A stretch of 41,561 nucleotides of DNA from Methanobacteriota archaeon (GTDB lineage: Archaea > Thermoplasmatota > Poseidoniia > Poseidoniales > Thalassarchaeaceae): positions 1-41,561 of the forward strand of contig PSPX01000022.1 of the NCBI GenBank assembly GCA_004195715.1. Reading direction: 5' to 3'. The notes beneath the pieces are model-generated. The model had not been told where the DNA came from. It saw only the letters and a list, made by a program, of their open reading frames with translations, and did not search any database. This document shows, one piece after another, positions 1 through 41,561 of this stretch; within the stretch, counting starts at the first letter, position 1; each line of letters opens with the position of its first letter. A program made the translations under genes and the position numbers.

Positions 1-1
1 G

Positions 2-190
2 GCCAAGCAGGATAGCGATGAGGTAGAGGATACCTACGCCTGGGCCAAGGAGGCTGGAATCAGAGAGGAACCTGAGAAGGAAACACCGCGCCCTGCGTCG
101 CGCCTACAGAAGCACGACGACCACCCCGGGTGGCTGTGGGACTCAGATAATGAGGAATGGGTCCCCGACCCCGACCACTCTGACGCATGA
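2..190 (+). CDS. C-terminal fragment of an acidic protein with a Trp-rich tail (5' end outside window)
   Basis: An open frame runs from the window edge to TGA at 188-190 and gives about 62 residues. It is too short and too open at the left edge to have been called as a separate gene. The visible part is strongly charged and ends in HPGWLWDSDNEEWVPDPDH, a Trp-rich acidic tail. The tail resembles short cytoplasmic tails on membrane proteins, and a related Trp-rich tail ends the subtilase at 36.4 kb in this window. The body of the protein lies upstream, so its function cannot be named. The next gene starts 58 nt downstream on the same strand. Confidence 0.6.
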   Translation, partial: AKQDSDEVEDTYAWAKEAGIREEPEKETPRPASRLQKHDDHPGWLWDSDNEEWVPDPDHSDA

Positions 191-247
191 ATCAGTCCCG
201 ATCGCCACTCGATAACATTCTTGAGTGGACTATTGCGCTTAGCGAAT

Positions 248-2773
248 ATGACCACCATGGCAGTGCTCCGTCCTGGAGTTCAGGAACGCATTTTGCTGCA
301 TCTGAGAGACTATATCGACCACGCTGACAAAGTCGAAGTTCCATTCGCCCTCTCGCAGATGGGCATTGCAAACGCTGTCGCTATCGCCCGCTCCAACGTA
401 CCGCGAGCGATTGCAGGGATGAGGGAGCAGGGGCACCTGATTGAGAGGCAGGCCCATGTCACTGGGGTATCGCGCAAGAGGAAGGCCTACTTCTTGACCG
501 AGGAGGGTGCCAACATTGCTAACGACATCTGGGCTAAGGTCAGCACTCAACCGGTCCGTCTCGTTCACCCCGACGGGCGCTCAGAGACTCTCGAGCTTGC
601 TCAGGCGCTGGAGGCTACTGAACTCCCTCTGAGGCATGTCGATTTCCTCAGGTACCTCGACGATACCGGGACCGTGGACCTCTCAATCCTGTCAGCCGAA
701 CTGATAGAGAGGGACCTGTCAAAGCACATCGAGAAGCAGCTCGTGACTTCACTCAACGACCTGCCGAGAATACGTCGCTTCTTCGGTCGAGAGGCAGAGA
801 TCGACAGCATGGTCGCTCTGCTGGAGGGCCACTCCAGTTCCATTCTGATTCCCGGAATAGCCGGCATAGGGAAGACCGCTCTGGCAGGGAAGTTGCTGGA
901 GCGCTTCACTCATCAGAGGAACTTGCTGTATCACAGATGTCAGGACTGGGAGGGTTCACGAGCCTTCTTCGAGGCGACTTCTGAGTGGTTGTCGGCACTT
1001 GGTCACAACGACCTGTCAGACTACCTCGCAGTCACCCCGGTACCTCAGGCTTCAATGACGGTGAACCTGATTGTCGAAGGATTGCGGGACTCCCCTGCCC
1101 TAATCGTCATCGATGACCTGCACAAGGTTGGCGATGAGACCCTAATTTCGGCTTTGAGGGCTCTAACTCTCAGGATACCTGAACTCGACAATGCTGGTTT
1201 AGTGATGTTCTCACGCTCCTTCAGGATGGTGGTGCCTGAGGCAGACTCCTCAGGTAGGATTGTCACTTTAGTAATGCCTCTTGAAGGACTTGATCAGGAG
1301 TCCAGTCGGCAGATTCTAACTGCTATGCCTAACCTAGAGATGACCCAGTTTCTGCACATCTACACTCTGTCTAGAGGGCACCCTTTAGTCCTCGAGCTAA
1401 TCAACAGGGGAAGCGTCGGAGATACCTTCCACGCTACTCTGGAGGCTTTCGTTGAACAGGAGATATTCAGTCGACTGTCTGGCCCGGAGAAGCGCCTCCT
1501 AGGTGCTATAGCTGTGTTCCGCGAGCCGATGCCACTAGAGGCTATCAGTGACATCGACGCAGAGACTGATTTGCTCGATGGATTAGTAGAGAAGGGACTC
1601 GCTCGTCAGGCTGACAGTGATAACTACGACGTTCACGACCTAGTTCGCGAGTTTCTGACTCGGTCTATGGATGAGTCGCTGCGCCAGGAGTTGCACTCCA
1701 ATGCGAAGTTGTGGTACCGGACCCGTCACGGAGTAGCAGCAGAGCGGATAGAGTTCATCCATCACCTAAACGAGTCGGGTGACACCGAAGGGCTCGCCGA
1801 GGTACTCTCCTCAGAGGGCCACAATCTAGTCAGAGCGGGACATACCGAACTGTTAGGCATTCTCAGGCCGCTCGAGGGTCAGAGCTTCGACCCCCAGAGC
1901 TGGTGCATCATCAGGGAGTTGCGTGGAGACATCCTGTCAATCCAAGGTCGCTGGGACGAGGCCGAGGCCGAGTACAAGGCGGCTATACCGCTAGCCCGCA
2001 AGCACAAAATGCCACACGAACTCGCCAGACTGCTATCTGCTAGGGCGGATATCGCGGTCAAGCGCGGCGCCATGGACGACGCCCTTGAAATGCACCGGAA
2101 GTCACTAGAGATTCAAATCTCCCTAAGGGACGCCGTGGGTGCGGCCCGCTCATACAACAACATGGGATACATATACAGACGCAGGAAGGACAACCGTCGC
2201 GCCTTAGAGGTCTATGGCAACGTCGAAGAACTACTCAAACAAGAGGGCAACCCGGAGTTGTGCGACGCTAGAATCCGTCTGGCTTCAGCCTTCCTTGAGA
2301 TGGGCGAGATGGAACGAGCTAGGGATCACGCCATGACTGCCTTCGAAGAGACCGAGGGCCAGATGGATATTGTCCACGCCCGAGCGAGAGCAGTAATAGG
2401 GAGGTATTATGCCAAAGCCAAGGAGAACGAACTCGCCATGCAGTATTACTCCGGAGCTCTAGACATACTGTCCGACCAGACCGATCCTCACAGCGCCGTC
2501 GAGGTCGCGATGTTGCTCGGACAGGTTCTGAGTGACGCCGGACGCAAGGAAGAGGCGGCCGAGCACTACATCGACGCCATGGTGTTGGCTGAAGCCAACG
2601 ATTTCAGGATGCTGCAGGGAGAGTTGCTGGCACGTCTGGGAGAGGTCGAGAGCGACCGCTCGCAGAAGATGGATTACCTACAACGTTCGCTGACCGTGTT
2701 CAGGGATCTTGGCGCAGTGGACAGGATGCGAGAGGTTCAGGCATCGGTGCATCTAGCAGTGATGGGCAACTAA
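248..2773 (+). CDS. Winged-helix / STAND-type ATPase / TPR regulator
   Basis: The protein has 841 residues from ATG 248; an in-frame TTG at 221 is a less likely start. Residues 1-90 look like a winged-helix DNA-binding domain, with an 'NVPRAIAGMREQGHL' recognition-helix region followed by a basic wing. The next block begins FFGREAEID and carries a Walker A loop GIAGIGKTAL near residue 203 and a Walker B LIVIDDLHK near residue 285. This is the AP-ATPase/NB-ARC (STAND) arrangement. From about residue 550 onward the sequence is TPR-like helical repeats, such as 'YNNMGYIYRRRKDNRRALEVY'. No membrane segment or signal peptide is seen. By family analogy it is a signal-responsive transcriptional switch in which ligand or partner binding to the TPRs controls ATP-dependent oligomerisation. 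The target and signal are unknown. It overlaps the convergent next gene by 4 nt. Confidence 0.8.
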   Translation: MTTMAVLRPGVQERILLHLRDYIDHADKVEVPFALSQMGIANAVAIARSNVPRAIAGMREQGHLIERQAHVTGVSRKRKAYFLTEEGANIANDIWAKVSTQPVRLVHPDGRSETLELAQALEATELPLRHVDFLRYLDDTGTVDLSILSAELIERDLSKHIEKQLVTSLNDLPRIRRFFGREAEIDSMVALLEGHSSSILIPGIAGIGKTALAGKLLERFTHQRNLLYHRCQDWEGSRAFFEATSEWLSALGHNDLSDYLAVTPVPQASMTVNLIVEGLRDSPALIVIDDLHKVGDETLISALRALTLRIPELDNAGLVMFSRSFRMVVPEADSSGRIVTLVMPLEGLDQESSRQILTAMPNLEMTQFLHIYTLSRGHPLVLELINRGSVGDTFHATLEAFVEQEIFSRLSGPEKRLLGAIAVFREPMPLEAISDIDAETDLLDGLVEKGLARQADSDNYDVHDLVREFLTRSMDESLRQELHSNAKLWYRTRHGVAAERIEFIHHLNESGDTEGLAEVLSSEGHNLVRAGHTELLGILRPLEGQSFDPQSWCIIRELRGDILSIQGRWDEAEAEYKAAIPLARKHKMPHELARLLSARADIAVKRGAMDDALEMHRKSLEIQISLRDAVGAARSYNNMGYIYRRRKDNRRALEVYGNVEELLKQEGNPELCDARIRLASAFLEMGEMERARDHAMTAFEETEGQMDIVHARARAVIGRYYAKAKENELAMQYYSGALDILSDQTDPHSAVEVAMLLGQVLSDAGRKEEAAEHYIDAMVLAEANDFRMLQGELLARLGEVESDRSQKMDYLQRSLTVFRDLGAVDRMREVQASVHLAVMGN

Positions 2774-3573
2774 GTCAGACTGCTGATCTTCTCCGACTCA
2801 GTCTGACCGAGCCAGTTGCTGAACTCCGGGCCTTGCTGCTTGGAGATTGAGAGACTGCCTGAATAGTGCTCGCCGATGTGCATCAACACCTCGCTCTCAG
2901 CGATATGCGGGGCATTGTTCTTCTCAGATAGATGGCATAGCACGATACTGTCCAGACCCTCACTGAGCACCTCCGCGAGGACTTCCCCAGTCTGCGTGTT
3001 AGAAAGGTGCCCCCCTCTACCTGAAATTCGCCTCTTGAGGGGCTCGGGATACGGGCCTCTCATCAGACGTTTGTGGTCATAGTTCGCCTCGATGGAGATG
3101 TGACTGCATCCCGAGAGATGCTTCTTCAACTCGACTGTGGGTTCTCCGAGGTCGGTGACGATTGCGGCCCTGCGGCCGTCGCCGTTGGTTGCGATGACTG
3201 CGACATTGTCGGCATCATCGTGAGGAACTGGTATCGAAAGTAGGCTGAGGTCTTCGGAGATACCTATTCTGTCTAGATGGCCGAAGGTCCGGCACTCCGA
3301 TATCGGCTGCCACCCCATCTTGGTAGCAGTACCTAGAGTAGCGTGTAGCGCGGCCTCCCATTTCTCCGAAGCTCGCTTGGCAGAATTTGAGTGGTCGGAG
3401 TGATGATGGGTCACCAGAATCGCGTCTATCGACTGTGGCTCGACACCAGCAAGTAACAGTCTGTTCTCCATCTGTCGCAGTGAGAATCCACAATCCACTA
3501 GAACTCGGGTCTCACCTGAACTGAGCAGCGTCGAATTGCCCCTGCTGCCAGAACCGAGGTGAGTTATCTCCAT
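2770..3573 (-). CDS. YycJ/WalJ-like metallo-beta-lactamase-fold hydrolase
   Basis: The protein has 267 residues from the ATG at 3573. An ATG two codons upstream (3579) is equally possible, and the longer frame to 3639 adds residues unlike the family. It opens with MEITHLGSGSRGNS, the standard N-terminus of this family. The metal-binding signature THHHSDH is at residues 55-61. Later family motifs are visible: PVPHDDAD, IVTDLGE, GHLSN and CHLSEKNN. These would bind two metal ions. Bacterial YycJ/WalJ proteins have been linked to nucleic-acid processing with exonuclease-like activity; the substrate in archaea is unknown to me. It is a single gene convergent with the STAND gene and divergent from the calcium-repeat gene. 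Confidence 0.85.
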   Translation of the reverse strand: MEITHLGSGSRGNSTLLSSGETRVLVDCGFSLRQMENRLLLAGVEPQSIDAILVTHHHSDHSNSAKRASEKWEAALHATLGTATKMGWQPISECRTFGHLDRIGISEDLSLLSIPVPHDDADNVAVIATNGDGRRAAIVTDLGEPTVELKKHLSGCSHISIEANYDHKRLMRGPYPEPLKRRISGRGGHLSNTQTGEVLAEVLSEGLDSIVLCHLSEKNNAPHIAESEVLMHIGEHYSGSLSISKQQGPEFSNWLGQTESEKISSLT

Positions 3574-3659
3574 GCCCATCGCAATCGAAGTTATTCGGCT
3601 CAACCCCCCCCTTGAAGGAATCCATCCCACTCTGGTCATTAGGCCGGTTTCTTCCTACC

Positions 3660-3674
3660 GACGGCTACGCCGTC
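3660..3674. repeat. Triloop hairpin GACGGC-TAC-GCCGTC
   Basis: This is a perfect 6-bp inverted repeat with a 3-nt loop, in the 192-nt divergent intergenic region between the metallo-hydrolase and the calcium-repeat gene. It lies about 92 nt upstream of the calcium-repeat ATG. It could be an operator or part of a 5' leader. A similar GGCGCC-TAC-GGCGCC hairpin occurs at 21381-21395. Confidence 0.5.
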
Positions 3675-3753
3675 GTCAACGAAGCACCTCGACGTGTCCG
3701 AACGACGCTCCATCATCATCATAAGTCAACGAACGGCGCTAAAAATCCCATAC

Positions 3754-3759
3754 AGAGGT
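3754..3759 (+). promoter_or_regulatory. Shine-Dalgarno site fixing the start of the calcium-repeat gene
   Basis: AGAGGT lies 6 nt upstream of ATG 3766. It supports starting the protein at the signal peptide (MRRKQTALL) and not at the upstream in-frame start at 3694. Confidence 0.7.
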
Positions 3760-3765
3760 CATACC

Positions 3766-6700
3766 ATGCGCCGCAAGCAGACAGCGCTACTGATTACACT
3801 ACTTCTTCTCAGTAGTCTCGCCTTCGTCTCACAGACTCGTCCCCAGTCATCGGTCTCTTCGACTGACCCCATCACGGCCGACAGAGGAGGCCCTCCAGTC
3901 ACTGACGAGGACGGTGACCGAATTCCCGATTTGCACGAGTCAATATTTGGGGACGTCAGATTGATTGAAAGCAGCACAGGAATAGTCTCGGTCAACGGCC
4001 TCAATCCTATGAATGCCACCGACAACATGTCCGATCACGACAATGACGGGGCTAGCGCTCTACTCGAATTTTGCTGGCCCTATACTCTGGACACCTGCTT
4101 CGATAGACTGTCGCTGACAGGTAAGCCCCCTCACCTCACAGAATCTGGATTGAGAGAGTATCTCGACCCAAGGGTTGCTGATACGGACGGTGACGGGCTT
4201 CCTGACGGGTACGAGATCTATATGTGCACCGAAGGCGGACTTGGCTATCAGAACGCCACTAACGCCTGGCAGTGCCTCTGGTTCGATCCACTTGACCCCT
4301 CAGATTCAATCGAGGATATCGACAAGTGCGATGACTATAGTTTCGGCTGCGGCGACGGTTTCGACGTCGACAGGGATGGCTACATAGACATCGGTGAGCG
4401 CTATACTAACTCCGAAGAGTACCTGTATGGTACTCCAGATGACTGGCTTACCGAGCGGGACGGCCTGTGGTGTGCGGGCAAAATTCCGGGTTTGACCGAC
4501 GACTCCTGCCAGACTGAGATTGCTAGAGCCACTGGTGACAACGGCTGGCTCGGCAGTGATCCAACTGAGTCCGACTCCGATTACTACACCTGGTCAGAGG
4601 TGATAGCGATAGGACTGGCAGTCCCTGGGGATGGCATCCCCGATGGATGGGAGGTTCACTACGGATTGGACCCACGCAACTCCAGCGATGCCATCGAAGA
4701 CACTGATTCCGACGGGTGGGATCTCGACAGGGACGGTTTCATCATACCCGATATCTCAACCTCCACAGCACACTGGGGCGAGGCATTCAGCAATTACGAG
4801 GAGTACATGATACACCACGATGACGGGGTGTGGGTGACTCCTGGACTCAGAGGAATCTCGTCCTCCGAAAGCGACTCAGATGTAGTCTCCTTTGACCAGA
4901 GTACCAGTCCCGGATTGGTCGACGGGGCCGTACACACTGTGCTGGCCGATTCAGCGAGAGATAGACTGCTGGTAGGCTCGAAGTACGGCATTTCCGTAAT
5001 CGACCCGTTCGAGGGCACCACGACTCTCTACGAGCTTCCCCCGGGGATGCTGATGCACACGATGATTAGGTGGTCTCCGGGGGACTCGGACTTCCTCCTC
5101 ATAGGCTCCAACCTAGGGCTGCACTCGATTACCCTCGAAACCGGACTCCCTTTGATGGACTCAATGTCTGAGATGAGAATAGGGCCCGTTGAGGGCATCT
5201 ACTCTTTGGATACGGGGAGTGGCAACCTCGACCTCATTCTGTTCGGCAACGACTCCGCTTGGACAGCCACTGTCAGCGAGCAGGGAGGCGTTGCCGACGC
5301 TACGGTGAGCGAACCGGTGTTCAACGAAGTGATGACAGAAATGCTGACTGCCTCCGAGACCGAAGTCCTCACCGCGCTACACGTCCCCATGTTCGGCAGG
5401 GGACCACTCCTGCTGATTGGCACCGATGCCGGACTGATTGCATGGAACACCACAGACGGCTCCACTTCGGTCGGCGACCCCTGGTGGGTCTTTGACCGCG
5501 AGAATGCCGAGGACTTCGTTCAGAGGGCCGACCTGCTTAACGTGTCCAAGTCCGCAGTGGTCAACGCACTGGTCACAGCCGGTCCACTCGATGCCCTAGG
5601 CAACGTTGAGGAGGTCACAGGAGTATGGGTGGGGACCTCTGGCGGACTGCATCTTCTCAATCTCCAACTTCTGGTGCAGATGCCCCGTACGGCCTTTGAT
5701 TCAGACAGGATGTACAATATCGAAAGGTGGGCCGAAGGGGCCAATGACATCCGTTCTATTCTTCCTTTGGACGGAAAGATTGTGATTGGGTCTCGCGATG
5801 GTACATGGTGCCTTGAGGGTGGTCATTCCGGTGTATTGGGACTCTATCTCAATCAGACGAGGATTCCTGGAATGGCTACGTCACTAATCACTCTAGAGCA
5901 CGGCACCAGTCTGTGGATCTTCGCCGGGATCTCTCCCGGACGATACATGAACATCATGCCAATCGACCCTACTTCCAAGGACTCCGACCTAGACGGTATG
6001 CCAGACGGCTGGGAATTCATCTACGGCCTCGATCCCACCGACCCGTACGACAGGTACCGTGACGCCGATGCTGATGGGGTACATTTCTCGACTTCCGACG
6101 GCTTTGAGTTCGATCGGGACTGGACCAACCTCGACGAGTACAGGTTCGTCTCAAACACTGAGGGTGGGTACAACGGCACCGACCCCCGTGATATGGACAC
6201 CGACGGAGACGGGCTGACCGATGGCGAGGAGTATTGGGGCTGGTTCGCCGAGTCGACTAACTTCGACTGCCACTATCTCAACGAAGAGTATCTCTGCGAC
6301 GAGGAGACTGGCGAACTGGCAGAGCAGGTTCACTTTGAGGGCTGGCTCGGTTCGGGGGCCGGAGGTGGCACTGATGGACCTACCGACCCTACCAATGCGG
6401 ATACCGATGGCGATGGGATGCCCGACGGCTGGGAGATGGAACATCGGAGGTGGATTGGTGACGTCTACAACGGCGGCAACCTGTGGACCCTTGACCCGCG
6501 CGACCCAGCAGACAAGGATCAGGACGCCGACGGCGACGGCTTGAGTAATCTCTGCGAGTACATGTGGGGGAATCTGCTGGAGACCGTTCTTCGCGAGGGT
6601 CTGGCGACCCACGGAGAGACCTCTGAGGCAGCAGCCAACTGGACCGCTACCGATCCCAATGACATCGACTCTGATGGTGATACACTGCCTGACGGTTGGG

Positions 6701-8634
6701 AGGCTCGCTACGCCTGCTCTTGGAAGAAGGACAATGCCGGAATCAACCCACTGAACGGCTCTGACCTGTTGAACAACCCCGACGGAGACGGTTATGACAT
6801 CAACCACGATGGGGTGCTGGACCTTGAGGAGAGCCTAGTCAACTGGCTAGAGTACCACCTTAAGTCGGAGATTCTGTATGGCGACCAGTCTGCTTCCGGT
6901 ATGGAGTATCCAGAGAACTTCACCACTCTGCTGTGGAATGAGACTTGGTTGGATTTCGCTGATGATTCGTTTGGCGCCTTCACCAGCCCCGCTTACAGCA
7001 GTCTCATCAACGCCACCACTCCTCAGGACGTCGGCTCGTCCAACCCTCTTTCATCCGATTCGGACAGGGACGGCATGCCGGACGGATGGGAATTCTACTA
7101 CGCTAGATGGAGTCTGTTCGACGAGCAATGGACACTCAATCCTGTTGATGAGAGGGACCGGACGGGCGACCCCGATGGAGACGGGATGAATAACTGGGAG
7201 GAGTACAACGTCATCGACAGCAATTTCAGTGAGACCGACGATCTGATTACAGTGCCTCAGTTCTACCTTCTAAGCGTTGGCGGCGAACTACTCGCTTCAC
7301 CTTGGTTGTCGGCGGAGTCAGCCGCTTCGTTCGGAACCTTCCTCACGGAAGATCAGATTAACAAGAGTGGCAGGACTGCTGACCCGAATGACCCTGATAC
7401 AGACGATGACGGGTTGCTCGACGGCATCGAGCTGATATTTACTAGGTGGAACTCGACCGACGAGGTTTGGACTCTGAATCCGCTGGTCGCCGGTGACGGC
7501 AACTACGACTCCGATCGCGACGGCATCACCGATCTCGTTGAGCTGAACCTCACATTCAACAATCCTGCCAACGGCGGACTCTCTCCTCCGGATGCACCGC
7601 GGATGTGGGAGGAGGCCGAGCAGTTGGATCCCGATGAGGCAGTCAACCGAGTCTACAGGATTCTATTCAACAAAGAGGGCAGGGCTGAACTGGCAATTGC
7701 CCAGTTCCAGTCGTGGCAAGACGGCTTTGCCGCCCAACCGGTGGTTTCGGCACTACTGGGTGCTTCCGACCCGAACGCGGAGGACACCGACCGAGACGGC
7801 ATGAGCGATGGTTACGAGTACTGGTTCACTGAGTGGAACCTTGAGCAGAATACTTGGGAGATGAACCTCCTGACCGACAGTGACATTCACGTCGATTCCG
7901 ATGGCGACTCGTTTGACTGCAACGGTGATGGGCACATCTCAGACTCAGAGTCCTTCGACAACCTCGCTGAGTACGATGCTAGGGTTTACGGCAAGCGCTC
8001 GGCTATCGACACCATCCCTAATGGTACGGGACTAATCTCATACGGTGCCGACGCCGTGACCGCACAGATTGAGGAGAATGGCCTAGCCTACGATGCCGCA
8101 TTCGCCCAGCTCTATGTCATGTTCTCGACCAAGAGTCTGGTATCAGCTGAGCGCGCCGGACTGATTAATGGCGTCGACCCAGACACTTTCAACTACAGTA
8201 TCGCCGGAGTCAGCGACCCTACTGACGATGACTCGGATCGAGACGGGATGCCCGACGGCTGGGAATTCTGCTATTCTATCTACGGCGAGTTCCTGCCGGT
8301 GAACTCGTACAGGTGGTCAATGAACCCAATCAACCCGTTGGACATCGACTACGATCCGGACGCCGATGGCTGGTATGACCGGTCGTGGGGTGATATCCCA
8401 GCCCCTCAGGGCACATGGGAGGATAGGCAGTTCACTCTCGCACCTGTCGAACAGCAGATTGGACAGGGCTTCCTCGGCCTGTACTTCAGCAATTTGATGG
8501 AGTACGAGAACGGCACCCACCCTCTCGATGCTGACTCCGATGACGACTCAATGGTGATGAAGCCGATAATGCAGAATGGAGTCGTCATAGACTACGTTCA
8601 GGACACCAACCAAGTACGGAACCAACCCTCTTGA
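3766..8634 (+). CDS. Giant secreted calcium-repeat (thrombospondin type 3-like) protein, main part before a frame break
   Basis: The frame gives 1622 residues from ATG 3766. A signal peptide, MRRKQTALLITLLLLSSLAF, opens the protein. About twenty acidic motifs of the type DxDxDGMPDGWE are spread through it, each usually followed by an aromatic-rich turn and 'LDPxDPxD'. This is the pattern of thrombospondin type 3 and EF-hand-like calcium loops, which form rigid calcium-dependent rods. Residues about 382-735 lack these loops and look like a beta-propeller ('LLVGSKYGISVID', 'LLIGSNLGLHSI', 'VWVGTSGGLHLLN'). Asn-x-Ser/Thr sequons are common. The frame ends in an uncharacteristic stretch (...DTNQVRNQPS), and the repeat pattern resumes one base out of phase in the 3' part. 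I infer a cell-surface or exported structural or adhesion protein. No catalytic domain is recognised. Confidence 0.85.
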   Translation: MRRKQTALLITLLLLSSLAFVSQTRPQSSVSSTDPITADRGGPPVTDEDGDRIPDLHESIFGDVRLIESSTGIVSVNGLNPMNATDNMSDHDNDGASALLEFCWPYTLDTCFDRLSLTGKPPHLTESGLREYLDPRVADTDGDGLPDGYEIYMCTEGGLGYQNATNAWQCLWFDPLDPSDSIEDIDKCDDYSFGCGDGFDVDRDGYIDIGERYTNSEEYLYGTPDDWLTERDGLWCAGKIPGLTDDSCQTEIARATGDNGWLGSDPTESDSDYYTWSEVIAIGLAVPGDGIPDGWEVHYGLDPRNSSDAIEDTDSDGWDLDRDGFIIPDISTSTAHWGEAFSNYEEYMIHHDDGVWVTPGLRGISSSESDSDVVSFDQSTSPGLVDGAVHTVLADSARDRLLVGSKYGISVIDPFEGTTTLYELPPGMLMHTMIRWSPGDSDFLLIGSNLGLHSITLETGLPLMDSMSEMRIGPVEGIYSLDTGSGNLDLILFGNDSAWTATVSEQGGVADATVSEPVFNEVMTEMLTASETEVLTALHVPMFGRGPLLLIGTDAGLIAWNTTDGSTSVGDPWWVFDRENAEDFVQRADLLNVSKSAVVNALVTAGPLDALGNVEEVTGVWVGTSGGLHLLNLQLLVQMPRTAFDSDRMYNIERWAEGANDIRSILPLDGKIVIGSRDGTWCLEGGHSGVLGLYLNQTRIPGMATSLITLEHGTSLWIFAGISPGRYMNIMPIDPTSKDSDLDGMPDGWEFIYGLDPTDPYDRYRDADADGVHFSTSDGFEFDRDWTNLDEYRFVSNTEGGYNGTDPRDMDTDGDGLTDGEEYWGWFAESTNFDCHYLNEEYLCDEETGELAEQVHFEGWLGSGAGGGTDGPTDPTNADTDGDGMPDGWEMEHRRWIGDVYNGGNLWTLDPRDPADKDQDADGDGLSNLCEYMWGNLLETVLREGLATHGETSEAAANWTATDPNDIDSDGDTLPDGWEARYACSWKKDNAGINPLNGSDLLNNPDGDGYDINHDGVLDLEESLVNWLEYHLKSEILYGDQSASGMEYPENFTTLLWNETWLDFADDSFGAFTSPAYSSLINATTPQDVGSSNPLSSDSDRDGMPDGWEFYYARWSLFDEQWTLNPVDERDRTGDPDGDGMNNWEEYNVIDSNFSETDDLITVPQFYLLSVGGELLASPWLSAESAASFGTFLTEDQINKSGRTADPNDPDTDDDGLLDGIELIFTRWNSTDEVWTLNPLVAGDGNYDSDRDGITDLVELNLTFNNPANGGLSPPDAPRMWEEAEQLDPDEAVNRVYRILFNKEGRAELAIAQFQSWQDGFAAQPVVSALLGASDPNAEDTDRDGMSDGYEYWFTEWNLEQNTWEMNLLTDSDIHVDSDGDSFDCNGDGHISDSESFDNLAEYDARVYGKRSAIDTIPNGTGLISYGADAVTAQIEENGLAYDAAFAQLYVMFSTKSLVSAERAGLINGVDPDTFNYSIAGVSDPTDDDSDRDGMPDGWEFCYSIYGEFLPVNSYRWSMNPINPLDIDYDPDADGWYDRSWGDIPAPQGTWEDRQFTLAPVEQQIGQGFLGLYFSNLMEYENGTHPLDADSDDDSMVMKPIMQNGVVIDYVQDTNQVRNQPS

Positions 8635-9380
8635 CAACGATACCGACGGCGATATGATGCCCGATTTCTACGAGTATTATCGTGGCTGGAACGAGGCCAA
8701 TGACAACTGGTCTTCATACCTGAAGATATCAGTAGTCTGGCAGCAAATCACGGCAACCAACTGGAAGCCAGTCAACATCACCGGAACGAGCATCGCGAGG
8801 CCCGAACTCGCATGGACGTGGTTCACCCACGACGCCACCGATCCATCGGATGCGGGACAGGACGCAGACAACGACGGCAGCTGGGACTGCTCCAGCGGCA
8901 GCTGCCTCTATATCCCGTACAACAACTTCCAGGAATACTACGGACTAGTCAATGCCTCCCTAGCCTCGCCCTCTCTCGTCAGACAGGCCGGGCTGTACGA
9001 CTGTTCTGGCAACATCGTGCAGGAGTGGTGGCAGCTGCGTGAGTCCCTTCTGGGGACCTGCTCTGGCAACGCCGCTCTCAGTTCGAACTACTTCCGCATG
9101 TACCGGATTAACAACGCCGACCTACTGTACGCACTCATTATCGATGACAACGACGTTGACTACGAGGATATCGACACTAGCGATGACGAGGTCCTCGTAA
9201 ACGGCGCATGGACCGACGTATACCAGAGGTTCGCAGGAGACCAGTACCACCTGCCCAACACTGGCTTAGGTGAGTACGTCTATGGTTGGTGGTTGATTGA
9301 CATTGATGGCGACCAAATCGCCGACGGCACCAATCCAGCGAATTGGGACACTGATGGGGACTGGCTAAACGACTTCTTTG
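3901..9380 (+). repeat. Array of degenerate DxDxDGxPDGWE-coding repeats
   Basis: Near-identical DNA cores encode the repeat at about 5992-6018, 6412-6435, 7069-7098 and 8241-8270 (gacgg-atgcc-gacgg-tgggaattc type), with weaker copies between them. Spacing is irregular, about 200-600 nt. The repeats also create long spurious antisense frames, for example 6151-6807. Such internal identity is a likely source of recombination and of assembly error. Confidence 0.7.
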
Positions 9381-9460
9381 AGATCGAGGACGACTTGCTC
9401 GATGGGGTGCGAGGCAACAGCGGCTCTCCCATCAGGTACGACGATCGCACTACTAGTTGA
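8591..9460 (+). CDS. C-terminal part of the giant calcium-repeat protein, +1 frame
   Basis: This frame is open from 8591. Its first family-like residues are KYGTNPLDNDTDGDMMPDF from 8612, followed by the same aromatic-rich acidic repeats through IDGDQIADG and DTDGDWLNDFFEI to a stop at 9458-9460. The first internal ATG is at 8654, but starting there would cut a repeat in half and would leave a secreted domain without a signal peptide. It is therefore best read as the end of the gene that starts at 3766, giving about 1900 residues in total. The frames are joined by skipping one base (or restoring two) around 8604-8611. No transmembrane anchor follows. The end, SPIRYDDRTTS, looks like a natural terminus. 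Confidence 0.75.
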   Translation, partial: TTFRTPTKYGTNPLDNDTDGDMMPDFYEYYRGWNEANDNWSSYLKISVVWQQITATNWKPVNITGTSIARPELAWTWFTHDATDPSDAGQDADNDGSWDCSSGSCLYIPYNNFQEYYGLVNASLASPSLVRQAGLYDCSGNIVQEWWQLRESLLGTCSGNAALSSNYFRMYRINNADLLYALIIDDNDVDYEDIDTSDDEVLVNGAWTDVYQRFAGDQYHLPNTGLGEYVYGWWLIDIDGDQIADGTNPANWDTDGDWLNDFFEIEDDLLDGVRGNSGSPIRYDDRTTS

Positions 9461-9490
9461 TTTCTTGAGCGACCCCCCTCACGCTCTGTC

Positions 9491-9961
9491 ATGGGCGAAG
9501 ATGCGAGGGTGCCTGCACCTGAAGCACCAGTGGAGGAGAGACTGCTTTTTCTACAGGAGAACATGGTGAGCTTTGTCAACCAGTTCAACATGCCAGTCAT
9601 CGAGGTGGCACTAGTCCTATCGAAGTACATCCGCATCCTCCTTGAGTCTCTGCAGAAAACCGCGCAGAGTAATGACGAGGTTTTACCATCGAGGCTAATC
9701 GAGCCGTGGCACATCGAAGCACAGGACGAGGTACCGAGAATCGACTCATTCCCTCTAGAGACTTTGCTTGGCAGTCTCGACGAGGATAGAATGGACATTC
9801 TGGATACTCTGATTAGGACCATCTTGAACGAGAGCCAACTCCCCTTCACACCTGCTCTTACTCTGCTAAGAGAGTGGGAGGCATTAGTTAGGGTCCAGTT
9901 AGCCAATGCCAGCGGTCCCGGACAACTGTTCAGCCCAATAGATCTGCCAGAGGACTTCTGA
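9491..9961 (+). CDS. Hypothetical helical protein
   Basis: The protein has 156 residues from ATG 9491, 30 nt after the calcium-repeat gene. I do not recognise a family. It is acidic, has no signal peptide or Cys motif, and is rich in amphipathic helices with regular Leu spacing ('EVALVLSKYIRILLESLQ', 'MDILDTLIRTILNESQ', 'LTLLREWEALVRVQL'), so a cytosolic all-helical fold is likely. An AT-rich stretch (9457-9468) sits about 27 nt upstream, where an archaeal TATA element would lie, but its match is weak. Its stop abuts the stop of the next, convergent gene with no gap. Confidence 0.6.
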   Translation: MGEDARVPAPEAPVEERLLFLQENMVSFVNQFNMPVIEVALVLSKYIRILLESLQKTAQSNDEVLPSRLIEPWHIEAQDEVPRIDSFPLETLLGSLDEDRMDILDTLIRTILNESQLPFTPALTLLREWEALVRVQLANASGPGQLFSPIDLPEDF

Positions 9962-10294
9962 TTATTCGCTCTCAGCCTTGGCGACGATTCCGCTGGAGAC
10001 CCACCATGCATCGGCGATTGACCAGATGAACAGCACTGGCCACAGTACAACTGAGAATATCAGAGGGAGCTGTATGACGAACCATCCGAGTGCCTTGCGG
10101 TGCTGGCGGTTGAAGTGCTGTCCGAGGTAGAGGAAGGGGACGAGAGATATAGCGAGAGCTACGAGGGGGCGCAGAGCCCCCCAAGGGCCAATACCACCGC
10201 TCAATTCGTACCATATCACTCCTATCACGCCCAGAGCACTCGCCTCTTCTGGTTCTTTTTCGGAGGCCACGCTGACCACATACTCCTCCGCCAT
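9962..10294 (-). CDS. Small multi-pass membrane protein
   Basis: The protein has 110 residues from the ATG at 10294. It has a short acidic cytosolic N-terminus and then hydrophobic segments around residues 42-57 (LVALAISLVPFLYLG) and 70-96 (GWFVIQLPLIFSVVLWPVLFIWSIADAWW), separated by a basic loop 'QHFNRQHRKALGW'. The short hydrophobic hairpin with a charged turn recalls TM2-domain-like small membrane proteins, but the match is loose. Function is unknown. Confidence 0.6.
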   Translation of the reverse strand: MAEEYVVSVASEKEPEEASALGVIGVIWYELSGGIGPWGALRPLVALAISLVPFLYLGQHFNRQHRKALGWFVIQLPLIFSVVLWPVLFIWSIADAWWVSSGIVAKAESE

Positions 10295-10380
10295 ACCGCT
10301 TCACCGGCACCCCCGATGCATGAATCTGACGCCAACCCGGGCGGCGAAAAGGCGAACAGTATCGACGCCTACCCCTGCAC

Positions 10381-11370
10381 GTGAGCGAACCTAGGGTCCT
10401 AGTCACAGCATTCCCTCCATTCTCCGAATTCGACAGCAACGTTTCCCAGAGCGTGCTCAATAGGCTCGAAATCGAAGGTGTGCAAGGCCTCGATGTCGTG
10501 ACATGGCTTCTTAGCGTCGATGAGGAGGGCTCACGCGCGGTCGCCAACCAGATTCGCAAAGACATACAGGTCGATGGCATACTGCACCTAGGCCTAGCGG
10601 CCAGAAGGAAATCAATCTCCCTAGAGAGGATGGCTCGGAACGAGTTCTCGATGAACGAGCCCGACAACTCCGGCCGATTGCTCGATTCAGGGGAGATAGT
10701 CAGAGGTGCCCCCGAAACAATCCTAACCACTGCTCCGGTCCATGTCATGGACGAGGAGTTCGAGCGCGACGAGCATATCTGCTGGAGCGAAGACGCAGGA
10801 GGATATGTCTGTAACGAGACAATCTACCGTACACTGTACGCGATGCAAGATAGGGAGGAAAGCCCTCTGCCGGCGATGTTCGTTCACCTGCCCCCCGAGG
10901 ACGAAATCTCACTGGATGTCCAGGTCGAAGCAGTCAGGAGGATTGCGACCTGTCTCGTATGCAGGCCGACCTACGAGGTCGTTGGCGGTCTGCTGTTCGA
11001 TGCCGAGGACAGGATACTGGCCTGCAAGCGACCGCAGGGCGACGCCTGGGCAGGTTGGTGGGAATTTCCAGGGGGAAAAATCGAAGCAGGCGAGGGGCCA
11101 GACACGGCGCTAATCAGGGAACTCATCGAGGAGATTGGAGTCTCCCCTCATCCGAAATTCATGGTCGAGCAGATTAGCCACGAATACGATGACAGGTCAG
11201 TGAAACTGCAGATATGGGACTGCGGCGTAATAGATCCCGATTCGATAAGACTGATCGAGCACGATGAGGCCAGATGGCTTTCGGCGGACGAATTGCTGGA
11301 TGTCAAGTGGTTGCCAGCCGACCTTCCAATCATCGAGAGATGGAAGCGCGAGGGCATTCCCCGAAACTAG
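10381..11370 (+). CDS. Pyroglutamyl-peptidase-like / Nudix hydrolase fusion
   Basis: The protein has 329 residues from GTG 10381. Residues 1-190 match the peptidase C15 (pyroglutamyl peptidase I) fold. They open with VLVTAFPPF and carry the catalytic residues in family context: Glu82 in LERMARN, Cys144 in AGGYVCNETIY and His169 in MFVHLPPE. Such enzymes remove N-terminal pyroglutamate from peptides. Residues about 196-329 are a Nudix domain with an intact box (G232 x5 E238 x7 R246-E-L-x-E-E-x-G-V254) preceded by WWEFPGGK, like MutT-type nucleotide pyrophosphatases. One uninterrupted frame joins them, with only a short CLVC-containing linker. No signal peptide is seen, so it is cytosolic. A TATA-like AAAAGG lies about 30 nt upstream. 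The Nudix substrate cannot be read from sequence. Confidence 0.85.
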   Translation: MSEPRVLVTAFPPFSEFDSNVSQSVLNRLEIEGVQGLDVVTWLLSVDEEGSRAVANQIRKDIQVDGILHLGLAARRKSISLERMARNEFSMNEPDNSGRLLDSGEIVRGAPETILTTAPVHVMDEEFERDEHICWSEDAGGYVCNETIYRTLYAMQDREESPLPAMFVHLPPEDEISLDVQVEAVRRIATCLVCRPTYEVVGGLLFDAEDRILACKRPQGDAWAGWWEFPGGKIEAGEGPDTALIRELIEEIGVSPHPKFMVEQISHEYDDRSVKLQIWDCGVIDPDSIRLIEHDEARWLSADELLDVKWLPADLPIIERWKREGIPRN

Positions 11371-11879
11371 TCCTCACCAATCGTCCGCCTCCCCCTTCGG
11401 TCAAACCATTCTACAGGCTCGCCGCTGCCATCCATGGACAATCCGTCGCCGATACTGCGCGGAATGGAATCGCGACCCGCGTGCCAAGTCTGCTGCTCCA
11501 GCCAGTCTGCAAGATCCTCTCCAGTCAGGCCAATCCTCATCTCTCCACCCATGCCCCTGCCTCCGATTACGAATGATGCCTTGCCCGCGAGAGCAGCCTG
11601 ACGGGATAGAGAGAAGCCCGTTGAACCTCCGTCCAGTTCCAGAGTCATGGCATCAAGAGCAGTATCTAGAATTCTTTGGTTCCTGATTGCTTTGAGTAGA
11701 GTGTTTAGGGAGTCGGACGAACCAGTCATCATCCCCGCCGCCCTCTCGTTGGGGAAGGTAGCGTTCGCGGGCACCCTGTCCGGGCTCCAATCGGGAAACA
11801 TCTCTCTGACAGCATCCACCACTCGCTGCGGGTCCTCATGCGGCTGCACGACCGTGGAGACACTAATCAGAGGAGGCAC
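11367..11879 (-). CDS. UPF0201-family RNA-binding-like protein
   Basis: The protein has about 170 residues from a GTG at 11879; an ATG at 11918 would add 13 basic residues not typical of the family. The start LISVSTVVQPHEDPQRV, the central QRILDTALDAM, the segment GFSLSRQAALAGKASFV and the C-terminal 'GLTGEDLADWLEQQT' fit the archaeal UPF0201 family (Pfam RNA_binding PF01877). This is a small archaeal family with an ribosomal-protein-like alpha/beta fold. RNA binding is assumed from the fold and is not proven. The C-terminus is about 30 residues longer than usual. It overlaps the end of the Pcp-Nudix gene by 4 nt. Confidence 0.75.
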   Translation of the reverse strand: MPPLISVSTVVQPHEDPQRVVDAVREMFPDWSPDRVPANATFPNERAAGMMTGSSDSLNTLLKAIRNQRILDTALDAMTLELDGGSTGFSLSRQAALAGKASFVIGGRGMGGEMRIGLTGEDLADWLEQQTWHAGRDSIPRSIGDGLSMDGSGEPVEWFDRRGRRTIGED

Positions 11880-11973
11880 GAGCCTTCGTACGCGCCGCTG
11901 GCCATGAGTTCTCTGCATCCAAACGCTCCCGAGAACACGAATGATTCAAACGATGTGGGATTGGGCCTGAGGC

Positions 11974-12693
11974 ATGGCTCAGCGTTCACAGATGCTGGGG
12001 GGCGCCCTCCTCCTCGCCCCTACTCTGTGCGTAGTGGCTCTACGTTACAGCTCCGACGCTCTTGAGGAAGTCATCTCACAGGATACCACTCTGCGGTACT
12101 CTATTCACGCTGTCGCCCTCTTGGCTGGAGTTGTGATGTTCATGAGGTTCCGCAAGGTAGAGGATCATGAGTTCCACAGGTCGAGAGCAATTCGCAAATT
12201 GTCCAAGACGTACTCGCGCGAAGACAGGGGGTTGTGGGATAAGGGCGAAGCTGCGATTCAGCGCATGGAGGCCAAAGCGAGTGTCCCGTCAACTGGTCGC
12301 AAGGCCCTGAAGGCCCAAGCGCTGAAGTCCGGAACTGTAGGTTCCCTGAACACCGAGCGCTCTGAGGAGGACATTGGTGAGGACATAGATCCTCCTCAAT
12401 CGCCGACTACGGGTATCAGCACTATGGTAGATGAGGAGGCAATAGCCGAGTCGAAGGGCCCGGGTGCATTCTCTAGGATTTCAGGGGCAATCAACAGACG
12501 TCTCGATGCATCAGCTGAGCGGAGGATGGAGCGCAGAGCCTCAAAAGCCAGCAAGAAAGCCTCATCGGATGACCAGTGGGAGACTCCAGTGGCATCTTCT
12601 CTGGCCCGTTCAGTCATCTCTTGTGGAGCCTGTGGTTCTCTGAACAACTCAGGAACCCCGTACTGCACTTCATGTGGCGAGTTCCTGACTTAA
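11974..12693 (+). CDS. Membrane protein with C-terminal zinc ribbon
   Basis: The protein has 239 residues from ATG 11974. Hydrophobic segments lie at about residues 7-23 and 44-59. They are followed by a long charged, low-complexity cytosolic region rich in Arg, Lys, Glu and Ser. The last 23 residues hold a CGAC...CTSC zinc ribbon (Cys217, 220, 231, 234). The layout suggests a two-pass membrane anchor that presents a zinc ribbon to the cytosol, a common archaeal plan of unknown function. It is divergent from the UPF0201 gene (94 nt) and followed 47 nt later by dnaJ. Confidence 0.65.
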
Positions 12694-12721
12694 GGGTGGG
12701 GTTGAAAACAGTCGGTCAAGA

Positions 12722-12739
12722 GCCCCACACAGGCGGGGC
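12722..12739. repeat. Inverted repeat just upstream of the dnaJ start
   Basis: GCCCC (12722-12726) and GGGGC (12735-12739) flank an 8-nt loop and end one base before the dnaJ ATG. In mRNA it would place the start region next to a GC stem. It could also be an operator, since a TATA-like TTGAAAAC lies at 12702-12709. Confidence 0.45.
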
Positions 12740-12740
12740 C

Positions 12741-13886
12741 ATGGCAGGTAAGAGGGACTACTACGAAGTCCTCGGCGTGGCTAGAGGCGCCACGGGTTCA
12801 GAAATCAAGCGAGCATTCAGGTCACTTGCTCGTCAGCACCATCCTGACAAGAACCCAGACGACCCCGAATCGGAGAAGAGGTTCAAGGAGGTCCAAGAGG
12901 CGTATGCGGTGTTAACTAACCCCGAAGAGCGGAGGAAGTACGACACCTTCGGTCACGAACAGCCAGGCGGCTCCCCGTTCGGTCCAAGCGGGTTCCAAGG
13001 AGTCAATATCAGTATAGACGATTTGTTCGGAGGCGGTTTTGAGAGCATCTTCAGCCAGATTTTCAGCGGAGGGAGGAGTCCACGAAGGACCAAAGGCAGG
13101 GACCTGCTTTTGAATCATGAAGTGCCATTTCAAGCCGTAATGGATGGCTACGAGGACGATATTGAGATAGACGTTCTGAAGTCCTGCGAGAAGTGCTACG
13201 GGACTGGTTCCGAGAGTGCAGACGGAGTGAGGGAGTGCCCGACCTGTGACGGCCGAGGAAGAATCCAGAGGATAGAGAAGGCCGGTTTCTTCACCAAACA
13301 GGTTGTCACCGACTGCTCTTCATGCAGGGGGGAGGGAAAGATAGTGAGCGACCCCTGCCCCTCTTGTGAGGGGCAGGGCCGATCCAGACAGGCTAAGCAG
13401 GTCCAGTTCACCGTGCCTCCGGGTGTCAATACCGGGACGAGACTCAGAATGAGAGGTCACGGTGAGGCAGCTAGGGGTAACAGAGGGGAGAGCGGTGATT
13501 TGTACATTCAGATAGAGGTCGAGGAACACCCTTGGTTTGAGAGGGATGGTCCCGATCTCCTGATGGCACTGCCCGTAGGGTTCGTCGATTTGGTCCTAGG
13601 GACACAGATTGAGATTCCGCACATCGATGGAAGCGATCTTTCAATCAAGGTTCCAGCAGGCTCGAATCCAGGTGAGACTCTGAGCATCCCCGGTCGCGGA
13701 CTTCCCGGAGGCAGGGGACGCCGCGGTAGGGGCTCTGTGACCGTACTACTCAAGTTGGACATGCCGCGCAAAGTACCGCGCTCGCTGAAGAAAACCCTAG
13801 AGGGGATGCGCGAAGAAATTGGCACCGATATAGATTCTATACAGGACTCGATAATGTCTGAGGCTAACAAGAGGCGAAGGCCCTGA
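12741..13886 (+). CDS. dnaJ: Chaperone DnaJ (Hsp40, type I)
   Basis: The protein has 381 residues from ATG 12741, the standard family start ([13 protein letters not shown]). A longer in-frame extension upstream is not part of the protein. The J domain spans residues 1-70 with the HPD motif at 34-36, which stimulates Hsp70 ATPase. A Gly/Phe-rich linker follows (residues about 75-110). Four CxxCxGxG zinc motifs then occur from about residue 150 ([32 protein letters not shown]), followed by the C-terminal substrate-binding domains. All features of a complete type I DnaJ are present. Neither dnaK nor grpE is adjacent. The DnaJ/DnaK system of mesophilic archaea is generally regarded as bacterial in origin. 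Confidence 0.97.
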
Positions 13887-15062
13887 TTACTCGGACTCGC
13901 CCCAGTCCAGAGCCCGATTGGGAGTGGCAGCGAGTGGTTCCCCCCCGACTAGTCCCGAAAGTTGGAATCCTAAACTAGTTGGGCTGCCTTCCAGTGCAAG
14001 GCTGAGGAACACCCTGCTTCCGGCCGACAAGGTGTCGAGGAAGATCTCGTCGTCTTGGAAGAGTCGACTAGGAGATATCGAGGAGATTCCGACCTTGGCC
14101 CCTTCAGGAGCATGAATCCTCATCGCAGCCAGTTCCCAGGGGACTTCAGCTACCCGTATTCCTAGCAGTAGGACGGCATCTCCTTCGCTGATCTTCCACA
14201 CACAGATCTCTACCTGTTCGGTCATATGCCTCAACAACGGCTCGCCCCAGTCTTGGGTCACGGCCCTCCACGGACTGTCTCCGAGTTGCTTCAAGGAGTA
14301 CTCAATCTCTCCCTCGTCGATACTCTCTGCAGACAGGGCCTCGGAGAGTCTCTCGCGCAGGCGACGCAGTCTACGTCGCTCGTGCTCCTCAATATCACTG
14401 GCTAGAGGGGCCCCGCTGAAGATGGCTGCTCTGTTCCACCACAGCACCACCATCAGAGGAGTCAGCAGCATGAAGCCGGCGAACATGTAGAACCCTCTGG
14501 CCCTGTATGACAGGTCGACGAACTCGTCCTCGATTGGTTCGTAGGGTCCGTTGTAGGGCAGTGAGAACTGGTATTCTCCCGTGCCTTCGGTCTGACCCAT
14601 GCCCTGCCCCCGCTCAATCATCAGAGCATGCACCCCCGGCGGAACTATCATCATCGAACCGTCAGTGGAGTTCACGACTTCCCCCGTTTCCTGATTCAGT
14701 GCCATAAGTGTGAATGTGGTAGGGGCATCGCCTATTCTTTGGACACGGACGTAAGACCCGTTCTCCTCGGTTATAGAGAAGGCAAACACATCGGTATTGT
14801 CGAAAACATCGAGACTGCCCTCGATTGTGGTTGCTCCAAGGCTCAGGACTTGCCATCTGGAATCCGGCCCTCCTGGCCCCCATAACTCATCCGGGGCATC
14901 CCCGATTAGGGCGCCATCACTCGGTTCGAGTGATCTCAGCATGATGGCCCATGCCGCGGTTTTGCCCTGCGTGGTCAATCCGAACTCGACCGACACAGTC
15001 TGTCCAGTAGTCTCGAAAACATCCTCGCAACCACTCTCTATGACTAGACTCGAACCGTCCAT
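13887..15062 (-). CDS. Membrane-anchored protein, C-terminal part (frame-split)
   Basis: The frame gives 391 residues from ATG 15062, but the frame is open further upstream (SARSVEVSLHQ before the Met). Residues 1-185 are beta-rich and extracytoplasmic in character. A transmembrane helix lies at about 191-210 (FYMFAGFMLLTPLMVVLWW). A charged helix, HERRRLRRLRERLSEAL, and a soluble domain of about 150 residues with no recognised family follow. The extracytoplasmic half has no signal peptide of its own, while the frame ending 22 nt upstream has a signal peptide but no membrane anchor. The two are most simply one gene. Its end abuts the dnaJ stop. Confidence 0.7.
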   Translation of the reverse strand: MDGSSLVIESGCEDVFETTGQTVSVEFGLTTQGKTAAWAIMLRSLEPSDGALIGDAPDELWGPGGPDSRWQVLSLGATTIEGSLDVFDNTDVFAFSITEENGSYVRVQRIGDAPTTFTLMALNQETGEVVNSTDGSMMIVPPGVHALMIERGQGMGQTEGTGEYQFSLPYNGPYEPIEDEFVDLSYRARGFYMFAGFMLLTPLMVVLWWNRAAIFSGAPLASDIEEHERRRLRRLRERLSEALSAESIDEGEIEYSLKQLGDSPWRAVTQDWGEPLLRHMTEQVEICVWKISEGDAVLLLGIRVAEVPWELAAMRIHAPEGAKVGISSISPSRLFQDDEIFLDTLSAGSRVFLSLALEGSPTSLGFQLSGLVGGEPLAATPNRALDWGESE

Positions 15063-15084
15063 TTGGTGAAGTGAGACCTCAACA

Positions 15085-16017
15085 CTACGAGCAGAACGGC
15101 TCCAGCTTCATCTTGGCTCCAGAGGCTATGAGCAAGGAATCTCCCTGCGAATCAGAAGCAGCGAGGTGCCCGTAGTAGAGAAGGGAGGAATCACCGTAGA
15201 ACGGTAGAGCCTCTCCGTGGCTCCAGGGATTGGTCAATTCGCCCCCATCAGGTGCCTCAGAGTCATCGTCGTAACGAATAATCTCAAACTCGTAGGGTGA
15301 GTAACCTTCCTCCGCTGAGTGAACTAGGCGAATCCACAGTTCACCTTGAGCCGGGTATTCGAAGTAGTGCCCCATTTCTGTCCTCTCGATGGTATCCACA
15401 AGAGACTTCGACTCTTCGCCCCTTTGCCAAATCTCGATGCGAATCTCACTTGGTCCTCTCAGGCTGTTGAGCAGCAACACATCTCCAGGATCGCCGACCA
15501 CCATGATGGCGTCTTTGTCGCTCTGGTTTTCCAGCGCCCCGACGTAGAGCACGCCCTCGGAAAGAAGATCGATAACTTCACAGGATCGCAACTGGCAGGG
15601 AGAAGTCGTGTTGATCAGAGGGTATTCGCCCTGACTCCCCGGAGAGGGGACTATGTTCGGTAAATCGTCGCGTTCCGTCCATTCATCCATCCTACTGAGT
15701 ATCACTTCTGTACTCAAATCATTGGCCTCGGTCCCAGAATCGACAAGGATCTGCCAAGACACGTTACCCTCGACCCAGCCCGACCATTCCACGAGATGAG
15801 GGTCCTCGTGACTCTCCTCGACACCGTCAGACCAGATGACAAGTTCCATCCCTGGGCACCCGACCTTCATACACGAAACACTGACCCATACCGGTCCACT
15901 GGTGCTGAATATATCGTCGCTGAGAACTATCCTAGGGTCCTCATCGGCGCTTACTGAAACGCTGAACGCAGCCAGCGTCAACAACATAGCCAACAGCCCC
16001 GCTCTCACGCCTCGCAC
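15085..16017 (-). CDS. Membrane-anchored protein, N-terminal part with signal peptide (frame-split)
   Basis: The likely start is the GTG at 16017 (or GTG 16008, or TTG 16053), just before a basic region and the signal-peptide core LLAMLLTLAAFSVSVSA. The mature part is beta-rich and acidic with paired cysteines (SCMKVGCPGM, PCQLRSCEV). It resembles pre-peptidase or Ig-like extracellular domains, but I cannot name a family. It ends ASGAKMKLEPFCS then TAG (15085-15087). Skipping one base between about 15085 and 15108 joins it to the downstream frame as a type I membrane protein of about 720 residues. The 5' end is divergent from arcS and very close to it. Confidence 0.7.
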   Translation of the reverse strand: MRGVRAGLLAMLLTLAAFSVSVSADEDPRIVLSDDIFSTSGPVWVSVSCMKVGCPGMELVIWSDGVEESHEDPHLVEWSGWVEGNVSWQILVDSGTEANDLSTEVILSRMDEWTERDDLPNIVPSPGSQGEYPLINTTSPCQLRSCEVIDLLSEGVLYVGALENQSDKDAIMVVGDPGDVLLLNSLRGPSEIRIEIWQRGEESKSLVDTIERTEMGHYFEYPAQGELWIRLVHSAEEGYSPYEFEIIRYDDDSEAPDGGELTNPWSHGEALPFYGDSSLLYYGHLAASDSQGDSLLIASGAKMKLEPFCS

Positions 16018-16077
16018 GTGGGGCCGAACCCGCTGTACCTTAGAATCCTTCAAGCGAACCGCGTCGTGCGAAGGGGT

Positions 16078-17862
16078 ATGGCAGAACGTCCGCTGGCTCG
16101 CGGTGTGACCGCAAGACAGCGCTTCGCGAGGCTGATGCCACTAGGCGACAGGAACCAACCTGTCGGATGGACTCCGGGCCTAGTTTTGGGCCCACAGGAC
16201 CCAGAAATCGAACCGTCTCTGGCGCCGTTCTCGTGTTCGAGGAGCCAAGGCGCCGTGCCGGCAACCATTTCGATGTCTACTAGGGGGGAGATGTGCTACC
16301 CTTTCGACTCTACAGACACGTGGCAGGCATCGGAAGGCCTGTCGCTACCTCCGAGTCTCGCCGAAGCGGATTCGGGAGAGGCCGGCCGCGGTTCCCAACT
16401 TCTCCCCGTTTCTTGGCAGTCCTTGCACCACGACCAAAGTCTCAACGACCTTGGTTTGGAGCCTTCAATCATAGCCCTAGTTGACGCAGTGCAACTAGCC
16501 GAGCGACCCGGGATGCTTGTTGAGGCGCTCGATGCGCTCAGGGTGCGTTTTCCAACATCTCTCATTTGGACTCCTGGGATAGCAGGCCCTGATAACTGCG
16601 CCCTACTCTCATGGATGGGGGTCGACCTGTTTGACACTACACGTTCGAGAAGAGCCGCTTCTCTGGGGGTGATTCTCACTGAAGACGGACCTAGGATGCC
16701 TGAGAGCACGCTAGGTGAAAGTGCCGATATGAAAACTCAATGCGCTGCATGGTCACGCGCTATCGCAGCCACTAGAACCGCAATCCGGAATGGCTCTTTG
16801 CGCGAGCTGACCGAGCGCCAAGCCGCTTCCAGCCCACGTTCGGTGGAGCGCCTCCGCCGACATGACTCCTTGATGAGAGGGTATGAGGGATCTCGCTCGG
16901 GTCTAGCTAGGGTGGTCGGGCATGAGCACAGGTTGAGGTGTCACACGTATTCGAGCCGAAATGATGCACTAATTCATGACTGGCGCCACAGAGTCGCTGA
17001 TCAGCACCTGCCGCCAGAGCATCAGAAACAAGTACTGCTACTGTTGCCATGTTCGGCGGTGAAGCCATACCGCACTTCTCAGAGTCACAGGAGATTCTTG
17101 AGGGTAATAGGATCCGATGCGGTGCATCAGGTGATAGTCACCGCTCCTCTTGGGCTCGTTCCGAGGGAGCTGGAGGAGATTTGGCCCGCGGCAAATTACG
17201 ACATCCCCGTGACTGGAGAATGGGATGCCGACGAACTAGCCGTGATTCGTGATATGGCAACCAGCTTCGCATCCAGAGTCGGATATTCTAGAGTGATTAA
17301 CCACTCAGGTGTCGACATTGAGTTCGACGGAGTGGAGTCGGTGGACACCCGTCAAGGTGATTCAGCGGGTTCGACAGAAGCGCTATCGAGATTGCAGGAG
17401 GAAGTCGAGCGAGCGAGCTCAGAACTCAGTCTCGAGAACCCGAGGAGACCTGTTCACAGGATGGCTCAGATGCGCGCGCTCTCGCGATTCCAGCATGGTA
17501 CTGATGCCTGGTTGAAAGGGACGAAGGTACAGGGTCGCCCCCCAATCTTCACCTTCATGAAGGACGGCGAGCAGACCGCCCAGTGGAATCCTAGAAGCGG
17601 CAGGTTTGCCTTCTCCAAGGCCTCCCTGCCATTGCTCGACGCTTGCGATGCTCTACCGAGGGTCAACCTGAAGCCGGGATTGGAGTGGAGGGGTGATTTG
17701 TTCTCAACCAACGTTGAATCCGCAGAGTTAGGGATAAGGGCGGGCGACGAAATCCTTGTGATGCAGGAAGATCAACTCGTCGGCTCCGCACGCGCTGAAG
17801 CTGCAGGTTGGGAGTGGCCGAACGGCCCAGGCAGACTAGCTCGTTCCAAACATAGGCTGTAA
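16078..17862 (+). CDS. arcS: Archaeosine synthase ArcS (TgtA2-like)
   Basis: The protein has 594 residues from ATG 16078; a GTG at 16018 in the same frame would overlap the divergent gene. The hallmark LPCSAVKPYRTSQSHRRF near residue 323 matches the conserved PCSxxKPYxxSxSH motif of archaeosine synthase. The N-terminal half resembles a tRNA-guanine transglycosylase barrel without its catalytic signature. The C-terminal 75 residues (LKPGLEWRGDLFSTNVESAE...) form a PUA RNA-binding domain. ArcS modifies preQ0 at position 15 of archaeal tRNA, after TgtA insertion, to make archaeosine. It heads a + strand run with rps15 and the RecJ-like gene. TgtA is not in the window. Confidence 0.85.
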   Translation: MAERPLARGVTARQRFARLMPLGDRNQPVGWTPGLVLGPQDPEIEPSLAPFSCSRSQGAVPATISMSTRGEMCYPFDSTDTWQASEGLSLPPSLAEADSGEAGRGSQLLPVSWQSLHHDQSLNDLGLEPSIIALVDAVQLAERPGMLVEALDALRVRFPTSLIWTPGIAGPDNCALLSWMGVDLFDTTRSRRAASLGVILTEDGPRMPESTLGESADMKTQCAAWSRAIAATRTAIRNGSLRELTERQAASSPRSVERLRRHDSLMRGYEGSRSGLARVVGHEHRLRCHTYSSRNDALIHDWRHRVADQHLPPEHQKQVLLLLPCSAVKPYRTSQSHRRFLRVIGSDAVHQVIVTAPLGLVPRELEEIWPAANYDIPVTGEWDADELAVIRDMATSFASRVGYSRVINHSGVDIEFDGVESVDTRQGDSAGSTEALSRLQEEVERASSELSLENPRRPVHRMAQMRALSRFQHGTDAWLKGTKVQGRPPIFTFMKDGEQTAQWNPRSGRFAFSKASLPLLDACDALPRVNLKPGLEWRGDLFSTNVESAELGIRAGDEILVMQEDQLVGSARAEAAGWEWPNGPGRLARSKHRL

Positions 17863-17887
17863 TCCTCCTTCCGGGTGCCTGCGCAGC

Positions 17888-17895
17888 GATTAAAG
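17888..17895 (+). promoter_or_regulatory. Candidate TATA box for rps15
   Basis: GATTAAAG lies in the 69-nt gap between arcS and rps15, 44 nt before the rps15 ATG. A GAGG at 17920-17923 could serve as the ribosome-binding site 8 nt before the start. Confidence 0.45.
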
Positions 17896-17931
17896 AGGGG
17901 GAGCATCGCCCGGACGCCTGAGGCAACACAC

Positions 17932-18387
17932 ATGTCACGCATGCACAGCGGAGGTAAGGGTAGCAGTGGCTCCCGCAAACCCGGTGTCAGCGACGCACCC
18001 GCATGGTCAGATACCGACAAGAAGGATGTCGAGGACCTGATTTTGAATCTGGCCCGAGAAGGTCACCCCACTGCGATGATTGGTACTATCCTGCGTGATC
18101 AACACGCTGTGCCCGACGCACGACTTGTCACCGGAGAGAGAATTTCCCAGACTCTCTCCAGGAACGGTATAATGAGCAAGTACCCGGAGGACATGATGAA
18201 CCTCATGCGCAAGGCTCTGAACCTGATTGACCATCTCTCTGGCAACTCGAAGGACCTGCACAACCGCCGACAACTAGAGCTCTGCGAGTCCAAGATTCGC
18301 CGTCTCGCTAGGTACTACAGGAGCACTGGGAAGCTCGATAAGGACTGGGTCTACAAGAAGGACCAACTGCGACTGATGGTCGAGTGA
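17932..18387 (+). CDS. rps15: 30S ribosomal protein uS15 (archaeal S15P/S13e)
   Basis: The protein has 151 residues from ATG 17932. The start is chosen because archaeal uS15 begins M(A/S)RMHSxxKGxSGS. The frame's upstream extension to 17875 is not conserved-looking. The archaeal/eukaryotic N-terminal extension is followed by the helical uS15 core ('GHPTAMIGTILRDQHAVPD', 'LHNRRQLELCESKIRRLARYY'). It binds 16S rRNA in the platform of the small subunit. In many archaea it is followed by a DHH-family RecJ-like gene, and that holds here. Confidence 0.95.
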   Translation: MSRMHSGGKGSSGSRKPGVSDAPAWSDTDKKDVEDLILNLAREGHPTAMIGTILRDQHAVPDARLVTGERISQTLSRNGIMSKYPEDMMNLMRKALNLIDHLSGNSKDLHNRRQLELCESKIRRLARYYRSTGKLDKDWVYKKDQLRLMVE

Positions 18388-18429
18388 TTCTTGCGCAGGA
18401 GATTTGAACTCCGACTCCACAGCACGAGC

Positions 18430-19296
18430 ATGCGCACGCTGTTGGAGGCCGAGCCGATGGCCCCTGTGTCCAAGATTCTGTCTCAGGCAGCCGACCAACT
18501 GCGCAGCTCGAACACGACTATACTGCTTCTCGCAGCCCCCTCTTTGCAAGGGGCTCTGGCCATTGCCCCACTTGAGGCAGCCTTGGTCGACGCCGGTCTG
18601 CCTTACCGCCGCCGATTCAGGCTAGAGGCGCCCGTAGAAGGCTCGTGGGTGCACATCCTCGGGCCAGCTGATGAGAGCGGCCCCCGACTGTCCTCGAATC
18701 CCCCTCAACTGTCTCTGGCAGGGACCGTGGTCGATGGCCTCACCGGACATCAGGGAGATTCTCGCAAGGGTCCCCTAACTGCTGTGGCGCAGGCTCATGC
18801 CCTAGCGCAGGCAATTTGCCCCGAAGGAGCCCGCATACGCCGACTCAGACCGTGGGCGATTTCAGGAAATTGGCTCCACTCAGCACTGGACACGACCTAT
18901 GACCCCGTGTTCACGGCCCTGCGCGACGCGTTGGTAAAGGATGGCTCCATCAAGGTGGTCCCTCTACCTGAGGTTCCCGAGCCCAACATCTCAGCAAGCA
19001 CTTGGATCGATCCAGCGGCGCTCGACGCTGTGGCCTCTCGCTGGCCTAGTCTTGATATGGATGGGAGGGCGCGCTCTCTCTCACATCTCATGCGACCTGC
19101 TCTGTCCCGATCAACTCCCTCGACAGCTAGGCTAGAGGAGATAGGATGGCATTGCATCTTGGGCCCGGGATGGTCGACAGACCTTGCCGGACAAATCGCT
19201 TCGGCGGCCGGCCTATGGAAGGAGAACCCTGCGGCAGTCGCTGCAGGTAGGGTCGCCGACTCGCTGCTGAGGCGAGGAGTCATTCCTCGACTCTGA
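18430..19296 (+). CDS. Probable catalytically inactive RecJ/Cdc45-like (DHH-family) protein
   Basis: The protein has 288 residues from ATG 18430; TTG 18391 would start 3 nt after the rps15 stop and ATG 18457 is also possible. The opening 'NTTILLLAAPSLQGALAIAPLEAALVDAG' has the strand-loop-helix shape of the DHH domain start (usually a strand, then HxDADGxxSA, then a helix ending in Leu-x-x-x-Gly). The metal-binding His and Asp residues are absent. The position directly after rps15 is where archaeal GINS-associated RecJ homologues often sit. A similar loss of catalysis is known for Cdc45, a subunit of the CMG replicative helicase. The family call is an inference from context and a weak pattern. 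The 3' end overlaps the convergent gene by 17 nt. Confidence 0.5.
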   Translation: MRTLLEAEPMAPVSKILSQAADQLRSSNTTILLLAAPSLQGALAIAPLEAALVDAGLPYRRRFRLEAPVEGSWVHILGPADESGPRLSSNPPQLSLAGTVVDGLTGHQGDSRKGPLTAVAQAHALAQAICPEGARIRRLRPWAISGNWLHSALDTTYDPVFTALRDALVKDGSIKVVPLPEVPEPNISASTWIDPAALDAVASRWPSLDMDGRARSLSHLMRPALSRSTPSTARLEEIGWHCILGPGWSTDLAGQIASAAGLWKENPAAVAAGRVADSLLRRGVIPRL

Positions 19297-21307
19297 GCAT
19301 GCTCTTGCAACTGGGGCACTCCACCCTGAGCGGGCGGACATCGGATTCGACGAGAACTCTGGTCGAGCACACTGGGCAGTCGATGTGCGGCCCTGAACTG
19401 CGTCTACCGATTCTCTGAATGGTCTCTGTTTTAGGAGATACCAGAGCCACCGGGAATACCAACAGAATCGAAGAGATAGAGACCCCGAAGACGATTGGCA
19501 TCGGCATTCCTAGGACATATATCACCAGTGCAAGGCAACCGAGAGCGACCACTGTCACCACTGCCGGGACGCTGGACCTGCGCTTGGTCAGCGACATTGC
19601 GAATCCGATTCCTACTGAAAGGAACAGAACTGACATCATCGCACCGTAGAGCACACTATACAAGGCGAAGCCAGAGGGTTGGAACTCCACTCTGAAGTCG
19701 AGTTCGGGGTCGAGTTCTGGCTCGTCTACAGTCAACACCTCAAGGATAATCCAGCGCCTATGCTTGTACTCTATGTCATCAGCGGCTACGCCCCCTAGGT
19801 CTTCCAGCAAGGTAGACCTCAACTCGGCAGTCAATTCGATTCCAGTCCAGTAGTCGTCAGTAGACGAACGTACGAAGGTCTCCACTAGGACCTGCCTCTC
19901 CGCCTCCATCGAATCATAACTGTATGATGTGTCGATGAAGATGGTTACCGCATCGGCGCTGAAGGCTCTAGTCCCTCCCATGTCGATTGTGATTTCAGTT
20001 GGTCCGAGTTCGATCGGGTTGACGCCGAGAATGGCCTCTATCTCAAGTGATAGCCCGTTTGCCATGAACGAACGTAGATTGGTTGCCGATCCTGTGAGGT
20101 GCCCCTGCAGGGCGAGCAACTCGGAATCGTCCACTCTGCCGTTATGCTTGTCGGCGGACGGAACCGAGTCAGCGTATGAGTTCAAATTGCGCCACCAACT
20201 GTTGGAACTCAGACTCTGGTTGCCTATGTTGTCCAGGCCCCAGCGCATCCACTGGGACATTGAACCGTCGAACTTGATCATCACCTCTCGGTCCACTACG
20301 TATCCGTCCCACTTCGCCTCGATTTCCAAATCTAAGGACGAGCCACCAGTCCTCAACGGCTCGTTAGCTGGATACCATCCTGTACCGCCGGTATCTTCGC
20401 CGATGACGATGTCATGGGTGCGAGTGGTGTCAATCTGAAGGCCGCTCTGCGGCTTCAATTGAAAATCCACTCTGATATTGCCGCCCTCTGAGTTTTCCGG
20501 AACCTCCCAGACGAAGGTGACTTCGACACCCCCTTCGACTCCAGTGGCAATCGGCATTTGACTGACTTCGGCACTCTGCACCGAGATACCTCCGGTGGAA
20601 CCAGTCCACATCCGGTCGTCGAAGCCCGATTTGAGGACTATCGGGAAGTAGACCAGCCTACCGAGTACGCTAGCGTCCTTCATCTCGATGTCGACTAAGG
20701 GGAAGCGCACTGAGATATGGGCGTCATTGGCTTCGGACCCCCAGAGAAATCGTATTCCAGCATCATCTTCTGGTTGGGCGAAGAGGAGACTGCGCACAGT
20801 AAGGCTCAGTTCCAGAAGGTCGCCGTCGTTGACATGTCCGGAGCCGATTTCGACACTAATCTGTAGCATCCCCGAGCCGGTGAGGTAAGGATCAACGCCC
20901 CCATCTCCATCGTAGAACGAACCTCCAATCCTAATCTCCAAAGTTGAGTTGATGGTGACTCCCACCGCGCTCTCTACCTCGTAAGGTATGCTGAACTCCC
21001 ATGTCGAGTTCTGGTAGTCTCCCTCGGTCCCCCATACCACCCCCCATGTCCCGATGTTAGTCTCGCTGAATGATGGAGTGGCGAGGGTAGATTGAGAATC
21101 TGACTCGGCACTCTCAAGATTCTCATCGAATGGAGTTAGCGTGCCATCGCCACTTTCTCCCATCAGGTAGAGATTGAAATCTGTCGAGTTGCAGCAGGTC
21201 ACATCTTCAGTAGGATTCACCTGGCCAGAGACTGCATAGGGGGACATGCTCATGGCGAGAAGCAGTGTGACCAGAGCCAGAGCGCTGGGACGTTGCTTAG
21301 AGGGCAT
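19280..21307 (-). CDS. Secreted-domain membrane protein with C-terminal zinc ribbon
   Basis: The protein has 675 residues from ATG 21307. A signal peptide (ALALVTLLLAMSMSPYAVSG) precedes a large beta-rich extracytoplasmic region with many Asn-x-Ser/Thr sequons. Three membrane segments follow at about 548-570, 580-600 and 603-625. The cytosolic tail ends in CPVCSTRVLVES...ECPSCKSML, a two-pair zinc ribbon of the MJ0042-like type. No enzyme motif was seen. It lies downstream of gltX on the same strand behind two strong hairpins (21363-21395), so it may be a separate transcription unit. Confidence 0.75.
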   Translation of the reverse strand: MPSKQRPSALALVTLLLAMSMSPYAVSGQVNPTEDVTCCNSTDFNLYLMGESGDGTLTPFDENLESAESDSQSTLATPSFSETNIGTWGVVWGTEGDYQNSTWEFSIPYEVESAVGVTINSTLEIRIGGSFYDGDGGVDPYLTGSGMLQISVEIGSGHVNDGDLLELSLTVRSLLFAQPEDDAGIRFLWGSEANDAHISVRFPLVDIEMKDASVLGRLVYFPIVLKSGFDDRMWTGSTGGISVQSAEVSQMPIATGVEGGVEVTFVWEVPENSEGGNIRVDFQLKPQSGLQIDTTRTHDIVIGEDTGGTGWYPANEPLRTGGSSLDLEIEAKWDGYVVDREVMIKFDGSMSQWMRWGLDNIGNQSLSSNSWWRNLNSYADSVPSADKHNGRVDDSELLALQGHLTGSATNLRSFMANGLSLEIEAILGVNPIELGPTEITIDMGGTRAFSADAVTIFIDTSYSYDSMEAERQVLVETFVRSSTDDYWTGIELTAELRSTLLEDLGGVAADDIEYKHRRWIILEVLTVDEPELDPELDFRVEFQPSGFALYSVLYGAMMSVLFLSVGIGFAMSLTKRRSSVPAVVTVVALGCLALVIYVLGMPMPIVFGVSISSILLVFPVALVSPKTETIQRIGRRSSGPHIDCPVCSTRVLVESDVRPLRVECPSCKSMLRVEE

Positions 21308-21362
21308 CAGACCCCGTGGCCGGCTAGCATCCCTTGAATGCGCCGCCTCCCGGAAACCTCGT

Positions 21363-21395
21363 GCACGCGGTTGCGCGTGCGGCGCCTACGGCGCC
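21363..21395. terminator. Two adjacent GC-rich hairpins between gltX and the 675-residue membrane protein
   Basis: GCACGCG-gttg-CGCGTGC (21363-21380) directly abuts GGCGCC-tac-GGCGCC (21381-21395). On the minus strand they follow the gltX stop (21404-21406) within 10-40 nt. They lack a clear T-run, so a termination role is a guess. They could equally act as an attenuator or mRNA stabiliser for the downstream gene, whose ATG is at 21307. No tRNA fold fits here. Confidence 0.5.
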
Positions 21396-21403
21396 GAAAC
21401 CGA

Positions 21404-23113
21404 TTATCTGTGCAGCCAGACTAGCTTCGCTAAACCATCTTTCGACAGTTCCTCCAACCTTGCGAAACCCACTCTCTCGAGCTGATAGGTTTCGCCGACA
21501 ACCAACTCAAAGTCCTCTAGCACTCCGGTCTGCGTGACCAGTCCGTCTCCTGTAGGAGTCACCAACTCGGCTTCACGAGCGATTCCAGTGGGTATCCAGT
21601 GGATGATAGGCCTCTCATCCGATCTGTTGAACGACTCAATTGCCGCAACATCCCCCGAGATTTCGATGTCAGCGAACTCCTTCAGTCGAACCCTTCTTTG
21701 ATCCGTATCGGAGGTCTGTATCAATATCGAACCTGTTAACTCCCATTCTCGAGACCCTGGAATCGCCCCGTCAGGATGCCTAGGCACATTCACCCTCTGC
21801 TCCTCAGCCCCTCGTAATTCGAGAGTGACCGGGGAAGCCACGAAGCTGCGCCGTTCGACCGACGAGTCGATTCGGCTGGAGTTGAATGACTCTATGGTCT
21901 GCATAGAGATCGAGATGTCCTTCTGCGACAGCCCGAGGTCTATCCAGAAGTCTCGCAGCGCCTGTGCGCTGAAACCTCGACGGCGAAGCGCTTTGAGAGT
22001 AGGGAGCCGAAGGTCACCCCATCCTTCGTGACTACCCGATTCTATCGTCGCGCGCATTCCCGATGTAGAGAAACTACCGAATTCGTGAACCTTTACTCTG
22101 CCCCAGTAGAGGGGCTCAGGGTATTTCCATCCGAAGTGCTCGTACAGCAGCGTCTGCTTACGGGTACTGTCCATCAAATCTTTTCCACGGACGATGTGAG
22201 TGACGCCCTGCTCATGATCCTCTATGGCGCTCTGAAAGTCGAGCAGTGGCCATACCTTGTACCGATTTCCTGCCAAGGGGTGAGGTGTGTGCTGAATCCT
22301 TAGTGCCGGCCAATCCCGGAGAGCCGGATTGGGCAGTGTCATGTCGGTCTTGACTCTGACTACCCCCTCGCCATCCTGCATCTTACCGTCGTTCATTGAC
22401 TTCCAGTCAGATAGGCTCTCAGTCGCGCTTCTACCTCTGCACGGGCAATTCTGTTTGTCCTCTCTGAAGTCCCGGAACTCGTCGGCACTGCACCGGCAGA
22501 CATAACCGAATCCTTCAGCAATCATCCGCTCTGCGTGCTCCAGATAGACCGGCATCCTTTCACTGGCCTTGACAATCACGTCGGCGGGCCTTCCGGCCAG
22601 CCACTCATACTCATCCTCTATCCATCCGTATGCATCTGGCAGAGGAGGCTTCACTCTGGTGTCTGTGTCATCGAAGCGCAATACCACTTTCCCGTTGTAC
22701 ATTTTCGCGTATTCCGAGTTAATTACAACTCCTCTCGAATGACCCAATGTCAGGGGGCCGTTAGGGTTCGGGGCGAATCTCAGGACCACTTTAGAGGTGT
22801 CACCAGGAAGTTCTCTCAGTCCCTCTGCCTTGCGGTGTTTCTCACGTTCTAGGGCCTCGGGAGCCGTCCTCGCTAACTCTTCCCTGACGTGTTCGATTCC
22901 ATTACTCTCTGCTAGGGAGTTGGCAGCGGCCACCTCGGTCTCGACTAGCTCTAGGAGTTGCTTCGCCATGCTGCGAAGATCTTCACGCTCAGATAGCAAC
23001 CTGCCGAGTACGCTTCCTGCCTCCCCCTGTCCGGTGTATTCGACGGCGTTCTGTAGCGCATACTTACGAACAGCAGCAACGATATCAGAGCCCCAATCGT
23101 CTGAATCAGCCAT
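21404..23113 (-). CDS. gltX: Glutamyl-tRNA synthetase (archaeal type)
   Basis: The protein has 569 residues from ATG 23113 (MADSDDWGSD); the frame's 18-residue upstream extension is non-conserved. The archaeal N-terminal helical extension is followed by the class I signature RFAPNPNGPLTLGHSRG (residues 112-128, HIGH equivalent). Next are RFDDTDTR, a Cys-rich insertion CRCSADEF...CPCRG and the HIVRGKDLMDS block. The second nucleotide-binding loop reads STSGMRATIESG, in the place of KMSKS. The C-terminal beta-barrels (anticodon binding) are complete. It charges tRNA-Glu; in archaea the amidation route to Gln-tRNA usually uses GatDE. It lies 47 nt downstream of rnhB. Confidence 0.95.
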   Translation of the reverse strand: MADSDDWGSDIVAAVRKYALQNAVEYTGQGEAGSVLGRLLSEREDLRSMAKQLLELVETEVAAANSLAESNGIEHVREELARTAPEALEREKHRKAEGLRELPGDTSKVVLRFAPNPNGPLTLGHSRGVVINSEYAKMYNGKVVLRFDDTDTRVKPPLPDAYGWIEDEYEWLAGRPADVIVKASERMPVYLEHAERMIAEGFGYVCRCSADEFRDFREDKQNCPCRGRSATESLSDWKSMNDGKMQDGEGVVRVKTDMTLPNPALRDWPALRIQHTPHPLAGNRYKVWPLLDFQSAIEDHEQGVTHIVRGKDLMDSTRKQTLLYEHFGWKYPEPLYWGRVKVHEFGSFSTSGMRATIESGSHEGWGDLRLPTLKALRRRGFSAQALRDFWIDLGLSQKDISISMQTIESFNSSRIDSSVERRSFVASPVTLELRGAEEQRVNVPRHPDGAIPGSREWELTGSILIQTSDTDQRRVRLKEFADIEISGDVAAIESFNRSDERPIIHWIPTGIAREAELVTPTGDGLVTQTGVLEDFELVVGETYQLERVGFARLEELSKDGLAKLVWLHR

Positions 23114-23146
23114 GATACCGGTCGATACCGCCCAAAAGCAGCATTT

Positions 23147-23159
23147 CACGCTTCGCGTG
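23147..23159. repeat. Triloop hairpin CACGC-TTC-GCGTG between rnhB and gltX
   Basis: This is a perfect 5-bp stem with a 3-nt loop, right after the rnhB stop (23161-23163) and 34 nt before the gltX ATG on the minus strand. It could separate rnhB and gltX expression. Confidence 0.4.
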
Positions 23160-23160
23160 C

Positions 23161-23895
23161 TCACCACTCGTCGAGCGATGATTGGAGGGCTGCAGAGCCG
23201 TCCGCGGTCCTAATGGGGACAGGCCCACCGTGAACTTCCCTCCAGACGTCAGATACGGTCGACCAGCTCCACCTGAGGCACTCGTGCGGCAGTTCTCCTG
23301 AGACCAGTTCCTTCACGGCCTCCCTAGTTAGGGGGTCAGAGGGGTAGCCCGAGCCGATTGCGATTCCTAACTGCGCTTCGGTAACCGATATTGCATCGTC
23401 CCGCCTCACCTTTGCCAGGATGCTCGCTGCTCCGGCCACCACATTCTGCGAGTCCATACCGTGCTGTGAAAACACCTTCCACTCGGACCAATCACTGCCC
23501 AAGCGAGATACCAATCTGTTCGTGAAACGTTCTTCATTCACATCGCAAGCATCAGCCATCACCGTTCCGCGAGAGTCGCTTTTCGCTGCAGCCTCGATGG
23601 CTTCTGCGAACAACTCAATCTCGAGTCGGTTGAGATCAGAATACTGGCTGTTCGAGTCTATCCTCTCGGCTTCACATATCACTATTCCAACCCCCCATCC
23701 ACTGGCCTCAGCCTCTGATAGAATCTTCTCAGAGATCCTGCGTCGCTCTGCCGGGGACAATTCCTTGGAGTCTCTTGCACCAAATTCCTGCAACACACTC
23801 TCGTCTGTCTCTGGTATGCAGAGCGCACATACCACTAGGGGGCCTATCACAGGACCCCTGCCGGCTTCGTCGACACCTATCTTCAGTCCACTCAC
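23161..23895 (-). CDS. rnhB: Ribonuclease HII
   Basis: The protein has 244 residues from the GTG at 23895. It begins LKIGVDEAGRGPVIGPLV, the RNase HII signature with catalytic Asp9 and Glu10. The further acidic residues are in VMADACDVN and in the ASILAKVRRDD block. The enzyme cleaves the RNA strand of RNA/DNA hybrids and removes misincorporated ribonucleotides with two divalent metal ions. The C-terminus extends about 30 residues past the usual end. The start codon overlaps the upstream stop as GTGA, so it is likely translationally coupled to the SGNH membrane protein gene. Confidence 0.95.
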   Translation of the reverse strand: MSGLKIGVDEAGRGPVIGPLVVCALCIPETDESVLQEFGARDSKELSPAERRRISEKILSEAEASGWGVGIVICEAERIDSNSQYSDLNRLEIELFAEAIEAAAKSDSRGTVMADACDVNEERFTNRLVSRLGSDWSEWKVFSQHGMDSQNVVAGAASILAKVRRDDAISVTEAQLGIAIGSGYPSDPLTREAVKELVSGELPHECLRWSWSTVSDVWREVHGGPVPIRTADGSAALQSSLDEW

Positions 23896-26753
23896 AACTC
23901 CAAGTCGTAATCCGTCGGGCTATCATCATCTCTGCGTTTCTTGGACACGGCCCTGCGAGTCTCCTGCTCGGCTGGGTCAAGCATCACATTGTCAGGGTGC
24001 GGCACCTCTCCCTGTGTCATCCTGTCTGCCATCTCAGTGGCTGATTCGATATCATGCTCGGTCTGATACATGTCCAACACATCGCTGGCCGTTTCCACAA
24101 CTTCTTTGCTGGGCCCTTCTTGTGGTTTCTCCGACAATCCACCGGACTTTTCAATGAACTCAGCGGCGAAATCTCGCGCCCCTATCTGAGGGCTTTCCAC
24201 GAGTTCGGGCGCCTGTCCACCTTCCTCCTCGAACCTAGCCATCCATTCTTCCGCCTTCTCTTCAGTAGGAGGGGCGGGTCCTCTGAGTGCCAGTTCACGC
24301 TGCTTCCTAGTCCTGACAGCCACAGTTACCCCTATGCACCCTGCGATGACCACGATGGCAATCAGGAATAGTTCGTGCCAGACCTCCAACCAGTTGATGA
24401 TGTTCTGCAGGAACTCCTCCCCACCCCCGTTCTCGTCGGGCACAAATGTGGCTGGCACGATGACTGAGTCCTCTGCAGAGAATATGATAGCCGGATCTCG
24501 AATCGATCGGACCTCGACGGTCAGAATCGCTGTGGTCTCTACCGGGGCCTCTGTCGGTACTGCCATCCATGCGCTGAATTCCACTGAATCACCCGGTTCG
24601 ACATTCATGATTTCAAATGAACGGGGATTATTGCTCTCAGTCCCGGTGAAAGCTCCAGGAGGAGGTACTAGGCCGAATTCGGTGACCATGTTGACATCGA
24701 GATTGACCACTAGGCCGTCCGGCTCGTTACCGGCGTTGGTAAGAGTCCACTGCGAAGTCAGGTTATTGTTCTCTGACAAATCTGATGAGACCCTCTCAAG
24801 CAGCCAATCGTAGTACTCTCCTACAGTTATTGCCAATTGTAGTTCATGGGGCGACCAATCTCCCAGCCACAACTGGACCAAGAACTCCGCAGTTAGATCC
24901 GCAACTGTTCCTTGCGAAACCGTGCAGGAAATCTGAATGCCGCTCAGTGACTGCCCTGGGCCTAGAGTGACGCTACTCTGATCGAATTCCACAGTTAGCC
25001 ATTCTGGAGTATTTACTACTATCAATTCGAAGGTAGAGGAAACATCTCCCGTATTCTCTATTCGGAGGAATCCGTGACAAGTCTCCCCTGGGCTAGTGTC
25101 TCCGGTGCAACCGTTCTCCTGTAGCGCCAACACCCCTCCAGTCCGAGGGACTATGCTAACTCTCTGATTAACCGTAGAGATCTGATCCGGAGAGGCGCTG
25201 CTCCAGACCATGACATCGAAGAACAGAGCACCTGGGTATCTATCGGGGGCCTGGACCTGAAGGCGTATCTGGCCGGATTCATTGGGAGCCATGGAATCCA
25301 GTTGGACTCTGCTGAGGATGATAGCAGCCCAGCCGGCGCTGGAGAGCGACATCCCCGACTCCCCGATTAACGAGCCGTCCGAATCAACTTCTACGATTTC
25401 CACTACGAGGTCGCGCACCGAGTTGCCTAGGTTCCTCGCAGTCACGAACAAATCGATAACATCACCAGGCGATAGGGAAGCGTTGCCGCCGCCCTCGTCT
25501 ATAGTGGCAGAATGGTAGAAGCCGTACTCTAATGAGAAGTTGTACCAGTCCTTTGAACCGTCCGATTCGCTGGTGAGCTGCATGCTGAACGGGTGCAGTG
25601 AGTCGGCCAGCGGGTAACCGCCAGAAACCTGCGGAGCGGTGATTGAGAACTGCACCCACTGGGGATTGCCAGGGGGGGCGTCGTAGGTATGTCCGACCTC
25701 TGGAGGTTCGGAGTTCAACCATTCGATTGACCAGCTCCCAGGGCCGCTGATACTCACAAGCGCATCGTCGTCAACCCCTGCGTGGTTGGTGAAGTTGAAA
25801 TTGAGTCCAATTGTAGCTCCAGGGTCGATGCCGAAGATCGATCCAGAATCTGAGCCGAACTCGGTGCCGAGTGGTTCAATTTCGAATGGGTAGAGGTAGT
25901 CTGTGATATTGAACACAGTCGCAGCAGCGGCCTCTTGCAACTCCAGTGCTCTCGCAGGGGAGATTTGTCCAGGATAGATGCGCCCAACAGGTGATTCACC
26001 AGTGATTACAGCAGTGAAGACGCACGCGGAGAGATATGTTCCGTCTATCGAGGGATGCGAACCATCGCTGGAATACAGAGTCGAGAATGCAGTCGCGCCA
26101 GCACTCGGGTCAACTCCGGTATCGGCGACTGTGTCGTACAGATGCTTGTAGGCTAAGCCCACCGGTGCGATGAAGGCTGGTTCCGTTTGCGTTGTGATAT
26201 TCTCAAGATACATCTCGTACCCCTGCTGCAAATGCAGTTGCATCGATGGGTAATCCGGGCTCCTCCACTGATTGTTCAAATCTCCATCCTTGTACCCCCA
26301 TGTCATGAACAGAATAGTGCTGCCCCCCGAATCCAAGGCACGTTGATTGAGGTAAATCGCAGCGTCCCTGCTGTCCTGCCAGTTTTGAGAGTTGGTTGGG
26401 AAAGATGGGACCTGACTCTGGTCTTGGAGAATCACAAAATCATTCGGTTCATTGAGTGCGATGTTCCATTGGCTGCCACTTTCTCTAGCTCGATCTTCGT
26501 GTTCGTAGAGTTTCAACCCCCCACTAGTCAGTGCTGAGACTTCAACATCTCCCCCTCCATCTGACAGGATGTTGTCGAGTTTCGAAGCGAGATTGTTCTG
26601 ATTGGTATACGAATTGCCGAGCATCAGTACGTCAAGAGCACTCGTTTTAGGATATGATTCGGCATCCTCACTAGGAGAATTCAAGGTGCGCGGCGGATGG
26701 CTGAATGTAATCAGTAAGAAAACGAGAATCAAGGCAAACTGACGCTCGTTCAC
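23892..26753 (-). CDS. Membrane-anchored SGNH/GDSL-type hydrolase with Ig-like repeats
   Basis: The protein has 953 residues from the GTG at 26753. A signal peptide (ALILVFLLITFSHPP) precedes an SGNH hydrolase domain at residues about 40-270. Its motifs are MLGNSYT with nucleophile Ser48, SGGLKL, VILQDQSQVP and SSDGSHPSIDGTYL with Asp230 and His233. The LQxQS form resembles the DUF4886 branch. Several CARDB-like beta-sandwich domains follow ('NTGDVSSTFELIVVNTPEWLTV', 'NAGNEPDGLVVNLDVNM'). A transmembrane helix at about 790-812 precedes an acidic cytosolic tail of about 140 residues. By family it should hydrolyse an ester or acetyl group on an external substrate; the substrate is unknown. Confidence 0.85.
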   Translation of the reverse strand: MNERQFALILVFLLITFSHPPRTLNSPSEDAESYPKTSALDVLMLGNSYTNQNNLASKLDNILSDGGGDVEVSALTSGGLKLYEHEDRARESGSQWNIALNEPNDFVILQDQSQVPSFPTNSQNWQDSRDAAIYLNQRALDSGGSTILFMTWGYKDGDLNNQWRSPDYPSMQLHLQQGYEMYLENITTQTEPAFIAPVGLAYKHLYDTVADTGVDPSAGATAFSTLYSSDGSHPSIDGTYLSACVFTAVITGESPVGRIYPGQISPARALELQEAAAATVFNITDYLYPFEIEPLGTEFGSDSGSIFGIDPGATIGLNFNFTNHAGVDDDALVSISGPGSWSIEWLNSEPPEVGHTYDAPPGNPQWVQFSITAPQVSGGYPLADSLHPFSMQLTSESDGSKDWYNFSLEYGFYHSATIDEGGGNASLSPGDVIDLFVTARNLGNSVRDLVVEIVEVDSDGSLIGESGMSLSSAGWAAIILSRVQLDSMAPNESGQIRLQVQAPDRYPGALFFDVMVWSSASPDQISTVNQRVSIVPRTGGVLALQENGCTGDTSPGETCHGFLRIENTGDVSSTFELIVVNTPEWLTVEFDQSSVTLGPGQSLSGIQISCTVSQGTVADLTAEFLVQLWLGDWSPHELQLAITVGEYYDWLLERVSSDLSENNNLTSQWTLTNAGNEPDGLVVNLDVNMVTEFGLVPPPGAFTGTESNNPRSFEIMNVEPGDSVEFSAWMAVPTEAPVETTAILTVEVRSIRDPAIIFSAEDSVIVPATFVPDENGGGEEFLQNIINWLEVWHELFLIAIVVIAGCIGVTVAVRTRKQRELALRGPAPPTEEKAEEWMARFEEEGGQAPELVESPQIGARDFAAEFIEKSGGLSEKPQEGPSKEVVETASDVLDMYQTEHDIESATEMADRMTQGEVPHPDNVMLDPAEQETRRAVSKKRRDDDSPTDYDLEL

Positions 26754-26776
26754 GGCCGACTGTCATCGTTCTCACT

Positions 26777-26786
26777 CTTTTATCCC
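26777..26786 (-). promoter_or_regulatory. TATA box of the SGNH hydrolase-rnhB-gltX unit
   Basis: On the minus strand GGGATAAAAG is centred about 27 nt upstream of the GTG at 26753. This is the spacing expected for a leaderless archaeal transcript and supports this GTG as the start. Confidence 0.65.
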
Positions 26787-26841
26787 TGCTCCCCTCTGTT
26801 ATCGAGTCCAGCGAAGTATTGATGGCCTGAGGCGTCGTTGC

Positions 26842-27045
26842 ATGAACATGGCAAGGATATGGCCGTTCGGGAAGAAACCGACCGAGCCGCGCCAGGTTAA
26901 GCAGCCCAAAAAGCGTAAGATCGTTGAGTACGAGAGGAAGCCAGACGACTCCTCTGGAGAGATGATGGCCGACCGAAGCCACCTTGAAGACGCAGCTTTC
27001 AAGGATGCCATGGCGCTTCTCGGAGATGACTCCAAGAAACAATGA
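26842..27045 (+). CDS. Small basic hypothetical protein
   Basis: The protein has 67 residues from ATG 26842. It is highly charged: a basic N-terminal half (FGKKPTEPRQVKQPKKRK) and an acidic C-terminal half, without Cys or hydrophobic segments. No family is recognised. It lies divergently from the SGNH gene (88 nt) and ends 7 nt before the convergent pheT. Its composition is not that of a random shadow frame and no other gene occupies this stretch, so it is probably real. Confidence 0.55.
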   Translation: MNMARIWPFGKKPTEPRQVKQPKKRKIVEYERKPDDSSGEMMADRSHLEDAAFKDAMALLGDDSKKQ

Positions 27046-27052
27046 GGTCCCT

Positions 27053-28807
27053 CTATAGGACAGGCCTCGGGATCAGCCGGCCTGAGGCTTCGATGTCGAA
27101 CTCGCCCGCATGGATGGGCGATCTCAGCCCGAATTCGTAGCCGACTGTTGGGTCAATCTCTCCAAACTGCCCGAGCTCCTCTCCTGAGATGAGTACTCTC
27201 GCCCCACGACCTGCTATCCAAGGCCCCTGTGCTTCCTCTGTCGCTTCGAACACGACTTCGCCCATATCTGCACCGAGGTCCCTCAGCAGGGCCTGTGTGA
27301 TACCTTTTGCCGCAGTGAAGCCGCCTCCAACCTCAGCACATGCCCAAGCTACTCTCGTCGAGTTTGCAGAGTCACTCACAACCTCTCCCAATTCATACAC
27401 CTTCTGCGGCAACTCGTGATGCCGATTGGCTGCAAGCAGCTTCAGCAGAGAGGGCAGGAGGTACTGGCGTAGCATAGTATGGTCTCTGGTGATGGGGTTG
27501 GAGATCACTGACAGTCCCCCTCGGGCAGGCCATCTGACTCGCTTGAACTGGTCCCTTTCATTCGACAGGGTGAGTCCTAGCGTCTCTTGGATTCCCAGTG
27601 ACCTCAGGCTTGCCCTGATTCTGCGTTCAAGGTGTGACGAACTCAGCGGAACCGCGTCTAGGTGGACTTTGGAGAGCTTCTCGGGCATATTGTCGTAGCC
27701 GTACCCGATGGCTATGTCCTCGACGATGTCTATCGGGTGCATTATGTCGCTGCGCCATCGTGGCATTTCCACCACGTGCTCTCGCTCGCCCACTGCACAG
27801 TCCGCCCACCGCTCCACCCTGTTCACACCGTCGGTAACCGTTCTCGATTCAATCAGTCGACCACCCATCTTAATCAGGGCTGCCGCAATCTCGTCTGAAC
27901 CCAAATCCAGACCCAGCACTTTCTCAATCAACCGGTCCGGAACTCGGTGCCTCACGGCATCCCCACGTGGAGTGTTAGCAACATCGCTATCGTATCCGGT
28001 GACGTTGACGCTTTCAATCGCCCCGCCTCTCTCGTGCAGTGACAGGCACACCAGTATCAGGCATGCTTCACAAGCCCGCTCGTCCCATCCAGTCACGTCG
28101 ATGAAGAAATCCGTTGTGGACTCTGTGACTGTGGTGTGGTCACCATTGATTATCGGAGGGAACGACAGGATATCGTCGTTGGAATCAAGAATCACTGGAA
28201 ATGAATCCAAGCCATCCATCAGGTGCGCGTATTCGACGCCCTTGGGATGTTCTTCCAAAATCTGCTTAATTGTCATCTCCTCACTCATCATCAAAGGCAC
28301 GAAGGAATGCGATTTAGGGACCGTGACGACCTTGAACGGCTCAGAGAGCATAGACAGGTCGTGCACGCCTATAGAGGCGAATCTGCGCTTGCGCCCTAGT
28401 GTCAGGTGAAGTTTCTCTTGATGGTCCATCAGGGACTGGATGAACTCACCCTTCTCGGTGTCGGTGTTTCCGGTGTTAACACCTCTGACTATCGCTGCCA
28501 TGATGACCGGCCTGACCTGTTCTAGAGATGGGTCAACCACCATTTCCACTCCGCTCTCAGAAACCTCGACAGATGGATCTTCGAAAGTCCCACCTACGAA
28601 ACTCCTGGCAGCCCGAGCCAGAGATTCGTGGCTGAGCAGGTCGGGGCGATCAGGAAAGACTTCGACCTCGATGATTTTGTCGTTATTGCCCTCTACTGGG
28701 CACCCCATAGCTGGCAGCCAGTCTGACCAGCTTCCGCCAGAGTGCTCGGCGCCGTTGATTCCTTGGATGTACTGCAAGATGGAGTGCTGAAGGTTTAGAG
28801 TAGGCAT
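27053..28807 (-). CDS. pheT: Phenylalanyl-tRNA synthetase beta subunit (archaeal type)
   Basis: The protein has 584 residues from ATG 28807. The archaeal/eukaryotic short-form PheT layout is visible: 'EVFPDRPDLLSHESLARA' near residue 48, a B3/4 domain, a B5 domain ('MPRWRSDIMHPIDIVEDIAIGYGYD'), and the catalytic-like core ending GQFGEIDPTVGYEFGLRSPIHAGE. It pairs with PheS to charge tRNA-Phe; pheS is not in the window. A strong ribosome-binding site (GAGGTGA on the minus strand, 28811-28817) overlaps the stop of the upstream gene, so the two are likely translationally coupled. Confidence 0.95.
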   Translation of the reverse strand: MPTLNLQHSILQYIQGINGAEHSGGSWSDWLPAMGCPVEGNNDKIIEVEVFPDRPDLLSHESLARAARSFVGGTFEDPSVEVSESGVEMVVDPSLEQVRPVIMAAIVRGVNTGNTDTEKGEFIQSLMDHQEKLHLTLGRKRRFASIGVHDLSMLSEPFKVVTVPKSHSFVPLMMSEEMTIKQILEEHPKGVEYAHLMDGLDSFPVILDSNDDILSFPPIINGDHTTVTESTTDFFIDVTGWDERACEACLILVCLSLHERGGAIESVNVTGYDSDVANTPRGDAVRHRVPDRLIEKVLGLDLGSDEIAAALIKMGGRLIESRTVTDGVNRVERWADCAVGEREHVVEMPRWRSDIMHPIDIVEDIAIGYGYDNMPEKLSKVHLDAVPLSSSHLERRIRASLRSLGIQETLGLTLSNERDQFKRVRWPARGGLSVISNPITRDHTMLRQYLLPSLLKLLAANRHHELPQKVYELGEVVSDSANSTRVAWACAEVGGGFTAAKGITQALLRDLGADMGEVVFEATEEAQGPWIAGRGARVLISGEELGQFGEIDPTVGYEFGLRSPIHAGEFDIEASGRLIPRPVL

Positions 28808-28815
28808 TTCTCACC

Positions 28816-30393
28816 TCAATTACCAAGCCACATAGGCAGCGGGCGGTCGTAACCAATCAGCCTCAGGCCGCTGATGGAGGCTGTGTCGTAATCTAGGGCC
28901 CTGAGGTTTCTCCTACTGAGTTTCTCCAGCCCGTCAAGACCCAACTCGTGCATCCAACCTCGAACGGCCGAATCGAGCCAGACCAAGGTCTCCTCGAGGC
29001 CATCTTCGGGAGGTGGCGCCACTAAGATAGGACATCCTGCCGCGACTGCAATCAACATGTCCTCAGCACTCGGTACTCCATCCATCTCGATGAGCAGATG
29101 GCGCCCCTGCTCGGTTAGGTTCATCGCCCGGGCGGCGAGACCTATTCGCGGGAGCGCAGACGCCGCGCGACTGCCACCAGGGGCTGCTGCGTCAATGACA
29201 GCGCCATCCAAATCGAGATCTACAACCAGTCTGAACAGGTGATCGACCCTATCGACACGGTCACGCAGGAGAATCATCGATTCATCGGCCATCTTGCAGG
29301 TGATGGATACTAGAATGGCCTCAATCTCGGCGTCGTTGAGCGGTGGCATGTCAGCCAGATCAAGTACTATTCCTGCACAATTACCAAGCCAGTCTGCACA
29401 GTCGACGAGATTACCCTCGCCTACGAGAATCAGATCACACTCTCTGGGCGAAGTCCTAACTAGGGCTGGCTGAGTCGAAGCCGCTCCCTGCCAGGTGTTG
29501 GTGGAGTCAGATTCGATTAACCAGGGGATTGGGAACAGTAGGCCACCCTCTTTGGAGCCGAGCGGCATCAGGAGGGTGTACGGATCGAGAGGAGAATGCT
29601 TAGGAAGTCTGTCCGAGGTCGAGGGCACCAGTACGATGCTCTCAAAGCCCTCTGCTACCGATGAATCGGGCATCTTCGTGGCTCCCAAAGAGGAGTCAGA
29701 CGGCACTAGGACCAACGCATCCTCCTCCAGAGTCAGTCCCAGCGGCTCTAGATGCTCAGCTAACTGGGTCATCTCTGCGGTTTCTATCCCCCTCATGGCC
29801 GCACCTTCTCCGGGAGGAGGGCAACTACCGGCGATGACCACGCGCCCCCCAGTCATACCGACTCCGGGCTCGGAGCCAACTGAGCCAAGGACAACAACGG
29901 TTCCGTCGCTCATGCCGGCCCCAGTCCTCTTCCCAGCATGGCCTCGGACGATTACCGTGCCGCCGGACATGCAGGCACCAACTTCGTCTCCGGCAGAGCC
30001 CTGCACTGTGATGAAACCTCCAGTCATCCGACGTCCGAGACGGTCTCCGACGTCCTTTTCAACGACTATCCGGCCGTTTCGCTGAAAAGCCCCGAGCATC
30101 GATGCACTGGATCCTTGCAGCGTGAAGGTGCCTCCGTTGTTCATGACCCCAGCGCACTCACCGAGGTCGCCAAGCAGCAGCACCCTTGATTTTGGGGGCA
30201 GATGGGAAATGGCCCCTATCTCCCCGTTCTTGGGCTTCTCATCTCCTCCGCGACCCCATCCGATCCTGACCAGCAGGTCCCTCTCTAGGGCCTCGGACAG
30301 CATTCCATCTAGGTCCCGACCAAGTTTCATGCTCTTCGCAGTGACCTCGCGCATGGCTACTCCTTGTGCGGACGTGACGCTAGTGGTCTTCAT
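28816..30393 (-). CDS. GXGXG beta-helix / degenerate glutamate-synthase FMN-domain fusion
   Basis: The protein has 525 residues from ATG 30393; GTG 30408 gives 530 and lies 27 nt from a possible TATA element (GAATTTACC). Residues about 65-220 are consecutive GG-x-VVVxG-x-AG-x-x-x-GxGM turns ('MTGGFITVQGSAGDEVGACMS'). This is the right-handed beta-helix shared by GltB C-termini and formylmethanofuran dehydrogenase subunit C. Residues about 340-500 look like the second half of the GltB FMN barrel ('LDGAVIDAAAPGGSRAAS', 'LLIEMDGVPSAEDMLIAVAAGCPILVA'). The Fe-S cysteine cluster and the K/GGTG phosphate-binding residues are missing. Domain order is reversed compared with GltB. It is probably a non-catalytic scaffold or a divergent enzyme. 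Confidence 0.65.
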   Translation of the reverse strand: MKTTSVTSAQGVAMREVTAKSMKLGRDLDGMLSEALERDLLVRIGWGRGGDEKPKNGEIGAISHLPPKSRVLLLGDLGECAGVMNNGGTFTLQGSSASMLGAFQRNGRIVVEKDVGDRLGRRMTGGFITVQGSAGDEVGACMSGGTVIVRGHAGKRTGAGMSDGTVVVLGSVGSEPGVGMTGGRVVIAGSCPPPGEGAAMRGIETAEMTQLAEHLEPLGLTLEEDALVLVPSDSSLGATKMPDSSVAEGFESIVLVPSTSDRLPKHSPLDPYTLLMPLGSKEGGLLFPIPWLIESDSTNTWQGAASTQPALVRTSPRECDLILVGEGNLVDCADWLGNCAGIVLDLADMPPLNDAEIEAILVSITCKMADESMILLRDRVDRVDHLFRLVVDLDLDGAVIDAAAPGGSRAASALPRIGLAARAMNLTEQGRHLLIEMDGVPSAEDMLIAVAAGCPILVAPPPEDGLEETLVWLDSAVRGWMHELGLDGLEKLSRRNLRALDYDTASISGLRLIGYDRPLPMWLGN

Positions 30394-30480
30394 TCTGACG
30401 GGCAGCACGGCCTCAAGTCGCTGCTATTGAGGGTAAATTCGAGGTGCGAGGAGAAGGGTATGTTGATAGAGGGCTGGCAA

Positions 30481-30496
30481 GGGCGTCAGAACGCCC
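30481..30496. repeat. Inverted repeat GGGCGT-CAGA-ACGCCC upstream of gap
   Basis: This is a perfect 6-bp stem with a 4-nt loop, 25 nt before the gap GTG. It is placed where a promoter-proximal operator would sit, in the 128-nt divergent region shared with the GXGXG gene. Confidence 0.5.
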
Positions 30497-30510
30497 TCAA
30501 GGGGTCGTGT

Positions 30511-30515
30511 GAGGT
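30511..30515 (+). promoter_or_regulatory. Shine-Dalgarno site of gap
   Basis: GAGGT ends 6 nt before GTG 30522 and supports the non-ATG start of GAPDH. Confidence 0.65.
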
Positions 30516-30521
30516 CAAGGC

Positions 30522-31556
30522 GTGATTAGGGTCGCCATCAACGGCTACGGGACAATCGGCAAGAGAATTGCCGATGCAGTCGACGCTCAGGATGACATGG
30601 AAGTCGCCGGGGTGACCAAGACAGGGCCCAGTTTCGGGTGCGAACTAGCAGCGAAGAAGGGCTACCCTCTGTACTGCATCACCGACGATCTAGAGCGCAT
30701 AGCCTCCTTCTCATCCGGCGGATACGAGTGCCATGGAGGACTCTCTGACCTACTGGCCTCAGCGGACGTGGTGGTCGACTGCGCCCCAAGTAAGATGGGA
30801 GCGGCAAACCTCGCCAAGTACGAGGCAGCCGGTATCAAGCACATGTTCCAAGGTGGTGAGAAGCACGAACTCACCGGTTTGTCCTACAGTTCTAGCGCCA
30901 ACCACGCCGCGAACATGAATGCCGATGGCACGAGAGTTGTCTCTTGCAACACCACCGGACTATCACGCACTCTCGTACCGTTGTACAAACTCGGCAGCTC
31001 CCTCAAGGTCGAGTGCACCATGATTCGCAGGGCGGCCGATCCAGGTGACTCGAAGAAGGGCCCCATCAATGCCATTAAACCGGTGTTGAAGGTTCCCAGT
31101 CACCACGGCCCAGACGTCATGACGGTGATGCCGGAGATCGAAATCAACTCACTGGCCGTAGCAGTACCAACCACTCTAATGCATGTTCACGCCATCATCG
31201 CAGATCTTCCCTCAGGACACGGTCAGACGACTGAATCGATTCTAGACATATGGAGGCAGACTCCAAGGGTCATTGTAATGCATGGAGAGGGAGATCGACT
31301 GACAACCACCGCTGAAGTCATGGAGATGGCGCGCGACCTAGGTCGCAAGTGGGGTGACCTGCACGAGATATTCATCTGGGAGGACGGAGTGAAGTTGGTG
31401 GGCGATAGGCTGTACTACTTCCAAGCGATACACCAGGAGAGCGACGTGATTCCCGAAAACATTGACTGTATTCGCGCTCTGATGGGAACTGAATCCGATT
31501 GGCGCGCTTCTGTGGCTAAAACTGACAGTGCAATTTCGGATTACTACGGGCTATGA
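30522..31556 (+). CDS. gap: Glyceraldehyde-3-phosphate dehydrogenase, archaeal type II
   Basis: The protein has 344 residues from GTG 30522. The Rossmann motif VAINGYGTIGKRIADAV opens the protein. The catalytic Cys142 lies in VVSCNTTGLSRTL. The archaeal-specific blocks 'PINAIKPVLKVPSHHGPDV' and VPTTLMHVHAI are present. This phosphorylating enzyme interconverts glyceraldehyde 3-phosphate and 1,3-bisphosphoglycerate with NAD(P). In archaea it commonly works in the gluconeogenic direction. It appears to be a single-gene unit with its own ribosome-binding site. Confidence 0.97.
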   Translation: MIRVAINGYGTIGKRIADAVDAQDDMEVAGVTKTGPSFGCELAAKKGYPLYCITDDLERIASFSSGGYECHGGLSDLLASADVVVDCAPSKMGAANLAKYEAAGIKHMFQGGEKHELTGLSYSSSANHAANMNADGTRVVSCNTTGLSRTLVPLYKLGSSLKVECTMIRRAADPGDSKKGPINAIKPVLKVPSHHGPDVMTVMPEIEINSLAVAVPTTLMHVHAIIADLPSGHGQTTESILDIWRQTPRVIVMHGEGDRLTTTAEVMEMARDLGRKWGDLHEIFIWEDGVKLVGDRLYYFQAIHQESDVIPENIDCIRALMGTESDWRASVAKTDSAISDYYGL

Positions 31557-31603
31557 AAGCGCCTTCATGTTGGCAAGTTTCGCGGTACACCTAGTATGAA
31601 CGG

Positions 31604-31611
31604 TCAAAAAG
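31604..31611 (+). promoter_or_regulatory. Candidate TATA box of the subtilase gene
   Basis: TCAAAAAG is centred about 26 nt before ATG 31633, consistent with a leaderless transcript. Confidence 0.45.
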
Positions 31612-31632
31612 CCCCCTCGGGTCGGCTGTTGC

Positions 31633-34600
31633 ATGCTCAGGGCTCGCTCTGTCATACTGGTTCTCACAACGTTGCTCTTGTCTACGTGGACCGGAGTGCT
31701 TGCGAGCGCCTCGGAAGACCTCTTTACAGGCAGTGATGAAGGAGGGGGTGCTACTGTACCTCCAAACTCACAGTGGTCACAGATTGATGCCTCAATAACT
31801 TCCTATCCACTGCGTGAGTCATCAGGCCTCCTGTACTCTCCGTTCGGCTCGTTCGACCCGCTGGACACTCCCATCCCTCTCGGCCCTGAGAACCTGTACG
31901 ACCCGCAGGCCCTGAGGCGCACGGGAATGCTTCTGGTTCAATCCGACAGTTCTGACTTGACGGCCATGATGGACGCCTTCTCCGTCATGGGGGTCGATAT
32001 CCTAGATGTGATTCCTGATGACGCCGTAGTGGTTCGCGTGGACACGCTGAGTAACGCCGATGTAGTCGAGTCAATCAACAGGCTGCCAAACGTCAGATGG
32101 ACTGGTGCGCTGCCAGTGGCATGGCGAGTAGCTTCCGAGTTGATTCCACTATCGGGGAGGAATGGAATACTAGTTGATTTGGACGTGACACCGGCTCCAG
32201 ATCTCGATTTCTATGAATTGGCAGAACTCTCGCTGGATCTACAGCTGGTTTCCGGAGAAATAGGGCCCAGAGGGGTTTGCGACGCCTATCTGTGCCAGCC
32301 CCGCTCTGTTGATGCAAAATGGATTCCAATTCTTGCTATGGATGGCAGAATTCTGCACATTGGCTCAGCTTCGCAAATAACCATTCACAATACCAACGCC
32401 AGTTCAATCAGTGGCATTAACGGTGCGCTGATTAGTTCAGGTGGGACACTGAATGGGAGCGACGAGGTCCTTGCCATATCTGACACTGGCCTAGACGATG
32501 ACCACGGTGACTTCACGAATCGAATCAGAGGAATCTATGACCAGTTTGGACCCGACAACTCGAACGCCGACATGAACAGCGGGCACGGCACTCATGTGAC
32601 AGCCACACTGCTTGGAGACGGTTCGGGCGACTCGACGACCATGGGCATGGTGCCTGCTGCTACCTTCCACTTCTATCAGCTTGAAGCTGACAGTTCCGGG
32701 GTCCTCGCCCGTTGGGGTTCGCTGTACGAAATGTTCACCCACTCGTGGCAGAATAGCGCACGTATACAGACTAATAGCTGGGGGAACGAAAACCTCGTCG
32801 GCGAATACAGCTCCGACTCCAGATCTGCCGACTCGTTCCTAGTGGATTTCCCACGCTTCCTAGTCCTCTTCTCGGCCGGTGATTTAGGTTCGAGCGGAGC
32901 CAGCAGCGTTACACCACCGGGGACTGCCAAGAATGTCCTGACGGTCGGAGCCTCGACCACCGGGGCGTACGGCAGCACTGCTGAAGGTACGGTCCCCGGA
33001 TTCTCATCTAGGGGGGCGACCCTTGACGGGCGCATCAAACCAGACCTAGTTGCTCCCGGTGTGATGATCTGCTCGGCTATGGCCGAAGAAGCGCAGTTCG
33101 CCAACGGTGACTCGTGTTCGAGTGCCACTCACAGTGATGGAAGCACCCCGCTGTACATGACACTCAACGGCTCGTCGATGGCCACTCCCATAGTCGCTGG
33201 TGCTGCAGCGATGGTCAGGCAGTATCTCAGGGAGTCAGAGGGCATAAACGAGCCCCGCTCGGATCTGATTCGAGCCGTCCTGATTAACGGCGCGGAGGAC
33301 CTTGGCATTCCTGACATCCCCAATCCGGCTGAGGGATGGGGGCAGGTCGATCTCCAGAACAGCCTATACCCGTCTTCAGGCGGGCAGAGTCAGTCAGTCC
33401 TGTACGACAACTCGCGCGAGTTGCTGCCCGGCCACGCCTTCCTCTACACCTTCGACATCGATGCGAGCCAAGGCATGGACATCACGCTGGTATGGAACGA
33501 TAGAGAAGGGTCGGCAGTAGCGGACCAGAGTGCAGCCCGGTTGGTAAACGACCTCGACTTGAGGGCGACCTCACCCGAGGGGACAGTATACATCGCTAAT
33601 CAGTTCTCTAACGGGTTCAGCGTCTCGGGAGGCAGTGAGGATCGACTGAACAATGTGGAGAGGGTACGATTGCCTTCCAGCACATCGGGCACATGGACAG
33701 TCGAGGTAGGCCATGCAGGAGGGACGCTGCAGGACTACGCCATCGTACTCAGTGGAGTGGCCACCGAGTTGGAGCAGGCGGACCTTTCCGTATTCGAGGG
33801 CTCTCTCTCGAGCTCCGTGGAGAGTCCCCTACAGGGCGACACCCTCCTAGTCGAGGCCGCTTGGAAGAATCAGGCTGCGGCTGGTACAGGTACCTACTCA
33901 ATCGAAGTTGAGGACCTCACTGCAGGGTCGATGATTCACACCTCACAGCGCTCCTCTCTGGGTGGAGGCATGCTCGACTCACTGTCATTCCCTCATTCAT
34001 TCTCGACTACTGGCCTGCATGTTCTCGAGTTAAGACTCGATTCGGACTCAGAGGTTGACGAGCTCAATGACGAGTCCGCTGGAACTGACAACAACCGTAT
34101 TCTACTGCATGTCATCGTCTCTCAAATCGGAGTCAGACTCACTCCTCTCATGGAGGATGGTAGCACACCTAGCAACCCCGCTGAACTCTCCCAGGCCATG
34201 ACGAGGACGTTAGACCCAAGGACAGCTAGTTGGGTCCTTTTCGAGCTCGAGATGCGCAATGAGGGAACCTCGGAGATTTCAGTAGGTCTGAGTGTTTCAC
34301 CCGTACAACTACTGGGTAATGACGGCGTCCTTTACTCTCCGCAGGACGAATGGTGGAAACTAATCAACGAATCCGGACCGTGGACACTGGCTCCGTTCGG
34401 CGAGGAGGGTGACAGAGTCGTAGTCACACTGAACATGTCCGACATGGACACTGACTTGTCCAGCCCTTCGGATGTCGTCTACGCTCTGCCAGGGACCTTC
34501 GTCTCAGACCTGACTCTGTTCGACACTAATGCGCCCACAGTTTCTCACAGCATCAGGTTGACAGCATTCGTGGAGAGGGTCGAGGGACTTTACACCATAG

Positions 34601-36420
34601 TCGCAGGGACGGAAGGATTGGGGGCGGAGCCCGGCGAGTTCGCTGTATTCTCACTCTCTATCAAGAATACTGGCAACGGCCCGACTCAGTACATGGTCAG
34701 TTGCGAGACTACCGACCGCTGGACCATACACATCGGCAACAGCCAGTCGTCCGAGATAACCCTTGAACCGTTGAGCAGACTCCAGTTCCTCCCTCTTCCT
34801 ATCAAAGTCAGAGTCTCCGATGCCGAAGCCGGACAGCCCTCCGCGGGATTCACTCAAGACATCGAGTGCGTCACAACTTCGGTCAATGACCCAACACTGG
34901 AGACCATTGAATGGGCAGTTGTCACCGTGTTGGAAAGTCTCGACTTCTCTCCCGAGCTGTTCGATTCCGAAGGAGTTGCTCTCGGACCTCTGGCGATAGC
35001 TGAGCCGAGGCCCGTCTTGAATAACGACGTAGTCACAACCGAACTTGTCATCTCCAATGACGGTAACGTCCCGATGCAGTTCGTAGTACATGCTTTCTCG
35101 TCCCTCAACACATGGCCAATCCAGATTTCTGAGGGCTCGGACGTACAATCAGAAGAGATCGCACTAGATATTCCCGCCGGGGCATCCTCCATCGTCACTA
35201 TCGTCACCATAGTTCCCCCTGCTGCGGATAGGGGGGTGTTCAATACCATCACCATACGCACGACCCTCGCTGATGGCCCCACCGTCACCAACGCCACACG
35301 TCTAGTGGTACAGGAGATTGCCACCTTGGACCTCTCATGGAACGCCACCATGGCCATCGCTCTGGGAATTCCAGGAACGGCTAACATACACGCCCACAAC
35401 ACCGGAAATGTCGAACTCGGTATCAGTCTAACAATGGGTACCCTTCCCGACGGCTGGTCGGGAGGGTTCCTATCGGGCAGGGATTTCTCAATGGAGATGA
35501 ACCAAGAGGCCACTATAGCTGTCGGCATCGATCTTCCCGGTAGCCTCCCTGTTGGGTCCGCAGGTCAAACGGTTTCAGTCATCATCGAAGTCACCCCTCC
35601 TTCTGGTGACGACGTTTACATTTACACGGTGGAGATGGAAATCGAGGTACTGCCCTCGATATGGATTGGTGTATCTTGCGATTCACCGTCGTTTGAGGAC
35701 ATCGGGGCCAACGGGCGGACATTCGAGGTCATAGTAACCAATCTGGGAAACTCTCTGGCCGAGGTAATCATCTGGTCTAGCGACCTAGAAGGCTGGGACG
35801 TACAAATTAGTCAGTCCCAACCAACGATTCTGGGGGCAGGCGAATCCTTCACAGTGGCAGTTACCGCAACCCCTAGAGAAGGGACTTCGAATGGTCTGAC
35901 TCACATTCAATTCACTGCTAACTCGACCGACTCAGGTGGTGGACTCGCCACCATTACGGAGGGCACTCTGGAAGTGGGCATCAGCAAGGCCAGAGATTCT
36001 AACAGAGGCGGACTCGGTGGTATACTGGACAGCCTTGGACTTCCCGATTGGACCCTAGCACTGACCTTCCTCCTCCTGTTGGGATCCATCGTAGTCTCAG
36101 GAGTGAGGATGCGCAGATCCTCGGCGACATCCCTAAGCCCTGAAGAGGAACTGATTCCTGAGGGTTCGGCATTAATGGCTGGAACTCAATCCGAACGAAA
36201 GGCAGCCGCCTTGGAGACCTCAGCCTCAGGCGAGGTACTGACCGGAGGGGTCAGCAACGACGAGATCCAAGCCGCCATAGCCCAGTCGTCTCCGATGCTC
36301 AAACCACCTTCCAGCGCTGAAGGAGCCCCGCCCCTGCCCCTTGGCGGTCTGCCCGATGGCTGGACAATGGAACAGTGGACCGCATACGGTCACCTGTGGT
36401 GGGAGCAGAACAAGCCTTAG
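31633..36420 (+). CDS. Giant membrane-anchored subtilisin-like (S8) protease
   Basis: The protein has 1595 residues from ATG 31633. A signal peptide (SVILVLTTLLLSTWTGVLAS) and a propeptide-like region precede an S8 catalytic domain. The triad is Asp284 (AISDTGLDDDHGD), His318 (NSGHGTHVTA) and Ser515 (NGSSMATPIVAGAAA). The oxyanion-hole position, normally Asn in an AAGN context, reads FSAGDLGSSG with Asp417. A jelly-roll-like P domain follows ('DITLVWNDREG', 'LVNDLDLRATSPEG'), as in Kp43-type subtilases. Next come several CARDB/Ig-like repeats, a transmembrane helix at about 1472-1495 and a cytosolic tail ending PDGWTMEQWTAYGHLWW. It is presumably an anchored surface protease for external protein. 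No exported-enzyme operon partner is seen. Confidence 0.9.
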   Translation: MLRARSVILVLTTLLLSTWTGVLASASEDLFTGSDEGGGATVPPNSQWSQIDASITSYPLRESSGLLYSPFGSFDPLDTPIPLGPENLYDPQALRRTGMLLVQSDSSDLTAMMDAFSVMGVDILDVIPDDAVVVRVDTLSNADVVESINRLPNVRWTGALPVAWRVASELIPLSGRNGILVDLDVTPAPDLDFYELAELSLDLQLVSGEIGPRGVCDAYLCQPRSVDAKWIPILAMDGRILHIGSASQITIHNTNASSISGINGALISSGGTLNGSDEVLAISDTGLDDDHGDFTNRIRGIYDQFGPDNSNADMNSGHGTHVTATLLGDGSGDSTTMGMVPAATFHFYQLEADSSGVLARWGSLYEMFTHSWQNSARIQTNSWGNENLVGEYSSDSRSADSFLVDFPRFLVLFSAGDLGSSGASSVTPPGTAKNVLTVGASTTGAYGSTAEGTVPGFSSRGATLDGRIKPDLVAPGVMICSAMAEEAQFANGDSCSSATHSDGSTPLYMTLNGSSMATPIVAGAAAMVRQYLRESEGINEPRSDLIRAVLINGAEDLGIPDIPNPAEGWGQVDLQNSLYPSSGGQSQSVLYDNSRELLPGHAFLYTFDIDASQGMDITLVWNDREGSAVADQSAARLVNDLDLRATSPEGTVYIANQFSNGFSVSGGSEDRLNNVERVRLPSSTSGTWTVEVGHAGGTLQDYAIVLSGVATELEQADLSVFEGSLSSSVESPLQGDTLLVEAAWKNQAAAGTGTYSIEVEDLTAGSMIHTSQRSSLGGGMLDSLSFPHSFSTTGLHVLELRLDSDSEVDELNDESAGTDNNRILLHVIVSQIGVRLTPLMEDGSTPSNPAELSQAMTRTLDPRTASWVLFELEMRNEGTSEISVGLSVSPVQLLGNDGVLYSPQDEWWKLINESGPWTLAPFGEEGDRVVVTLNMSDMDTDLSSPSDVVYALPGTFVSDLTLFDTNAPTVSHSIRLTAFVERVEGLYTIVAGTEGLGAEPGEFAVFSLSIKNTGNGPTQYMVSCETTDRWTIHIGNSQSSEITLEPLSRLQFLPLPIKVRVSDAEAGQPSAGFTQDIECVTTSVNDPTLETIEWAVVTVLESLDFSPELFDSEGVALGPLAIAEPRPVLNNDVVTTELVISNDGNVPMQFVVHAFSSLNTWPIQISEGSDVQSEEIALDIPAGASSIVTIVTIVPPAADRGVFNTITIRTTLADGPTVTNATRLVVQEIATLDLSWNATMAIALGIPGTANIHAHNTGNVELGISLTMGTLPDGWSGGFLSGRDFSMEMNQEATIAVGIDLPGSLPVGSAGQTVSVIIEVTPPSGDDVYIYTVEMEIEVLPSIWIGVSCDSPSFEDIGANGRTFEVIVTNLGNSLAEVIIWSSDLEGWDVQISQSQPTILGAGESFTVAVTATPREGTSNGLTHIQFTANSTDSGGGLATITEGTLEVGISKARDSNRGGLGGILDSLGLPDWTLALTFLLLLGSIVVSGVRMRRSSATSLSPEEELIPEGSALMAGTQSERKAAALETSASGEVLTGGVSNDEIQAAIAQSSPMLKPPSSAEGAPPLPLGGLPDGWTMEQWTAYGHLWWEQNKP

Positions 36421-36460
36421 TCTGCGCTTTGCTTATCACTTGGGTCACTCTCGAAGCACC

Positions 36461-36856
36461 ATGAGTGACTCGATAGTGCTGTTCGGCCCCCCGGGTGCCG
36501 GCAAGGGTACTCAGGCTAGCAGGATTTCATCTCTCACCGGCAAGCCTCAGGTATCGACCGGAGACATGCTTCGCGCCGCTGTAGCTTCGGGCTCTGAAAT
36601 GGGGTCCAAAGCCAAGGGCTACATGGAATCCGGCCTATTGGTCCCCGATGAAGTGATTATCGGGCTAATCTCGGAGAGGTTGCAGGAGCCCGATGCCGTG
36701 TCCGGCCTACTGTTGGACGGCTACCCGAGGACAATCGCTCAGGCTGAGGCACTGGCCGAGGTGGAAGGAGTCTCCGTCGTGATTTCTATCGAAGTTCCTG
36801 ACGAGGCCATCGTTGAGCGGAATTTACCACATCAGATTCAATCCCCCTCCTCCTGA
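36461..36856 (+). CDS. adk: Adenylate kinase, N-terminal part (frame-broken in the LID)
   Basis: ATG 36461 begins MSDSIVLFGPPGAGKGTQ, the P-loop of adenylate kinase. It is followed by the AMP-binding STGDMLRAAV and LLDGYPRTIAQAEAL blocks, intact to residue about 118 (DEAIVER). The frame then runs into 13 unrelated residues and a stop. The family sequence continues one base out of phase from 36813. The enzyme makes 2 ADP from ATP and AMP and is normally essential. A weak TATA-like CTTATCAC lies about 27 nt upstream. It heads the adk-rnp4-yhbY cluster. Confidence 0.9.
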   Translation: MSDSIVLFGPPGAGKGTQASRISSLTGKPQVSTGDMLRAAVASGSEMGSKAKGYMESGLLVPDEVIIGLISERLQEPDAVSGLLLDGYPRTIAQAEALAEVEGVSVVISIEVPDEAIVERNLPHQIQSPSS

Positions 36857-37064
36857 GATCTCCGCACGAGTCGTTCAACGAAAGGACGACACTGAGGGCA
36901 CGGTGCGGAACAGGCTGTCCGCCTATCACGAGCAGACCGCACCTCTCGCGGGTTGGTATGAGCAGAGAGCGGTACTCATAAGAATCGACGGAAACCGCTC
37001 TATTGAGGAAGTAGGAAGCGCCATCGAGGCTGCGATTGCATCACTGAGGGGTCGAGATGACTAA
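36813..37064 (+). CDS. adk: Adenylate kinase, C-terminal part (+1 frame)
   Basis: This frame reads LSGIYHIRFNPPPPEIS, then VQRKDDTEGTVRNRL and YHEQTAPLAGWYEQ. These are the LID exit, the Arg-rich helix and the C-terminal helix of adenylate kinase. The family normally has several residues (RR plus a short loop or Cys pair) between LSG and YH; they are absent. It is not an independent gene: its TTG (36813) lies inside the overlap, and the two frames share the 8-nt word TTGAGCGG. It overlaps rnp4 by 8 nt. Confidence 0.85.
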   Translation: MSGIYHIRFNPPPPEISARVVQRKDDTEGTVRNRLSAYHEQTAPLAGWYEQRAVLIRIDGNRSIEEVGSAIEAAIASLRGRDD

Positions 37065-37371
37065 CCGGCGGCGCAATAAAGACTCGAGGAGGAAGAGGAG
37101 AGCCTCAAAGGCCATTGACGAACTATCCACAGTCCTGCTATCCTATGGGACTACGGATCCCGAGACTGTCGACGCTGCTGCGAGGGACATACTCAGAATT
37201 GGGAAGCGACATGGCGAACGCCCGGAATCGCAAATCACCAGACTGATTTGCAGGGGTTGCGAAGCGGCACTGATCCCTGGTCGCAATGCGAGATTCAGAA
37301 TCTCAGTCGGCATGCTGATTATAACCTGCAAGGACTGTGGCAGGATAGAACGTTCGGGACCTGATTTCTAG
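37057..37371 (+). CDS. rnp4: Ribonuclease P protein component 4 (Rpp21/Rpr2 family)
   Basis: The protein has 104 residues from ATG 37057. A basic helical N-terminus (TNRRRNKDSRRKRRASK) and second helix are followed by a four-Cys zinc ribbon (Cys65, Cys68, Cys91, Cys94; LICRGCEA and ITCKDCGR). This matches archaeal RNase P subunit Rnp4, which with Rnp1 supports specificity-domain contacts of the RNase P RNA in 5' tRNA maturation. It overlaps the end of adk and is followed directly, in the same frame, by the YhbY-domain frame. Confidence 0.9.
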   Translation: MTNRRRNKDSRRKRRASKAIDELSTVLLSYGTTDPETVDAAARDILRIGKRHGERPESQITRLICRGCEAALIPGRNARFRISVGMLIITCKDCGRIERSGPDF

Positions 37372-37377
37372 GGGGCG

Positions 37378-37662
37378 ATTAAAATTAGTGAAAAATTTCC
37401 TCAATCAATCCTTCGACAGGCGAAGGACAAATCTACTCCTGTTACCATCAGGATAGGTAAGGAAGGAATCACCGACTCAGTGGTATCGGAGTTGAGCGAC
37501 CAACTCAGCAAGAGAGGACTAGTCAAGGCGAAGGCCAACCGAGGTTTGCTAAGTGGCTCCTCCGAGAGGACACAGGCGTTCGAAGGCCTCGCCGATGCTA
37601 CTGGCTCCAGATTAGTTCTCAGCAGAGGGAACACCGCGGTTTTCTGGTCCGGTAGGAGTTAG
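37378..37662 (+). CDS. CRS1/YhbY-domain RNA-binding protein with no canonical start codon
   Basis: The translation after the rnp4 TAG (37369-37371) continues in the same frame: GAIKISEKFPQSILRQAK, then PVTIRIGKEGITDSVVSEL and LIVKAKA-like 'KRGLVKAKANRGLL'. This is a complete CRS1-YhbY (KH-like) domain with the IGKEG loop. Between the TAG and the domain there is no ATG, GTG or TTG in frame. The first possible start is ATT 37378, with GGGGG just upstream. The GTG at 37480 would delete the first third of the domain. YhbY-type proteins associate with large-subunit pre-ribosomes in bacteria, and linkage to rnp4 is common in archaea. A sequencing error at the TAG/ATT region, an ATT start or stop readthrough are the options. 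Confidence 0.7.
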   Translation: MKISEKFPQSILRQAKDKSTPVTIRIGKEGITDSVVSELSDQLSKRGLVKAKANRGLLSGSSERTQAFEGLADATGSRLVLSRGNTAVFWSGRS

Positions 37663-37704
37663 TCCGAGAAAACTAACCTCTCTGCAGATAGCCGCCATGC
37701 TCAC

Positions 37705-37711
37705 TTATTTA
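37705..37711 (+). promoter_or_regulatory. TATA box of the NhaD/ArsB-type transporter gene
   Basis: TTATTTA is centred 27 nt upstream of ATG 37735, the clearest leaderless-type archaeal promoter in the window. Confidence 0.65.
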
Positions 37712-37734
37712 GAGGCGTTAAGGCTCGCCGCGCC

Positions 37735-39105
37735 ATGGTGACTGAGCAGCAGGCGATTCTAGCGATTTTCGTAGTATCATTCGTACTCATTCTGTCTGAG
37801 TACCTTCACCGGACCATTGCTGCTTGGTTCGGTTCGGTTGTCATGCTTCTGTACGGGCACTGGACCGGAGTCTTCAGCACTCATGGCGATTCTCTCGAGC
37901 ACACCATGCTGGGCTGGATCGAGTTCGAGGTCATCGGACTTCTGCTTGGTATGATGGTATTCGCTGCGATCCTCGAACTCTGCGGATTCTTTGAGTTCAT
38001 CGCCATTAAAGCAGCAAAGATGAGTGGTGGTGACCCATGGAAACTAATCGTCCTTCTTGGAACCATTACTACTCTGATTTCACTGGTGATCGACAACGTC
38101 ACTGCGATAATTATCATTGCCCCAGTGACCTTGAGAATTTGCAATCGGATGGAGATAAATCCAGTACCTCCTCTTCTAGCTGAAGCTATTCTGTCAGACA
38201 CAGGTGGAGTTGCCTCGATGGTAGGGGATCCGCCCAATGTCATGATTGCCGCCGAGGCAGCTAGCCGAGATTTGGATCACTTCGGATTCAATGGATTCCT
38301 AATGAGGCTAGGGATACTAACTCTGATTGCTTGGATTATTACTTTGGGTTACCTGCGATGGTACTACAGGGATTGGACTGAATCAAAGCCACATAGTGTA
38401 GAATCCCTTCTGGCAGAAGATGAGTGGGATGCAGTTGATGACCGGAAATTAATGTATACAACTCTGGCGATATTGTCGCTGACCGTGGTGATGTTCTCTG
38501 CGAAGGAATTCCTTCATCTTGATATCGAGATACATGCTATTGCACTCGCTGGAGCAGGGCTAGCTCTTGTTGCGGCCAAGCCAGAGGACAACGAGCTCCG
38601 TGATGGCCTGATGCACAGGGTGACCGAGAAAATTGAGTGGGCAGCCCTGTTGTTCTTCGCTGGCCTGTTCATCCTAGTCGGAGCAGTGGGTAATGTAGGC
38701 TATCTGTCCGATCTCGCCTACTGGATATACAACAACTTCGGCAGTGATCAGGTGATGCTGGCGGTGGCCGTTGTCTGGTTTTCCGCAATTGCCAGTGCAA
38801 TAGTTGACAATATCCCCTTCACCGCTGCTATGATACCCGTGATAGTGAGCATCGGAGAGGCCGACCCGTCAATCGAAATAGAGCCGCTGTTCTGGGCTTT
38901 GGCCATGGGTGCGGGATTCGGCGGCAATGCCACACCGATAGGCTCGAGTGCGAATGTCATGACAGTAGCCATCAGCGAGCGTGGGCCACGACCAATCACC
39001 ACTAGAGAGTGGATGAGAGTCGGCCTTCCAGTGATGGTAATCACTTGTATCGTCGCCACCGTCTTCATCATAGCATTCCACGGCACTCTGTACTCGTCCC
39101 TTTGA
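37735..39105 (+). CDS. NhaD/ArsB-like ion transporter (IT superfamily)
   Basis: The protein has 456 residues from ATG 37735, with 11-12 hydrophobic segments. Two pseudo-repeated signature loops are visible: VIDNVTAIIIIAPV with DPPNVMIAAE in the first half, and AIVDNIPFTAAMIPVI with GNATPIGSSANVM in the second. This inverted-repeat pattern typifies the ion transporter superfamily members NhaD, ArsB and the P (OCA2) protein. A cytosolic loop rich in Glu and Asp lies at about residues 215-240. Likely Na+/H+ or anion exchange; the substrate cannot be set from sequence. Stretches around 38.1-38.5 kb are somewhat more AT-rich than the neighbouring genes. Confidence 0.85.
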   Translation: MVTEQQAILAIFVVSFVLILSEYLHRTIAAWFGSVVMLLYGHWTGVFSTHGDSLEHTMLGWIEFEVIGLLLGMMVFAAILELCGFFEFIAIKAAKMSGGDPWKLIVLLGTITTLISLVIDNVTAIIIIAPVTLRICNRMEINPVPPLLAEAILSDTGGVASMVGDPPNVMIAAEAASRDLDHFGFNGFLMRLGILTLIAWIITLGYLRWYYRDWTESKPHSVESLLAEDEWDAVDDRKLMYTTLAILSLTVVMFSAKEFLHLDIEIHAIALAGAGLALVAAKPEDNELRDGLMHRVTEKIEWAALLFFAGLFILVGAVGNVGYLSDLAYWIYNNFGSDQVMLAVAVVWFSAIASAIVDNIPFTAAMIPVIVSIGEADPSIEIEPLFWALAMGAGFGGNATPIGSSANVMTVAISERGPRPITTREWMRVGLPVMVITCIVATVFIIAFHGTLYSSL

Positions 39106-39161
39106 CGAGTACCATCCGCCTCTTCCGACAGCGTGAAGCGTGAACTCCTGCAGCGAGCACC

Positions 39162-39413
39162 GTGTACGAGTGCCCGATTTGCGGACTGGTTTCATCGGGG
39201 ACTTCATCGTGCCCCACATGCGGCAGTGACGAAGAACCTCCCAAGGAGGGCGCGGCGAACAGTTCTCTCAAGTCCACGCAGACTAACGAAAACCTCGATC
39301 TTCCTTTCGACCTAGAAGGCCAAGCACCCCCAGTCCCTTCATCCGATTTGCCCTTTGGCTTAGAGGAGGTGTCTAAGAGGCCACTACCCCTGGTCCTCTG
39401 GCATATGGCCTAG
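39162..39413 (+). CDS. Small zinc-ribbon protein
   Basis: The protein has 83 residues from GTG 39162. The N-terminus YECPICGLVSSGTSSCPTCG (Cys4, 7, 17, 20) is a rubredoxin-like zinc ribbon. The rest is disordered in character and carries a repeated hydrophobic peptide, DLPFDLE (46-52) and DLPFGLEE (62-69), perhaps a docking motif. Function is unknown. It ends inside a hairpin (39400-39423). Confidence 0.6.
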   Translation: MYECPICGLVSSGTSSCPTCGSDEEPPKEGAANSSLKSTQTNENLDLPFDLEGQAPPVPSSDLPFGLEEVSKRPLPLVLWHMA

Positions 39414-39423
39414 AGCATATGCC
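39400..39423 (+). terminator. Perfect inverted repeat at the stop of the zinc-ribbon gene
   Basis: GGCATATG (39400-39407) and CATATGCC (39416-39423) are exact reverse complements around 8 nt containing the TAG stop. The placement suggests a 3'-end hairpin. Archaeal termination usually relies on T-runs, so the role is tentative. Confidence 0.45.
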
Positions 39424-39460
39424 GGATGAGTCAGAATAGTGATTCGTATGTGCCTATCAC

Positions 39461-39480
39461 CGCCCCCTTTAGGGGGGGCG
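39461..39480. terminator. Strong GC hairpin upstream of the 23S leader
   Basis: CGCCCCC, a TTTA-containing loop, and a G-run ending GGGGGCG form a 7-bp stem between the zinc-ribbon gene and the 23S rRNA. It may insulate rRNA transcription from upstream readthrough. Confidence 0.45.
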
Positions 39481-39571
39481 TGTGGACCCCGCTTAGTTCA
39501 AATACCAAAGGTAGGTCGCCCACCTGCATTTAGTGCGTTTTGGTACTATTAGGTATCAGGATAAGAGGTTG

Positions 39572-39606
39572 AGGCCGCCCCGCCCTGCGGGGAGACGAGG
39601 TGGCCT
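39572..39606 (+). other. Structured element in the 23S rRNA leader
   Basis: An outer stem AGGCCGCC/GGTGGCCT (39572-39579 with 39599-39606, one wobble) encloses CCCCG-ccctg-CGGGG (39578-39592), which competes with its inner pairs. It lies about 65 nt before the rRNA start and could be a pre-rRNA processing structure. The remainder of 39414-39671 holds the hairpin at 39461 and AT-rich patches (39497-39504, 39528-39535) that could be promoter elements. No reading frame there is convincing. Confidence 0.4.
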
Positions 39607-39671
39607 GAGAAACCTGAATTGATATGCCTGGACACCAGAGGACTCACAAAGGTGGGATTGTAGAATCACAA

Positions 39672-41561
39672 GATGCTACAACCCGACTGGGGGATGGCTC
39701 GGCTCGAGAGCCGAAGAAGGTCGTGACAAGCTGCGATAAGTTGCGGGGAGAGGCATGAATCTCTTGGATCCGCAAATTGCTGAATTGGACCTCCTGGCAC
39801 TCTGTGCCATTCCTCATTGAGGAAAGGGAACCTCCTGAACTGAAGCATCTCAGTAGGGAGAGGAAAAGAAATCAAACGAGATTCCGTTATTAGTGGCGAA
39901 CGAAAGCGGAACAGGACAAACCGAATCTCCATGGGAAACCTTGGAGAGATGTGGGGTGAGGACCGTCTGTAGTCTAAGTGCAGGAAGTGGAAGTCGTCCT
40001 GGAACGGCGCACCACAGAGGGTGAAAGTCCCGTACACGTACTGCATATGGCCAAGAGACGGATCCAGAGTAGCGTGCGTTGGATATCGCGCGTGAATATG
40101 GGAGGCAGAGACTTCCAATCCTGAATACTACTCGAGACCGATAGTTGACAAGTAGCGTGAGCGAAAGCTGAAAAGTATCCTTAGCGGGATGTGAAAAGAC
40201 CCTGAAACCAGTCGGGAACAAGCTGAATAGGCGTGAAAGCGAAGATATGAGCAGCGTCTATTCGTGCGTTTCGAAAAATGCCCCTGGGAGTTCTGATCAT
40301 TGGCGAGGTTAAGCAGTTGAACTGCGAAGCCGAAGGGAAACCGAAAGGTCCGCAGCCGCGTAAGCGGTCAGGGACTGGGTGAGCTCGCCCGGAGTCAATG
40401 GTGGGAGACCTGAAGCCTATCGATCTATGCCTGGCCAGTCTGAAGCCCGACGAAAGTTGGGTGGAGGGACGAACCGTTGCTGATGTGCAAATCGCTCGGA
40501 AGAGTTGGGTATAGGGGTGAAAGTCCAATCGAGATGGGCAATAGCAGGTTCCGCGCGAGACTACTCGTAGGTAGACCTCCGTAGAGATGGAATGCGATGT
40601 AGAGCACTGATTGGGTATTTAGGGGGAGCGATCCCTCGGTACGCTGTCAAACTCCAAAGTTGCATTCGTCGTAGAAGCGGGGAGTGAGCCACGGTGGGTA
40701 AGCTACCGTGACGAAAGGTGAAGAAACCAGCTCAGCGTTAAGGTCCCAAAATTTCAGTTAAGTGTTAATGACAACCAGAAGGTGGGCTTAGAGGCAGCCA
40801 TCCTTGAAAGAGTTCGTAACAGATCACTGGTCAAGCTTGCGGGCCCGAAAAATGGACGGGACTCAAACTGAATACCGATACGTTGACCCTCCGAAAGGAG
40901 ATGGGGTAGCGCGGCGACATGGTCGGGTAGAAGCTAGGTCGTGAGATCTAGTGGACCGTCTATGTATGAGAATCTAGGGAAGAGTAGCAGCATAGTGCGG
41001 TGAGAATCCGCACCACCGAAGGGGCCAGGATTCCTCGGCAATGTTTATCAGCCGAGGGTTAGCCGGTCCTAAGGACATTCTTAACCGAAATGTTCGAAAG
41101 GGAAATGCGTTAATATTCGTATGCCCCTCTGCAAATCTGGTAACGGCTCGGGCTAGTTCGTGCATTCCTGTCATGGGATGTCGAAGCGTTCAATAATCGA
41201 TTGGAGAACCGTAATGGTGAGAAGATCGAGAAGGCGTGAGCGAAGACGAATGAGGCCCGGGTCCCGTGAAAAGCCGCAGAGGTGACCGTACCGAGAACTG
41301 ACACAGGTGCCCCTGGGTGAGCAGCCTAAGGTGTGACGGGCAAAGTACCGCGAAGGAACTCGGCAAAATAGCTCTGTAACTTCGGGAGAAGGAGTGCCAG
41401 CTTAGAGATAAGCTGGTCGCAGTAACAAGGGGACTCCGACTGTTTAATAAAAACATAGCCGACTGCTAGTTCGAAAGGATGTGTATAGTCGGTGAATCCT
41501 GCTCAGTGCCGGTATCTGAAATCGGGTTTCAACCTGGCGAAGGACCGGTAAACAGCGGGGG
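39672..41561 (+). rRNA. 23S ribosomal RNA, 5' portion (3' end outside window)
   Basis: The 5' end is set approximately by similarity to archaeal 23S starts: CTAC, then CTGGGGGATGGCTCGGC (39686-39702), then GAAGAAGGTCGTGACAAGCTG. Conserved blocks follow in order: the GTAACAGATCACTGGTCAAG segment near 40817 (GTPase-centre helix), the CAGGTTCCGCGCGAGAC block near 40545, and CCGGTAAACAGCGGGGG at the window end, which corresponds to about position 1900-1915 of E. coli 23S in domain IV. So roughly two thirds of the gene is present. All reading frames inside it are spurious. No intron is apparent in this portion. No 16S gene or tRNA spacer precedes it. Confidence 0.97.

Follow-up and report, generated by a model that had tools for sequence, protein, structure and literature searches.

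Does a single chain that joins a pyroglutamyl peptidase (Pcp) to a MutT-like Nudix hydrolase serve one pathway, or does it carry two separate enzymes? The question is raised by one gene in the stretch of archaeal DNA analysed here (41,561 nucleotides in all, hereafter the window). A preliminary description had suggested that the substrate of the Pcp half could be a small molecule of 5-oxoproline or gamma-glutamyl type, which the Nudix half then ties to nucleotide metabolism. The reading that we favour, with a probability of about 0.66 and on the basis of sequence comparisons, is a different one: the protein would consist of two independent housekeeping enzymes on one chain, fused once in Ca. 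Poseidoniales.

Two domains in one reading frame

The features of the locus are listed below; the two neighbouring genes are given for context only.

9962 to 10294, minus strand: small membrane protein, conserved divergent neighbour (weak Imm_superinfect match, below cut-off)
10381 to 11370, plus strand: Pcp-Nudix fusion gene, 329 amino acids, GTG start, TAG stop, unbroken frame
10381 to 10962, plus strand: Pcp (Peptidase_C15) half, residues 1-194, with Glu82, Cys144 and His169 (Pfam and PDB sequence matches)
10969 to 11367, plus strand: MutT/NudG-type Nudix half, residues 197-329 (Pfam, NCBIfam, PDB and fold search)
11074 to 11142, plus strand: Nudix box, residues 232-254, GX5EX7REUXEEXGU complete in the translation
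11367 to 11918, minus strand: PF01877 RNA_binding protein, conserved convergent neighbour, its stop overlapping that of the fusion gene

The gene is open from GTG to TAG, confirming the earlier report of both domains in one polypeptide. It is single-copy in the window's own genome, the position of its start codon is conserved within the genus, and the two-domain architecture of the protein is far beyond chance. The catalytic residues named in the preliminary description also hold up: Glu82, Cys144 and His169 align with the catalytic residues of solved Pcp structures (motifs ER.A, AG.Y.CN and F.H.P), and the complete Nudix box is an exact match at residues 232-254.

The Pcp half matched Peptidase_C15 (PF01470) in Pfam over residues 5-172 (E 1.5e-20; 74.6 bits against a curated cut-off of 22.7), covering positions 2-169 of the 204 in the profile. 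Its score with the NCBIfam pyroglutamyl-peptidase I equivalog TIGR00504 was 74.9 bits, below the cut-off of 201.75, which marks it as a divergent member and not an assured equivalog. A Foldseek search with the predicted model found the Pcp fold of 6ltq (E 2.1e-17, TM by target 0.79). The triad and Asp95, Asn96, Arg99 and Asn145 were invariant in 52 aligned members, as were the motifs Asp95-Asn96-x-Gly-Arg99 and Cys144-Asn145-Glu146. The half is a C15 domain with ordinary motifs and probably has pyroglutamyl peptidase activity. A putative change of the substrate pocket at the residue preceding PDN was dropped, because that residue also differs between solved Pcps (2ebj has R, 6ltq has H).

The Nudix half matched NUDIX_4 (residues 204-319, E 2.1e-18) and NUDIX (residues 200-318, E 9.9e-18) in Pfam, scoring 64.9 bits for PF00293 (cut-off 21.1) and 66.6 bits for PF14815 (cut-off 35). 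Its Nudix box residues are G232, E238, R246, E247, E250, E251 and G253; the box residues tested were invariant in 40 fused members, together with Arg217, Trp227, His294 and Trp299, and Asp314 was kept in 38 of the 39 members having that position. The best sequence matches were MutT/NudG models and chains, with scores under the equivalog cut-offs for both MutT (TIGR00586, 73.3 bits against 97.9) and NudG/CTP pyrophosphohydrolase (PRK10546, 72.3 bits against 156).

An AlphaFold model built with 25 homologues had a mean pLDDT of 94.1 and a pTM of 0.79. In Foldseek its halves separately matched solved Pcps over ~200 columns and MutT/NudG/BdRppH chains over ~135 columns. Only about three residues of the model separate the C-terminal helix of Pcp (178-193) from the strand that opens the Nudix half (197-206).

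One ancestral locus and repeated loss of the Nudix half

The preliminary description had proposed a search for other proteins with both Peptidase_C15 and NUDIX domains, and the fused gene was found throughout Ca. Poseidoniales, in both families of the order and always at the same locus. All 60 relatives (Ca. Thalassarchaeaceae, Ca. Poseidoniaceae and other assemblies of Marine Group II, that is, Ca. Poseidoniales) matched, most of them with a full-length frame. In a sample of the class, 234 of 292 genomes matched, and among the matches listed all belonged to two families of one order. An otherwise full-length fusion in one genome (G005) has a single in-frame TAA at about residue 266, in the Nudix half, reflecting either a sequence error or a fresh truncation.

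No fusion was found in the six genomes listed for the sister order of the class, nor in the rest of the phylum sample, where Pcp-like and Nudix-like matches were separate genes in different places. The three closest outside Pcp genes had no Nudix attached; long open frames in the closest outside Pcps (G300, G301 and G319) were considered as candidate fusions and rejected, because they extend upstream of Pcp and hold no Nudix. Among 80 loci listed in a scan of a genome collection, no bacterial Nudix match was fused to Pcp. In Arthrobacter sp. Soil736, MutT-like and Pcp genes (2986-3444 and 4819-5430) are separated by ~1.4 kb that holds a radical-SAM-like gene on the opposite strand; their closeness is probably coincidence.

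The order of divergent membrane-protein gene, fusion and convergent PF01877 gene was seen in 86 locus records from the order, a count in which some genomes appear more than once and the exceptions are contig ends. The PF01877 gene ends within a few tens of bases of the fusion gene's end, often overlapping it, and Pcps outside the order are without these two neighbours. The shared neighbours indicate an orthologous locus. A maximum-likelihood tree built on the Pcp half joined all members of the order against outside Pcps (98/97), showing that across the order the Pcp gene found here descends from one ancestor. The order's Nudix halves also cluster together, but weakly: in a tree with Nudix proteins of the phylum and of bacteria they had one origin in 53% of bootstraps, and that tree identified no outside source for them.

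Further out in the window, the genes at 9491-9961 and 11974-12693 are conserved as neighbours across the order and keep a fixed synteny with DnaJ. Neither matches a Pfam family; the C-terminal tail of the 11974-12693 product is zinc-ribbon-like (CxxC...CxxC). A very large open frame at 3694-9460 carries many D-x-D-x-D-G repeats (weak TSP3_bac, below cut-off), and 8654-9460, in another frame, looks like its continuation, which may reflect a frameshift or two genes.

Several genomes of the genera g3 and g7, in the window's family, have the Pcp half only. Their genes end where the Nudix would begin, adjoin the same convergent gene as the fusions and retain the catalytic triad. On the Pcp tree the Nudix half was lost independently at least four times, once in g3 and three times in g7, a minimum even when only well-supported branches are counted. 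No replacement MutT-like gene was found in the Pcp-only genomes, which hold only the generic distant Nudix set also seen in fused genomes. In genus g6 and one further genome, G018, the whole fusion gene was cleanly lost and the two neighbours nearly abut (L203, L204, L205 and L206). Contig breaks aside, a Nudix-only state was not seen at the locus. For close fused pairs, NG86 omega was 0.08-0.18 in the Pcp half and 0.03-0.15 in the Nudix half, values that place both under purifying selection for function; pairs of Pcp-only copies (0.14-0.28) are likewise under purifying selection.

Two probably independent enzymes on one chain, and the alternatives

We infer both catalytic activities, their substrates and their functional independence as follows. 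The N-terminal half would be an ordinary pyroglutamyl peptidase I of the cysteine type (C15), stripping N-terminal pyroglutamate from peptides as they are broken down, and the C-terminal half would be a Nudix pyrophosphohydrolase of MutT/NudG type with (damaged) nucleoside triphosphates as substrates. A single fusion event would predate the split of the order's two families and give both enzymes a shared chain and a shared promoter. They would work independently of each other, with Pcp as the core and the Nudix half as a discardable accessory. The protein is probably cytosolic, with no signal sequence apparent. Ca. Poseidoniales have been called proteolytic, with many di- and oligopeptidases, and peptide trimming by the Pcp half would fit this reported way of life (PMC6461757).

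The losses bear directly on independence. Obligatory coupling predicts that the halves are kept or lost together; instead, the accessory was shed repeatedly while Pcp was kept, which favours independence and speaks against a pathway that must run through both domains. Since these genomes have no competing MutT gene, the repeated loss needs a relaxed demand for the Nudix half. As a counterpoint, retention over most of the order, the very short linker and the strong selection on both halves could mean cooperation.

One alternative keeps two enzymes but takes the Nudix half for an RNA 5'-end or other pyrophosphohydrolase instead of a cleaner of the nucleotide pool. BdRppH structures rank among the best Nudix fold matches, and the convergent neighbour encodes an RNA-binding protein. 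Asp314 stands where E. coli MutT has its base-recognition residue, Asn119, and together with the fold matches this makes any substrate read from the Nudix sequence tentative. However, the best sequence matches point to MutT/NudG and convergent neighbours are weak functional evidence, so that we regard this alternative as unlikely, though worth keeping in mind.

A regulatory fusion, in which the Nudix half senses nucleotides or cleaves a signal nucleotide and so tunes the peptidase, or shapes its oligomer, is quite unlikely. In other proteins, Nudix domains can act as ligand sensors, and the modelled passage from helix to strand suggests a rigid junction. Against this, every Nudix catalytic glutamate is invariant, suggesting selection for catalysis and not only for binding, and Pcp persists without the Nudix half.

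We consider it very doubtful that the protein is a coupled enzyme whose halves serve one pathway or composite molecule, such as a pyroglutamyl- or gamma-glutamyl-nucleotide compound. The wide retention of the fusion, its invariant active sites and the short linker would fit such an enzyme, but the Nudix losses left Pcp with no substitute, and the gene stands alone between divergent and convergent genes, with no operon partner hinting at a pathway. Searches of 15 genomes from the order gave no match to the 5-oxoprolinase families Hydantoinase_B and LamB_YcsF, whereas control genomes did match, leaving no sign of a dedicated pyroglutamate route through either family. These absences and the ordinary C15 motifs tell against the small-molecule substrate first suggested for the Pcp half, and the losses against its link to nucleotide metabolism through the Nudix half. 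Taken more broadly, there is a small likelihood that the active sites cooperate on a pyroglutamyl- or glutamyl-linked nucleotide compound or regulate each other, which would newly connect peptide catabolism to the nucleotide pool in archaea that are abundant in the surface ocean.

A local gene fusion or assembly error, for which nothing speaks beyond the oddity of the domain pair, is ruled out: the full-length frame recurs in dozens of independent assemblies that span more than 15 genera, one of them a genome of 2.06 Mb on a single contig (G037). The two adjacent genes split near codon 195 that the preliminary description had envisaged were not seen in relatives, and those with a stop near codon 195-205 simply lack the Nudix half.

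Comparison with known systems

Both families are well known, and their combination appears to be undescribed in the literature searched: a search with partial coverage found no paper describing a Pcp plus Nudix architecture, and no mention of C15 or Nudix was found in the Marine Group II literature searched. A survey of archaeal fusions reported Ca. Poseidoniia to be rich in high-confidence fusions, and its main text makes no mention of Nudix (PMC11237513). The domain pair has persisted throughout the evolution of an entire order of ocean archaea that are abundant and uncultured. Its fused, Pcp-only and gene-less relatives offer a natural comparison of whether enzyme fusions signal coupling or convenience, and the Nudix losses point to convenience rather than functional coupling. 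Annotators should note that one gene supplies both the order's Pcp and its only close MutT-like Nudix.

With pyroglutamyl peptidase I (MEROPS C15, PF01470; Thermus 2ebj, Pyrococcus 1iof) the Pcp half shares the fold, the Glu-Cys-His triad, the FxxF and PDNxG motifs and the full C-terminal helix, at 28-34% identity to solved Pcps in the fold search. The order's protein differs from known Pcps in its C-terminal Nudix domain, in its invariant Arg99 and Glu146, and in scoring under the full-length NCBIfam equivalog cut-offs. With MutT/NudG proteins (CTP pyrophosphohydrolase, Orf135; 3r03, 5x1x and 2rrk), which gave the best sequence and fold matches, the Nudix half shares the complete Nudix box, Trp299 and the C-terminal PADLP motif, but it sits fused behind a peptidase. 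Asp314 replaces the Asn of E. coli MutT, and NudG/Orf135 and many MutT-annotated chains likewise have Asp there; most members of family f2 have this Asp without the PADLP context. In NCBIfam the Nudix half scored best with PRK08999-type fusions, which also carry a MutT-like Nudix inside a longer protein; there, however, the Nudix is N-terminal (match to positions 7-126 of 315) and its partner is a different one, presumably a thiamine-phosphate-synthase-like domain.
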